49,078 nucleotides of DNA from Apilactobacillus ozensis DSM 23829 = JCM 17196 (GTDB taxonomy: Bacteria > Bacillota > Bacilli > Lactobacillales > Lactobacillaceae), in NCBI RefSeq assembly GCF_001435995.1, contig NZ_AYYQ01000036.1, positions 1-49,078 on the forward strand, in the 5' to 3' direction. How positions within the stretch are numbered: position 1 is the stretch's first letter; each line of letters opens with the position of its first letter. Positions 1 to 49,078 of the stretch are shown here, piece by piece. The notes below the pieces were generated by a model. The model searched no databases, was not told the origin of the DNA, and saw only the letters and a list, made by a program, of their open reading frames with translations. The position numbers and the translations under genes are program-made.

Positions 1-396
1 ACAGTTCTGGGCGGTGTTACTAATTTTAAGCTCATTGATCAATTATCATTTAAAGTAACTACAGTGTTTGAAACAATACTACTTATTTTGATTTTCGTAA
101 ACTTTGCACTGCTAAAAAATTATTGGATATTGCTTGTGATGCTCTTTCTAGGTGCGTTTTTTGTTAGTAAGGCTAATGCTAAAATTAATGCTTTAATTAT
201 TGAGATGACTGAACCAGATATGTTAGCTACAGTGAGCGGCACTATTACTAGTATGGCCATGATTGCGGTTCCAGCTGGTACTATAACGGTTGGAGTTTTA
301 TACAATGTGGTTTCCCCCATTGTAACTTATCTGTTTGGGATGGTTGTTTTAATAATCGCATTGGGTTGTGCTGTCTTTTCCAAAAGTAACGCTTGA
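1..396 (+). CDS. MFS transporter, C-terminal part (cut by window edge)
   Basis: The frame is open from base 1 to the TGA at 394-396, so this is the last ~131 residues of a gene that starts outside the window. The sequence is strongly hydrophobic, with about four membrane spans and short charged loops. The stretch IIEMTEPDMLATVSG between spans resembles the cytoplasmic loop in the C-terminal half of major facilitator exporters. The GTG at 64 is an internal codon, not a start. Substrate cannot be told from this part; a drug or metabolite exporter is the usual annotation for such proteins. A hairpin terminator follows directly. Family call is fairly sure, specificity unknown. Confidence 0.7.
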   Translation, partial: TVLGGVTNFKLIDQLSFKVTTVFETILLILIFVNFALLKNYWILLVMLFLGAFFVSKANAKINALIIEMTEPDMLATVSGTITSMAMIAVPAGTITVGVLYNVVSPIVTYLFGMVVLIIALGCAVFSKSNA

Positions 397-401
397 TGCT
401 T

Positions 402-438
402 AATAAACTATCTTATCTTAATAAGATGGTTTATTTTT
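402..438 (+). terminator. Rho-independent terminator after the MFS gene
   Basis: Arms 402-416 and 421-435 pair along 15 bp with one G-T wobble, a CTTA loop, and a short T run. It lies directly after the MFS stop and just before the marR promoter. Confidence 0.8.
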
Positions 439-439
439 A

Positions 440-470
440 AGCATTTAGTTGACAATGTCAACTAAATGCT
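440..470. promoter_or_regulatory. Perfect 14-bp inverted repeat, probable MarR operator
   Basis: AGCATTTAGTTGAC (440-453) and its exact reverse complement (457-470) are separated by AAT. The TTGACA at 449-454 could be a -35 element, with TATACT (470-475) or TACTTT (472-477) as the -10. The dyad would therefore cover the promoter of the following MarR gene, which fits autorepression. That the MarR protein binds here is inference from position and symmetry. Confidence 0.75.
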
Positions 471-502
471 ATACTTTATTAAACAAAGGAAGAAGTGATT
501 GT

Positions 503-934
503 TTGCTAAATCAAAAAGAGTTAGAAAAAATCCGCCAATTTAACCGTCAATATACTAATAAATTAGGCATTATGAATAAGAATATATTTGAGACTGGTTT
601 AAAATGGTCTGAAGCTCGTCTATTGTTAGAAATATATTTAAATCATTTTAAAACACCTAAGGATTTGGTTAACCAATTAAACTTGGATAAAAGCTATGTT
701 AGTCGGACGGTTAATAGTTTAGTTAAAAAGCAGATGCTTAATAAGGTTCAATCAAAATCAGATTTGCGTGCAGTTAATTTGGCGCTAACTGAAAAAGGTA
801 TATCAGTTAGCAAAAGGTTAAACAATGAATCAAACGAGCAAATTATTTCGATGTTAAGTAATTTGAGCGAGCAGGAACAAAATAGTTTTTATAATAGTAT
901 ATCTAATATAAATTCAATACTATTTAAGGAGTGA
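503..934 (+). CDS. MarR-family winged-helix regulator
   Basis: A ~143-residue protein with a central winged helix: helix-turn-helix around LVNQLNLDKSYVSRTVNSL, then a wing with KSDLRAVNLALTEKG, typical of MarR dimers that release DNA on binding a small ligand. The reading frame is open back to a TTG at 449, but that lies inside the operator palindrome. The TTG at 503 has AAAGGAAGAAG (487-495) seven bases upstream and is the better start. The gene is translationally coupled to the next one, a GNAT acetyltransferase: its stop TGA (932-934) lies just behind that gene's ribosome binding site. Likely a self-regulated two-gene operon. Ligand unknown. Confidence 0.85.
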   Translation: MLNQKELEKIRQFNRQYTNKLGIMNKNIFETGLKWSEARLLLEIYLNHFKTPKDLVNQLNLDKSYVSRTVNSLVKKQMLNKVQSKSDLRAVNLALTEKGISVSKRLNNESNEQIISMLSNLSEQEQNSFYNSISNINSILFKE

Positions 935-939
935 TTATT

Positions 940-1374
940 ATGTGGAAAATTAAAAATTTTAATGATTTAAGTATAGAAGAATTTTACAAAATTATGCATT
1001 TAAGGATTGAAACATTTATTGTCGAGCAAAAGCGTATCTATCAGGAACTGGATGCGCATGATTTAAAAGCAAAGCATATTTTCTATGAAAAAGACGATGA
1101 AATTATAGCGTACGCACGTATTATGGAAGAAGATGTACACGTAACTTTTGGAAGAGTCGTAGCTAGTTCTAAGCACCGTGGAGAAGGCTTAGGGAAACAA
1201 CTTTTGGACAACATAATGAAAGCTATTAAGCAGTATTTCCCTAACAAATTAATTGAAATAGAAGCACAACAGCAAGTGGAAAAATTCTATGCTAAAGCTG
1301 GCTTTACATCGCAAGGCGACTCATTTATTTTTGCTTCCACTCCACACGTAAAAATGATTCATCAACCTTTATAG
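940..1374 (+). CDS. GNAT N-acetyltransferase, ElaA-like
   Basis: A 144-residue single-domain GNAT fold protein. It begins with the ElaA-type pattern (FYKIMHLRIETFIVEQKRIYQELD), has the acetyl-CoA pyrophosphate loop as KHRGEGLGKQLL, and ends with EIEAQQQVEKFYAKAGF, the usual GNAT beta-bulge and C-terminal strand. Start is ATG 940, eight bases after AAGGAG (926-931); the GTG at 931 overlaps the marR stop and has no proper site. Acceptor substrate is unknown. Because it shares a transcript with a MarR regulator, it may modify or detoxify a compound sensed by that regulator (inference). Confidence 0.85.
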   Translation: MWKIKNFNDLSIEEFYKIMHLRIETFIVEQKRIYQELDAHDLKAKHIFYEKDDEIIAYARIMEEDVHVTFGRVVASSKHRGEGLGKQLLDNIMKAIKQYFPNKLIEIEAQQQVEKFYAKAGFTSQGDSFIFASTPHVKMIHQPL

Positions 1375-1376
1375 TA

Positions 1377-1409
1377 AAAAAATTCACCTAATACATAGGT
1401 GAATTTTTT
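1377..1409. terminator. Bidirectional terminator between convergent genes
   Basis: Perfect 14-bp stem (1377-1390 with 1396-1409), five-base loop, A run on one side and T run on the other. It serves the GNAT gene (+) and the dehydrogenase gene (-), which converge here. Confidence 0.9.
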
Positions 1410-1410
1410 A

Positions 1411-2271
1411 CTATTTATATACTTTTATAAGTCCTTGAGTTCCATCATTTCCTAAATGCATCTGATCAACCATTTTTTCATACAGTTTTTTGGCTAATTT
1501 AGTTGATGGTAGTTGAATGTTCATCTCTTGAGCACATTCTAGAGCAATTCTCAAATCTTTTAAGAAATGTTTAGCAGCAAAGCCGGGTTTAAAATCGTCC
1601 TTTAACACTCTAGGTGCATAGTTTTTCAAACTCCAGTTTCCAGCGCTTCCATTTTCCACAATGTTGACTAACTTATCTAAATCTAAGCCGGCTGCTTTAC
1701 CATACTCAAGCATTTCGGTCATTCCAGTCATCGTACCGGCAATCATGATTTGATTTGCCATTTTGGTGTGTTGACCGCTACCAGCGGGTCCGAAGAAATT
1801 AATTTGCTGTCCCATTGATTTAAATATGGGCATTACGTTTTCAAAAGTTTCACGATTACCGCCTACCATAATGGTAAGCGTACCATTTTTAGCACCGACA
1901 TCACCGCCTGATACAGGAGCATCTAAAGCACTGATGCCATTATCTTTAGCTACTTCGTAAATCTTTTTGTCTAAACTAGGTTTACTTGTTGTGGAATCAA
2001 TTAATACTTTACCTTCACTAGCACCGTTCATAATTCCATTGTCACCAAAATAAATATCTGCAACATTTTGGGGAGTCCCGACCATAGTGATTATTACGTC
2101 ATTTTCCTGTGCAACTTGTTTAGGCGTATCTATCCAATTGGCCCCTAATCCCATTGCGTATTCAGCATGAGCTTTGGTGCGGTTAAAGACACTAACTTGG
2201 TACCCAGCTTTAATTAAATTAGCTATCATACCATTACCCATAACACCTGTTCCGATAAATCCAATTTTCAT
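1411..2271 (-). CDS. NAD(P)-dependent 3-hydroxyisobutyrate dehydrogenase-family oxidoreductase
   Basis: A 286-residue beta-hydroxyacid dehydrogenase. The Rossmann nucleotide-binding motif GTGVMG is at residues 7-12, the substrate-binding signature DAPVSGGDVGAKNG at about 117-130, and the catalytic lysine is K170 in GSGQHTKMANQ. Length and motif order match 3-hydroxyisobutyrate, tartronate-semialdehyde and related dehydrogenases (GarR/MmsB/YihU-like), which oxidise or reduce short hydroxyacids or semialdehydes. The substrate cannot be chosen from the sequence. It lies 66 bases after a small membrane-protein gene on the same strand and may share its transcript. Confidence 0.85.
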   Translation of the reverse strand: MKIGFIGTGVMGNGMIANLIKAGYQVSVFNRTKAHAEYAMGLGANWIDTPKQVAQENDVIITMVGTPQNVADIYFGDNGIMNGASEGKVLIDSTTSKPSLDKKIYEVAKDNGISALDAPVSGGDVGAKNGTLTIMVGGNRETFENVMPIFKSMGQQINFFGPAGSGQHTKMANQIMIAGTMTGMTEMLEYGKAAGLDLDKLVNIVENGSAGNWSLKNYAPRVLKDDFKPGFAAKHFLKDLRIALECAQEMNIQLPSTKLAKKLYEKMVDQMHLGNDGTQGLIKVYK

Positions 2272-2337
2272 AAAATCACTTCCATAAGCATAATGTTATT
2301 CCTATTAACAATAATTGCAAATGTTTGGATTATAATT

Positions 2338-2556
2338 TTACTTATTATTAGAGGAGTTGAACATATTAGTAATTAAAAAGAATATAAACAGTCCCACTAT
2401 CGATTCAAAAACTTTGCTAAAATTAAGCCATGGGAAATTAACATGTCCAATGTAATGTAATAACGGTAATAGAATAGCCGAAAACATTCCTGCTATAATT
2501 ACTACAATTAACCATTCTATAATTGTATTCTTTAATATATCTAAAATTTTATGAAT
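2338..2556 (-). CDS. Small two-span membrane protein, probable ATT start
   Basis: A 72-codon frame ending at TAA 2338-2340. The product has two hydrophobic stretches, about residues 12-33 (IIEWLIVVIIAGMFSAILLP) and 50-65 (SIVGLFIFFLITNMF), with a polar link containing NFPWLNF. No ATG, GTG or TTG exists at its front. An AGGGG site lies eight bases before an ATT at 2554-2556, which I take as the start; the first ATG (codon 24) lies inside the first span. It was found by reading the minus strand of an otherwise empty gap. It is not recognised as a known family. It could share a transcript with the dehydrogenase downstream. Confidence 0.5.
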   Translation of the reverse strand: MHKILDILKNTIIEWLIVVIIAGMFSAILLPLLHYIGHVNFPWLNFSKVFESIVGLFIFFLITNMFNSSNNK

Positions 2557-2632
2557 ATAGCATTCCCCTAATTATATATTTATAAAGCAATTTTAACATA
2601 TCTAAAATTTTACTTAACTTCGCGTTAAATAA

Positions 2633-2660
2633 TTGTGTTTTTTTTCACAAAGTTTATAAT
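2633..2660 (+). promoter_or_regulatory. nox promoter with Rex-like operator
   Basis: TTGTGTTTTTTTTCACAA (2633-2650) keeps the outer halves of the Rex consensus (TTGTGAA-N4-TTCACAA, 18 bp), with only positions 6-7 of the left arm differing. TATAAT at 2655-2660 is a good -10; the left half of the dyad falls at the -35 position with a 16-bp gap. Rex is the NADH/NAD+-sensing repressor of Firmicutes, so placement over the NADH oxidase promoter makes functional sense. Rex binding is inferred. Confidence 0.65.
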
Positions 2661-2719
2661 TATGTTTGTAAACTAATGTGTTAAAAATAATTTGCACATT
2701 ATACAAAGGAGTTAAGAAT

Positions 2720-4057
2720 ATGAAAATTATTGTTATTGGATGTACCCATGCTGGTACTTTTGCAGTAAAACAAATTTTAAAAGAGCATCCAGATGCTGAA
2801 GTTACTGTTTATGAAAGAAATGACAACATCTCCTTCTTATCTTGCGGAATTGCTTTATATTTAGATGGAAAAGTTGCTGACCCTAAAGGGTTATTCTATT
2901 CAAATCCACAAGAGTTAAGCACGCTAGGTGCTAATGTTAAAATGTTACACAGTGTAGTTTCAATTGATAATAAAAATAAAAAAGTTGAAGTCAAAGATAT
3001 TAAAAAAGATAAAGTCTTTACAGATAGTTACGACAAGTTAGTTATGACCACCGGTTCACTACCTGTTTTGCCACCAATTAAAGGCGCCGATAATAAACGA
3101 GTTCATTTTTGTAAAAATTGGTATGATGCTCAAAAGTTATTTAAGATTGCTAAAGATAACAAACGTGTAGCTATTGTTGGTGGTGGTTATATTGGAGCAG
3201 AGTTAGTTGAAGCTTATTCTAACCATGGCCATGATGTTACTTTAATTGATACTAATGACCGTGTTATGCATAAGTACTTTGATAAATCCTTTACTGATAA
3301 AATTGAAGAGAGCTATTTGGAACATGGTGTAAAGCTTAATTTAGGTGAACGGGTGCAAAGCTTTACTGGTGATGATGAATTGACTATTACTACTAACAAA
3401 GGGAATACAGTTGTAGATATGGCCATTTTATGTGTAGGATTTAAGCCTAACACGGATTTACTCAAAGGGAAGGTAGATATGATGCCTAACGGTGCTATCA
3501 TTACTAATGAGTACATGCAAAGCTCTGATCCAGATATATTTGGAGCTGGTGACAGTGTTGCAGTTCACTATAATCCAACTAATACATCTGCTTATATTCC
3601 ATTAGCTACAAATGCCGTACGTCAAGGAATTTTAGTAGGTAATAATATCGAAAAACCAACTACAAAATATATGGGAACTCAGTCATCGTCTGGTTTAGAA
3701 CTATACGGTCATACAATTGTTTCGACTGGTTTAACCATGAAAATGGCAGAAGACGATAATGTGCGGGCACATCAAGTAGTTATTAAAGATAATTATCGTC
3801 CTGAATTTATGCCAACAACTGAAGAAGTATTAATGTCATTAGTATATGATCCAGATACGCGTCGTATACTAGGTGGAGCATTAATGAGTAAACATGACGT
3901 TTCACAATCTGCAAACGTTTTATCTGTATGTATTCAAAACAAAAACACAATTGACGATTTAGCTATGGTTGATATGCTATTCCAGCCAAACTTCGACCGT
4001 CCGTTTAATTATTTAAATATTTTGGCGCAAGCAGCTCAAGATAAAGAAAATAAATAA
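2720..4057 (+). CDS. nox: NADH oxidase, H2O-forming
   Basis: A 445-residue flavoprotein that reduces O2 to water with NADH, regenerating NAD+. The N-terminal FAD site is IVIGCTHAGT; the redox cysteine is C42 in FLSCGIAL; the NADH Rossmann motif is VGGGYIGAELVEA at about 153; the second FAD motif is FGAGDSVAVHYNPT. The C-terminal interface domain contains GGALMSKHDVSQSAN. The sequence closely follows the Lactobacillus Nox enzyme as I remember it. Start is ATG 2720 with AAAGGAG eight bases upstream; the in-frame codon at 2678 lies between promoter and ribosome site. In heterofermenters Nox lets O2 act as electron acceptor, and a Rex-like site covers its promoter. Confidence 0.95.
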   Translation: MKIIVIGCTHAGTFAVKQILKEHPDAEVTVYERNDNISFLSCGIALYLDGKVADPKGLFYSNPQELSTLGANVKMLHSVVSIDNKNKKVEVKDIKKDKVFTDSYDKLVMTTGSLPVLPPIKGADNKRVHFCKNWYDAQKLFKIAKDNKRVAIVGGGYIGAELVEAYSNHGHDVTLIDTNDRVMHKYFDKSFTDKIEESYLEHGVKLNLGERVQSFTGDDELTITTNKGNTVVDMAILCVGFKPNTDLLKGKVDMMPNGAIITNEYMQSSDPDIFGAGDSVAVHYNPTNTSAYIPLATNAVRQGILVGNNIEKPTTKYMGTQSSSGLELYGHTIVSTGLTMKMAEDDNVRAHQVVIKDNYRPEFMPTTEEVLMSLVYDPDTRRILGGALMSKHDVSQSANVLSVCIQNKNTIDDLAMVDMLFQPNFDRPFNYLNILAQAAQDKENK

Positions 4058-4062
4058 TTGTT

Positions 4063-4090
4063 AAAAGAACTCTTAAACGAGTTCTTTTTT
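4063..4090 (+). terminator. Terminator after nox
   Basis: Stem AAAAGAACTC / GAGTTCTTTT (4063-4072 with 4079-4088), six-base loop and a T run, right after the nox stop. Confidence 0.85.
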
Positions 4091-4138
4091 ATTTAGTTAA
4101 AATGTCATTTGTTACTTTAACAAAATAAAAAATAAATA

Positions 4139-4167
4139 AAAAAATAGCATGACTCATTTCATGCTAT
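4139..4167 (-). terminator. Terminator of the 76-residue protein gene
   Basis: On the minus strand ATAGCATGA pairs with TCATGCTAT around a six-base loop and is followed by a long T run. Confidence 0.8.
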
Positions 4168-4177
4168 TCGTCAATGC

Positions 4178-4408
4178 TCAGAATTTTCTTTCGATTTTAT
4201 ATGCTTTTGCTTTATCTTTGTCACTGTCTCCTAATTGATCGCGCATCTCAAATAAAAAGTGTTCATTATTATTATGATCTTTAACCATTACCAAAGTATC
4301 TTTTTGTTGACGCTTATCTGCAGTAATTTGTGCGGTACGAATAATATCATTTGGATTTATATCTGAAACAATTGCATTACCTGGATTAAATAAAATATCT
4401 TCATTCAT
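4178..4408 (-). CDS. Hypothetical small soluble protein (76 residues)
   Basis: A hydrophilic, charged 76-residue protein with no signal peptide or membrane span. The first half contains NPGNAIVSDINPND; the second half is rich in K, D and R (MRDQLGDSDKDKAKAY). The ATG start at 4408 has a very strong AGGGGGG site nine bases upstream and the gene ends in its own terminator, so it is probably a real monocistronic gene. I do not recognise the family. It stands between nox and the recombinase repeat region. Confidence 0.65.
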   Translation of the reverse strand: MNEDILFNPGNAIVSDINPNDIIRTAQITADKRQQKDTLVMVKDHNNNEHFLFEMRDQLGDSDKDKAKAYKIERKF

Positions 4409-4607
4409 AATTGTCCCCCCTATTAACTGACTTAATAATATTCCAATGGTTCATTCATAGCTAGTAATTAGGCTAAAAAATCATCGCGCTTTTAAACGCT
4501 TATGTTAATACAATTACTCATCAAAATTTTGAACGTGTTGTTAGAAAACGCCTATAAATTTTAGAATATTTTATTTACAAAACACTAGCTAGAAATATAA
4601 TTATAAG

Positions 4608-4742
4608 TTTGAATTCCTACTTTTGCCTAAAACAAGGAATTCAAAAGGCTGATATATCAACGAAATAGTAAAGTTAGAAAAGTTTATGAATTTCTTATTG
4701 AATTCCTAAAAATGTTGTTATTTAAATAAAAATAGGAATTAA
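4608..4742. repeat. Four copies of TTGAATTCCTA-type half sites in two inverted pairs
   Basis: TTTGAATTCCT (4608-4618) is matched by its exact inverse AGGAATTCAAA (4635-4645). TTGAATTCCTA (4698-4708) is matched by the imperfect inverse TAGGAATTAA (4733-4742). The pairs are 16 and 24 bases apart, longer than the 6-8 bp core of classical Xer-type sites. The last half site abuts the recombinase promoter. The rest of the 336-base gap 4409-4744 shows no gene. They may be recombinase arm sites or an autoregulatory operator (inference). Confidence 0.5.
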
Positions 4743-4745
4743 ATA

Positions 4746-4754
4746 TGGTATACT
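4746..4754 (+). promoter_or_regulatory. Extended -10 promoter of the recombinase
   Basis: TGGTATACT at 4746-4754 is an extended -10 (TGn plus TATACT) without a clear -35. Transcription would begin near 4761, after the ATG at 4745 but before the ribosome site of ATG 4787, which supports the downstream start. Confidence 0.5.
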
Positions 4755-4786
4755 TAGCTTTAATAATAAGTATCGGAGTCATTAAT

Positions 4787-5380
4787 ATGATAAACAATCG
4801 CAAGAACAAAAAGCTATTAATAACTGATGTACAACCATTAAGAACCAAAGAAGACATCGCAAATGTTAAAAAGTTTTTAAGTAAGGGGCATTTCGGCGAA
4901 CGAGATTTAATGATCTTTATGGTAGGCATTAATACCGGGTTACGGTGTAGCGATATCGTACAACTCAAAGTTGGAACAGTCTTACATGATAAAACCCCTT
5001 ATATATATGAACAAAAAACTGGTAAAAAACGTCAAGTTAATTTAAACAATATCGCCAAAGAGTTGAATTTATATATTAGACATCAAGATTTTACATCACC
5101 TGATGATTATCTGTTTCCTTCTAGAAAGCATAATGTTTCCCAACATATTACTGTAAATGGATTTTATAAAGTTATTCGACGCGTTGAATTTCAAATGGGA
5201 CGACATGATTTAGGAACGCATACTATGCGTAAAACTTTTGGGTATCATTTTTATAAAAAAACCAATAGCATTGCAATGGTTATGCAAGTACTTAATCACA
5301 GTAACCCATCAATCACCAAACGTTATATTGGAATTTCAGATGAAGAAGTTAATAATCAATTAAGTGATTTTGTGTTATAA
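4787..5380 (+). CDS. Orphan single-domain tyrosine recombinase / integrase
   Basis: A 197-residue protein that consists essentially of the tyrosine-recombinase catalytic domain. The catalytic residues are visible in order: Arg I in NTGLRCSDIVQLK, a lysine in the QKTGKKRQ hairpin, H-x-x-R in HTMRKTFGYHFY, His III in LNHSNPSITKR, and the tyrosine nucleophile in KRYIGIS. It lacks the N-terminal core-binding domain of XerC/D or phage integrases (which are ~300 residues). ATG 4787 with TCGGAG eight bases upstream is chosen over ATG 4745, which overlaps the -10 element. No excisionase, phage or transposon genes are adjacent. It may be a remnant or a stand-alone inversion or resolution enzyme acting on the repeats upstream. 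Confidence 0.85.
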   Translation: MINNRKNKKLLITDVQPLRTKEDIANVKKFLSKGHFGERDLMIFMVGINTGLRCSDIVQLKVGTVLHDKTPYIYEQKTGKKRQVNLNNIAKELNLYIRHQDFTSPDDYLFPSRKHNVSQHITVNGFYKVIRRVEFQMGRHDLGTHTMRKTFGYHFYKKTNSIAMVMQVLNHSNPSITKRYIGISDEEVNNQLSDFVL

Positions 5381-5467
5381 AAACTTTCAGTGTGAGCTAA
5401 ATCCTTTAATATAAAAGATATATCAGATATAATTTATTGGAATATAATTAAAGAAAGAAGTAATTTT

Positions 5468-6913
5468 ATGTCTGATAAGTTAACTACTAACGAAGGACAA
5501 CCATGGGCTGACAATAATCACTCACTAACTGCTGGCAATCGTGGTCCTGTACTTATGCAAGATTATCAACTAATTGAAAAGCTTGCTCAATTTAACCGTG
5601 AACGTATTCCTGAAAGAGTTGTACATGCTAAAGGTGCTGGTGCTAAAGGTATTTTTACATTAACTCATGATATGAGTAAGTATACCAAGGCTGACATTTT
5701 CAACGGTAATAATAAAAAAACGGATATGATTGTTCGTTTTTCAGAAGTTGCTGGAGAATTAGGATACCCTGATACTTTACGTGATGTCCGTGGATTTGCC
5801 TTGAAATTTTACACTAATGAAGGTAATTATGATATTGTTGGTAACAATACTCCTATTTTCTTTATTAATGATCCGCTAAAATTTCCTGACTTTATTCATT
5901 CGCAAAAACGCGAACCTGATTCACACTTACGTTCTCAAGATATGCAATGGGATTTCTGGGCTCATTCTCCTGAATCTGTACATCAAGTTACTTACTTAAT
6001 GGGTGACCGTGGTAATCCAGCTAGCTATGCCAATATGAATGGCTATGGTTCACATACATTTAAGTGGGTTAATGAAAAAGGCGAACAATTTTGGGTTAAA
6101 TACCACTTCATCTCAGAACAAGGCGTCAAAAATATGACTGAAGAACAAGCTACAAAGACTGCTTCATCTAACCCTGATTATTTAATCCAAGACTTGTATG
6201 ATCGCATTAAACAAGGCGATTTCCCCAAATGGAAAGTTTGTGTGCAAATAATTCCATTTAAAGATGGATTAAACTATAAAGATGATATTTTTGATGTAAC
6301 TAAGACAGTATCTCATAAGGATTATCCTTTGCAAGAGGTTGGAGAGTTTGTTTTAAATCAAAATCCTGATAACTATTTTGATGATGTTGAAGAAGCTGCT
6401 TTTTCGCCTGCAAACTTAGTTCCCGGTATTGAGGCTTCACCTGATAAATTGCTTCAAGGTCGCTTATTTGCTTATAAAGATGCTGAACGTTATCGTCTAG
6501 GTGCTAATTATGAGAAGCTACCCATTAATCGTCCTAAAAATAATGTCAAAAATTATTCTAGAGATGGTTTTATGTCCCAAGGTCAAGATGGTTCTGTAAA
6601 TTACGAACCAAATAGTCAAAATGGTCCTGTGGAAGACTCATCAGCTAAAACTGCCCCCTTTGATATTAGTGGAAATGCTGGCAACTATAACACTTACGCC
6701 AATGATTATTACTCTCAAGCGGGTGCTCTATATAATGTTTATTCAGAAGATGAAAAACAACGTTTAATTGAAACTATAAAAAGCACTTTAGGTTCAATTA
6801 ATAGTCATGAAAATAAGGTTTTAGAAACTAAACAATTTTATCAAGCAGACCACGACTACGGAACTAGAGTAGCAAAGGCTTTAAACTTAGATTTAAGTGA
6901 AATCACTAATTAG
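5468..6913 (+). CDS. katA: Haem catalase
   Basis: A 481-residue clade-3-size monofunctional catalase (2 H2O2 to O2 and water). The active site is complete: distal His53 in RVVHAKGAGAKG, Asn126 in IVGNNTPIFF, and proximal Tyr336 with Arg332 in GRLFAYKDAERYRLG. The usual N-terminal tag GQPWADNNHSLTAGNRGPVLM is present. Lactic acid bacteria normally cannot make haem, so activity would depend on haem taken from the environment (established for the group). Start ATG 5468 follows AAAGAAAGAAG; a TATAAT lies ~30 bases before. No PerR-type operator was recognised. A terminator follows. Confidence 0.96.
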   Translation: MSDKLTTNEGQPWADNNHSLTAGNRGPVLMQDYQLIEKLAQFNRERIPERVVHAKGAGAKGIFTLTHDMSKYTKADIFNGNNKKTDMIVRFSEVAGELGYPDTLRDVRGFALKFYTNEGNYDIVGNNTPIFFINDPLKFPDFIHSQKREPDSHLRSQDMQWDFWAHSPESVHQVTYLMGDRGNPASYANMNGYGSHTFKWVNEKGEQFWVKYHFISEQGVKNMTEEQATKTASSNPDYLIQDLYDRIKQGDFPKWKVCVQIIPFKDGLNYKDDIFDVTKTVSHKDYPLQEVGEFVLNQNPDNYFDDVEEAAFSPANLVPGIEASPDKLLQGRLFAYKDAERYRLGANYEKLPINRPKNNVKNYSRDGFMSQGQDGSVNYEPNSQNGPVEDSSAKTAPFDISGNAGNYNTYANDYYSQAGALYNVYSEDEKQRLIETIKSTLGSINSHENKVLETKQFYQADHDYGTRVAKALNLDLSEITN

Positions 6914-6921
6914 AAAAAAAC

Positions 6922-6956
6922 AAAAAATCGACTAACTTAGAGTTAGCCGATTTTTT
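6922..6956. terminator. Bidirectional terminator, katA / CPBP
   Basis: AAAAAATCGACTAAC (6922-6936) pairs with GTTAGCCGATTTTTT (6942-6956) with one A-C mismatch; runs of A and T on both sides. Confidence 0.85.
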
Positions 6957-6966
6957 ATTCAATAAG

Positions 6967-7668
6967 TTAAATAGTTCCAATAATTTTAAATACTATCAAT
7001 ATAACTGTAGAAACTACTGCTATTCCATTAAATAGCATGTGAGTAATTATAGGAACCCATATGTTTTTACTTACTATATAGGCAATAGATAAAACAACCC
7101 CAGCTACTGCATAAGAAAGTGATGCAATCAGACTTCCACTGAAATTGTAGTAGTGAGAAAATCCAAATAACAAACTTGATATGACAACGGACAATATCAT
7201 TAGAGATTTGTTACTTCCAAAACGGTACATCATTTCATGTCTAAAAGCTAGTTCCTCAACAAAGGCAACTCCTAAGTTAACAACTCCTACATATATAGAC
7301 ATTATTAATCCTATCCAAGTCTCAACTGGGAAACCATAGCTAGGATATGGGTTATGTGCTGGTGCAAATCCATTAAAAATCTTACCAGCTATCATGACAG
7401 CTATTTGCAAAATTATATAAAATAATGCTATTGCTATTATATATTTCAGCTTATTTTGCTTAAATGCTTGCCATTGTTCACTAAGATAAGACTTAATATG
7501 CTTTAATTCATATATTAATACTCCCAGGAACCAAACTGATAATATAGCTATATATACATAAGAGTTACTACCAGCTATTTTAATATCTATAGTTAGAATA
7601 ACTAAAGACATAATAAAGTATATAAAAATCGCTTTCAGAAATCTTAAATCATATTTTTGACTAAACAT
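6967..7668 (-). CDS. CPBP-family intramembrane metalloprotease (CAAX protease-like)
   Basis: A 233-residue polytopic membrane protein with about seven to eight spans. It carries the three CPBP motifs: EELAFRHE (E-E-x-x-x-R), FGFSHYYNF (F-x-x-x-H) and ITHMLFNG (H-x-x-x-N). These form the metal site of Abi/CAAX proteases related to Rce1. In lactobacilli such proteins are often linked to bacteriocin self-immunity or peptide processing, but no bacteriocin gene is next to this one, so its substrate is open. ATG 7668 has GGAGGTG six bases upstream and is preferred over the TTG at 7683, which lies before that site. It converges on katA. Confidence 0.85.
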   Translation of the reverse strand: MFSQKYDLRFLKAIFIYFIMSLVILTIDIKIAGSNSYVYIAILSVWFLGVLIYELKHIKSYLSEQWQAFKQNKLKYIIAIALFYIILQIAVMIAGKIFNGFAPAHNPYPSYGFPVETWIGLIMSIYVGVVNLGVAFVEELAFRHEMMYRFGSNKSLMILSVVISSLLFGFSHYYNFSGSLIASLSYAVAGVVLSIAYIVSKNIWVPIITHMLFNGIAVVSTVILIVFKIIGTI

Positions 7669-7734
7669 AAATTTCACCTCCAATTTTCAAGTATATCATT
7701 ATATAAAAGCCTTTTAATTTATTTAAGACAAAAT

Positions 7735-7762
7735 AAAAAAACGTTATAAAAACGTCTTTTTT
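7735..7762 (-). terminator. Terminator of the secreted-protein gene
   Basis: On the minus strand AAAAGACGTT and AACGTTTTTTT form a short hairpin with one bulge, followed by T residues. Confidence 0.65.
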
Positions 7763-7765
7763 AAA

Positions 7766-8287
7766 TTATTTTTGTAATGGTGGTAAAGTTATGGTTGTTT
7801 TACCGTCATTAACTTCTAAAATTACCAGTAACCAACGTTTAGCTTGTTGTGTTAAATTATTTAAATCAGATGGTTTAACTTGAGTAAATGCCTTGTACAT
7901 TGCTTTTAATTCACGATTTAAAGCTTTAGTTGACACTTTTTGAGCTTGTTGGTTATTTTTCATACCTTGTTTAAAAGCTTTTTTAAAGTCTTTTTTGAAC
8001 TTCTCTTTAGAAGTATTTAAGTCTAACATTTGTAACATTATGTCTCTAGTTTTTTTACCCTGTTCGGTTGTAGGTTGGTAATCTCTAACTGTTGGTAATA
8101 AGTCTAAGCTCATTACGGTTACAGCATCATACATCTTATTAGAAATTTTGTTAACAACTACTTTTTGTTCTTTTGTTTGAGACACATTTTTAGCATTAGC
8201 ATTGCTTAATCCAACTGTACTTAGTGTTAACGGTGCAATCAATGCAACAATTGCCGTTCCTTTTAGTAATTTTGCTTTGATACTCAT
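7766..8287 (-). CDS. Small secreted protein of unknown function
   Basis: 173 residues with a Sec signal peptide: positively charged start, hydrophobic core ~8-25 (GTAIVALIAPLTLSTVGL), and a likely cleavage after SNANA near residue 32. The mature part is helical and lysine-rich in the middle (KEKFKKDFKKAFKQGMKN) and ends in a hydrophobic segment and TLPPLQK. No sortase or lipobox motif. ATG 8287 has GAGGTG eight bases upstream. The leader AATAATC...GATTATT surrounding this ribosome site is shared with the 55-residue gene at 30938-31105. Function not recognised. Confidence 0.75.
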   Translation of the reverse strand: MSIKAKLLKGTAIVALIAPLTLSTVGLSNANAKNVSQTKEQKVVVNKISNKMYDAVTVMSLDLLPTVRDYQPTTEQGKKTRDIMLQMLDLNTSKEKFKKDFKKAFKQGMKNNQQAQKVSTKALNRELKAMYKAFTQVKPSDLNNLTQQAKRWLLVILEVNDGKTTITLPPLQK

Positions 8288-8385
8288 TAATAATCCACCT
8301 CATAATTAAGATTATTTTAATGTTATCATATATTTCTAATTTATCAAGTCCATTTGTTAAAGTAACAACGTACAAAACTAGGTAT

Positions 8386-8414
8386 TTGAAGTATCCTGAA
8401 TTATCTTGTACTAT
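8386..8414 (+). promoter_or_regulatory. Nitroreductase promoter
   Basis: TTGAAG (8386-8391) and TACTAT (8409-8414) are spaced by 17 bp. A TTGTTA-AAG-TAACAA dyad lies upstream at 8354-8368, and GTACAA/TTGTAC flank the -35/-10 region, but no regulator can be named. Confidence 0.6.
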
Positions 8415-8450
8415 ATTTTAGTAAGTAAACATGGAGAGGAGAATTTATTT

Positions 8451-9104
8451 ATGGATGCAATTAGCGCCATCAATCATCGTAAATCAATTAGAGCTTTTAA
8501 TGAAAAAGTTCCTAGCGATGAAGATTTATTAGAAATCGTAAAAGCAGCTCAAAAGTCACCTTCTTGGATTAATTCCCAACCTTCTAGAATTGTGATTGCT
8601 AAGGGGGATAAGTTAAATCAAATTCGTAAAGAGCACAAAAACCTTAATGAAAATCCTGACATCCACACTAAATCTGATATAAAATTCACGCCCATTAAAG
8701 ACTGGGATATTGAATCTCAAAATAATATGAGTAATAAACGTAAATCAGATTTAGAAATGTTTGGTAATGAATTTGATAACATGAAGCAAATTCAGGCTAA
8801 TAATCTATTTGATGCTCCTGCTGTCGCTTATATCACATTACCTAGTAACTATACAGAATGGTCATTATACGATGCTGGTGCTATGGGAGAAGCATTAATG
8901 ATTGCTGCTCAAGACAAAGGCATTGATTCAATGCCTGCATTTGAATTTATAAAATACCCTGATCGTTTACGTGAACATTTAAATGTTCAAAATCGGGCTT
9001 TCTTATTGGGTATTGGATTAGGTTTCCGAGATGAAGGTAATCCGATTAATAAAATTGAAGGTAATCGAATGAACTTGTCTGATGTTGTAACAATCATAAA
9101 ATAA
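8451..9104 (+). CDS. Nitroreductase-family FMN oxidoreductase
   Basis: 217 residues. The FMN phosphate-binding start is AINHRKSIRAF, followed by AAQKSPSWINSQPSRIVIA, the usual helix and strand of NfsA/NfsB-type nitroreductases. The centre has DAPAVAYITLP and the dimer region YDAGAMGEALMIAAQDKGIDSMP, and the end has LLGIGLGFRDE(G)NPIN. It would reduce nitro, quinone or other electrophiles with NAD(P)H. ATG 8451 lies ten bases after GGAGAGGAG (8433-8441), and a promoter is visible upstream, so the codon at 8406 (inside the promoter) is rejected as a start. Substrate unknown. One of several flavin reductases in the window. Confidence 0.9.
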   Translation: MDAISAINHRKSIRAFNEKVPSDEDLLEIVKAAQKSPSWINSQPSRIVIAKGDKLNQIRKEHKNLNENPDIHTKSDIKFTPIKDWDIESQNNMSNKRKSDLEMFGNEFDNMKQIQANNLFDAPAVAYITLPSNYTEWSLYDAGAMGEALMIAAQDKGIDSMPAFEFIKYPDRLREHLNVQNRAFLLGIGLGFRDEGNPINKIEGNRMNLSDVVTIIK

Positions 9105-9110
9105 TATACG

Positions 9111-9148
9111 AAAAAAACCTATCAAATATTTTGTTGATAGGTTTTTTT
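9111..9148. terminator. Bidirectional terminator, nitroreductase / azlD
   Basis: Perfect 15-bp stem AAAAAAACCTATCAA / TTGATAGGTTTTTTT with an eight-base loop between convergent genes. Confidence 0.9.
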
Positions 9149-9152
9149 ATTT

Positions 9153-9479
9153 TTAAAAAATGATCTGTACTATCGCTAAAGATATAACACCAACGATTAC
9201 GACTACTAATAAGCTGCGTGTTAATATTGCACTTACAATTGTTGGGAATGTGGCTAATAGATTATTGTAATCTATTAAAGGTAGTTGACCCAGCCTTTGA
9301 TGAAACAAATTCTCAAACCATAGCGCTGACATAATTACGATTGGAACAAAGCTTAAAAACTCTACTACCTTGTTAGAAAGTTTAAATTTTTTAAGTAAAA
9401 TAAACGGTAACACACGTGATAAAAAAGTAACCACCCCACTAGCTATAATTGTGGTCACTATAAAGTTAAAAGAAGGCAT
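9153..9479 (-). CDS. azlD: AzlD-type branched-chain amino acid exporter subunit
   Basis: A 108-residue membrane protein with three to four spans, including TFLSRVLPFILLKKFKLSNKVVEFLSFVP, the characteristic AzlD segment. It is the small partner of AzlC; together they export branched-chain amino acids or analogues such as 4-azaleucine in Bacillus. Its start overlaps the end of azlC by 14 bases, the normal gene order and coupling for this pair. The strand ends in a shared terminator. Confidence 0.88.
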   Translation of the reverse strand: MPSFNFIVTTIIASGVVTFLSRVLPFILLKKFKLSNKVVEFLSFVPIVIMSALWFENLFHQRLGQLPLIDYNNLLATFPTIVSAILTRSLLVVVIVGVISLAIVQIIF

Positions 9480-10173
9480 GTTTAATCACCATCCCTAATG
9501 AGCATCCCACAATAGTTACTGCAATAATTAATAAATTACTGGGGATAAAAATTAACCCTAAGTAAACTAATCCTAACACTATCAAAACAACTATCAGTTG
9601 TAGTTTGAATGGAAGCTCTTTATCACCAATCATTTGTAAATATAATAATCCAATGAACATAGCTACTAAAGCAAAATTCAGACCTAACTTATCTGGATTA
9701 GTTATAAATCCACCTAATAATGCTCCTAATATTGAAGATAATACCCATGTACAATATGAAACAATATTAGCCGTATTTAACCAGGAAAAATTTAAAATCT
9801 TGTTAGTATAGTTAACTTTACTCATACTTAAAGCAAAACTTTCATCAGTTAACAAACTACCTACTAAAATATTTTTTAGCATCGATTCTTGCTTTAAAAA
9901 TGGTGCTACTGTCATACTCATTAAAATCATTCTAGAGTTTACTAAAAAAACTGCTAGAACAATTCCAAGCATTGCATTCCCAGATGCTAACATACTAACT
10001 AATATAAATTGCGCAGAGCCAGCATATGTAATAATGGAAACTAATGCAACTAATAGTACATTCAAACCAGCTGCCTTTGCTACAATTCCAAAGGCTAACC
10101 CAATTCCAATATATCCAAAAACCGTTGGTAATGCATCCCTCATCCCTGATGAAACATCTAACTTATCATCCAT
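9466..10173 (-). CDS. azlC: AzlC-type branched-chain amino acid permease
   Basis: A 235-residue polytopic membrane protein with the AzlC signature: GMRDALPTVFGYIGIGLAFGIVAKAAGLN at the front, then TYAGSAQFILVSMLASG, NSRMILMSMTVAPFL and LLTDESFALSM. It forms the larger half of the AzlCD exporter with the gene that overlaps its end. ATG 10173 follows a GAGAGTG site. No Lrp/AsnC-type azlB regulator is next to it, unlike in Bacillus. Substrate range is inferred from the family. Confidence 0.9.
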   Translation of the reverse strand: MDDKLDVSSGMRDALPTVFGYIGIGLAFGIVAKAAGLNVLLVALVSIITYAGSAQFILVSMLASGNAMLGIVLAVFLVNSRMILMSMTVAPFLKQESMLKNILVGSLLTDESFALSMSKVNYTNKILNFSWLNTANIVSYCTWVLSSILGALLGGFITNPDKLGLNFALVAMFIGLLYLQMIGDKELPFKLQLIVVLIVLGLVYLGLIFIPSNLLIIAVTIVGCSLGMVIKHAFF

Positions 10174-10247
10174 TTTATCACTCTCCCACCAGTATTATCA
10201 TTGAGTATATCCACATATAATCAAAAAGGCAATAATGAATCCATAAT

Positions 10248-10276
10248 AAAAGAACCGTAAGTAAATACGGTTCTTT
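10248..10276 (-). terminator. Terminator of the 577-residue membrane protein gene
   Basis: AAAAGAACCGTA (10248-10259) pairs with TACGGTTCTTT (10266-10276) around a six-base loop. Confidence 0.75.
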
Positions 10277-10282
10277 AGTTAT

Positions 10283-12016
10283 TTAAAAGTTAGCCTTAAA
10301 TTCAGTTACGCTACCATTGGATTCATCTTCCACTACACTAGCTTTAAATTCAACCTTATCACCTGGTCGAATTAAAGCGGTGCGGTTATTCTGAGCTGGA
10401 TTAGCAGTAAAAATAGTTTTATTGCCTTTTAACATAAACTCAACTACTGACTTTGAACCATCATTTACAATAGCCATCCGGTCCACAACTCCTTGATACT
10501 TTTTATAGTTCATCGAGTTATGGTTCCCGTTCGTCCCAGCCTTAGTAATTAAAGCTTGTCGAAAGGCAGCTAAAGTAGCATTAGCAGTTGAACTATTAGC
10601 GTATAAGTTCTGATTAGCAGCGTCTAAATAGTAATATCCACGTAGTGTATTGGTGTTATCTAAAATGCTCATAACCCAAGTAGGATGTCCATAAACATTG
10701 TATAAAATTGGCATTTTAGCTTGCCATTTTTGAGCTCGATAATTTTCATTCGCATTATCAGTTGCCGAATCCGAATCCATTACGTTTTGTAATTTATAGT
10801 ACGTAATTTTACCAGTACGAGCATCAGTAGTTGAATACCCAATAGCTGATTTACTAGAATCACTACTGGTATAATCTTCAACATATTGAATTCGACCATT
10901 TTTATCGAACATACTAGTAACACCGTCTTCAGTTCCGTTATGCGTAGGTTTAGCTACCCCTTGCTTAGCACCAAAAATAGTAGTATTCCAAAAGCCATGA
11001 TTATATTTACCATATATATCATTCATTCCAGAAGCCACGTCAGAAGTAAAACCTTCATCAATAAATTTAGGCGCATCTTGCGGTTTATATAAAGTAGACT
11101 TACCGGTTTCGGCGTTCAATACAGCAATTTTAACTTGTTTGTAGTTTACACGACCATTAATGTTCCCCTTTTTGTAAAGTGTATCTACATAGTAAGGAGT
11201 TCCATTATCGTCAATCTCTAATTGTTCACCATCACTTAGTTCCTTGTAACCCAAACTTTGACGCGCAATAGCTCGGTCTGATTTGTGATTAAACCAAAAG
11301 CTTGGCGCATACTTAATTGGCTTTTTGATGAATTGCGGTTGTGCGTCTGGATCAGTTGCACTAATCATAAAATATCCTGGTAATTCGTGCATCTTGTTAT
11401 ATTGCATAAAGCCTTTAAAGTCAATTCCAGCAATGTATACTGGTTTACCCTTGTAGTATTGTGCTTGGATATTGTCATTCAATACATAGTACTGTGAATT
11501 ATCAATGTCACTCATTGCCTTACGCATTTCTGAGCGGGCTGTATCCGTTGAAATAGCCACTGGTGTTTCGTCTTTTTTCATAGTCGGTACATCTTCGGTA
11601 TGTGCAGTTTGCGTGGTCAATGAATTATAACTAGTCATTGGTGATAATGCAGTTGCTGCTAAGATTACGAATGACAGTAAAATACTTAGTCCAAAAACTG
11701 TCCCGAACAGCTTATAACGAAAATTAGCTAACTTATCACTGATGCTCGTCTTTTTAGCTAGATCTAGTAACACGAATGGTAATACATAGAATATAGCGGT
11801 AAAAAAGATACTAGCAAAACAAATGATTCCTGTAATGTTAACTAATAAAAATGGAATATAAGCCAACACCGCCAGTGATATTGCCATTAAAATAAGTCTA
11901 ATTAGACTGCCCAATAGCGTGAAACGTTTCTTATACTTAAAGTTGGCAATGTTTAATAATATTTCCATAATTATTGGAACTATTAAGCCAATCAAAATGA
12001 TATTAAAATAACCCAT
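10283..12016 (-). CDS. Large membrane-anchored protein of unknown function (577 residues)
   Basis: About four membrane spans occupy residues 1-126 (1-24, 36-55, 58-88, 104-126), followed by a ~450-residue domain that should lie outside the membrane. The soluble domain starts with a threonine-rich linker and contains KYAPSFWFNHKSDRAIAR, EIDDNGTPYYVDTLYKKG, IPILYN-like and HPTWVMSILD segments, and ends with a small beta-rich part (RPGDKVEFKASVVED), perhaps an OB-like fold. I have seen similar proteins annotated only as hypothetical in Firmicutes and cannot name a function. ATG 12016 has a GGGGGAG site 12 bases away, a rather long spacing. It is transcribed alone with its own terminator. Confidence 0.8.
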   Translation of the reverse strand: MGYFNIILIGLIVPIIMEILLNIANFKYKKRFTLLGSLIRLILMAISLAVLAYIPFLLVNITGIICFASIFFTAIFYVLPFVLLDLAKKTSISDKLANFRYKLFGTVFGLSILLSFVILAATALSPMTSYNSLTTQTAHTEDVPTMKKDETPVAISTDTARSEMRKAMSDIDNSQYYVLNDNIQAQYYKGKPVYIAGIDFKGFMQYNKMHELPGYFMISATDPDAQPQFIKKPIKYAPSFWFNHKSDRAIARQSLGYKELSDGEQLEIDDNGTPYYVDTLYKKGNINGRVNYKQVKIAVLNAETGKSTLYKPQDAPKFIDEGFTSDVASGMNDIYGKYNHGFWNTTIFGAKQGVAKPTHNGTEDGVTSMFDKNGRIQYVEDYTSSDSSKSAIGYSTTDARTGKITYYKLQNVMDSDSATDNANENYRAQKWQAKMPILYNVYGHPTWVMSILDNTNTLRGYYYLDAANQNLYANSSTANATLAAFRQALITKAGTNGNHNSMNYKKYQGVVDRMAIVNDGSKSVVEFMLKGNKTIFTANPAQNNRTALIRPGDKVEFKASVVEDESNGSVTEFKANF

Positions 12017-12130
12017 AAATAAAATAATCTCCCCCTAATTGAAATAATCAATTAATAAGAAAGATAATAACATACTTATTACTACAATGGAGAAGTATCT
12101 CAAAAATTGCTAAATATATTTTAAGATAAA

Positions 12131-12592
12131 TTAAACTTTACTTAACTTCTGTAAGACTTCAGTTACTTGATTAATCTCTTCAGATGAATATTTAGCTAAA
12201 GCCTGCGTTAATCTATGATTAATATGAAGTTCTAATTGTGCATGAATTTCAGCAATTTTATTACCTAAGCTAGTTAAATTAACAATGATTTCTTTACCGT
12301 TATGTGTGGCTTTATAGCGTGATAATACATTCATCCCGGCTAATTTATTAATGGCACGTGAAATCGTCGGTTGTGATAGTTTTAGTTTGTCGGGTAATCT
12401 TTTAACTTGCATTGGTTGCGATTGATAAATTTCAGCAATCACATGTAAATCACGGGTACTTAATTTATTAATTACGTTTCTAGCATTTTCATTATCCATA
12501 TGCTCAATTAACCATGCTTTTTCATGGTCTTGCTGACTGTCTTGATTAATTAAATTATCAAGGGCTTGTTTTAGGTGTTTAACATCTGGCAA
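12131..12592 (-). CDS. MarR-family regulator controlling the flavin reductase operon
   Basis: About 153 residues with a MarR winged helix: LPDKLKLSQPTISRAINKLAGMNVLSRYKATHNGKEIIVNLTSLG. The frame is open to an ATG at 12643, but the TTG at 12592 has AAAGGAG seven bases upstream, and the longer version would be read through an operator-like palindrome, so TTG is preferred. The gene is divergent from two flavin/quinone reductases and the shared 114-base gap contains two near-identical dyads. By analogy with MarR/DUF24-type quinone sensors it probably represses itself and the reductases until an electrophile is present. That analogy is inference; the protein has no cysteine, so a thiol-switch mechanism like that of OhrR or YodB is unlikely. 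Confidence 0.85.
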   Translation of the reverse strand: MPDVKHLKQALDNLINQDSQQDHEKAWLIEHMDNENARNVINKLSTRDLHVIAEIYQSQPMQVKRLPDKLKLSQPTISRAINKLAGMNVLSRYKATHNGKEIIVNLTSLGNKIAEIHAQLELHINHRLTQALAKYSSEEINQVTEVLQKLSKV

Positions 12593-12607
12593 ATTCTCTA
12601 CTCCTTT

Positions 12608-12677
12608 TTTATTCAAGTGAATAAATATTTGACATATATACATTTTAAACTATAATAACTTTGTATTCAACTGAATA
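12608..12677. promoter_or_regulatory. Divergent promoter region with two MarR-type operators
   Basis: TTTATTCA-AG-TGAATAAA (12608-12625) and TATTCA-AC-TGAATA (12664-12677) share the core TATTCA-AN-TGAATA. Between them lies a strong promoter for the reductase operon: TTGACA (12629-12634), 16-bp spacer, TATAAT (12651-12656). One dyad is just upstream of the -35 and the other sits at the expected transcription start, a typical repression layout for both directions. Confidence 0.8.
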
Positions 12678-12706
12678 AATAATACGAATTAAAGGAGTAA
12701 CAGTAT

Positions 12707-13312
12707 ATGACTAAAATTAATATTATCCTGGGCAGCTCTAGACAAACTGCGCTTGGAAAAAACGTAATTAACTTTTTAGAAGAAAATGTTAGTGCATACG
12801 AAAACTTAACCGGAGCACAATTTAACTTTATAAAGTTACAAGATTATCAATTACCATTCTTCTATGAATCAATTCCTCCAATGGCTAATAAAAATCGTCA
12901 GCTACCTGATAACGAACAACAATGGATTAATGATATGGAAGATGCCGATGGCTACATTTTTTTAACTCCTGAATATAATCACTCATTTCCAGCTATTTTA
13001 AAAAATGCTCTAGATTATTTATCTAATCAAATTAGTGGAAAAGCTGCTTTTATTATCTCCTACTCAAATAATATGCGTGCTGGTCAATTTGGTGGTTTAG
13101 AACTATCAACTGTGTTGTCAAAATTAGGTGCTTTTGTAATGCCATCAACTGAAATGATGTCCATTCGTAATGTTCAAGATACTTTCGAAGCCAATGGTGA
13201 GCTAATTAGCGGCTCTGCATCAGCTGACTATTATTCAAAGAAGTTAACAACCACCATTCGTAAATCCGTGTTTTATAGTGAATTATTTCAAAACAATAAA
13301 TTTAAAAATTAA
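12707..13312 (+). CDS. NADPH-dependent FMN reductase-family flavoprotein
   Basis: A 201-residue flavodoxin-fold protein. The FMN phosphate loop is GSSRQTALGKNV at residues 9-20 and the signature TPEYNHSFPAILKNALDYL at about 87-105 is that of the NADPH-dependent FMN reductase / azoreductase family (YieF/ChrR/AzoR1-like). It would carry out two-electron reduction of quinones, azo compounds or chromate. ATG 12707 follows AAAGGAG. It is the first gene of a two-gene operon with another quinone reductase and is divergent from a MarR regulator. The native substrate is unknown. Confidence 0.9.
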   Translation: MTKINIILGSSRQTALGKNVINFLEENVSAYENLTGAQFNFIKLQDYQLPFFYESIPPMANKNRQLPDNEQQWINDMEDADGYIFLTPEYNHSFPAILKNALDYLSNQISGKAAFIISYSNNMRAGQFGGLELSTVLSKLGAFVMPSTEMMSIRNVQDTFEANGELISGSASADYYSKKLTTTIRKSVFYSELFQNNKFKN

Positions 13313-13326
13313 GAGGTAACTTAATT

Positions 13327-13899
13327 ATGAACATTTTAGTTATTCAAGGGCATCCCGATTCTAAATCTTTTACACGTCAAAACGCCCTAGCTTATTATAA
13401 AAAAGCTAAACAACAAGGTAATACAGTAACCATAGTAGATCTCAGTCAAAGTGATTTTAATCCAGTTTTACAATACGGCTATCGACAACACATGTCAGAC
13501 GAAACATATCCTAAAAGGGTCCAACAGCTAATTCAACAAGCTGACCATTTGGTATTTTTCTTTCCGGTCTGGTGGTCTGCTGAACCAGCCATCTTAAAGG
13601 GACTAATCGATCGAGTTTTTACCCCTGGTTTCGCATATAAATACGATAAAGATAGTGGCAAGCAAATTAAGCTTTTAAAAGGTAAGACTGCCGACATCTT
13701 TATGTCCAGCCACGCTCCATCCTTATTCTACAAACTAGGGCTTAATTTAGTTTTTAGATGGAAAAAGTTAGTCTTAGGATACTGTGGTATAAAAGTTAAA
13801 AATGTACTTATCTTAGGTAGCATGGATAAAGCTAAGGATACCGCACAAAGAAGGCAAACTTTTATACAAAAGTGTATCAATACGATTAAAATTCTATAA
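13327..13899 (+). CDS. NAD(P)H dehydrogenase (quinone), flavodoxin-like
   Basis: 190 residues of the NQO1/MdaB/KefF family. It begins MNILVIQGHPDSKSFT, has the conserved FFFPVWWSAEPAILKGLIDRVFTPGFAYKY segment that holds the isoalloxazine ring, and a C-terminal helix. It would reduce quinones with NAD(P)H by two electrons, avoiding semiquinone formation. It follows the FMN reductase gene by 14 bases with an AAGAGGTAA ribosome site. Its stop TAA (13897-13899) overlaps, by six bases tail to tail, the end of the quinone-oxidoreductase-like gene on the other strand, so there is no room for a separate terminator. Confidence 0.9.
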   Translation: MNILVIQGHPDSKSFTRQNALAYYKKAKQQGNTVTIVDLSQSDFNPVLQYGYRQHMSDETYPKRVQQLIQQADHLVFFFPVWWSAEPAILKGLIDRVFTPGFAYKYDKDSGKQIKLLKGKTADIFMSSHAPSLFYKLGLNLVFRWKKLVLGYCGIKVKNVLILGSMDKAKDTAQRRQTFIQKCINTIKIL

Positions 13900-14850
13900 A
13901 AATGAAATTACTACTTTGCCAAAGCTTTTTTTGCTAGATAAATAGTCGTGGGCCTCTTTTATTTGATTCAATTTAAAAACTTTATTGGGCTTAACACTAA
14001 CACTATGTTCATCAATAAAGTCAAACATTCCTTGCAATAAGTTGGTATCAACGTCCCCAGAATAAAAACTTGTTAGATATTTATCATTAGGAATATCAAA
14101 AATTGGGTCAAATCGTTCAATATTCCACTGATTACCCAGTTCTCCAGTTTGCGATAATATACCTTTTTTGTCTAAATGTATAAAAGAATCAAATATAGTT
14201 TTAGGTCCTATTAAATCTAAAATTTTATCGTACTTATTTTTTGTCTGGAGTTGATAATTGTGATCTAAAACAACTTTTTTTGCTCCAGAACCAATTAAAA
14301 GTTCTCTCTTTTTCATAAATCTTGTCGTGGCTGTAATATTTATGAGCTTACTGGATGATTTGGCTAAATTAATTGCAGCTACACCGACACCACTGGTTCC
14401 TCCCCGGATTAAAAGATTATCTCCATTTTGTAAATTTAGACTTTTTAATGATCCATATGCCGTGTAATATGTTTCTGGAACTGCAGATAAATCTTCCCAA
14501 TTTAACTTAGTTTTTATTGTATATATTTGATTATTAGGAATTAAGACATACTGAGCATAACTTCCATTAAACTCACGACCCATCTCTCCCATGATAGAAA
14601 TAACCTTTTTACCTACAGGAAGTGATAACTCATCAGTAGTTTTATATATTATGCCAGCAACTTCAATACCTAAAATTATCGGAAACGATACACTCGGTGA
14701 CTTCCCCTCTCTAGTAAATATTTCAGACCTATTGATTCCAAAACCTTTAACCTTAATTATTGACCAACCTTTTTTTATTTTAGGAATTGGAACATCCTTA
14801 AGCTCTAAAACATCAGAACATCCTGGTTTGTTAACAACAACTGCTTTCAT
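13894..14850 (-). CDS. Zinc-independent alcohol dehydrogenase / quinone oxidoreductase-like MDR protein
   Basis: 318 residues of the medium-chain dehydrogenase/reductase superfamily. The N-terminal GroES-like domain has GFGINRSEIFTREGKSP and VGKKVISIMG; the Rossmann motif is GGTSGVGVAAINLAKSS. The zinc ligands of classical alcohol dehydrogenases are absent, as in quinone oxidoreductases and enoyl reductases (Qor/YhdH-like). Uses NADPH by family precedent. ATG 14850 is preceded by AGGTG, which overlaps the stop of the transporter gene upstream, so translation is coupled to it; the GTG at 14859 is less likely. Its place after an osmolyte-type ABC transporter is unusual and unexplained. Confidence 0.87.
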   Translation of the reverse strand: MKAVVVNKPGCSDVLELKDVPIPKIKKGWSIIKVKGFGINRSEIFTREGKSPSVSFPIILGIEVAGIIYKTTDELSLPVGKKVISIMGEMGREFNGSYAQYVLIPNNQIYTIKTKLNWEDLSAVPETYYTAYGSLKSLNLQNGDNLLIRGGTSGVGVAAINLAKSSSKLINITATTRFMKKRELLIGSGAKKVVLDHNYQLQTKNKYDKILDLIGPKTIFDSFIHLDKKGILSQTGELGNQWNIERFDPIFDIPNDKYLTSFYSGDVDTNLLQGMFDFIDEHSVSVKPNKVFKLNQIKEAHDYLSSKKSFGKVVISFL

Positions 14851-14859
14851 ATAAAACAC

Positions 14860-16371
14860 CTAATTTCTTATAAGTTTTTTTCTTAACAAATATTTTCTAG
14901 CAACATCACTTGCTTTTTGATGCTTTGTATTAACCAAATAATTCATTCTAATCATGTCTTTGTTTGTTATTTTATTTTGCAATACTTTTAAGCTCTTTAC
15001 TATTTTATAGTTTTTATTATAGAAATCATTTCTAACTAGAGGTGCTCCTTGATAAGGCGGAAAAAAGTTTTTATCATCTTTTAAAACTAAAACATTTTTG
15101 CTCCTCAGTTGCGAGTCTGTAGTGTAAGCGTCAGTTATGCTTATCTCTTTTTTGTTCAGAGCTTTATACTTCAAGCCAGCATCCATAGATACAACTTTTC
15201 TAAACTTAAGATTATATGTTTTTCTTAACCCCTTATTGCTAGTATATTCTTTCATAAAATCGGGATCAAACCCAGCTGTTAAACTACTGTTTTTTAAATC
15301 AGATATTGTTTTAATATTATAAAATGATGCGTCTTGTTTATTTATCGCCAAGCAATATCTATTTTGATATTTCATAGGCTTTAAATAAACTAAATCGTAT
15401 CTTTTTTTTAATTCATTTTTTGATTTTAAATAATAAGAAAGCGGATTCTTAGGAATATTTTCATTAGTTTTTAGAACATCTTTTATAACTGTACCAGTAA
15501 ATTCAGGGTAAATATCAATACTATGATTTCTTAATGCATTGTATAAAAAAGACGTTCCACCAAAATTTGGTTTTAAAACAACATCAATGTTATTGGAATT
15601 TTGAATTAATTGCTTATACATATTAATTATTATTTCTGGTTCACTCCCCATTTTACCTGCTATGGTTATGGTTTTTTTACTAGAAAAATTATTATACAAT
15701 GTTAAAGAAGAAACGATTAGTAATACTGAGATAGAAGTTAAAATAACCATTTTATGTGAAATTTTACTAATTAAATTAATTAAAAATGAAAATAGCAACG
15801 TTAGTAACGCTGATATAGTTGCTCCAACTATTATTTCTGAATTGTTATTGGTTTGTATTCCAGACATAATAAAAGTACCTAACCCACCACCTCCAACAAA
15901 AGAGGCTAAAGTTGCAGCACCAACAGTCATAACAGTTGAAACTCTTATACCGGCTAAAATATCTTTGTATGCTAATGGCAATTTTATATGAAAAAGTTGA
16001 AAAGTTTCTGAAAGTCCCAAAGATTTTGCAGAAACAAGTAGTTTAGGGTCAATATTATTTAAGCCAGTATAAGCATTTTGGAATACAGGCATAATTGCAT
16101 AAACTACTAAAGCTATTATGGATGGTTTACTTCCTATTCCTACGATAGGAATCAAAATTCCTAGAATAGCTAAGCTAGGGATTGTTTGTACAACTCCAAA
16201 TAAGTTCAAGATAATTTGACTAACTTTCTTATGATTTATTAATAAGCAAGCTAAAAATATAGAAATAAAAGTTGCAATCACAATAGCTGTTATAGACATA
16301 ATAATATGTTCTTTTATTGCCAAAATAATTTCGTGATGTTGATTGACTAAAAAATTTTTTATTGATTCCAT
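14860..16371 (-). CDS. Fused permease and substrate-binding protein of a glycine betaine/carnitine/choline-type ABC transporter
   Basis: 503 residues in two parts. Residues ~1-210 are an OpuCB/ProW-like permease with about six spans and the coupling-helix segment LDPKLLVSAKSLGLSETFQLFHIKLPLAYKDILAGIR, followed by GGGGLGTFI. After a further span (residues ~216-234) comes an OpuAC/OsmF-type binding domain starting ITIAGKMGSEPEIIINMYKQL and including GGTSFLYNALRNHSIDIYPEFTGT. The permease-binding protein fusion is known in lactic acid bacteria (BusAB/OpuABC). Probable role: uptake of betaine, carnitine, choline or a related solute, powered by the ATPase 50 bases upstream. The ligand is not certain, since the binding-site aromatic box cannot be confirmed by eye. 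Confidence 0.88.
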   Translation of the reverse strand: MESIKNFLVNQHHEIILAIKEHIIMSITAIVIATFISIFLACLLINHKKVSQIILNLFGVVQTIPSLAILGILIPIVGIGSKPSIIALVVYAIMPVFQNAYTGLNNIDPKLLVSAKSLGLSETFQLFHIKLPLAYKDILAGIRVSTVMTVGAATLASFVGGGGLGTFIMSGIQTNNNSEIIVGATISALLTLLFSFLINLISKISHKMVILTSISVLLIVSSLTLYNNFSSKKTITIAGKMGSEPEIIINMYKQLIQNSNNIDVVLKPNFGGTSFLYNALRNHSIDIYPEFTGTVIKDVLKTNENIPKNPLSYYLKSKNELKKRYDLVYLKPMKYQNRYCLAINKQDASFYNIKTISDLKNSSLTAGFDPDFMKEYTSNKGLRKTYNLKFRKVVSMDAGLKYKALNKKEISITDAYTTDSQLRSKNVLVLKDDKNFFPPYQGAPLVRNDFYNKNYKIVKSLKVLQNKITNKDMIRMNYLVNTKHQKASDVARKYLLRKKLIRN

Positions 16372-16421
16372 AGACAGTTCCTTTTAATAAATATTATTAT
16401 AAATAAACTAATTTAAAGATT

Positions 16422-17144
16422 TTAATAATAGTTTTCAAAAAACGATGATACAAATTTATTTTTAGGGTTATTAATTATAACTTCAGCTGTATTAACTTGT
16501 TGTAAATTGCCATTATAAACGATAGCAATTCTATCACCTAATTTAACAGCTTCATTCATATCATGAGTTACAAAGACTATGGTTATTTTATATTTTTTAT
16601 GAAGTTTAAGAATTAATTCCTGCATTTTATTTCTTGATATAGGGTCTAAAGCACTAAATGGCTCGTCCATTAATACAATACTATTACCCGTAGACAGTGC
16701 TCTAGCTATAGCAACTCTTTGTTGTTCTCCTCCTGACAACTGAGAGGGCATCTTATTAGCATATTTCTCATAATATAGTCCGACTTCATCTAATAAATGT
16801 TTCACTTTGATTTTGCGGCTTTTAAGACCCATCCCAGAATATCTAAGCTTAATACCTGTATTTTGTGCAATATTCATATTTGGAAACAATTCATATGACT
16901 GTAAAACATACCCAATACTGTAACGTAGTTTTTTCAAGTCGTAATCTTTATTATCTTTCAAGTCAATGCATATTCTACCATTCGTGGGCTCTACTAAACG
17001 ATTAATCATATTTAATATTGTAGTCTTTCCACTCCCACTAGGCCCTATCAATACAAAAAATTCGCCACTTTTTATATTAAAATTCAAATTATGCACAATT
17101 ACTTGATTATTATATTTTTTTGAAATATTATAAAAACCAATCAA
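16422..17144 (-). CDS. ABC transporter ATPase, osmolyte (OpuCA/ProV)-like
   Basis: About 240 residues with a complete nucleotide-binding domain: Walker A GPSGSGKTT, Q-loop VLQSYELFPNM, signature LSGGEQQRVAIARAL, Walker B SIVLMDEPFSALD, and the switch histidine in FVTHDMNEA. It matches quaternary-amine/betaine ATPases but stops soon after the domain and lacks the C-terminal CBS pair of OpuCA/ProV that senses ionic strength. TTG 17144 is favoured as start because GGGAAGTG lies just upstream; TTG 17162 is an alternative. The partner permease-binding protein gene follows in the same direction. Confidence 0.9.
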   Translation of the reverse strand: MIGFYNISKKYNNQVIVHNLNFNIKSGEFFVLIGPSGSGKTTILNMINRLVEPTNGRICIDLKDNKDYDLKKLRYSIGYVLQSYELFPNMNIAQNTGIKLRYSGMGLKSRKIKVKHLLDEVGLYYEKYANKMPSQLSGGEQQRVAIARALSTGNSIVLMDEPFSALDPISRNKMQELILKLHKKYKITIVFVTHDMNEAVKLGDRIAIVYNGNLQQVNTAEVIINNPKNKFVSSFFENYY

Positions 17145-17263
17145 TTTATTTTCACTTCCCAAACTTAATTTATATTACTTGGTAATTCTAGTATCATAAA
17201 AAAATTTTTTCTAGAAAAAAAGCTAATATTACAAATATATAAACAAAATAGTGTAAAATATAT

Positions 17264-17280
17264 GTAACTTTTGAAGTTAC
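17264..17280. promoter_or_regulatory. GTAACTT-TTG-AAGTTAC dyad, possible Rrf2-family operator
   Basis: A perfect 7-bp inverted repeat with a 3-bp centre, directly before the AGGAGG ribosome site of the Rrf2 gene, in the 148-base gap that also drives the divergent ABC transporter. Binding by the Rrf2 protein is inferred. Confidence 0.5.
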
Positions 17281-17292
17281 AGGAGGTTAAAA

Positions 17293-17748
17293 ATGAGAGT
17301 TTCTACAAAATTTAGCGATTCTATACATCTGTTAGCTTTTATTGAGGTGTACAAAGATATAAAAATAACAAGTAGTGTGATAGCAATATCTATTAATACA
17401 TCACCAGTTGTAGTAAGACGTTTAATTATTAAATTAAGGAAAGCTAATATTATTGTTAATGATGAAAATAAACAACCGTCAATTAATGGTGAACCCAAAA
17501 ATATATCTCTTTTTGATGTATTTATGGCTACTGAAGGCTATGCTGATTTATTTAAGATAGATAAAGATACAAATCCATTATGTATAGTGGGGAGAAACAT
17601 ACAGGATATACTAAAGAAATATTACACAGAAGCTCAGAATGCCGCATATTCTAAACTAAATAGTTTAAATATGCAGGATGTTATTGATAATATGTTAATT
17701 AACGATAAAATAAAAAAACAAACAAAAAACAGCTCTGAATTTAAATGA
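17293..17748 (+). CDS. Rrf2-family transcriptional regulator
   Basis: 151 residues beginning MRVSTKFSDSIHLLAFIE, the standard Rrf2 opening, with a winged helix-turn-helix (ITSSVIAISINTSPVVVRRLIIKLRKANII) at about 29-58. The central region keeps ISLFDVFMATEG. It has a single cysteine (NPLCIVG), not the three-cysteine cluster of Fe-S-binding IscR/NsrR, so it is closer to YwnA/CymR-like Rrf2 proteins. AGGAGG lies five to six bases before the ATG. It is divergent from the ABC transporter/quinone oxidoreductase operon, which is its likely target. Signal unknown. Confidence 0.88.
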   Translation: MRVSTKFSDSIHLLAFIEVYKDIKITSSVIAISINTSPVVVRRLIIKLRKANIIVNDENKQPSINGEPKNISLFDVFMATEGYADLFKIDKDTNPLCIVGRNIQDILKKYYTEAQNAAYSKLNSLNMQDVIDNMLINDKIKKQTKNSSEFK

Positions 17749-17813
17749 TTAGAAATCCATACCATACTAATTTCATTTTATTAAAAATAATTTACGTGCT
17801 AATTAAATAAAAC

Positions 17814-17843
17814 AAAAAGCGGCAACCTAATCGTTACCGCTTT
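17814..17843. terminator. Bidirectional terminator after the Rrf2 gene
   Basis: AAAGCGG-C-AAC pairs with GTT-A-CCGCTTT (one internal mismatch), with A and T runs outside. Confidence 0.75.
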
Positions 17844-17848
17844 AATTT

Positions 17849-18043
17849 TTAGTTTAATTTTAAACTGCGTCTATAGAATGGTAGGGCAATCACCGCTATT
17901 AGTATCGAAAGTGTTGTAGCTGATAATTTGTCATTAACATAGGTACCAACCATTATCGCTAGCATTAGTTGAACCATCCCCACTAACGATATAGCTATGA
18001 TGACTTTCATCAATGAAGCACGTTTATTTTTATCTAACTTCAT
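17849..18043 (-). CDS. Small two-span membrane protein (64 residues)
   Basis: From ATG 18043 the product is 64 residues: a charged start (MKLDKNKRASL), span one at ~11-33 and span two at ~40-56, ending FYRRSLKLN. An AAAGGTGGGG ribosome site lies six bases before this ATG. The frame extends upstream to 18094, but that part has no ribosome site of its own. The family is not recognised; single-gene transcription is likely given the terminator directly downstream. Confidence 0.65.
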   Translation of the reverse strand: MKLDKNKRASLMKVIIAISLVGMVQLMLAIMVGTYVNDKLSATTLSILIAVIALPFYRRSLKLN

Positions 18044-18175
18044 AGTTATCCCCACCTTTTCTATCATGGTGTCCCACATTATAAACGCAACCAATATAAT
18101 TTAAAAGAATTTAAATTACAAGTTCATTATAACGTTAGCACATTAATTGATTGTAAAAGTTGGGTAAAATAATTG

Positions 18176-18841
18176 TTAAGCGTTAATGTAATCCAATAGT
18201 TTATACATAACCGCTTTATTTTCAGCAGGTACCGAATGTGAAAGTATATCATCAGCACTTTGTCCTAAAACATTGTCCCTAGCATAACTTCCATCATTTA
18301 CAACAATTTCGCGAACATCATTTTCCGTGGGCTCAAAATGAAATTGTAATCCGATAATTCGATGATTCATGACAAAACCTTGATTGATAAGGTGGTCGCT
18401 AGAAAACAATAGTTGTGCTTGATGTGGTACTTCAAACATTTCTTCGTGCCAATGTAATGCAGTTAACTGCTTAGGAATATCTTTAATTACATCACTTTGT
18501 AAGTATACCGGTGCCCAGCCAACTTCTTTAACCGGTCCCTTAGTAACACGATACCCTAGTGTTTTAGCAATTTGTTGAGCTCCAAAACAAGCTCCAAATA
18601 TAGGAATATCTTTTTGAATAGCTGCTAAAATCAAGTCACGCTCTTTGCGTACCCAATCTGAATCATCATTAGGACTCATCGGTCCGCCTAAAATAACTAA
18701 CATATCTGTTTCATCAATGCTAGGTAAAATACCAAATTGATAGGGATGGTAAACAAACATTGAATGATTATGATTTTCTGCCCATAATTTAATTGAACCA
18801 GGGCCCTCATTAGGAGTGTGTTGCAATACATTAATACGCAA
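18176..18841 (-). CDS. Class I glutamine amidotransferase-like protein (GMP synthase GATase-like)
   Basis: 221 residues forming one GATase1 domain. The oxyanion strand is ILGGPMSPND, the nucleophile is Cys85 in FGACFGAQQIA, and the catalytic His168/Glu170 are in LQFHFEPTE. This is the stand-alone family related to the GuaA amidotransferase domain (YfeJ/GatD-like), often of unknown acceptor; some hydrolyse gamma-glutamyl compounds. All three catalytic residues are present. Start TTG 18841 has GTGAGG eight bases upstream. No synthetase partner is adjacent, so the acceptor of the ammonia, or a hydrolase role, is open. Confidence 0.85.
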   Translation of the reverse strand: MRINVLQHTPNEGPGSIKLWAENHNHSMFVYHPYQFGILPSIDETDMLVILGGPMSPNDDSDWVRKERDLILAAIQKDIPIFGACFGAQQIAKTLGYRVTKGPVKEVGWAPVYLQSDVIKDIPKQLTALHWHEEMFEVPHQAQLLFSSDHLINQGFVMNHRIIGLQFHFEPTENDVREIVVNDGSYARDNVLGQSADDILSHSVPAENKAVMYKLLDYINA

Positions 18842-18959
18842 AATAATAACCTCACTTTACTTATTTTATGTAATTATTATAAACTTTCTAATCAAAAACT
18901 AGAAATATATCGCATAAACCTTTATAATTTAAATCAAATAATGGAGGTTTGTTACGAAT

Positions 18960-19361
18960 ATGAAAGTCAAATTAACAGCGTTAATCGTTATTATTTTAAT
19001 AATATTTGGAATTACGAGTTTTAAAAGAGTAAACCGACTCAGCAAGGGCAATTATATTAACATTTATAATGCTAAATCGGATTTAGTAAAAAAAGATTAT
19101 AATAAAAATAACGTTAATTTTTTAACTAATTTTATTAACCAACAGGTAAACAATAATCTCAAAAGTGATGCAAGTTTACCGAAAAAAGCCCAAAAAGAAT
19201 TTAGGTATCGTGTAGTTAATGTCAATAGTGATTCAGCACTATCAATAACTACTTACAAAAATAAATATGCTAAGCTGACCTCTAAAAGCTCGCACTCATA
19301 CATTGATTTTTATGTTAAGTTAACTGATAAAGAGTACCAACAAATTAATAAAATACGCTAA
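18960..19361 (+). CDS. Membrane-anchored small extracytoplasmic protein
   Basis: 133 residues with one N-terminal hydrophobic segment (residues ~5-20, ALIVIILIIFGITSF) and no clear cleavage site, then a lysine- and asparagine-rich mature part ending in YIDFYVKLTDKEYQQINKIR. Probably anchored with the C-terminus outside. ATG 18960 has GGAGG 12 bases away, somewhat long. The next small membrane-protein gene starts 12 bases after the stop, so the two form an operon. Not recognised as a known family. Confidence 0.7.
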   Translation: MKVKLTALIVIILIIFGITSFKRVNRLSKGNYINIYNAKSDLVKKDYNKNNVNFLTNFINQQVNNNLKSDASLPKKAQKEFRYRVVNVNSDSALSITTYKNKYAKLTSKSSHSYIDFYVKLTDKEYQQINKIR

Positions 19362-19373
19362 AAAGGAAATTTC

Positions 19374-19535
19374 ATGAATAGAGTCACTATTTCAATATTG
19401 ATTGTCTTAATTTTAACCACATTATATATTTTGATTAAAACAAGCGATTCAAATAATTTGTTATTAAAATATATAGCTTTAATAATCTTTATAGCTATTG
19501 GAATTATATTATATAATGCTTTCCAAAAGAAATAA
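19374..19535 (+). CDS. Small two-span membrane protein (53 residues)
   Basis: A 53-codon gene from ATG 19374 to TAA 19533-19535, preceded by AAAAGGAAA at proper spacing. The product has two spans, residues ~4-21 (VTISILIVLILTTLYILI) and ~32-49 (YIALIIFIAIGIILYNAF), joined by a short polar loop, ending QKK. It directly follows the membrane-anchored protein gene and precedes a strong terminator, so it is very likely real despite its size. Function unknown; it may form a complex with its neighbour. Confidence 0.65.
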   Translation: MNRVTISILIVLILTTLYILIKTSDSNNLLLKYIALIIFIAIGIILYNAFQKK

Positions 19536-19536
19536 T

Positions 19537-19572
19537 AAAAGACCATTTACAGTAGTTGTAAATGGTCTTTTT
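19537..19572. terminator. Bidirectional terminator, small-protein operon / oppA
   Basis: AAAAGACCATTTACA (19537-19551) pairs with TGTAAATGGTCTTTT (19557-19571) around a five-base loop; T run follows in both directions. Confidence 0.9.
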
Positions 19573-19579
19573 GCTAACA

Positions 19580-21229
19580 CTATTTAATGTAAGTGTATTT
19601 ATAGCTCCATTGTGTTCCGGCAGTATTATGAATAACACCTTCTACCTTTGGTTGTTTCAAGTAGTAAGTGTCATCTTGGAACAGTGGTGAAACCCCTTGT
19701 GTAAGATTTAGTTCCTTACTTGCGTTTACTAAATCTTGCCAACGCTTACCGGCATCATTAGAATCAACGTTTTCAGCTTTGTTAACTAAATCATTGTATT
19801 TCTTACTGTCATATTTACCATAGTTATAAGAAGTCCCACGTTGTGGAATTTGTAAGAAAGTAATTGGGTCATTAAAGTCACCACCCCAAGTGTCTAAACT
19901 GATGTCAAAATCGCCACTTTGTTCACGTTGACTAGCAATTTTAGATGGTACACTTGTAAGGTTTAAAGTTAAGCCAGACAAGTTACTTTCTAATTGTTCT
20001 TTCAAGTATTGAGTAGCTACAGTGGAATTAGCATTTTCATTACTAGTTAACAAGTTAAGTGATATATTTTTAACCCCTAATTCCTTTAATCCTTTGTTCC
20101 ATAATTGTTTAGCTAACTTAGGATTATAATCTAGTGTGTCTTTAACACCTTGTTGGTCAGCAAAATCTTTCCCTGTCTCAGGGTCACGAGCTAAACCTTT
20201 AGGTACAAAACCAGTAATTGGGTCTGATTTCAAATATAGTACCTTTTGTGATAACACTGAACGATTAATTGATAATGAAATAGCACGACGAATATTATCA
20301 TTATTGATAATAGCTTTCTTTTGAGCATCCTTATCATTAAAGTTGTATCTTAAATATGAAATCATTGAATATGAGTAATCTTTTAAGTTTGGATCATTTT
20401 GATAATTCTTTAATTGATCAGTTGCTAATGGAGTAATATCAATACTACCCTGGTTGTATAGGTTTAGGCTTGTTGCTGGGTTGCTAACTAAACTGTAATT
20501 AATCCGGTTTAATTTAACTACTTTTTTATCCCAGTATTGATTATTTTTAACATATGCCCATTTATCACCAGTTCCGTTCCAGTTAATCATCTTAAAAGGT
20601 CCAGAATAAACCATATATTTAGAATTAGTACCGTATTTATCACCGTATTTTTTAACCGCTGCTTCACTTTGTGGTCCAAATAAAGGATAAGCCATTAAAG
20701 TCTTAAAGTATGCGACTGGCTTAGTTAAATGAATTTTAACCGTATGTTTATCAACGGCTTCAATCCCTAATTTATCTGGATTCATCTTACCAGAACGAAT
20801 GGCATCCCCGTTTTTAACTGCATTGAATAAGTAAGCATATTGTGCTTTAGTGCTAGGGGTAACTGTTCGACGCCATGAGTATACAAAGTCGTTAGCGGTA
20901 ATTGGACTACCATCACTAAATTTGGCATCCCTTAATTTAAAAGTCCATGTTTTACCGTCTTTACTACTATAACCCTTAGTAGCTAAACCGGGGGTTATAC
21001 TACCTTTTTCACCCAAGCGATAAAAACTTTCATAAACGTTTCCGGTTGATCCATAGCCACCCGCTTTAGAAATATCAATAGTATCTAGCCTGGTACTGGC
21101 TGCTAAATTCAAAGTCTGTGTCTTAGCATCATTACTAGATTGACTATTATTTTTAGAACCACAAGCAGTTAAACCCACTCCTAAAGCAACTGCAACTGCT
21201 GATAAGCCTAATATATTACGTATCTTCAA
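19580..21229 (-). CDS. oppA: Oligopeptide-binding lipoprotein of an ABC transporter (OppA-like)
   Basis: 549 residues of the SBP_bac_5 family. The lipoprotein signal has lipobox LTAC with the modified cysteine at residue 23, followed by a Ser/Asn-rich linker. Conserved elements include LNLAASTRLDTIDISKAGG, TWTFKLRDAKFSDGSPITANDFVYSWRR and SINRSVLSQKVL. It captures peptides at the outer face of the membrane; no permease or ATPase gene is nearby, so it must use a transporter encoded elsewhere. The TTG start at 21229 has AGGAGTG seven bases upstream. It has its own promoter, a cysteine-rich leader ORF and a strong terminator in its 5' region, which points to control by amino-acid, likely cysteine, supply. 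Confidence 0.9.
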   Translation of the reverse strand: MKIRNILGLSAVAVALGVGLTACGSKNNSQSSNDAKTQTLNLAASTRLDTIDISKAGGYGSTGNVYESFYRLGEKGSITPGLATKGYSSKDGKTWTFKLRDAKFSDGSPITANDFVYSWRRTVTPSTKAQYAYLFNAVKNGDAIRSGKMNPDKLGIEAVDKHTVKIHLTKPVAYFKTLMAYPLFGPQSEAAVKKYGDKYGTNSKYMVYSGPFKMINWNGTGDKWAYVKNNQYWDKKVVKLNRINYSLVSNPATSLNLYNQGSIDITPLATDQLKNYQNDPNLKDYSYSMISYLRYNFNDKDAQKKAIINNDNIRRAISLSINRSVLSQKVLYLKSDPITGFVPKGLARDPETGKDFADQQGVKDTLDYNPKLAKQLWNKGLKELGVKNISLNLLTSNENANSTVATQYLKEQLESNLSGLTLNLTSVPSKIASQREQSGDFDISLDTWGGDFNDPITFLQIPQRGTSYNYGKYDSKKYNDLVNKAENVDSNDAGKRWQDLVNASKELNLTQGVSPLFQDDTYYLKQPKVEGVIHNTAGTQWSYKYTYIK

Positions 21230-21267
21230 TTTCTTTCACTCCTAAAATATATATATTGTACTAATAG

Positions 21268-21329
21268 TTAAAAAAGAGCCACCACTTTCAGACTAACGTA
21301 TCCGCTAGCTTGAAAGCAGTGACTCTTTT
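21268..21329 (-). promoter_or_regulatory. Attenuator terminator in the oppA leader
   Basis: On the minus strand AAAAGAGTCACTGCTTTCA (21311-21329) pairs with the 19-base arm at 21272-21290 throughout, with three G-U pairs, followed by a T run; the 20-base loop contains GCTAGC and ACGTTAG. It ends about 40 bases before the oppA start, after the leader ORF, where only an attenuator makes sense. Confidence 0.8.
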
Positions 21330-21370
21330 ATCATGAAATCTTCACAGATTAAATCATTGTCAAATTAATC

Positions 21371-21463
21371 TTATAAAGAATCGCACCTTAAAAGGGTTAC
21401 CACATTCGTGCTAACGTACATTTGACAACAACATTCGCATTGGTTAAACATAGTTTTCATCAT
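21371..21463 (-). CDS. Cysteine-rich leader peptide (30 residues) upstream of oppA
   Basis: A 30-codon ORF with ATG at 21461-21463 and a strong GGGAGGA site eight bases upstream. Five of 30 codons are cysteine, including codons 9 and 11-13 (C-E-C-C-C), very unusual in a proteome this poor in cysteine. The remaining residues show no bacteriocin-like leader or double-glycine motif. A promoter (21498-21526) lies ahead, and a terminator follows the ORF before oppA. The peptide itself may have no function; the ribosome's progress over the cysteine codons could set whether the terminator forms. The GTTAGC in codons 17-18 can pair with GCTAGC in the terminator loop, a possible antiterminator (inference). 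Confidence 0.7.
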   Translation of the reverse strand: MMKTMFNQCECCCQMYVSTNVVTLLRCDSL

Positions 21464-21497
21464 GTGATAATCCTCCCTCAACTAATTTAGTATCATA

Positions 21498-21526
21498 ACT
21501 ATAATTAATTTATTAATAAATGTCAA
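21498..21526 (-). promoter_or_regulatory. oppA promoter
   Basis: Minus-strand TTGACA (21521-21526), 17-bp spacer, TATAGT (21498-21503): a near-consensus sigma-A promoter. The start would be near 21491, giving ~28 bases before the leader ORF. Confidence 0.8.
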
Positions 21527-21543
21527 TTATAAAGCTCTCACTT

Positions 21544-22815
21544 TTACCAAATCCCAATCATAGGACCCACCATATATAATCCAAATGCCATCACAACAAG
21601 GGATAATCCAATAACTACCCAACGATAAATCCCATGCATCCGATATTTATCTGGTAAAGCTTTTGCTTCTAAAATTAGTAAAAATCCCAAAACAATTGGA
21701 ATCATTAGTGCATTAATAACCTCAACTGTAATCGAAATTGAAACAATATTTTTACCTAGTAAAGACGTAAAAGCACTAACTACAATAATTAAAATATACA
21801 TCGTATAAAATCCAAAATTATGCTTATTAAGTTTTTCATTTAGACTATGACGCCATTTCAAAGTTTCAGTAATGCCCCAAGCTCCCGCAAGCGCAACTAC
21901 TAAAGCGGCTACTAAGGCCCCACCTAGCAAACTAGAACCTAATATCAGGCGTGCTGCATCCCAACCAATGTAACTAGACAATGAATTAACGAGATTAAAG
22001 ACCGTTTCTTCAGTTGAGTTAGTGTTATCTTTAAACACAGTTGCTGCAAATAATACTACAAAACCAATCATAATTCCTTGGGTAATAAAAGTTCCTATCA
22101 GCGTATCACCTTGTTCTTTACGAATCATGTTAGGTTTCAAGTGTTTATCCACGACCGCACTTTGTTGATAAAAAATCATCCATGGCATAATTACTGCTCC
22201 TACATTCGCAGCTAGTAAATAAACGTATGAGTTATTATGTAAAGGCATTGATTTCATTCCTTGATATATCTCATGTACTGATGGATGAACCATAAACAGT
22301 CCAATAATAAAGGTTAACTCAAATAATCCTAAAGTAACCCCAATCTTCTCTACTCGTCGATAGTTTCCAGTCAAAGCAATCGCAATTAAAAATAGTGCAG
22401 TTATAGTTACTGTAAACCATTTTGAAATTCCAAATAATTCGCCTACGCCGATAACTCCGATAAATTCAGTTAACAAAGCCCCCATGATTGAAATTAATAG
22501 CGTTCCGGCTGATAAATAGGCCCAACCTTTGCCAAAATAATCTCGAATAAGTTCACCATGGCCCTTTTGAGTAATAATACCTAACCTAACTGTAATCTCT
22601 TGAACCATAAATAAAATTGGAATTAATAAAATTTGTGGTAAAACCATTGAATATCCAAAGCTACTGCCTGACTGTGCCGCTGTGATTAGACAGCCAGCAT
22701 CGGTATCTGCCAACATTATAATTAAACCTGGCCCCATAACTGTTAACCAACTTTTTAAACGTTGCTTAAAAGTATTATCGTATGTATTAACTGCGGATTT
22801 ATTAAAATTTAGCAT
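21544..22815 (-). CDS. Nramp-family divalent metal transporter (MntH-like, atypical)
   Basis: About 423 residues and eleven spans, related to MntH Mn2+/H+ symporters. The span-one metal-binding motif, DPGN in classical Nramp, reads ADTDAGCL here (D37, D39). The span-six motif reads GAVIMPWMIFYQQSA instead of the usual M-P-H. So the first-shell aspartate and the Met-Pro are kept but the Asn and His are replaced. This places it in a divergent Nramp branch common in lactobacilli, and its metal (Mn, Mg or other) is not certain. ATG 22815 has AAAAGGG eight bases upstream; ATG 22821 is too close. It follows sufB but is separated from it by a terminator. Confidence 0.85.
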   Translation of the reverse strand: MLNFNKSAVNTYDNTFKQRLKSWLTVMGPGLIIMLADTDAGCLITAAQSGSSFGYSMVLPQILLIPILFMVQEITVRLGIITQKGHGELIRDYFGKGWAYLSAGTLLISIMGALLTEFIGVIGVGELFGISKWFTVTITALFLIAIALTGNYRRVEKIGVTLGLFELTFIIGLFMVHPSVHEIYQGMKSMPLHNNSYVYLLAANVGAVIMPWMIFYQQSAVVDKHLKPNMIRKEQGDTLIGTFITQGIMIGFVVLFAATVFKDNTNSTEETVFNLVNSLSSYIGWDAARLILGSSLLGGALVAALVVALAGAWGITETLKWRHSLNEKLNKHNFGFYTMYILIIVVSAFTSLLGKNIVSISITVEVINALMIPIVLGFLLILEAKALPDKYRMHGIYRWVVIGLSLVVMAFGLYMVGPMIGIW

Positions 22816-22840
22816 ATTCATCACCCTTTTTTGTAAAATA

Positions 22841-22870
22841 AAAACACCCTAGTTCAATAACTAGAATGTT
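22841..22870 (-). terminator. Terminator after sufB
   Basis: Minus-strand AACATTCTAGTT and AACTAGGGTGTT pair fully with two G-U pairs around a four-base loop, followed by TTTTATTTT. It separates the nrd-suf run from the Nramp gene. Confidence 0.8.
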
Positions 22871-22877
22871 CAATAAA

Positions 22878-24278
22878 TTAACCGACTGAATCTTCCATCT
22901 GGTAATCAATCAAACGATTTAATTCAACTGCATATTCCATTGGCAATTGTTTGGAAAATGGTTCAATAAAGCCCATAATAATCATTTTAGTCGCTTCCGT
23001 TTCGGTTAGCCCACGACTCATCAAGTAATACAAGTCATCTTCTGAAATTTTAGAAACTTTTGCTTCATGCTCCAAAGTAGTATCACCATTTTGGATAATA
23101 TTAGTAGGAATAGTATCGCTTTTAGAATCATCGTCCATAATAATGGTGTCACATTCAATATGTGACTTAGAGCCTTCACTATTTGGACGCATTCTAATCT
23201 TTCCACGATAGTTACAAACCCCACCATTTTTACAAATAGATTTAGAAATCACATTTGAAGATGTAAACGGTGCATTGTGTCGCATGATGCAACCAGTATC
23301 TTGATAAATATGATTACTAGCAAACGCTATTGATAACATCATTCCAGTTGCATGCGGACCATTTAAATCCACACTAGGATACTTCATCGTAACTTTAGAA
23401 CCCAAATTGCCATCAACCCACTCCATTGTGGCATTTTCATCCGCTGAAGCGCGTTTAGTTTCTAGACTGTAAACATTATCAGACCAATTCTGAATCGTGG
23501 TATAACGTGCAAAGGCATCTTTTTTTACAAAGACTTCGACAATCGCCGCATGCAAACTATCTTCTGAATAATTAGGGGCCGTACATCCCTCGACATAGTT
23601 AACACTAGCCCCTGCTTCTACTACTAAAATTGTTCGTTCAAATTGTCCGGTACTTCCGTTATTAATTCTGAAAAAACTTTGAATAGGAATTTTACAATGA
23701 ACACCTTTTGGCACATATAAAAAAACGCCCCCAGACCAGACGGCTGTATTCAAAGCCGCAAATTTATTATTTTCTGGACCGATTAATTTACCAAAGTATT
23801 CTTTAATAAGCTCTGGATATTTTTGTAATGCAGTGTCCGTATCGCAAAAAATAATCCCTAACTTAGCATATTCTTGCTTTAAGCTAGCATATACAGCTTC
23901 AGATTCATATTGAGCCTCTGCGCCAGCTAGATACTTTCGTTCAGCTTCTGGAACTCCTAATTTTTCAAAAGTTTGTTTCATACTATCAGGGACATCTTCC
24001 CAATCACGTGCCACTTGATCTGTAGCCCGTTGAAAATAATTGATACTTGATAAATCTAATTTAGATAAATCTGGACCAAATTTGGGCATCGGTAACTTTT
24101 GATAAATTTTAAAAGCTTTCAAACGTAAATCTAGCATCCATTTAGGCTCATTTTTATGAGCTGAAATTTCACGCACAATTTTTTCATTTAAACCTTTCCC
24201 AGTTGAATATACTGGCTGATAACTATCTTTGAATCCATACTGATATTCGTCATTACTATTCAAAATGTCATCTTGCAT
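22878..24278 (-). CDS. sufB: Fe-S cluster assembly scaffold protein SufB
   Basis: About 466 residues. Typical SufB features include YGFKDSYQPVYSTGKGLNEKIV near the front, the central beta-helix, and the C-terminal SHIECDTIIMDDDSKSDTIPTN followed by LEHEAKVSKISEDDLYYLMSRGLTE. SufB forms the SufBC2D scaffold where 2Fe-2S/4Fe-4S clusters are built. ATG 24278 has GAAGGTG six bases upstream; this start sits inside the end of sufU (11-base overlap). Last gene of sufCDSUB, and followed by a terminator. Confidence 0.96.
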   Translation of the reverse strand: MQDDILNSNDEYQYGFKDSYQPVYSTGKGLNEKIVREISAHKNEPKWMLDLRLKAFKIYQKLPMPKFGPDLSKLDLSSINYFQRATDQVARDWEDVPDSMKQTFEKLGVPEAERKYLAGAEAQYESEAVYASLKQEYAKLGIIFCDTDTALQKYPELIKEYFGKLIGPENNKFAALNTAVWSGGVFLYVPKGVHCKIPIQSFFRINNGSTGQFERTILVVEAGASVNYVEGCTAPNYSEDSLHAAIVEVFVKKDAFARYTTIQNWSDNVYSLETKRASADENATMEWVDGNLGSKVTMKYPSVDLNGPHATGMMLSIAFASNHIYQDTGCIMRHNAPFTSSNVISKSICKNGGVCNYRGKIRMRPNSEGSKSHIECDTIIMDDDSKSDTIPTNIIQNGDTTLEHEAKVSKISEDDLYYLMSRGLTETEATKMIIMGFIEPFSKQLPMEYAVELNRLIDYQMEDSVG

Positions 24279-24708
24279 TGTTTTCACCTTCATTCAAAAC
24301 TTGATAAATGGCTTTCCAGGGTAACATCGCACACTTAATTCGTACTGGTAGTTTCACGACTGATTGTAGAGCTATCGCATCGCCTAAGTTTTCAATATCA
24401 TCAATATCTTTTTGCATCATCATTTGAGAAAATTGGTATTCTAAACGCTTAATTTCTGATATTGAACGGCCTAAACAAATTTTATCCATCATTGCGGTAG
24501 CCGCTTTGAAAATCACACAACCATCCGCTTGATAAGCAATTTTACATACTTTGTCATTCGATATTAATACACTTAAAGTTAATTCATCGCCACAAGTGGG
24601 ATTATTTAAACTAATTTGATAAGTGTTTAAACCACTTAGGAGCGAATTGTTATGTGCTTTAATGGCATAGTCCATAATTGTTCGTTGATAAATTTCATTA
24701 ATGTCCAT
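24268..24708 (-). CDS. sufU: SufU, zinc-dependent sulfur acceptor
   Basis: 146 residues of the Gram-positive SufU type. The Zn ligands are present as Cys39 and Asp41 (PTCGDEL), Cys64 (DGCVIFKAA) and Cys126 (RIKCAMLPW). SufU accepts persulfide sulfur from SufS by ligand swap and passes it to the SufBCD scaffold. It overlaps sufS by 11 bases and sufB by 11, so the three are tightly coupled. Slight changes from the common motif (VIFKAATAMM for ISxASAS) do not touch the ligands. Confidence 0.94.
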   Translation of the reverse strand: MDINEIYQRTIMDYAIKAHNNSLLSGLNTYQISLNNPTCGDELTLSVLISNDKVCKIAYQADGCVIFKAATAMMDKICLGRSISEIKRLEYQFSQMMMQKDIDDIENLGDAIALQSVVKLPVRIKCAMLPWKAIYQVLNEGENNAR

Positions 24709-25912
24709 AGGAATTAAAAAACTCCTTTGTTAAATTAATCGCTTCAATAAATCGATCAATTTCATTTTCAGTGTTATAAAAATAAGTGCTGGCCCGCACG
24801 GTTGAATTGGTATGTAAAGCCTTGATTAATGGTTCTGCACAATGATAACCGGCTCGCACCGCAATTCCACGTAAATCAAGAGCTGAGGCTACATCATGAG
24901 CATGAATACCATTAATATTGAAAGTTACAATTCCAGTATCACGAATGGTACTACCATATACAGTTACATCATCTAATTTGGATAAACGATTATAAATTTT
25001 TTGGCCCAGCATCTGACAGTGCTCTTGTACATTTTGCATTCCAACCGAATTTAAATATTCAATCGCAGCGCCTAAACCCAACACTCCCATCACATTAGGA
25101 GTACCTGCTTCAAGCCGAATGGGAATTTGCTGTTGCGTAAAATGTTCACGATCAACACTTAACACCATTTCGCCACCCACTGCTGGTGGTAAAATTTGTT
25201 CTAATAAATCTGGTTTACCATACAAAACTCCAACTCCAGTCGGTGCTAACATTTTATGCCCCGAAAAAACTAACCAATCTGGTTTCAGTTCACTAACATC
25301 AATAGGCATCTCGGGCGCCCATTGTGCTGCATCAATTAAAATTTGTGCATGGTGTTGATGCGCTAGCGTAGTTAATTGTTCAATTGGATTAAGTGTTCCT
25401 AAAACATTGGATACTGCAGCGACTGCCACTAATTTAGTGCTATCATTAATAACTTCAGCAGCTTGATTTATGTTTAATCGACCATCAGTTGTTATTTCAA
25501 TGTAGCGTAAATGCGCCTGCTTTTGTTTAGCAATTCGTTGCCAAGGCAATAAATTACTATGATGTTCACTAATTGCAACTACTATTTCATCACCAGCTTG
25601 AATCTGATTAATAAAGTAACCATTGGCAACTAAATTAATTCCATCAGTTGTACTATTAGTGAATACAATTGATTTATCATTTTGGGCTCCAATAAATTTA
25701 GCAACCGCATGTCGAACGTTTTCATAGGCATCGGTAGTCTTTTGAGCTGCCATATAATTACTACGGTGGACGTTAAAGCTATTATTTACATAATCATTAG
25801 TTAAACGGTCAATGACCATTTGTGGCTTTTGGGTAGTAGCCGCGTTATCTAAATAAATTAAATCGTTATCCTTAAAAAAGGGGAAATCATTGCGAATCTC
25901 ATCATTTAACAT
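24698..25912 (-). CDS. sufS: Cysteine desulfurase SufS
   Basis: 404 residues, PLP-dependent group II desulfurase that takes sulfur from L-cysteine as a persulfide. The PLP lysine is Lys220 in VFSGHKMLAPTGVG, preceded by His118 (SEHHSN), Asp184 and Gln187 (IDAAQ). The persulfide cysteine is Cys358 in RAGYHCAEPL. All key residues are present. It overlaps sufD by 11 bases and sufU by 11. Supplies sulfur for the Fe-S clusters needed by, among others, NrdG, which is encoded upstream in the same run. Confidence 0.96.
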   Translation of the reverse strand: MLNDEIRNDFPFFKDNDLIYLDNAATTQKPQMVIDRLTNDYVNNSFNVHRSNYMAAQKTTDAYENVRHAVAKFIGAQNDKSIVFTNSTTDGINLVANGYFINQIQAGDEIVVAISEHHSNLLPWQRIAKQKQAHLRYIEITTDGRLNINQAAEVINDSTKLVAVAAVSNVLGTLNPIEQLTTLAHQHHAQILIDAAQWAPEMPIDVSELKPDWLVFSGHKMLAPTGVGVLYGKPDLLEQILPPAVGGEMVLSVDREHFTQQQIPIRLEAGTPNVMGVLGLGAAIEYLNSVGMQNVQEHCQMLGQKIYNRLSKLDDVTVYGSTIRDTGIVTFNINGIHAHDVASALDLRGIAVRAGYHCAEPLIKALHTNSTVRASTYFYNTENEIDRFIEAINLTKEFFNSYGH

Positions 25913-27065
25913 TAAAACGCGCCTCCAATTTAGCTAACATTTGATGTCGCATTTGCTTGTTAGGAAAAGAATCGATTAATGGTAATAAAAAGCCGCGTGT
26001 TAATAACAACTTTGCTTGGCGTAGGGGAATTCCGCGACTATTAAGATAATACAATTGGTCAGCATTCACTTTCCCTACGCTAGCTGCATGTCCAGCCACT
26101 ACATCGTAATTATCAATTAGTAAAACCGGATCAACTTGACCTTGACTAGTGCTGTCTAAAGTTAACAAACGACTAGCTTGGTCGGAATAAGCCCCATAAC
26201 CAGTTTTTGAAATAACTCCATTAGTATGAAAATTAGTCTTAGCTTGATTAGCTACAATTCCACGTTCTTGAATTTCACCATGAGTGTTACGACCATTATT
26301 GACAATTTCAGCATTAATAGTTTGTTGTTGGCTATCAACACCTAAACTAATAACGTTTAGATAGCCTTCACTTTGTTCACCATCAAGGTTAAAACTACTA
26401 TCATAAAGTGTATTATTAGAATTAAAAATACCCACAAAGATTTTTAGTGAAGCATTGCGCGCAAGGTAAGCATTTAATACCCGATGATGATAATCACTGT
26501 TGGCGTTGCTATCATCAAAATATTTCACATGCGCATTATCACCTAGTAAAACCTCAACCATTAAACAATCTTTAGTATTTGAACTAGTCTTGTCGTTAAA
26601 AGTAAAGGTTACCTCTGCATTAGCCCCCACAATAATTAATAAATGTTTTTCAACCTGCTGATGATTAATTAATGTTGAAAGATTAACTGGTTCTTCACAC
26701 ACTACATTGGATGGTATAAAAATAAATGCTCCTGAATTTAAATAAGCTAAATGGCGTGCGTTTAAAGCATTCTCACGCCATGGAATGGCTTTTTCCATTA
26801 AATTTTCTTGGATAAAAGTGGGGTATTGTTGAGCAGCAGCTAATAAATCCATCATAATAACTCCACTCGCTTTTAAGCTGGTTGATGCTAAATTATCATA
26901 ATTAACGTTAGTAGCATTTAATTTAGGATTTGGAATTTGATATGGTCGTTGTTGAGCATTTAAAGGTAGCGATTGGTAAATTTCACTTGCTACCTGACGT
27001 TTTGCCATCAGCCAGGCGGGTTCACCATGACTTTTGGAAAATTGTTCAATTGTTAATTCGGTCAT
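25902..27065 (-). CDS. sufD: Fe-S cluster assembly protein SufD
   Basis: 387 residues, the SufB paralogue of the SufBC2D complex. Recognisable parts are GEPAWLMAKRQVASEIYQSLP at the front, the beta-helix core (VNYDNLAS...), and the C-terminal GHAASVGKVNADQLYYLNSRGIPLRQAKLLLTRGFL, which mirrors SufB. It begins one base into the sufC stop (TAATG junction) and overlaps sufS by 11 bases, so translation is coupled. Confidence 0.95.
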   Translation of the reverse strand: MTELTIEQFSKSHGEPAWLMAKRQVASEIYQSLPLNAQQRPYQIPNPKLNATNVNYDNLASTSLKASGVIMMDLLAAAQQYPTFIQENLMEKAIPWRENALNARHLAYLNSGAFIFIPSNVVCEEPVNLSTLINHQQVEKHLLIIVGANAEVTFTFNDKTSSNTKDCLMVEVLLGDNAHVKYFDDSNANSDYHHRVLNAYLARNASLKIFVGIFNSNNTLYDSSFNLDGEQSEGYLNVISLGVDSQQQTINAEIVNNGRNTHGEIQERGIVANQAKTNFHTNGVISKTGYGAYSDQASRLLTLDSTSQGQVDPVLLIDNYDVVAGHAASVGKVNADQLYYLNSRGIPLRQAKLLLTRGFLLPLIDSFPNKQMRHQMLAKLEARFNVK

Positions 27066-27838
27066 TATTCATCCACCAACTTAATGTCTAGGCCTAACTT
27101 GTCACGCAATTGTGCATAACCACCTTTTTCCAAGCTTTCAGCCAAATCCATCCCACCACTTGCCACAACTTTACCATCCATCATCACATGGACTACATCT
27201 GGTTTAACATACCTTAAGATACGATCATAGTGAGTAATTATCAAAGAACTAAAATGAGCACCACGCATCGTATTAATGCCCTTTGAAACCACTTTAAGGG
27301 CGTCAATATCTAATCCTGAATCAATTTCATCCAGAATCGCTAACTGTGGTTTAATCATCATCATTTGTAGAATTTCGTTTCGTTTTTTTTCACCACCAGA
27401 AAAACCTTCGTTCAAGTAGCGACTGGTGCAATCAGATTTAATATCCAATACATCCATATCATGTTCTAAAGACTTCATAAATTCTAAGACACTTGGTTGT
27501 TCATCATTTGGTCGCATAGCATTTACAGCTGCGCGGATAAAGTCAGCATTTTTAATCCCAGGAATTTCAGTTGGATACTGCATTGCTAAAAATATTCCTA
27601 AACGAGCACGTTCATCAGTTGATAGTTCAGCTAAATCAGTCCCATTAAATTTAATCTGACCTTGTGTAATTTCATATTTATTAGAATTCATAATAGTTTG
27701 TGATAAAGTTGATTTACCCGTTCCGTTCGGTCCCATAATAACGTGAATCTCACCATCTGGGATTACTAAATTTAAACCCTTAACAACTTCTTGATTAGTT
27801 TCAATTATTTTTACATGTAAATTTGTAATTTTAAGCAA
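27065..27838 (-). CDS. sufC: Fe-S cluster assembly ATPase SufC
   Basis: 257 residues, an ABC-type ATPase that drives conformational change in SufBC2D. Walker A is GPNGTGKSTLSQ, signature NEGFSGGEKKRNEILQMM, Walker B LAILDEIDSGLDIDAL, and the switch His in LIITHYDRIL, all typical of SufC. The start is TTG 27838 with AGGAGG eight bases upstream. Only 18 bases, with no hairpin, separate it from the nrdG stop, so suf genes appear to be read from the same message as nrdDG. Confidence 0.96.
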   Translation of the reverse strand: MLKITNLHVKIIETNQEVVKGLNLVIPDGEIHVIMGPNGTGKSTLSQTIMNSNKYEITQGQIKFNGTDLAELSTDERARLGIFLAMQYPTEIPGIKNADFIRAAVNAMRPNDEQPSVLEFMKSLEHDMDVLDIKSDCTSRYLNEGFSGGEKKRNEILQMMMIKPQLAILDEIDSGLDIDALKVVSKGINTMRGAHFSSLIITHYDRILRYVKPDVVHVMMDGKVVASGGMDLAESLEKGGYAQLRDKLGLDIKLVDE

Positions 27839-27856
27839 TGAGCATTCCTCCTAATC

Positions 27857-28438
27857 CTAATGTACCAATCGATCCCAAATAACCACCTTATTTTGTTGTA
27901 GTGATTCTGGAACTTCGATAATACGCTGATTGGAACTACCACGAAATTGTAAAGTTAAATCTTTTTTATCTTCTAAAAATCGACCATCTACTAAAATATC
28001 AATTAAAGATAAAAGTTTTAATTTATCATATGATTCTTGCATTAATTCTTCCCATTTATAACCTGTCCAAGACCAAATATCTTTATCATGTCCAAATTCT
28101 TTACGAACTCTTTGGCACAATTTAATACATACTTGTGTATTTAAAAAAGGTTCTCCGCCTAACAAAGTTAAGCCTTGTACATATGGTTTACGCATATCTT
28201 CAATGATTTGGTCTTCTAATGCTTGTGTATATGGCTGACCATAATGGAAATTTTGGGCAGCAACGTTATAACAACCAGGACAATGGAACAAACACCCGCT
28301 CACATATAAGCTACAACGCACTCCTTCACCATCAACAAAGTTAAAAGCTTTATAATCAGCAACATACTGTAAGCTTAAATCTTTAGCCATCCATTCTTTG
28401 GGTGTCGGATTGTTTGGCTTTCTCATATTGTGCGACAT
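27857..28438 (-). CDS. nrdG: Anaerobic ribonucleotide reductase activating protein NrdG
   Basis: 193 residues, radical-SAM activase that generates the glycyl radical on NrdD. The 4Fe-4S motif C-x3-C-x2-C is Cys49, Cys53, Cys56 in SGCLFHCPGCYN, and the SAM/GGE motif is TLLGGEPFLN. ATG 28438 has AAAGGGA nine bases upstream and lies 56 bases inside nrdD. Downstream ATGs (28426, 28390) would cut conserved PKEW..DLSLQYVADYK residues. The enzyme needs an Fe-S cluster, which fits with the suf genes that follow it. Confidence 0.95.
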   Translation of the reverse strand: MSHNMRKPNNPTPKEWMAKDLSLQYVADYKAFNFVDGEGVRCSLYVSGCLFHCPGCYNVAAQNFHYGQPYTQALEDQIIEDMRKPYVQGLTLLGGEPFLNTQVCIKLCQRVRKEFGHDKDIWSWTGYKWEELMQESYDKLKLLSLIDILVDGRFLEDKKDLTLQFRGSSNQRIIEVPESLQQNKVVIWDRLVH

Positions 28439-30560
28439 TTTGTACCATCCCTTTTGTCATATTTTTAACTCGTGCTGAAATTTCTTCATGTCGACCATGA
28501 ACCATTGGACGTGCTTGTGGATTTCCTAGATAGCCACAAGTTCTTTTAACCACATCACAATATTTAGGATTATGATTGCCACATTGTGGACATTCAAAGC
28601 CACGCGCAGTAGGTTTAAAATCACCTTTGAAACCGCATTTAAAACATTGGTCAATTGATGTGTTAGTTCCTAAATATCCCACATGGTCATAAGCCCAATC
28701 CCAAACTGCTTCTAATGCTTTAGGGTTTTGTTTCAAATTAGGATACTCACAATAATGAATAAAACCAGCTGAAGCGTAATGTGGATATTCTTCTTCAAAC
28801 GATAACTTTTCAAATGGAGTCGGATTTTTACGCACATCATAATGAAAACTATTGGTATAGTATTCTTTATCAGTAATATCAGTAACTTTGCCAAACTTTT
28901 TGATGTCATCCTGGCAAAAAGTATCCGTTAATGACTCGGCAGGGGTTGAGTATAAACTATAGTGATAACCACTTTCTTTTGACCAAACTGCACAAAGTTC
29001 ATTTAAACGTTTAACAATTTCAACCGTAAAGGCATGTGCTTGTTCATTGTGTTCCCAATCTGGACCAAAGAAACTAGTTCCAACTTCATACAAGCCGATA
29101 TATCCAACTGATACCGTAGCACGTTCGTTTTTAAATAATTCATCTACACTATCATCATCATTTAAACGTTTTCCAAATGCCCCATATTTATAAAGTAAGG
29201 GCGCATTATATGGTTTGGCTTCTTTACAACGTTCAATTCGATATGCTAAAGCTTGATGGATAATATTCATTTTGTCATTAAAAATCGTCCAAAACTGTTC
29301 TACATTACCTTTGGCATATAAAGCAATTCTGGGTAAATTAACTGTAACTACCCCTAAATTCATTCGACCAGCATTAACTTCATTCCCTTGTTCATCAGTC
29401 CATTTTGGTAAAAATGAACGACAACCCATAGGTGCTTTAAAATTACCTGTGATGTCTGATAAAACATCGTAATTCAAAATATCCGGATACATACGCTTAG
29501 TAGCACAATCAATCGCTAGTTTCTTAACATCATAATTAGGGTCACTAGGAGCTAAATTTAGACCACGCTTTAAAGCGAAAGTTAATTTAGGAAAAATAGC
29601 AGTACGACGTTCTACGCCCAAACCTTTGATTCGAATCTTAAAGATGTCTTTTTGAATTTCTTTTTCAAACCAATTCGTCCCTAAACCGAAGCTCACCGTT
29701 GTAAATGGAGTTTGACCTTGTGATGAGTATAAAGTATTTATTTCATATTCAAGGGCTTGCATGGCATCGTAAATATCTTTACGTGTACGGTCTAATGCGT
29801 ATTCTGCTTGTTTGGATTCTGGAATCCACTGTTTAGCAGTAGCTAAGTGTTTCTCGTAATTCAACTTAGCAAATGGTGCTAGAACTTCATCAGCGCGGTC
29901 GAAAGAAATTCCACCGTATTGCAAGGAGGCAACATTAGCAATAATTTGTGCAACTTGAGCGGTTGCCGTTTGAATAGATTTAGGGGATGATACTTGAGCA
30001 TTTCCAATTTTGAAACCATTATTCAGCATATTTTTAAAATCAACTAAACAGCAATTAGTTTCAGGTGTAGCCGGTGAATAATCCAAATCATGCCAATGAA
30101 TATCACCACGCAAATGTGCCTTGGCAACTAACGATGGCAACATTTTTAGTCCTATCGCCTTACTAGAGCGCCCTGCTTGTAAATCACGTTGTGTATTAAA
30201 AACTTTGCTATCTTTGTTAGCATTTTCATGGACAACACGCGAGTTACGATCAAACAATTGTTTAATATTATCTTCAATGTCAGTAGCTTTGGCCCAGATA
30301 CTGTCATCTTTCTTCTTAACAGCTTGATATTGTGATAGCGCTGTTAATAAATTATTGTCTGTTAAATAGTTTTCGATTATCCGACGAATAGTCTTAACAT
30401 TAATTTCATTATTAATAACTTGTTCAAAAATAGCTTTGTAAATGGCTTCAACATGGTCTTGAGATAAGTTTAATTGTTCAAAAATATAATTTAATTTATA
30501 TATGTAAAATGGTGTTTTTTGGTTATTCAGTTTAATAACCTGAATCTTTTTGTTTTTCAA
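28383..30560 (-). CDS. nrdD: Anaerobic (class III) ribonucleoside-triphosphate reductase
   Basis: 725 residues. An N-terminal ATP-cone (residues ~1-95) is followed by the ten-stranded barrel. The C-terminal zinc site is CFKCGFKGDF...FECPQC, and the radical glycine is ~Gly676 in KRTCGYLGNPQ. It makes dNTPs under anoxia with formate as reductant. The start is a TTG at 30560 with only a weak GAAAGAAG site; no better start was found. Promoter TTGTTC-17-TACAAT (30606-30634) is overlapped by two NrdR-like boxes. The last ~35 residues after the glycine loop are longer than I expect and hydrophilic. Confidence 0.95.
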   Translation of the reverse strand: MKNKKIQVIKLNNQKTPFYIYKLNYIFEQLNLSQDHVEAIYKAIFEQVINNEINVKTIRRIIENYLTDNNLLTALSQYQAVKKKDDSIWAKATDIEDNIKQLFDRNSRVVHENANKDSKVFNTQRDLQAGRSSKAIGLKMLPSLVAKAHLRGDIHWHDLDYSPATPETNCCLVDFKNMLNNGFKIGNAQVSSPKSIQTATAQVAQIIANVASLQYGGISFDRADEVLAPFAKLNYEKHLATAKQWIPESKQAEYALDRTRKDIYDAMQALEYEINTLYSSQGQTPFTTVSFGLGTNWFEKEIQKDIFKIRIKGLGVERRTAIFPKLTFALKRGLNLAPSDPNYDVKKLAIDCATKRMYPDILNYDVLSDITGNFKAPMGCRSFLPKWTDEQGNEVNAGRMNLGVVTVNLPRIALYAKGNVEQFWTIFNDKMNIIHQALAYRIERCKEAKPYNAPLLYKYGAFGKRLNDDDSVDELFKNERATVSVGYIGLYEVGTSFFGPDWEHNEQAHAFTVEIVKRLNELCAVWSKESGYHYSLYSTPAESLTDTFCQDDIKKFGKVTDITDKEYYTNSFHYDVRKNPTPFEKLSFEEEYPHYASAGFIHYCEYPNLKQNPKALEAVWDWAYDHVGYLGTNTSIDQCFKCGFKGDFKPTARGFECPQCGNHNPKYCDVVKRTCGYLGNPQARPMVHGRHEEISARVKNMTKGMVQNVAQYEKAKQSDTQRMDG

Positions 30561-30581
30561 ATGGAGTCGCTTCTTTCTGAA

Positions 30582-30634
30582 TCAATATATATTGTGCAAT
30601 TAAAAATTGTAGCACCCATATATTGTATGAACAA
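30582..30634 (-). promoter_or_regulatory. nrdD promoter with two NrdR-like boxes
   Basis: TCAATATATATTGTGC (30582-30597) matches the 16-base NrdR box (ACACWATATVTWGTGT) at about 13 positions, and CACCCATATATTGTAT (30613-30628) at about 11. They start exactly 31 bp apart, the three-turn spacing typical of NrdR. The -35 (30629-30634) and -10 (30606-30611) are separated by 17 bp, and box two fills that spacer. No nrdR gene is in the window. Confidence 0.75.
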
Positions 30635-30680
30635 GACTTGACTTTAGAAAAACTTAAGATTTTATTCGGAAATAATAAAT

Positions 30681-30717
30681 AAAAAGACTAGCAATTATAA
30701 GCATTGCTAGTCTTTTT
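30681..30717. terminator. Strong hairpin terminator upstream of nrdD
   Basis: Perfect 15-bp stem AAAAAGACTAGCAAT (30681-30695) with its inverse at 30703-30717, loop of seven. On the minus strand it would end the transcript of the 55-residue gene before the nrdD promoter. Confidence 0.8.
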
Positions 30718-30822
30718 GAATGTAATTTTTAAGGTTATAGATTTATTGGTTTTGGTGTAAAAATGAATACATATTTGAAACTTTGGGAGGTTTAATATAA
30801 ACGTCTTTGCTTAATTTTTAAT

Positions 30823-30848
30823 ATAGAAATCAACAATTTGATTTCTAT
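30823..30848. repeat. Perfect 11-bp hairpin in an otherwise empty stretch
   Basis: ATAGAAATCAA (30823-30833), loop CAAT, and its exact inverse at 30838-30848, with no strong T run. It lies in 30718-30937, where I see no gene. It could be an RNA processing or stability hairpin downstream of the 55-residue gene. Confidence 0.45.
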
Positions 30849-30937
30849 AAATAATGTTAGGTAAACGACTAATTTCATATAATTTTAAAAATATAATTAA
30901 CCATCTCCAGACATGCTATAAAGTGAGTCACACCTCG

Positions 30938-31105
30938 TTAGATTGGACTATCTCCAACAAAAGTTGAACGTGGATTGTAGTATTCACTGTAACCATTGGT
31001 TTTCACAAATACACTACCGCGTCCATCTCTGTAAATGCCGGTCGGAAGATTAATCTTTTCTGAAATAAATCGTGAAAGATTAATTGATTTACTAGTTTGT
31101 TTCAT
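30938..31105 (-). CDS. Orphan 55-residue protein of unknown function
   Basis: An ATG at 31105 with a strong AGGAGGAG ribosome site opens a 55-codon frame ending at TAA 30938-30940. The product is basic at the front (MKQTSKSINLSRFI) and rich in Gly, Tyr, Ser and Pro behind it (GIYRDGRGSVFVKTNGY, EYYNPRST), with no membrane span or signal peptide. A TATAAT lies at 31139-31144 (minus). The leader around the ribosome site matches that of the secreted-protein gene at 7766-8287. It is divergent from the four-gene small-protein array. It shares a YYNP tetrapeptide with the first of those proteins, which may be chance. I do not recognise the family. Confidence 0.6.
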   Translation of the reverse strand: MKQTSKSINLSRFISEKINLPTGIYRDGRGSVFVKTNGYSEYYNPRSTFVGDSPI

Positions 31106-31292
31106 AATAATCTCCTCCTAACAATTAAGATTATTATCATTATATTCTAATTTTAATTTAATGAAAGCTTTTTATGAATCTTTTTTAAATTTATTTTTTT
31201 AGCATTAAAAAATAATTAGCTTAACGGCTTTACGTAGTACAGTAATAGTTTAAATGTATATACAATTTATTTCTTAATTATTACTAATTTGA

Positions 31293-31298
31293 TATAAT
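31293..31298 (+). promoter_or_regulatory. -10 element of the small-protein array
   Basis: TATAAT at 31293-31298; the -35 region is poor (TTCTTA 31271-31276, 16-bp spacing). About 45 bases lie between the -10 and the first ATG. Confidence 0.5.
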
Positions 31299-31346
31299 TC
31301 ATGCATTAAGAATAAGAAACTAAAAATGATAAGTACAGGAGTATTT

Positions 31347-31562
31347 ATGAAACTTGTCTGTTTTAAAAATTATAAATTTTATTATAATCCACAATATTCA
31401 AATTATTTTATCAATGAAGATAGCTTAACGTTTTTTGCTTCCGAATATGAAGTTAGAATTCATATAAGTATTCATAAGGGTAAAATATTATTTAGACCTC
31501 GGTATGGTGTAACGTTACAAAGAATTAATTCTAAAGTTTACACTGTAATTGCAAATATTTGA
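31347..31562 (+). CDS. Small paralogue 1 of a four-gene tandem array
   Basis: 71 residues from ATG 31347, five bases after AGGAG; the ATG at 31326 lies before that site. The protein starts MKLVCFKNYKFYYNP, then has alternating hydrophobic residues that suggest beta strands (YEVRIHISIHKGKILFRPRYGV), and ends KVYTVIANI. It shares with the next three genes the order: short basic start, Y-x-F-Y-Y-(D/N), a central strand pair, a K-(I/L)-x-F strand and a final Y-x-(I/V) strand. No signal, membrane span or catalytic motif. Function unknown. Confidence 0.7.
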   Translation: MKLVCFKNYKFYYNPQYSNYFINEDSLTFFASEYEVRIHISIHKGKILFRPRYGVTLQRINSKVYTVIANI

Positions 31563-31574
31563 TGGAGAAGAAAT

Positions 31575-31814
31575 ATGAAAAATACGATTAGATTCAATCA
31601 GTTTGATTTTTATTATGATAATTTAAAAACACCTATCGTAACAAACAAAGATAAGAGTGTTTTATTGTTTCTAGACGAAGATTACTCTGATGTACTCGTA
31701 AAAATTACATTTAATGACCAGCAATTGCTATTTACTATTACTGAAAATATAGATTTTCAAAAATTGAAAATTTCAAAATTATCAAAATTAGAGTATGAAA
31801 TTCGCTCATGCTAA
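31575..31814 (+). CDS. Small paralogue 2 of a four-gene tandem array
   Basis: 79 residues, 12 bases after the previous stop, with GGAGAAG before the ATG. It starts MKNTIRFNQFDFYYDN, has a strand pair around SVLLFLDEDYSDVLVKITFN, then QLLFTITENIDFQ, and ends KLEYEIRSC. It fits the array pattern (F-x-F-Y-Y-D, central strands, final Y-x-I). Acidic in the middle, unlike paralogue 1. Divergence between copies is high, so the duplication is old or selection drives change. Confidence 0.7.
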   Translation: MKNTIRFNQFDFYYDNLKTPIVTNKDKSVLLFLDEDYSDVLVKITFNDQQLLFTITENIDFQKLKISKLSKLEYEIRSC

Positions 31815-31826
31815 GGAGAATGTACG

Positions 31827-32045
31827 ATGAAAGTGGCAAAAATCAATAAATATCAGTTCAAATATGACGATGGGAATATGTTTTGCTTTGAAGATAGTGA
31901 TAATAATAAAATTGCATTCATTAATGGATCTGAAATTCAACTTGTTATAGATATAAATAACAATCGTCTAACATTTCACCCAAGTCAAAGCGTTAATATT
32001 TACGAATTAGATGAGTATACTTATAAAATTGAATCTTTCTTTTAA
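31827..32045 (+). CDS. Small paralogue 3 of a four-gene tandem array
   Basis: 72 residues, 12 bases after the previous stop, with AAGGAG before the ATG. It starts MKVAKINKYQFKYDDGN, continues with NNKIAFINGSEIQLVIDINNNRLTFHPSQSVNIYE and ends TYKIESFF. It is the shortest member, with the same Y-x-F-x-Y-D opening and the (R/K)-(L/I)-x-F strand followed by NI. No known domain recognised. Confidence 0.7.
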   Translation: MKVAKINKYQFKYDDGNMFCFEDSDNNKIAFINGSEIQLVIDINNNRLTFHPSQSVNIYELDEYTYKIESFF

Positions 32046-32056
32046 GGGGAAAACTT

Positions 32057-32302
32057 ATGAAAAAAACAATTTTAAAAAATTATATCTTTTATTACGATGA
32101 TGAAATGACATACTTTTATGATTCAAGATATAATAACGTCCTATTCGTTAAAATATTTGATAGAAAAAATAAAGTAATAAACTATGATGGCGCTCAGTTA
32201 ATAGTTTATTTTAATGACAATTCTATAAAATTCAATTCCCTTTGGAATGTAAATATTATTCAAAAAAACAGCGGAACCTATGTTCTAAAACCAGAAAACT
32301 AA
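32057..32302 (+). CDS. Small paralogue 4 of a four-gene tandem array
   Basis: 81 residues, 11 bases after the previous stop, with AAGGGGA before the ATG. It starts MKKTILKNYIFYYDDEM and has a longer insert (FDRKNKVINYDG) before the QLIVYFNDNSIKFNSLWNVNI strands; it ends TYVLKPEN. The array then runs into a bidirectional terminator, so the four genes form one operon. The function is unknown; possibilities such as immunity, antitoxin or phage-defence proteins are speculation without a recognised partner. Confidence 0.7.
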   Translation: MKKTILKNYIFYYDDEMTYFYDSRYNNVLFVKIFDRKNKVINYDGAQLIVYFNDNSIKFNSLWNVNIIQKNSGTYVLKPEN

Positions 32303-32336
32303 TATATTACAAATTCTAAAATATAAGTTCATAAAT

Positions 32337-32376
32337 AAAAAACCGTTTAGCAATAAAAACAGCTAAACGGTTTTTT
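32337..32376. terminator. Bidirectional terminator, small-protein array / malolactic enzyme
   Basis: AAAAAACCGTTTAGC (32337-32351) pairs perfectly with 32362-32376 around a ten-base loop. Confidence 0.9.
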
Positions 32377-32388
32377 ATAAATTATTTT

Positions 32389-34017
32389 TTAATACTCGGG
32401 ATACCATTTCATATCAGCAATAACTTGTTTAACATCCCTAATTGGTTCCTTATTCAAATGTTGATCAACAACACTTTGCGCTACTACTTCAGCAATCTTT
32501 TGTGAAAATTCCGTAATTTTAGATACAGGTGGTAAAACCGCTGCTCCTGGCTTACTAGTATCAACGATTCCTCCCAGCGCATGACAAGCGGCAGATAAAG
32601 TTTGCGCGTTTAAAATTTTAGCAGTTGCCGCAATTAATCCAAACCCTAATCCGGGATACATCAAAGCATTGTTACCCTGCCCAATTTGATATTTAACGCC
32701 TTTATATTCAACATCATCGACTGGAATCCCAGTTGCTACTAATGCCTTACCATCGGTCCATCGAATTAAATCTTCAGCCTTAGCCTCAGCTAGTTTAGTT
32801 GGGTTAGACAATGGAAAAATGATTGGACGTTCGGTATGTGCCGCTATAGTTTTAACTATCGATTCGGTAAATGCACCCGGTTGAGTAGAAGTTCCTATCA
32901 TAATAGTAGGATGCACAGTTTCTACTATTGAGGCTAGATTAGTCAATTCATCAGCATTAGTAAATTCAGCTCGCTTATGTGTAAATGCGGTTTGGGCGGG
33001 AGTTAAATCGTCAGTATCATCAAATAACAATCCTTGCTTATCAACTGCATAGAAATGCGTTTTAGCCTCATCAGGCGTTAAACCGGCTTGAACTAATTCA
33101 TCCATAATTTGATTGGCAATGCCCATGCCAGCAGTTCCAGCACCAAAGATTAATATTTTTTGGTCATTCAGTTTAGCATGTGAAATATTCAAAGCACCCA
33201 AAATACCTGCTAAAACTACCATTCCAGTACCTTGAATATCATCATTAAAGGTCGCAATGTCATTCTTATATTTGTCTAAAATAACTTGAGCATTACTGCG
33301 ACCTAAATCTTCCCAATGCAATAGTGCATCTGGAAATAGTTGCTGGGTGGATTGTACAAACTTATCAATTACCTGATAATATTTATCTCCATAAACCCTT
33401 TGATGTCGATTACCTAAATACAGCGGGTCATCCAATAATTTTTGGTTGTTAGTACCTGCATCGATACTAACTGGTAATACTTGTGATGGGTTTACCCCAG
33501 CCGCTGCCGTATATACCATTAGTTTACCTACAGCAATATCAACACCGTTAACGCCCCAGTCACCAATGCCTAGAATCCCTTCCGCATCAGTCACTACGAT
33601 TAAACGAATGTCACGGCCATCAGCTGCATTTTCTAATGTTTCAGTAATGTCATCGGGTCGATCAATTGAAATAAAAGCGGCATTTTGTGGATTTGAAAAA
33701 ATTTCATTGTACTGTTCAATTGATTCAGCGACCACAGGGTCATACACAATGGGCATAAATTCAACTAAATGTTTATCCATTAAGCTAAAGAACAAAGTGC
33801 GATTTTCATTGAATATATTCATCAAAAAAATACGTTGTTCTAGTTTAGTACTTTTACGTTTAAATTGAGCATATGTTTGATTACATTGTTCCTCTAGTGT
33901 TTGTACTTTACTAGGCAGAGTTCCCACTAAGCCAAGCTGCTTACGTTCAGCTTCCGTAAAAGCCGTCCCCTTATTTAAAAATGGATTATTTAAAATTTCA
34001 CTAGTATGTTTGTTCAT
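32389..34017 (-). CDS. mleA: Malolactic enzyme
   Basis: 542 residues. It decarboxylates L-malate to L-lactate and CO2 with bound NAD+ and Mn2+. It matches known malolactic enzymes along its length: [23 protein letters not shown] at the start, [12 protein letters not shown], the substrate region [30 protein letters not shown] (metal ligands) and the NAD site [13 protein letters not shown], ending ADMKWYPEY. Malic enzymes (MaeE) share the fold, but this end and start are the malolactic type. It is divergent from mleR. No malate permease (mleP) lies next to it. Confidence 0.93.
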
Positions 34018-34069
34018 TATATTAAAGCCTCCAACTGGTCTATGTAATTAATGTAAAGCTTATATAATC

Positions 34070-34097
34070 TTATAGTCAAACTTGTTGAAGACTATAA
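34070..34097. promoter_or_regulatory. mleA-mleR intergenic dyad, probable LysR-type site
   Basis: TTATAGTC (34070-34077) and GACTATAA (34090-34097) are exact inverses 12 bases apart in the 128-base divergent gap. LysR regulators commonly bind such interrupted dyads upstream of divergent targets. A second A/T palindrome (ATAAAATTATTTTAT) lies beside it. Confidence 0.55.
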
Positions 34098-34145
34098 AAT
34101 TATTTTATACTTAGTTTAAAATAACAATATTATCAGGAGCTTAAG

Positions 34146-35024
34146 ATGAACATTAGAGATTTAGAGTATTTTAAAAATTTAGTTGAGCAAAAAAACTTTT
34201 CAAAAGTTGCAGCAAAGTTTAAAGTTAGTCAACCAACTATTACAACGGCTATTAAACGTTTGGAAAATGAATTTAACGCTAAATTATTTATTCGTGACCG
34301 TAGACATAATACAATTGAAGCCACTGCAAGCGGTGTGCAATTGTTCAAACATTGTCAAACTATTTTAAATGAACTAAGCATCGCCCAACAAGAATTACAT
34401 AACATTACACATCAAAAATTAGTGTTAGGATTACCCCCTATTATTGAAAATCATTATTTCACCCAAGTATGTTCAAAACTAGCCCAGCTTAATTTATTAA
34501 AAAGCTTAACAACTGTAGAGGGTGGTTCAGTGAGCTTAACTGATTCCCTCAGGAAGGGACAACTTGATTTAAGTCTACTCGGCTCAATTAATCCCATTAA
34601 TTACACCGATTTAACTGCTACCGAAACTGACCGGCAGCCATTTTGTATTTATGTATCTAAAAAACATCAGCTAGCTAAAAGAAAACAAGTTAGTTTTCAT
34701 GAGTTATGTAATGAAAGATTTGTCTTTTTTGACCAAAACTTTATTCATAATCAAGCATTTAATCAATTAACTCAGCAAAATCATTTCCGTGCTAATATTA
34801 TTTTCAAATCTAACGATATTCACATTCTAATGAAATTAATCGAGCAAAATTTAGGTATCGGCTTCTTTACCAAAATTATCGATTCTAAATCCTATAATCT
34901 TAAATGCTTGCATATATCAGATGCTAAACAACCAGAGTTCATAACTAGTTTAGCGTATCGTAAAAATCACATTCTAACGCCTAATCAATTGAAACTAGTT
35001 CAAGTGTTGCGGGATAATTTATAG
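34146..35024 (+). CDS. mleR: LysR-family regulator of malolactic fermentation (MleR)
   Basis: 292 residues with an N-terminal winged helix (MNIRDLEYFKNLVEQKNFSKVAAKFKVSQPTITTAIKRLENEF) and a periplasmic-binding-like effector domain from ~90. The start and the divergent position to malolactic enzyme fit MleR, which activates mle genes with L-malate. CAGGAG lies before the ATG. The effector is inferred from genomic context and family, not from binding residues. Confidence 0.88.
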   Translation: MNIRDLEYFKNLVEQKNFSKVAAKFKVSQPTITTAIKRLENEFNAKLFIRDRRHNTIEATASGVQLFKHCQTILNELSIAQQELHNITHQKLVLGLPPIIENHYFTQVCSKLAQLNLLKSLTTVEGGSVSLTDSLRKGQLDLSLLGSINPINYTDLTATETDRQPFCIYVSKKHQLAKRKQVSFHELCNERFVFFDQNFIHNQAFNQLTQQNHFRANIIFKSNDIHILMKLIEQNLGIGFFTKIIDSKSYNLKCLHISDAKQPEFITSLAYRKNHILTPNQLKLVQVLRDNL

Positions 35025-35092
35025 ACATTTTAAATGAATCTACATATAAATACTGTTAAGATAATGTTAAACAAAACGATAAAGGTGATAAC

Positions 35093-36769
35093 ATGGAAAA
35101 TAGAAATTGGTGGAAAAATGATGTATTTTATCAGATTTATCCACGTTCATTTAAAGATTCTAATGGCGATGGAATTGGTGACCTTCAAGGAATCATATCA
35201 AAATTAGATTATATCAAGAGTTTACATGTTGATGACATTTGGTTATCACCTATTTATAAATCACCAATGATTGATATGGGATATGACATTGCTGACTATC
35301 AAAAAATTGACCCCATATTTGGTACTATGGAAGATTTTGATGAACTATTATTGAAAGCTAAACGTTTAAACATAAATATAATTATGGATTTAGTAGTTAA
35401 TCACACTTCGGATCAACATAAATGGTTTAAAGAAGCTATTTCTAACCCTAAAAGTAAATATCGTGATTACTATATCTTTAAGCAAACTAAAGATGGTAAG
35501 GCTCCTAATAACTGGCGCTCTATTTTTGGTGGTTCAACTTGGGAACCAGTGCCTAATGAGCCAGGAACGTTTTATTTTCACACCTTTGCTAAACAACAGC
35601 CCGATTTAAATTGGGAGAATCCAAAACTACGTCGTGAAATTTATAAAATGATTAACTGGTGGTTAGATAAGGGAATTGGTGGATTTCGAATTGACGCTAT
35701 CACACACATAAAAAAGGATTTAGATTGGGCTAATATTAGTCCAGATGCTGATGATGGGTTAGGTTCAGTCGTTCGAAAGGGTCGAAATCGTCCTGGTGTA
35801 AACGATTTGTTAGATGACTTATATTCAAACACTTTCGCTAGGCACAACGCTGTAACTATTGGAGAAGCTTATGGATTAAAAGCAACTGATTTACCTAAAT
35901 TTGTTGGTCCTAATGGTTACTTTTCAATGGTATTTGATTTTAGTTATATGAACATTGATGTAAAAGATGTTGATGAATGGTTCCGTGGTCAACCAAAATG
36001 GTCTATCGATGATTTAAAGCGTACGATCTTTAACAGCCAAAAAAGTATCAAGCAAGCTAATGGTTGGTACGCAAATGTCTTAGAAAATCATGATCAACCA
36101 CGTGTTTTATCTAAGTTAATTAAAAATAAGGATGAACAAAATCCTAAATCTTCTCAAGCATTAGGTTTGATGTACTTTTTCTTACCTGGAACACCGTTTA
36201 TTTATCAGGGACAGGAATTAGGCATAAAAAACTTTCATCGCAATTCAATTAATGATTTTAACGATATATCTTCAATTAATAACTATCATTTAGCTATTGA
36301 AAATGGGATTGATAAAACTAAAGCTTTAAACATTGTAAATCAAAAATCTCGTGATAACGCCCGAACTCCAATGCAATGGGATGATTCTAAATTTGGTGGA
36401 TTTTCTGAAAACACCCCTTGGTTAAAAATGGGAAATGACCGCGAAAATATTGATGAACAAAATGAAGATACACTTGAAAACTCTGTGCTAAACTTTTATC
36501 GAAAAATGATTAGCGTTCATCATGAAAAAGGAGTAAGTAAATTAATAACTGAAGGTACTTTTACAGAAATTAAAGAAGTTCCTGAAGATGTAATTGCTTA
36601 TAAATTAACTAATATTGAACATTGTATAACCATATTAGTTAACTTGAGTAATACCGAACAGACTTTAAAACATTCGTTTGAAGGATTAGAAAAGTTAAAT
36701 AACTACTCTGATGTTGCTAAAAGAAATAACACGTTATTACCATACCAAGCTATAATGATTTATAAATAA
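35093..36769 (+). CDS. GH13 alpha-glucosidase (oligo-1,6-glucosidase family)
   Basis: 558 residues, intracellular, subfamily GH13_31-like. The TIM barrel starts WWKNDVFYQIYPRSFKDSNGDGIGD. Catalytic residues are Asp201 (GGFRIDAITH, nucleophile), Glu258 (TIGEAYG, acid/base) and Asp334 (LENHDQPR); DLVVNHTS at 99-106 holds the first substrate contact. The residue after the nucleophile is Ala202, where alpha-1,6-specific enzymes usually have Val; thus maltose-type alpha-1,4 activity is possible. No sugar transporter or phosphorylase is nearby. ATG 35093 follows AAAGGTGAT. Confidence 0.9.
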   Translation: MENRNWWKNDVFYQIYPRSFKDSNGDGIGDLQGIISKLDYIKSLHVDDIWLSPIYKSPMIDMGYDIADYQKIDPIFGTMEDFDELLLKAKRLNINIIMDLVVNHTSDQHKWFKEAISNPKSKYRDYYIFKQTKDGKAPNNWRSIFGGSTWEPVPNEPGTFYFHTFAKQQPDLNWENPKLRREIYKMINWWLDKGIGGFRIDAITHIKKDLDWANISPDADDGLGSVVRKGRNRPGVNDLLDDLYSNTFARHNAVTIGEAYGLKATDLPKFVGPNGYFSMVFDFSYMNIDVKDVDEWFRGQPKWSIDDLKRTIFNSQKSIKQANGWYANVLENHDQPRVLSKLIKNKDEQNPKSSQALGLMYFFLPGTPFIYQGQELGIKNFHRNSINDFNDISSINNYHLAIENGIDKTKALNIVNQKSRDNARTPMQWDDSKFGGFSENTPWLKMGNDRENIDEQNEDTLENSVLNFYRKMISVHHEKGVSKLITEGTFTEIKEVPEDVIAYKLTNIEHCITILVNLSNTEQTLKHSFEGLEKLNNYSDVAKRNNTLLPYQAIMIYK

Positions 36770-36811
36770 AAAACTTTAAGTCTAACAAATGTTAGATCTT
36801 AAAGCTTTTTT
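36770..36811. terminator. Bidirectional terminator, alpha-glucosidase / crtM
   Basis: AACTTTAAG-T-CTAAC and GTTAG-AT-CTTAAAG form a long, slightly interrupted stem, with A and T runs outside. Confidence 0.8.
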
Positions 36812-37664
36812 AGTCTAATATTGAATTTTTTAGGTATAAGATTAATTTACTAGTCTTATTAACATACACGCGACTATCTAAAACGTCATATTTTTGCTTA
36901 ATAATATTAGTTAAAATTTTATGATATCCATCAACTGCTAACCCAACTGCCACCTTAGCATTTCGATTATCAATTGACTTAAGAACAACTTTTTTATCAC
37001 TATATAAGTTATTAGCATAGTCAGCTAAATATTTTAAAAGCGATTTTAAGTTATCACTAGCATGGTCTCTTATCAAATCCTTACGTTCAACATGAAAAGT
37101 TTCCATTAATTTTTGTGGCAAATACAACCTACCTGCTAGGGCATCTTCTTTAACATCGCGAATAATATTAGTAATTTGCATAGCAATTCCAATATTATTA
37201 ATATGACTATAAATACCACTGACATCATGATTAGTTAAAATCGGCATAATTAATTGACCTACAGTGCCAGCAACTTGATAACTATAGTGTTTTAAATCAT
37301 TCATGTCTTTAATTTTAACCCCGTATAAATCAGCCTTTTGCCCCGCAATCATCTGATTCATTTCATAAAATGACAAATTAAAAACATCAAAAACATTCCA
37401 TAGATTCCGACCGAGCTGATTTTCAGGAGAATTAGCTTTTATATTATCCCATGCATTTAGCATTTGATTAAAACGAGCTGCTTGACGATTGTCAGCACAG
37501 TCATCTAGTTCTCTTAAAAAATGATATAAAACAAAAATACTATTAGCACGATAATCAGGCAATTTTGAAAAAGCATAGTAAAAAGTTGTGGAATTTGCTT
37601 TAATAACTTTTTTGCTTTCTTCCATCCCGTCAGTGTATTTGTAGATTTTTTCGGCTTTATTCAT
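36810..37664 (-). CDS. crtM: 4,4'-diapophytoene synthase
   Basis: 284 residues of the squalene/phytoene synthase family. The two Asp-rich motifs are D54-D-C-A-D58 and D170-V-K-E-D174 in NIIRDVKEDALAGRLYLP. It joins two farnesyl-diphosphate units head to head into the C30 chain 4,4'-diapophytoene. Paired with crtN, it gives yellow diaponeurosporene-type pigments, known in some lactobacilli and in staphylococci and linked to oxidative-stress tolerance. The ATG overlaps the end of crtN by eight bases, so translation is coupled. Confidence 0.93.
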   Translation of the reverse strand: MNKAEKIYKYTDGMEESKKVIKANSTTFYYAFSKLPDYRANSIFVLYHFLRELDDCADNRQAARFNQMLNAWDNIKANSPENQLGRNLWNVFDVFNLSFYEMNQMIAGQKADLYGVKIKDMNDLKHYSYQVAGTVGQLIMPILTNHDVSGIYSHINNIGIAMQITNIIRDVKEDALAGRLYLPQKLMETFHVERKDLIRDHASDNLKSLLKYLADYANNLYSDKKVVLKSIDNRNAKVAVGLAVDGYHKILTNIIKQKYDVLDSRVYVNKTSKLILYLKNSILD

Positions 37665-39165
37665 GCGCTTTCAAATCCTTTTTTAACTCATTGGCTGTTA
37701 AATATCCACTAGTTACAACAATTGGCACACCTGCTCCAGGATGAGTGCTGGCGCCAGTGAAGTAAAGGTTTTTAATTTTACCAGCCTTGTTATGTGGTCT
37801 AAAATAGTTACTTTGCATCAAAGTTGGTTTCAAGCCAAAAGCAGTCCCAAATTTACTATTATACCTATTTTCAAAGGTACGTGGTGTAAAGCGACATTTA
37901 GTAACAATGTGACGACCTAAGTCTTGCAACCCTAACTCATTTTGTACTTTATTAATAATAAACTCTTCAAAGTTATCACTGTTGTAATCATCCCATTTAT
38001 CATATTTTTGCAAATTCGATACTGGTACTAATATATACAGTGATGATTGGCCTTTGGGAGCGAATGAATCGTCTAAAACACTAGGATTATAAATATAATA
38101 AGATGGATCAGTTGGTAGCTTCCCATTATCAATTTCCGCTACGTTTTTACTAAAGTCGTGAGCCATTCTGATAGTATGCAATCTCAAATCATCGTACTTT
38201 TTATCCACTCCCAGATATAGCATAAAACAAGACATCGAATAATCCATATTGTCGACTTTAGTCTTAGTGTACTTAGCTTTATATTTTTCTGGAACATCTA
38301 ATAAATCATTCATTACATATGGAAAATCAGCGTTAGCAACTACTCCATCAAATTGATGTTTTGTTCCATTAATTACAACGCCTTGGGCCTCACGTTTAGC
38401 ATTAACTATAATTTGACTGACCGGACTATCGTACTCAACGTGACCACCTAATTCTAGATAACGTTTTAATAATGCCGTTGCATATGATGACATGCCACCC
38501 TGAATAAACCAAACTCCATACAATAGCTCAATCATTGGAATAATGTTGTAGATGGAAGGACCATTGAATGGTGATATTCCTATGTACAAAGTTTGAAAAG
38601 ATAGCAAATACTGTAAGTTAGTATTTGAAATGTACTTTTGAATTGCACCATATGAAGAAGAGAATGTTTTCAATTTATAAGCTTGCCATAATGTCTTAGG
38701 ATTGAAAAAATCCTTAGGTGAACGAAAACTCTTATAAATAAAATTATCTTTAGCATTTAAGTATTTTTCATAAATATCAGTTAAATACTTCAAAAAACCT
38801 AACATTTGCGATTCATCGACACTTTCAAACTCATTTGTTAAGTCGACTAAATCCGTAGATAGCGGAATCGTTTGATTACCAGTCCTAATATCCATGAATG
38901 GATTGACACGTTGCATCGTAAAATAATCGCGTGGATTAACGCCGGTATCTTTAAATGGTTGATCATAAACGTGGGGCATCATGACAATCGTGGGTCCTGT
39001 ATCGAACTTAAAACCATCTTTTTCAATTAAATCCATTTTGCCACCGGCATGATGATTTTTTTCAAAAATTGTAACTTGGTATCCAGCATGTTGTAAGTAA
39101 ATTGCTGTGGTCAAACCACCAATTCCAGCACCAACTATAGCTATGTTCTTTTTAATTATGATCAC
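37657..39165 (-). CDS. crtN: 4,4'-diapophytoene desaturase
   Basis: About 499-502 residues of the phytoene-desaturase family. FAD site NIAIVGAGIGGLTTAIYLQHAGYQVTIFEKN; then HHAGGKMDLIEKDGFKFDTGPTIVMMP; the C-terminal FAD motif NLYFTGASTHPGAGVPIVVTSG. It desaturates diapophytoene to diaponeurosporene. The GTG at 39165 lies inside an extended Shine-Dalgarno (AAGGTGATC); the ATT at 39154-39156 (then AAA AAG AAC) sits at the correct spacing and gives the standard KKN start, so ATT is the likelier initiation codon. Only crtM follows, with no aldehyde- or glycosyl-modifying crt genes, so a simple C30 carotenoid is expected. Confidence 0.93.
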   Translation of the reverse strand: MIIIKKNIAIVGAGIGGLTTAIYLQHAGYQVTIFEKNHHAGGKMDLIEKDGFKFDTGPTIVMMPHVYDQPFKDTGVNPRDYFTMQRVNPFMDIRTGNQTIPLSTDLVDLTNEFESVDESQMLGFLKYLTDIYEKYLNAKDNFIYKSFRSPKDFFNPKTLWQAYKLKTFSSSYGAIQKYISNTNLQYLLSFQTLYIGISPFNGPSIYNIIPMIELLYGVWFIQGGMSSYATALLKRYLELGGHVEYDSPVSQIIVNAKREAQGVVINGTKHQFDGVVANADFPYVMNDLLDVPEKYKAKYTKTKVDNMDYSMSCFMLYLGVDKKYDDLRLHTIRMAHDFSKNVAEIDNGKLPTDPSYYIYNPSVLDDSFAPKGQSSLYILVPVSNLQKYDKWDDYNSDNFEEFIINKVQNELGLQDLGRHIVTKCRFTPRTFENRYNSKFGTAFGLKPTLMQSNYFRPHNKAGKIKNLYFTGASTHPGAGVPIVVTSGYLTANELKKDLKAHE

Positions 39166-39271
39166 CTTCTAATATATGATATGAAACATTCTGAGTACTA
39201 TTTTGGCATTAATATGGCGCTATTTAAAGAATTTAGATTGAAATAAAGAAAATCTTATACAAGTACTATGA

Positions 39272-39352
39272 TTAAAAGGTAAATAAATTAAAAACAATTT
39301 CCAGTATATTTAGAATAATATCCACAACATCCCATATTTCATATTTTTTCAT
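39272..39352 (-). CDS. Tiny hydrophobic protein (26 residues) upstream of crtN
   Basis: ATG 39352 has GGGTGAT six bases upstream and opens a 26-codon frame ending at TAA 39272-39274. The product starts MKKYEIWDVV and continues with a hydrophobic, partly amphipathic helix (DIILNILEIVFNLFTF). It follows the 50-residue gene by 16 bases in the same direction and lies ~107 bases before crtN. It could be a small membrane peptide or a phenol-soluble-modulin-like amphipathic peptide; no match is claimed. Confidence 0.5.
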   Translation of the reverse strand: MKKYEIWDVVDIILNILEIVFNLFTF

Positions 39353-39368
39353 AAAATCACCCGATTTA

Positions 39369-39521
39369 TTATAAAAATTCTACAACTGCAGATACAATAA
39401 ATACCAAAAGCCTAAAAATAATATTTCCAATAAATCTAGCAAATACATCAAAAATAATTTCAATTATTCCTGTAAATAAAAAATCACCTATTTTTGCAAT
39501 AATTTTTTTAATTTTGTTCAT
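39369..39521 (-). CDS. Small membrane protein (50 residues) upstream of crtN
   Basis: ATG 39521 has AAGGTGATGG just upstream and opens a 50-codon frame ending at TAA 39369-39371. The product has a basic start (MNKIKKIIAKIGDF), then two hydrophobic stretches (LFTGIIEIIFDVFARFIGNI and FRLLVFIVSAVVEFL). A promoter TTGAAT-17-TATATT (39573-39601, minus) precedes it. It forms a pair with the 26-residue gene. Alternating charged and hydrophobic residues suggest an amphipathic membrane-binding peptide. Family unknown. Confidence 0.55.
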   Translation of the reverse strand: MNKIKKIIAKIGDFLFTGIIEIIFDVFARFIGNIIFRLLVFIVSAVVEFL

Positions 39522-39572
39522 CCGACCATCACCTTGCTTGGAATATGTAAGTTATTTAGTTCGATATTTGTA

Positions 39573-39601
39573 AATATATAACTATGTTTTTAATAATTCA
39601 A
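39573..39601 (-). promoter_or_regulatory. Promoter of the small-peptide pair upstream of crtNM
   Basis: Minus-strand TTGAAT (39596-39601), 17-bp spacer, TATATT (39573-39578). No terminator was seen between the peptides and crtN, so this could also feed crtNM. Confidence 0.55.
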
Positions 39602-39655
39602 TATGATTATTATATTTATAAATATAATCGTTTGTATATCAATGTTTATGTACAA

Positions 39656-39683
39656 AAAAAGCCACTCAGAAAAGTGGCTTTTT
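39656..39683. terminator. Terminator, first copy (duplicated with 41221-41246)
   Basis: AAAAAGCCACT (39656-39666) pairs with AGTGGCTTTTT (39673-39683). No intact gene ends here; it accompanies a remnant gene end. Confidence 0.75.
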
Positions 39684-39688
39684 AGTTA

Positions 39689-39754
39689 CTATTTAACCCA
39701 TTTGTAACCGTTAAATTGATAATTTAAATTTAAAACACTAACAAAACTTTTACG
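39689..39754 (-). pseudogene. Remnant of the 3' end of a secreted-protein gene
   Basis: The minus strand reads Q-F-N-G-Y-K-W-V-K-stop in frame, matching the last residues (D-G-Y-K-W-V-K) of the secreted protein at 41253-42224. A 39-base block (39673-39711) is identical to 41237-41275, covering the terminator arm and last codons. Upstream the frame closes after ~21 codons and the rest of the gene is missing. Confidence 0.65.
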
Positions 39755-39804
39755 TCATAAAAATAATCATAAGCATTATAATATCATTTTAAAATTAATA
39801 TTGT

Positions 39805-39810
39805 TATACT
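39805..39810 (+). promoter_or_regulatory. Extended -10 promoter of the disulfide reductase gene
   Basis: TGT-TATACT at 39802-39810 (extended -10), ~43 bases before ATG 39853; the -35 is not clear. Confidence 0.5.
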
Positions 39811-39852
39811 GCTCAACACTTAATAAAAATCAAGACGAAAGGAATCTTAACT

Positions 39853-41202
39853 ATGAATAAAAAATATGATGTAATGTTTTTAGGTAGTGGCCACGCTAAT
39901 TGGCATGGTGCTTTAAAATTAGCTAAAAATGGTAAAAAAGTTGCATTAATTGAAGGCGACAAGATTTTTGGAACTTGTACAAACTATGGATGTAACGCTA
40001 AATTTCTATTAGATCGACCTGCTGATATTATCAACCAAGTAGATAGTGATAATGCATTAAAAGGTAAAGTTCAAATTGATTGGAAAGTTTTAATGAATCA
40101 TAAACACAAAATGTTAGATTCCAATCCTGACCACCAAGAGGTCCGTAAATCATTTCCTAAATTAGGCGTTGACATTATAAATGGGTGGGGCACTATTAAA
40201 GACGCCCATCATATTGAGGTAGAAAATGACACTTATGAGACTGATTACATTGTAATTGGGACCGGTTTACGTGCATCCAAATTAAACATTGATGGAAAAG
40301 AATACTTGAAGGAAAGTCGTGATTTCCTAAGCATCCCTGATATGCCAAAGCACATAACCATTATAGGAACTGGAGTAATTGCTTATGAATTTGCAGATTT
40401 AGCTAATGCTGCTGGTGCTAAAGTTGAAGTAATTGGTCATTCCGATAAGCCACTACGTAATTTTGATTCAGAATTTGTAAATAAATTAACTAGTAGAATG
40501 AAAAATAGAGGTATCGAATTTCATTTTAATCAAAATATTGAATCAGTAAGTAAATCTGATAATGGATTTATACTTAAAACCAAAGAAAAGTTAAATATAA
40601 ATACTGAATATGTTTTAGATGCAACCGGTCGTGTAGCTAACTATGAAAAATTAGGATTGGATAAACTAGGAATTGAAGCTAGTCCTAAAGGAATTAAAGT
40701 TAATAATCATTTAAGAACTAGTGTATATAATATTTTTGTAAGTGGTGATGCAATTGATAAAAAGCAGCCTAAACTAACTCCTACTGCTACTTATGAATCA
40801 AATTATATTGCTAAAGACATTTTAAGTAACCATAATCCATCAATTAAATATCCACCAATTGTAGAAGCATTATTTTCATTACCACGTTTAGCTCAAGTTG
40901 GTGTAAAGCCTAATGATGTCAAAGATAACAATGATTATACAATAAAATCATTTAAATATGGACTATTAGTATTTGAACCTTTGAATGATAACACCTCTGA
41001 AGCAAAAATCGTTTTAAACAGTGAAAATCAAATCGTTGGAGCAACTATTCTTGGTTCTCAATCAGTTCAAATTGCTAATGCATTATCAATTATAATCAGT
41101 AATAAGATGACACCAGAGGAAGTTAACGATTCTGCAATAATGGCTTTTCCAGATGAAATTTATGGTTTAGTTCAATTACTTACAGGTGAGATTCCAGGCT
41201 AA
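39853..41202 (+). CDS. FAD-dependent pyridine nucleotide-disulfide reductase (glutathione reductase-like)
   Basis: 449 residues. FAD motif MFLGSGHANWHGALKLAKNGKKVALIE, redox disulfide Cys42-x4-Cys47 in GTCTNYGCNAK, NAD(P) motif IIGTGVIAYEFADLANAAG, second FAD motif NIFVSGDAIDKKQPKLTPTA. This matches the lactobacillar GshR-like branch. The usual catalytic His-Glu pair (HPT...E) at the C-terminus is replaced by MAFPDEIYG, as in other members of this branch, so the true substrate (glutathione, coenzyme, other disulfide or metal) is uncertain. AAAGGAA precedes ATG 39853. The gene is flanked on both sides by the 39-base direct repeat. Confidence 0.87.
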   Translation: MNKKYDVMFLGSGHANWHGALKLAKNGKKVALIEGDKIFGTCTNYGCNAKFLLDRPADIINQVDSDNALKGKVQIDWKVLMNHKHKMLDSNPDHQEVRKSFPKLGVDIINGWGTIKDAHHIEVENDTYETDYIVIGTGLRASKLNIDGKEYLKESRDFLSIPDMPKHITIIGTGVIAYEFADLANAAGAKVEVIGHSDKPLRNFDSEFVNKLTSRMKNRGIEFHFNQNIESVSKSDNGFILKTKEKLNINTEYVLDATGRVANYEKLGLDKLGIEASPKGIKVNNHLRTSVYNIFVSGDAIDKKQPKLTPTATYESNYIAKDILSNHNPSIKYPPIVEALFSLPRLAQVGVKPNDVKDNNDYTIKSFKYGLLVFEPLNDNTSEAKIVLNSENQIVGATILGSQSVQIANALSIIISNKMTPEEVNDSAIMAFPDEIYGLVQLLTGEIPG

Positions 41203-41220
41203 TAACAAATACTAATAAAT

Positions 41221-41246
41221 AAAAGCCACTCTTTCGAGTGGCTTTT
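41221..41246. terminator. Bidirectional terminator, disulfide reductase / secreted protein
   Basis: AAAAGCCACTC (41221-41231) and GAGTGGCTTTT (41236-41246) with a TTTC loop; second copy of the repeat also seen at 39656-39711. Confidence 0.85.
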
Positions 41247-41252
41247 TAGTTA

Positions 41253-42224
41253 CTATTTAACCCATTTGTAACCGTCATATGTCCAAGTAATTTGTTTGCC
41301 TTGACTTGTTTGATTCCATTTTAAACCTTTAAATAAGTAAATTTCATCTCCGTAAGCAAGCACTATCTTTTTATAGTCATTAGGTGATTGATTAGAATCA
41401 ATATCTGACCAGTTAACTACAGTATTATATGGCCTTAGGTTAGAAAAATCAGTAAAGTAAATTTTATTGTTATAGTATATTTGGTAAACCGAATTTTTAT
41501 TATCCGGTTTAACTAAGTATTGCTTTTGTGAATCAGTCAGCTTAATTGCTTTAGATAAATATAACTGACGCTGCTTTTTTACATTATTAAAAAACTCCAA
41601 GTCAGAGGCAGATGAGTCACTCACATCGCCATCACTTGCCTCCAAGAACTCAGAATATTGACCATCGTATTTTTCATATTGTACTAAATCACTCTGGTTT
41701 TTAAATAATACTTTAAAACACTGGATACTATAATCGTAAGAATTTTCAATATTTGCTAAAGACCAGGTATTTCTAGGGAAGTCTCTGAAATTAGCACTTT
41801 TATATTGAGTAGCTAACTTAACTGAACCGTTAAATTTTTCATCATTCAATAGTTTAAAAGTCATTTGATTACGTTTAAATAAATATCGCCAACTTTGCTT
41901 CCCTAATCCTGCAGGTGCTTTGGTTGTATTGGGTTTAGTTATCGAAACCGTCATATGGTCTAAATATTTAGTAATATAAACCTTACTACCAGTAGGTAAA
42001 ATTCGAGTTTTAATGGTTCTACGATCCCAGCCTTTTGTTTTGGGGTCCTGATATCTTTGCGATAGTTTTATTTTCCATGGAGATGTTAATTTAACATGGC
42101 GCCATTTTGCATTCCAGTATTGGCTATCTACCTTCGGCGTTGTTTGTGCATTTGCTGAAGTGCTGAAAAATAATGTAAGCATGAAAGCTAGAGTAATAAT
42201 TAAAAAATTTTTGCGTAATTGCAT
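41253..42224 (-). CDS. Secreted protein of unknown function (323 residues)
   Basis: A Sec signal peptide covers residues ~1-26 (NFLIITLAFMLTLFFSTSANA, cleavage near A26/Q27). The mature part is rich in K, W, Y and D, beta-rich in appearance, with WRHVKLTSPWKIKLSQRY near the front, an acidic serine stretch (SDGDVSDSSASD) near 200, and WTYDGYKWVK at the end. No lipobox or LPxTG. The ATG at 42224 has AGGAGG seven bases upstream. Its last codons and terminator are duplicated at 39673-39711. Function not recognised; possibly a surface-associated lactobacillar family. Confidence 0.75.
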   Translation of the reverse strand: MQLRKNFLIITLAFMLTLFFSTSANAQTTPKVDSQYWNAKWRHVKLTSPWKIKLSQRYQDPKTKGWDRRTIKTRILPTGSKVYITKYLDHMTVSITKPNTTKAPAGLGKQSWRYLFKRNQMTFKLLNDEKFNGSVKLATQYKSANFRDFPRNTWSLANIENSYDYSIQCFKVLFKNQSDLVQYEKYDGQYSEFLEASDGDVSDSSASDLEFFNNVKKQRQLYLSKAIKLTDSQKQYLVKPDNKNSVYQIYYNNKIYFTDFSNLRPYNTVVNWSDIDSNQSPNDYKKIVLAYGDEIYLFKGLKWNQTSQGKQITWTYDGYKWVK

Positions 42225-42287
42225 ATGTAACCTCCTAAATTATAACAGTAATATTTTTATCATATTAAACTCAACTAATCAACAACA

Positions 42288-42314
42288 AAAAGCACTCTTA
42301 AAAAGAATGCTTTT
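42288..42314 (-). terminator. Terminator of the ABC-F gene
   Basis: AAAAGCACTCTT pairs with AAGAATGCTTTT (one mismatch) around a short A-rich loop; T run follows on the minus strand. Confidence 0.75.
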
Positions 42315-42336
42315 CGTAACTTTATATAAAAAATAT

Positions 42337-43848
42337 TCAACTATTTTCTAAGCTGGTTATACGTGCTTTAATTTTACGTAGTTGATCAATGTTCACACCT
42401 TCATCTAACATCATTAAATCTAGTTTATGCTTTAAGTTTAAGATTAATTCTTGGTTGCTATCACTAAATTTTTGTGTACCTAATTCACTTAATAAATGAT
42501 TATCTTCTATGGTGTAAAAATAACCGTTAACTTGATTTGTAAATGACACATCATGACTAACTAAAATAATGGTCCCTGGGTAATTATTTAAAAAAGTAAT
42601 TAATGCTTGATTAGCTCTTAAGTCTAAGTAATTAGTTGGCTCATCTAAAATTAAAATCTGATGATTTCCTAATAACACCTTAGCTAACTGTAACCTTACT
42701 TTTTGCCCACCACTTAAACTCGCAACCAATTTTTGCTGTAATTCTAATAGACCTAACGCAGATAAAACATGAAGAACAACTTGATTATTTTGATTAGAAA
42801 TTGAAATTGCATTTTGCCAGACCGTTTTGCTAGCTTCCAAGTTCTGATTCATTTGATCAAAGTAACCAACCTTAACTGACTTATTTATAAATGTATCTTT
42901 GTGAGCTAAAATGTTTTTAATTAAAGTAGTTTTGCCCACCCCGTTATTACCTTTAATAAAGATATGTTCTCCATATTTTAACAATAGATGTACATTGTTT
43001 ATTAAAGTTCTACCATTAAATTTAATATCACAATTATCGATGTTTAAAACTGTCTTTTTGCTCAAATATTTACTACTTGGGTCTACAAATCGTACCGGTT
43101 TGGATTGCTTAGGTAATGTAATTTTATCAATCTTATTAATGCGGCTTTCTAACGCAGACGCCTTCTTCTGCATTTTCTTTTCCATAGAATCATGATGAGT
43201 TTTAGCATTTTTAAATTCTGAAGAACTAATTTTCTTACCATTTCCATGCTTAATTCGATTAGCAGTCTGTTTACGTTTAATGACCTGTTTTTTTAATCTA
43301 TCAATTTCCTGTTTTTGTCTTCGATAAGCTAAATGTAATTTTTGATTTTTCTTACTTTGTATTTCAACATAATTTTTATAATTAACGTTAAAATCGTTCA
43401 ATTTACGATATTCAATGGACCAAATACGATTTGTTAACTTCAATAAATTTTCATCATGCGTAATCAAAATAACAGTTCCTGAATAGTGCTGGATTTGTCG
43501 AAAAAGCCATTTTTGCTGAATAACATCCAAATTTGTAGATGGCTCATCTAAAATCAACAAATCAGGGCTTTTATGCAATGCATTGACAATTGCCCGTTTG
43601 GTAATTTCACCCCCACTACCCGTATCAACAATGGGTTGAATTTGTTCAACCAAAGCAACTGTTCCAGAAAAGTTTGATACTACATCCTTATTTTTTAAAC
43701 TATTAAATAAATTTTTCATGAAAGTAGTTTTACCTGAACCATTGTTACCAATTAATCCTATCACATCACCAATATTAATGTTTAAAGTCGGATATTCAAA
43801 CAAATATACCCCACTGATAAAAAGTTTGCCGTTCCTTATGTTTAACAA
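42337..43848 (-). CDS. ABC-F ATPase (ribosome-protection-like)
   Basis: 503 residues with two nucleotide-binding domains and no membrane span. NBD1: Walker A GNNGSGKTT, signature DTGSGGEITKRAI, Walker B LLILDEPSTNLD. The linker (~190-260) is basic and helical (KKQVIKRKQTANRIKHGNGKK). NBD2: GNNGVGKTT, SLSGGQKVRLQLAKVLL, ILILDEPTNYLD. NBD1 is short, lacking the arm domain of housekeeping EttA/Uup, as in antibiotic-resistance ABC-F proteins (Vga/Lsa/Msr type), which remove drugs from the ribosome. Which drug, if any, is unknown. The start TTG 43848 with GAGGTG seven bases upstream lies inside an overlapping upstream ORF. Confidence 0.88.
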   Translation of the reverse strand: MLNIRNGKLFISGVYLFEYPTLNINIGDVIGLIGNNGSGKTTFMKNLFNSLKNKDVVSNFSGTVALVEQIQPIVDTGSGGEITKRAIVNALHKSPDLLILDEPSTNLDVIQQKWLFRQIQHYSGTVILITHDENLLKLTNRIWSIEYRKLNDFNVNYKNYVEIQSKKNQKLHLAYRRQKQEIDRLKKQVIKRKQTANRIKHGNGKKISSSEFKNAKTHHDSMEKKMQKKASALESRINKIDKITLPKQSKPVRFVDPSSKYLSKKTVLNIDNCDIKFNGRTLINNVHLLLKYGEHIFIKGNNGVGKTTLIKNILAHKDTFINKSVKVGYFDQMNQNLEASKTVWQNAISISNQNNQVVLHVLSALGLLELQQKLVASLSGGQKVRLQLAKVLLGNHQILILDEPTNYLDLRANQALITFLNNYPGTIILVSHDVSFTNQVNGYFYTIEDNHLLSELGTQKFSDSNQELILNLKHKLDLMMLDEGVNIDQLRKIKARITSLENS

Positions 43849-43900
43849 TTAAATCCACCTCAGTAAAATAATAATCTGATTTATAATTTAATTTTTTCAT
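43796..43900 (-). CDS. Upstream ORF (34 residues) overlapping the ABC-F start
   Basis: ATG 43900 with AAAGGAG seven bases upstream opens a 34-codon frame that ends at TGA 43796-43798. It contains the ABC-F ribosome site and start in another frame, so ribosomes reading it pass over the ABC-F start. The peptide (MKKLNYKSDYYFTEVDLIVK...) has no signal or span. Resistance ABC-F genes in Firmicutes are often induced through leader ORFs on which antibiotic-stalled ribosomes change downstream expression; this arrangement fits that logic. Whether the peptide is made is unknown. Confidence 0.6.
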   Translation of the reverse strand: MKKLNYKSDYYFTEVDLIVKHKERQTFYQWGIFV

Positions 43901-43927
43901 TTTCTTTCTCCTTTTAACTTTATTTTA

Positions 43928-43933
43928 ATTATA
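43928..43933 (-). promoter_or_regulatory. -10 element of the uORF/ABC-F transcript
   Basis: Minus-strand TATAAT at 43928-43933; a TTGATT upstream is too far (about 21 bp) to be a normal -35. Confidence 0.4.
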
Positions 43934-44041
43934 TTCTAATTTATTTTTAATTAAAATCAATAGTTTTATTGATAACTCATTTTATAAGCAGTAGTATTGA
44001 GTTGTAGATAAATAAAAATACATAGAAAGAAGTAATACAAT

Positions 44042-44659
44042 ATGAATAAACTAAATAAAATTGGTATCACTGTAATATCTCTTTTAGCAATTAGTCCTAT
44101 TTTTTCAGGAATACAACCTGTTCAAGCTGATAACACTAAATATGAACAAGAAAAGTCAGTCGTTTTAAAAAAGTTATCCAACAGATTATCTAAAGCTGGA
44201 TATGTTTACAAAATTTCATCATTTAAAAAAGATGATATTCATTTTAAAAATATGAAGTTGGATAACAAGGCACTTAAAGTATTACGCAAGGAAAACCCTA
44301 GTTTTAAAGTTAAAAATGTAATTGAAAACGTTGGTGCAACAGCATCTCTACACATTAATCTAGTTTCTAAAGATAATAATTATAAGCTAAGTGTTGATTA
44401 TTTAAATGGTCTATATAATAAACATGTTAATAACAAAAATGTTAAACCTGTTGTTAAGATGGAAATGGATATGATTAACCAACAAAACCACCTAAAATTA
44501 GATAAATTAGGTTTTGAAAAACTTCATAAAACAATTAATAATATTAAATCTGAATCTGATCACAAAATTGCCCTAGATTCATACCAACAACTAAAAAAAT
44601 ATGCTAAAGATAAAACACAAAATCTACCTTCATTGTTATTAGGGCAAGGTATATATTAG
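44042..44659 (+). CDS. Secreted protein of unknown function (205 residues)
   Basis: Sec signal peptide of ~29 residues (NKIGITVISLLAISPIFSGIQPVQA, cleavage after QADN-type site). The mature part is lysine- and asparagine-rich, with a repeated L-x-x-K pattern (KKLSNRLSKAGY, MKLDNKALKVLRKENPSF) and a helical C-terminal half. No sortase or lipobox motif. AGAAAGAAG precedes the ATG. It is monocistronic with a strong terminator. I do not recognise the family. Confidence 0.72.
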   Translation: MNKLNKIGITVISLLAISPIFSGIQPVQADNTKYEQEKSVVLKKLSNRLSKAGYVYKISSFKKDDIHFKNMKLDNKALKVLRKENPSFKVKNVIENVGATASLHINLVSKDNNYKLSVDYLNGLYNKHVNNKNVKPVVKMEMDMINQQNHLKLDKLGFEKLHKTINNIKSESDHKIALDSYQQLKKYAKDKTQNLPSLLLGQGIY

Positions 44660-44667
44660 TTAAATCA

Positions 44668-44705
44668 AAAAACACCTGCTTGTAAATATACAAACAGGTG
44701 TTTTT
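44668..44705. terminator. Bidirectional terminator, secreted protein / CPBP
   Basis: AAAAACACCTGCTTGTA (44668-44684) pairs with 44689-44705 (one mismatch) around an AATA loop. Confidence 0.9.
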
Positions 44706-45459
44706 ATCTATAAAATTTTTTATCTAATAACCCATGATAAATGGTAGGAGTGATAATAATTGAAGTAATTAAAATACATATAATTGTATAATCAAATGTA
44801 GTTATTCCTGATAAATTATATTTTAAAAAATATACTGTAAAATCATATACAAAATGAAAAAACATACATGGTATTATGCTGCCTATAGAAATATATATCG
44901 AGCCAAGTATTATACCGACTAAAAATGTAACTAACATTTCAGTCCAAGAATTAGATTCTAATGCCTCGATTATATGAAAGCAAGAAAAAATAAAGCTTGC
45001 TACAATAATAGAAATAATTATGCCTATTCTTTTTAAATCTTTATTTATAATCAAAATTGCTCTTAATAAAATGCCTCTAGCAAAATATTCCTCATATATA
45101 GCTGCACCCAGGCAATTAGCTATATTTAACCAAAACACTTGATTGAATTGAATGGAAGAATTCAGATTATTAGGTCTTAACAAGTACAACGAAACTATTA
45201 ACAAAGTTAGATAAGGTATAATTCTATATCTAACTGGGATTGTAGACTTAACCATTATTTTTTTCCTAGATAATTTTCTATTAAGTAAAATATAAACAAG
45301 TATTAAAATAAAAGATTGCATATAAGCAGCCCAAAAAATAGGTATTTTCACACTAGCAACAAAATTCAAAACGAGAATGTTCGTTGCTATAGAAGCAATA
45401 AAAACTAAAATCGAAAATAAAAGTATAGATTTATAATTCTTTAAATCTTTGATATTAAT
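44704..45459 (-). CDS. CPBP-family intramembrane metalloprotease, probable ATT start
   Basis: A polytopic membrane protein with the CPBP motifs YEEYFARGILL (E-E-x-x-x-R), FSCFHIIEA (F-x-x-x-H) and HFVYDF (H-x-x-x-D). The usual start codon, TTG 45369, has no ribosome site. The frame stays open for 30 more codons to an ATT at 45457-45459, just after AAGGAG (45464-45469), and the added residues form a membrane span (ILLFSILVFIASIATNILVL). I therefore extend the gene to ~251 residues. The spacing to ATT is short (4 bases); ATC 45453 is an alternative. Second CPBP protein in the window; substrate unknown. Confidence 0.75.
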   Translation of the reverse strand: MNIKDLKNYKSILLFSILVFIASIATNILVLNFVASVKIPIFWAAYMQSFILILVYILLNRKLSRKKIMVKSTIPVRYRIIPYLTLLIVSLYLLRPNNLNSSIQFNQVFWLNIANCLGAAIYEEYFARGILLRAILIINKDLKRIGIIISIIVASFIFSCFHIIEALESNSWTEMLVTFLVGIILGSIYISIGSIIPCMFFHFVYDFTVYFLKYNLSGITTFDYTIICILITSIIITPTIYHGLLDKKFYR

Positions 45460-45492
45460 GCATCTCCTTATGAATTTATATTACCATAAACA

Positions 45493-45535
45493 AAAAACGT
45501 TCATTCTATAAACTTTCAATAGAATAAACGTTTTT
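45493..45535 (-). terminator. Terminator of the thr gene run
   Basis: AAAAACGTT-C-ATTCTAT pairs with ATAGAAT-A-AACGTTTTT around a nine-base loop, right after the ACT-domain gene stop. Confidence 0.85.
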
Positions 45536-45536
45536 A

Positions 45537-45986
45537 TTAATCTAACGACACTAATTTAACCATGCTAGCTCCAGGAATCGTTTTTATACTATCAATTAAA
45601 TCATTAATCTCACCACTTAAACGACTAATATCTAAAGAAATCACTACACTAGCAATATTATGAATGGGAATATTTTGATTAATGGTTAAAATACTGCCGT
45701 TCATTTCAGAAATTTCATGTAGAACTTTAGAAAGCATCCCTTTTTCATTATCTAACATAAATGAGATAACCGCCTTACGGTCCCAGTCATTATTACTGCC
45801 ATCAAATACCAAATCTTTATACTTATAGTAGGTGCCTCGGCTGATACCTACTTTTTTTGTTGCTTCGCTAATCTGTGTTACCTGTCCCGTATCTATTAGC
45901 TTTCTGGCCTCAATCACCTTCTCAAATGAATCCGGTAAGATAGACCTGTCAACGATATAATACTTATTTATTTTCAACGACCTCAC
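45537..45986 (-). CDS. HTH-ACT domain protein, PheB/UPF0735-like
   Basis: 149 residues. An N-terminal helix-turn-helix-like part (ATKKVGISRGTYYKYKDLVF, ~42-61) is followed by an ACT domain (RKAVISFMLDNEKGMLSKVLHEISEMNGSILTINQN), the small amino-acid-binding fold. Proteins of this type were named PheB/ACT-domain UPF0735. Placed after thrB in a threonine operon, it is a candidate amino-acid-responsive regulator of threonine synthesis (inference). The GTG at 45986 has GGAG six bases upstream and overlaps the thrB end by 23 bases. Possible operators are the direct repeats before thrC. Confidence 0.82.
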   Translation of the reverse strand: MRSLKINKYYIVDRSILPDSFEKVIEARKLIDTGQVTQISEATKKVGISRGTYYKYKDLVFDGSNNDWDRKAVISFMLDNEKGMLSKVLHEISEMNGSILTINQNIPIHNIASVVISLDISRLSGEINDLIDSIKTIPGASMVKLVSLD

Positions 45987-46854
45987 TTTTTACTCCAGTG
46001 TTATTTATGCTAATAGGTTTTATATGCCAATCAGGATAAATACTGGATAACTCATTAATAATTTTATCACGATTTATATCATTATCAGTAATAGAAATCA
46101 TCGTTGAACCGCTACCACTAATGTACATACTACTACCGTATCGTGATATTAAGTTCTTAACATCTTTATAATCTGGAATTAGTTTCGAACGATATGGTTC
46201 ATGTAATAAATCCTTTAAGCCTTCATCTAAATCCACTAAATTGCCACTAGACAATGATTGCATTAATAAAATAACTCGACTCAACTGTAAAGTTATATCG
46301 CTATACCTTAAACTATCCGGCAAAATCTGACGAGCCTTAGCTGTACTAACCTGATAGTCTGGAATAATCACGGTAAATTTAAATTTTTCACTAATCGCAT
46401 GCTGAATTACTTTTGAGTCACCCTGCTCGATTTGATGAGTTGAACATAATTTACCATAAATGGCCGGAGCTAAATTATCTGGGTGTGGTTCCAAATTCAT
46501 TGATAATGCCAATAACTTGTCTTTTGAAATTTCTGATTGAAACCAATCAGCAGCTTGAATACCAGCTACAATACAGCTTGCTGAACTCCCTAACCCTCTG
46601 GAAATTGGAATTCCATTTTCGATTTTAATTTGAACGTTAGGAACCGGTTTTCCTAAATAGTCACAACCAATTTTAAAAGCTCGATAGACTAAATTATTTT
46701 CGTTTTGAAACTCAACAGGACAGCCTTCAATTGATAACTTACCTTGGTTATTATCACTAAAGTAAAAAGTATTATATAAATTTACCGCTACGCCTAAGCA
46801 ATCAAAGCCTGGGCCAAAATTAGCACTGGTAGCTGGAACTGTAATTTTAATCAT
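45964..46854 (-). CDS. thrB: Homoserine kinase
   Basis: 296 residues of the GHMP kinase family; converts homoserine to O-phosphohomoserine with ATP. The start is ITVPATSANFGPGFDCLGVA (substrate region), the ATP loop is PISRGLGSSASCIVAGI, and the third GHMP motif is YISGSGSTMIS. ATG 46854 has AAAGGAG eight bases upstream and overlaps the thrC stop as ATGA; ATG 46860 is too close to the site. Middle step of the hom-thrB-thrC pathway encoded here. Confidence 0.95.
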   Translation of the reverse strand: MIKITVPATSANFGPGFDCLGVAVNLYNTFYFSDNNQGKLSIEGCPVEFQNENNLVYRAFKIGCDYLGKPVPNVQIKIENGIPISRGLGSSASCIVAGIQAADWFQSEISKDKLLALSMNLEPHPDNLAPAIYGKLCSTHQIEQGDSKVIQHAISEKFKFTVIIPDYQVSTAKARQILPDSLRYSDITLQLSRVILLMQSLSSGNLVDLDEGLKDLLHEPYRSKLIPDYKDVKNLISRYGSSMYISGSGSTMISITDNDINRDKIINELSSIYPDWHIKPISINNTGVKSEVVENK

Positions 46855-48332
46855 TTCCATAGCTCCTTTACGTTGTTTTCTACATATTTTTTCATATCCT
46901 TAACGGCAATATGGGATGGTCTTTGACTAGTTTGTTTCCATAAGTTTTCAATGTTTGTAGGTATTGGAAAACCTGTTTTTGCATGAATATTTTGAATACT
47001 TTCTTGATCACTAGAACCACCTGATAAGCCTAAAGCTTTTGACACTGCTTGAATAAATTTATATGGACTAGCTGTGCTAAGTAAAATATTTAGATGCTGG
47101 TCATCTGATTTTTGATATTCACGCATTACTTTATATCCAACCGCCGTATGTGGGTCCATTAAATATCCATATTGATCAAAAACTGTACGAATTTCTTTTT
47201 TGATATCTTCATCACTACAATAATTACAATAGAAATCATCTTTTATGCTAGCCAAAATGTCCGGTTCAACTTGCATTCTTCCTGTTGTTTCTAAATTTTG
47301 CATAATTGATTTTACATAGTCGGCATTCCCATTGCTCTTGTAATAAAGTAATCTTTCAAAGTTACTGGAGATTTGAATGTCCATACTAGGTGCCAGCGTC
47401 TTAATAAAGTCACGATTACGGTCATACACTCCATGATTAAAGAAGTCAGCAATTACATTATTTTGATTGCAGGCAATGATTAGCTTATTAATTGGCAAAC
47501 CCATTAACTTAGCATAGTAGCCTGCTAAAACATTACCAAAGTTTCCAGTTGGAACTGTAAAGTTAACTTTTTGGCCGTTTTTAATATCACCATTTTGTAA
47601 GAGCTGTTTATAAGCATCGAAATAATAAACAATTTGCGGAATTAATCGACCAATATTTATAGAATTAGCACTTGATAAGCTAACATTTTTACCGATTGCC
47701 TGTTTTAAAGTTTCATCGTTAAAAAGTTTTTTAACGTTTGTTTGAGCATCATCAAAATTTCCACTGATGGCCGTGACATTCGTATTTTTACCAAAAGTAG
47801 TATACATTTGCTTTTCTTGAATATTACTAACCCCATTCTCTGGGTAAAATACAGAGATGCCAACATTATTAATATCTTTGAAGCCTTTCAAAGCTGCAGT
47901 CCCCGTGTCACCACTAGTGGCTGTTAATATCATAACTCGTTCTTCGTCATTAATTACTCGATTCATTAGTTGTGGCAGCATTTGTAAGCCTACATCTTTG
48001 AAAGCACTAGTTGGCCCATGAAAGAGTTCTAAAATATGAAAATCCGCTACTTTTTTTAAAGGCGTAATTTTATCATCATCAAAACTATCATGATAAGCAC
48101 CTTGAATACTAGCTTTAATTTCTTCTGCTGAAAAGTCTGGCAATAAAACTTTTAAAATCTGGTAAGCAATTTCTCCATAACTTTGTGTTTGTAAATTATC
48201 AATATTTATTTTTATATCCTTTAAGTTCGGTAAAACAAATAACCCTTTGTCATCGGAAAAACCCTTGTAAATGGCCGCCTTAGCATCAATGGCTACTTTA
48301 TCATTTCTAGTACTTGTGTATTTATTTTGCAT
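46851..48332 (-). CDS. thrC: Threonine synthase
   Basis: 493 residues, PLP enzyme that converts O-phosphohomoserine to threonine. This is the long class (as in E. coli and yeast). The PLP lysine is Lys112 in HGPTSAFKDVGLQMLP, and the phosphate cup includes TATSGDTGTAAL and VPTGNFGNVLAGYYA. ATG 48332 has AGGAGG seven bases upstream. It is the first gene of the thrC-thrB-ACT operon and is divergent from hom, with shared control region 48333-48434. Confidence 0.95.
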   Translation of the reverse strand: MQNKYTSTRNDKVAIDAKAAIYKGFSDDKGLFVLPNLKDIKINIDNLQTQSYGEIAYQILKVLLPDFSAEEIKASIQGAYHDSFDDDKITPLKKVADFHILELFHGPTSAFKDVGLQMLPQLMNRVINDEERVMILTATSGDTGTAALKGFKDINNVGISVFYPENGVSNIQEKQMYTTFGKNTNVTAISGNFDDAQTNVKKLFNDETLKQAIGKNVSLSSANSINIGRLIPQIVYYFDAYKQLLQNGDIKNGQKVNFTVPTGNFGNVLAGYYAKLMGLPINKLIIACNQNNVIADFFNHGVYDRNRDFIKTLAPSMDIQISSNFERLLYYKSNGNADYVKSIMQNLETTGRMQVEPDILASIKDDFYCNYCSDEDIKKEIRTVFDQYGYLMDPHTAVGYKVMREYQKSDDQHLNILLSTASPYKFIQAVSKALGLSGGSSDQESIQNIHAKTGFPIPTNIENLWKQTSQRPSHIAVKDMKKYVENNVKELWK

Positions 48333-48371
48333 ATGTACGCCTCCTAAATTTATTGCATATGTTATTTATAT

Positions 48372-48411
48372 ATGATAAAGTGTTTATCAAATAAAAACAA
48401 GTGTTTATTAA
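48372..48411. promoter_or_regulatory. thrC promoter with 21-bp-spaced direct repeats
   Basis: AAGTGTTTATCAA (48378-48390) and AAGTGTTTATTAA (48399-48411) repeat at 21 bp, two helical turns. A thrC promoter fits as TTGTTT (48395-48400), 17-bp spacer, TATCAT (48372-48377) on the minus strand, with the repeats over the spacer and -35. The first repeat is also part of GATAAA-GTG-TTTATC. Likely operator for thr control in both directions. Confidence 0.6.
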
Positions 48412-48434
48412 AAATGAACAAAGAGGGTAATATT

Positions 48435-49078
48435 ATGAATATAGCAATTTTAGGATTCGGTACTGTCGGTAGCGGCGTTTACAAAATTATTCAAGATCAA
48501 AAACAACAAAAAGAAAATAATCTAAACGTTTCAAAAATATTCGTTCGTGATACTAGAGAAAAAACATTACCTGAAATGACCTCAAACATTAATGAAATTT
48601 TACATAATCCCGACATTGATTTAGTCGTAGAAACCATGGGAGGAATTCACCCTGCTCATGAATACATTCTAGCTGCATTAGAAAATAAAAAGCATGTCGT
48701 TAGTGCTAATAAAGCGGTAATTGCACAATACATGCAAGAATTTTTAAAAACTGCCGCAGCACATGATGTTAAGTTCAGCTTTGAATCTAGTGTCGGTGGA
48801 GGCATTCCTTGGATTAAAAATTTGCAAAGAACGCTGCGTATTGATGAAATTTCTTCTATTGAGGGTATTTTTAATGGAACTAGTAATTTCATTTTAGACA
48901 AGATGCACTCTACTGGCGATAAATTCAGTGATGCTTTAAGTGATGCTCAAGCTATTGGATATGCTGAAGCTGACCCTAGTGCTGATATTGATGGGTACGA
49001 TATTGTCAATAAATTATGTATTAGTTTGAACATTGCATATAATACATTCATCCAGCCTGCACAAATTTCCGCCATTTT
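48435..49078 (+). CDS. hom: Homoserine dehydrogenase, N-terminal part (cut by window edge)
   Basis: ATG 48435 with AGAGGG upstream; the frame runs open past the window end (214 codons seen). The NAD(P) motif is IAILGFGTVGSGVYKII at residues 3-19, followed by DIDLVVETMGG, HVVSANKAVIA and the catalytic region SVGGGIPWIKNL...GIFNGTSNFIL, with AQAIGYAEADPSADIDGYD at the end of the visible part. It reduces aspartate semialdehyde to homoserine, the branch point for threonine (and methionine). Divergent from thrC. The C-terminal ACT domain, if present, lies outside the window. Confidence 0.95.
   Translation, partial: MNIAILGFGTVGSGVYKIIQDQKQQKENNLNVSKIFVRDTREKTLPEMTSNINEILHNPDIDLVVETMGGIHPAHEYILAALENKKHVVSANKAVIAQYMQEFLKTAAAHDVKFSFESSVGGGIPWIKNLQRTLRIDEISSIEGIFNGTSNFILDKMHSTGDKFSDALSDAQAIGYAEADPSADIDGYDIVNKLCISLNIAYNTFIQPAQISAI

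Follow-up and report, generated by a model that had tools for sequence, protein, structure and literature searches.

Attenuators of the trp and his type are built from mutually exclusive RNA segments, with the control codons lying just before the antiterminator strand, and T-boxes bind tRNA directly and need no open reading frame (ORF). T-boxes are the usual explanation for amino acid control in Firmicutes. Leaderless polycysteine ORFs of mycobacteria were reportedly the subject of an experimental study by Canestrari et al. in 2020. Before cysS of Rhodobacterales, the short ORF uORFC-8-2 carries tandem Cys codons, and attenuation dependent on tRNA-Cys is proposed for it in the accessible part of its description (PMC8632094). 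Polycysteine leader ORFs have also been predicted before cys operons in Actinobacteria, without a conserved terminator hairpin as far as the available sections of that paper go (PMC1262725), and the available text on the mycobacterial polycysteine leaders describes them as translation attenuation (PMC13236596). Histidine leader peptides are described in Firmicutes, and the accessible part of that article holds nothing on cysteine leaders or opp (PMC2965389). No cysteine leader in lactobacilli was recognizable by title or beginning of the abstract among the matches listed in our literature search, subscription papers being mostly outside its scope.

Here we describe the region upstream of an oppA gene in Apilactobacillus ozensis DSM 23829, within a stretch of 49,078 nucleotides (contig NZ_AYYQ01000036.1), referred to below as the window. 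We propose that a ribosome-mediated, cysteine-responsive transcription attenuator controls this gene, which encodes a peptide-binding lipoprotein, and we put the probability of this reading at roughly 0.85, there being no expression, ribosome-profiling or term-seq data. The parts of the proposed attenuator, their conservation and their mutually exclusive pairings are established by sequence and computation.

Layout of the oppA leader

A preliminary description of the locus had placed a near-consensus promoter, a ribosome site, a 30-codon ORF with five Cys codons and a terminator, in this order, before oppA, and all of these were confirmed (Table 1). The Cys codons of the leader ORF are codons 9, 11, 12, 13 and 27. 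The promoter is the best-scoring of 22 promoter-like sites in the 5 kb scanned, a number that shows no excess over shuffled sequence (23.2). A simple terminator scan misses the terminator, which is revealed by folding. The hexamers GTTAGC (21415-21410) and GCTAGC (21309-21304) and the local hairpin had been located correctly; the pairing proposed between the two hexamers stands, but it is merely the tip of a longer complementarity, that of segments B and C.

Table 1 Features of the oppA leader region in the window (positions given in the direction of the minus strand)
Feature	Position	Strand	Basis or remark
Promoter, sigma-70-type, TTGACA-17-TATAGT	21526-21498	minus	11/12 consensus positions; TTGAC kept in genus alignment
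Segment A, includes ribosome site of leader ORF; possible partner of B	21479-21462	minus	fold and family-wide A:B test
Leader ribosome site GGGAGGA	21477-21471	minus	
Leader ORF MMKTMFNQCECCCQMYVSTNVVTLLRCDSL, ATG at 21463, 30 codons and TAA	21463-21371	minus	
Control codons Cys-Glu-Cys-Cys-Cys (codons 9-13)	21439-21425	minus	
Cys-codon helix, 5' side TTGTCAAAT	21428-21420	minus	RNAalifold
Segment B CGTTAGCACGAATGTGGTAACCCTTTT, antiterminator strand, within leader ORF	21416-21390	minus	B:C fold
Local hairpin GTTAGCAC-GAAT-GTGGTAAC inside B, alternative to B:C	21415-21396	minus	stalled full-length fold
Cys-codon helix, 3' side ATTTGACAA, complement of TTGTCAAAT	21365-21357	minus	RNAalifold
Segment C, 5' arm of terminator, alternative partner of B	21329-21303	minus	folds and alignment
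Intrinsic terminator with T run	21329-21270	minus	-36.3 kcal/mol, z -8.6
oppA, peptide-binding lipoprotein (SBP_bac_5), start TTG at 21229	21229-19580	minus	PF00496, 7e-80

The leader region lies between oppA and an Nramp gene upstream on the same strand. Downstream of oppA a terminator-like site is present (19571-19537), and the gene thus seems to form a separate unit. On the minus strand at 22878-27838, ORFs reading as sufC, D, S, U and B come first, then Nramp, the cysteine leader and oppA; sufB was identified by Pfam and the other four were assigned by likeness only. In L. salivarius (L016), an oppA with a CCC...CC leader is found directly before sufC and sufD. A general link between oppA and suf was dropped, being confined to the window and L. 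salivarius among the loci examined. Elsewhere in the window, a squalene/phytoene synthase gene adjoins one for a flavin amine oxidoreductase (36810-39165, minus strand), perhaps a carotenoid pair, and an ORF on the plus strand (5468-6913) resembles a heme catalase gene.

Conservation of the Cys codons and a possible sulfur amino acid theme

A search of 397 Lactobacillaceae genomes with the OppA protein gave matches at E<=1e-130 in 164 genomes from 18 of 40 genera, and 150 upstream regions from 17 genera, among the matches listed, were examined; in an order-level sample of 246 genomes, all ten genomes with a match at E<=1e-150 belonged to Lactobacillaceae. A fixed rule was applied to about 430 nt of upstream DNA, namely an upstream ORF (uORF) of 8-60 codons, a ribosome site of at least four bases and at least three Cys per 12 codons. 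Less upstream DNA was available for two of the 150 regions (L105 and L106) and for one control (L210). In L105, at a contig end upstream of a Ligilactobacillus oppA, positions 582-651 match a group II intron in Rfam.

By this rule a Cys-cluster uORF with a ribosome site precedes oppA in 126 of the 150 regions among the matches listed, compared with 0/150 in antisense controls and 118/3000 in dinucleotide shuffles. Some of the 126 may be chance ORFs (e.g. L148 and L186), the shuffle rate being 3.9%, and one clear Cys leader (L118) is counted as a miss since its ribosome site failed the filter. The upstream regions of OppA paralogues contained no Cys uORF (0/31), and in a set of named genomes, whose species partly overlap the main set, it was present at 24/28 orthologues vs. 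0/52 paralogues. Among the matches listed, the leader occurs in 13 of the 17 genera: Levilactobacillus (24/24), Lactiplantibacillus (21/21), Lentilactobacillus (17/18), Ligilactobacillus (10/13), Apilactobacillus (11/11), Pediococcus (10/10), Lactobacillus (8/8), Lapidilactobacillus (8/8), Secundilactobacillus (6/7), Furfurilactobacillus (5/5), Lacticaseibacillus (4/6), g13 (1/1) and g32 (1/1). The fixed rule found none, again among the matches listed, in Liquorilactobacillus (0/11), g25 (0/4), g33 (0/1) and g9 (0/1), and outside Liquorilactobacillus and g25 nine more of the listed orthologues, L118 among them, fail the rule. A terminator between uORF and oppA was assigned by rule in 123 of the 126 leaders; the assignment is doubtful in at least one of them, L086, where it runs into the ORF. 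The preliminary description had suggested this comparison of oppA 5' regions and had accepted that absence of the Cys codons or hairpin in relatives would count against an attenuator; instead, Cys cluster and terminator are kept in 13 genera, and the paralogues examined have no Cys uORF. Among the orthologues examined, no other control was seen as often as the Cys leader before this OppA subfamily of Lactobacillaceae.

Between genera, the leader peptides seem unrelated (MCCSMCQAQVSADRGFF, ACCECNVSFCV, MMMCCPCCESNNMAICVELQAS, KQFCCCQNC and SCCCQTVVSTNVV). In all nine genera tested, Cys columns are on average more conserved than other columns, and in six of the nine little beyond Met1 and Cys is at least 95% conserved; the leaders of Apilactobacillus, Lactiplantibacillus and Furfurilactobacillus also conserve non-Cys residues. 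Both TGT and TGC are used at some well-conserved Cys columns in seven of the nine genera (Lactiplantibacillus, Lentilactobacillus, Pediococcus, Lactobacillus, Lapidilactobacillus, Furfurilactobacillus and Lacticaseibacillus), such mixing being absent in Apilactobacillus and restricted to a less conserved column in Levilactobacillus. The combination of conserved Cys columns and synonymous codons argues that the amino acid is kept, and not the RNA alone.

When all 20 amino acids were scored for clustering upstream of oppA, in a test that did not single out Cys, Cys ranked first (mean 3.35 vs. 0.70) and Met second (2.16 vs. 0.61); the rank is more telling than the size because regions without any uORF were scored zero. 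Relative to their own shuffles, which retain the TG and GT steps brought by Cys codons, the 126 leaders are enriched in Met (2.1-fold), Gln (1.8-fold), Cys (1.7-fold, with the top z of 17.2) and Asn (1.4-fold). The excess of Gln and Asn perhaps reflects an unstructured ORF start.

One alternative to codon reading is that the Cys-rich nascent peptide itself senses metal or redox state and arrests translation, with no part for tRNA-Cys. Metal binding by the CC, CCC and CxxC clusters is conceivable, and Nramp and suf genes stand beside oppA in the window. However, the number and spacing of the Cys residues vary between genera (CCC, CCPCC, CCECN, CCSMC) and the flanking residues are not common to them, so that codon reading suits the leaders better than a binding site does. 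Nor are suf neighbours general, since a survey of the 28 orthologue loci from named genomes, with up to 4 kb of flanking DNA per side, showed them only in L. salivarius, and we consider a peptide sensor improbable.

In Liquorilactobacillus, a T-box lies before oppA on the same strand in 10 of the 11 orthologues (L072, L076, L079, L088, L089, L097, L101, L103, L137 and L141), all of them without a Cys leader, and T-boxes also precede oppA in L167 (g33) and L191 (Lacticaseibacillus). These 12 T-boxes have E-values of 7e-12 or better, and ten of them may be missed by annotation pipelines because only two reach the Rfam curated threshold. All 12 share the specifier loop GAA-[GA]-AUG-[AG] and the T-box bulge UGGU. 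A UGGU bulge suits a tRNA with discriminator A. Judged from the sequence, the specifier is apparently AUG, which together with the bulge would point to tRNA-Met by the usual T-box rules; an assignment to Asp was rejected, AUG being the invariant triplet in every case. Two-Cys ORFs in three Liquorilactobacillus regions (L097, L137 and L141) were dropped because they lie inside T-boxes. A Met T-box on oligopeptide transport is listed for L. delbrueckii in the part of the relevant survey that is available (PMC3771891). At E<=0.01 no T-box was found in the leaders of 16 loci of the Cys-leader type, the window included. A T-box-like leader (L056, 3190-3426; 91.2 bits, E 8.5e-19) was observed just 3' of oppA in an Apilactobacillus genome, where it precedes an ORF at approximately 3571-4399.

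It could also be that the leader mainly reads the general supply of Met and Cys, or that it acts partly on the translation of oppA. Met codons are not only enriched but frequently stand directly 5' of the Cys cluster, e.g. MMMCCPCC in Lactiplantibacillus, and a T-box with an invariant AUG replaces the leader in Liquorilactobacillus. In Apilactobacillus leaders, however, Met occurs at its overall expectation (0.032 vs. 0.032), and the terminators favour transcription as the level of control; the chance that this version is the right one appears slim.

The Met enrichment of the leaders and the AUG T-box of one genus do suggest that the theme may be sulfur amino acids and not cysteine alone. A tentative extension of the cysteine attenuator, which we would not yet bet on, is a family-wide sulfur amino acid switch, with fast-changing Cys-reading leaders, some of them with Met codons, a Met T-box elsewhere, and OppA as a sulfur-peptide receptor. 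If true, OppA would be a dedicated receptor for e.g. glutathione or Cys/Met-rich fragments, and the sensor would change while the class of nutrient stays constant.

The window genome has no match to cysK/cysM (TIGR01136), while 14 of 14 control genomes do, and matches to cysE are found only below the cut-off. It is therefore doubtful that cysteine is made from serine by that route, and imported peptides are a plausible source of it. The absent cysK and the sub-cut-off cysE fit the suggestion that peptide uptake supplies cysteine, the substrate of OppA being unknown; a supply of cysteine by the transporter and charged tRNA-Cys as the in vivo signal are both inferences. The nearest relatives of OppA with solved structures are peptide binders, including PrgZ, a pheromone binder, and leave the substrate open.

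Alternative RNA structures and proposed mechanism

The leader DNA is present in 11 of 16 Apilactobacillus genomes (the window genome counted), always before this oppA, and the block of leader, terminator and oppA has differing upstream neighbour genes among related species. Four of the five genomes without the leader have no oppA of this kind at E<=1e-130, and the fifth (G009) contains nothing closer than a weaker relative (2e-140). The genus alignment keeps TTGAC, the ribosome site, CCC (invariant in the 11 leaders and encoded by TGT every time), a core GTTAGCAC-N4-GTGGTA and GCTAAC/GCTAGC of the terminator 5' arm. The 3' arm drifts (GTTGGC, GTTAAC, GTTAGC, GTTAAT, GTTATC), and the better conservation of the 5' arm suggests that it has a second partner, the GTTAGC of the leader. 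A search of the leader peptide against plasmids (tBLASTn) gave no match.

The fold of the whole leader, which contains the A:B pairing, has a z of -6.1; with such a fold, and recurring ahead of oppA orthologues from other species and genera, the arrangement is above chance. A strong fold of this kind, together with the conserved core, could also speak for a riboswitch for a small ligand to which the ORF is incidental. The RNA sequence is narrowly distributed, however, a sequence-only model (R1) run on the 397 family genomes being strong only in the 11 Apilactobacillus genomes and in a single genome from outside the genus, whereas the Cys codons are widespread; the remaining R1 matches (E of 2e-4 or weaker) were regarded as chance. 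As Rfam also gives nothing for the window at curated thresholds, nor for the window leader at E<=0.01, little credence is left for a riboswitch. That the terminator simply belongs to the Nramp gene, downstream of which it lies on the same strand, and that the ORF is unrelated and due to chance can hardly be upheld, for a promoter stands between Nramp and the terminator, the block recurs with other upstream neighbours, and in other genera too a Cys-cluster uORF is followed by a terminator, so that this reading is largely contradicted by conservation.

For the cysteine attenuator, the pairings themselves have to be considered. Segments B and C of the window form 23 pairs, and the fold of 21416-21303 reaches -35.6 kcal/mol (z -5.1), with none of 30 shuffles pairing equally well. 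Segment B starts 8 nt past the final Cys codon of the cluster, so that stalling there would leave B largely free, while a ribosome further along would cover it. The stalled state was modelled in 122 of the 123 leaders (L086 was excluded, its terminator overlapping the ORF): the RNA was masked as far as 14 nt beyond the first base of the middle Cys codon and then folded up to the end of the terminator 5' arm. The 5' arm then pairs upstream with a value of 0.63 vs. 0.46 in shuffles of equal length; 111 of the 122 leaders lie above their shuffles, as do the genus means in 13 of 13 genera, and 11 lie below the shuffle mean (L059, L087, L100, L104, L108, L110, L116, L134, L153, L161 and L184). The earlier suggestion that the position of the ribosome could choose between structures is thereby supported in silico, the predicted shift being in the expected direction. 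Setting the stalled state against a ribosome at the stop codon gave 119/122 in favour, but the shorter RNA of the latter state biases this comparison, and the shuffle comparison alone was used as evidence.

The pairing of A with B was evaluated in 121 leaders (L086 and L098 excluded), with 15.9 expected pairs vs. 8.7 in shuffles; 108 leaders are above the shuffle mean and 47 above all 20 shuffles. The positions of B common to A and C number 6.0 vs. 3.4 under shifting and are higher in 90 of the 121 leaders. In 13 of the 121, A:B is no better than the shuffle mean, and five Furfurilactobacillus leaders are without it. The window leader itself is weak in this family-wide test (4.2 expected pairs vs. 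2.9, with 5/20 shuffles as high). Going by these models, segment A can act as an anti-antiterminator, and its pairing with B would at the same time mask the ribosome site of the leader. The Wilcoxon statistics of both the stalled-state and the A:B tests ignore relatedness.

In an RNAalifold analysis of 11 sequences, the Cys-codon helix shows changes on both sides at five pairs, and several of its pairs are broken in two or three of the sequences; for the genus alignment RNAalifold returned a mixed structure with this helix and without B:C. Covariation in B:C among 12 near relatives is weak: paired cells amount to 79.3% vs. 78.5% in shuffles, pairs with changes on both sides to 5 vs. 4.4, and further pair types to 12 vs. 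15.0. Only the covariation score (6/500 shuffles) and the cells changed on both sides (28/500) stand out, and slid controls are lower on all five measures. Since the terminator wins in 13 of 13 full-length folds examined, the switch must be kinetic, with the choice made during transcription.

The proposed mechanism starts with transcription of the leader by RNA polymerase, whereby the short ORF with its cluster of Cys codons would become available to a ribosome. With ample cysteinyl-tRNA, the ribosome would reach the stop codon and cover B; C would then pair with its own 3' arm and transcription would end before oppA. Under a shortage of cysteinyl-tRNA, the ribosome is predicted to halt on the Cys codons immediately 5' of B, so that neither A nor the Cys-codon helix would hold B; B could then capture C, the terminator would be excluded, and oppA would be transcribed. 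In a leader without a ribosome, A may pair with B, again favouring termination. Translation of the ORF, stalling at the Cys codons, readthrough and import of cysteine-containing peptides by OppA are all inferred. Lactobacilli thus probably have a peptide-capture gene that is switched on when cysteine shortage blocks translation of its leader, in a layout found in 13 genera.

Comparison with known regulatory systems

In this family of bacteria from food and gut, the control most often found before one gene is a cysteine leader that is probably read by ribosomes, and its attenuator logic is kept although nearly all of the leader sequence turns over between genera. The leader suggests a function in the uptake of sulfur peptides for an OppA subfamily that has none assigned, and a way for lactobacilli that are possibly unable to make cysteine to tune peptide import.

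The T-boxes of Lactobacillales (RF00230) have in common with the Cys leader a tRNA-dependent control of termination and, in Liquorilactobacillus, the same oppA family; no T-box is present in the window leader, either at the curated threshold or at E<=0.01. With the mycobacterial polycysteine leaders, as far as the accessible descriptions go, the shared features are an ORF with a Cys run before sulfur genes and a response to cysteine; those leaders are, by the same partial accounts, leaderless ORFs before biosynthesis genes, in contrast to peptide uptake here. The window leader does not meet the definition of that group, as both a ribosome site and a terminator are present.

The uORFC-8-2 motif, from what is accessible of its description, likewise combines a short ORF with tandem Cys codons, a terminator and proposed ribosome-mediated attenuation. 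It differs, on the same partial basis, in phylum, in its gene (cysteinyl-tRNA synthetase), in having two Cys codons usually at positions 14-15 and in its RNA, and the available part of the source (PMC8632094) mentions no helix hiding the ribosome site of the leader. The window leader would not qualify as a uORFC-8-2 element, since it precedes oppA and not cysS and has C-E-C-C-C in place of two tandem Cys.

With the trp/his-type attenuators, the leader shares exclusive segments and control codons directly 5' of the antiterminator strand. Of the features expected of a trp-type system, an ORF with a ribosome site after a promoter is present and conserved (its translation being inferred), a cluster of codons for one amino acid is conserved as amino acid, and an intrinsic terminator precedes the structural gene, while an exclusive antiterminator freed by stalling is met in silico only. 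Unlike trp/his-type attenuators, segment A bears the leader's own ribosome site, and the target is a peptide-binding lipoprotein. The mechanism is therefore of a known kind, and its target, phylum, breadth and ribosome-site helix are, as far as we have seen, new.
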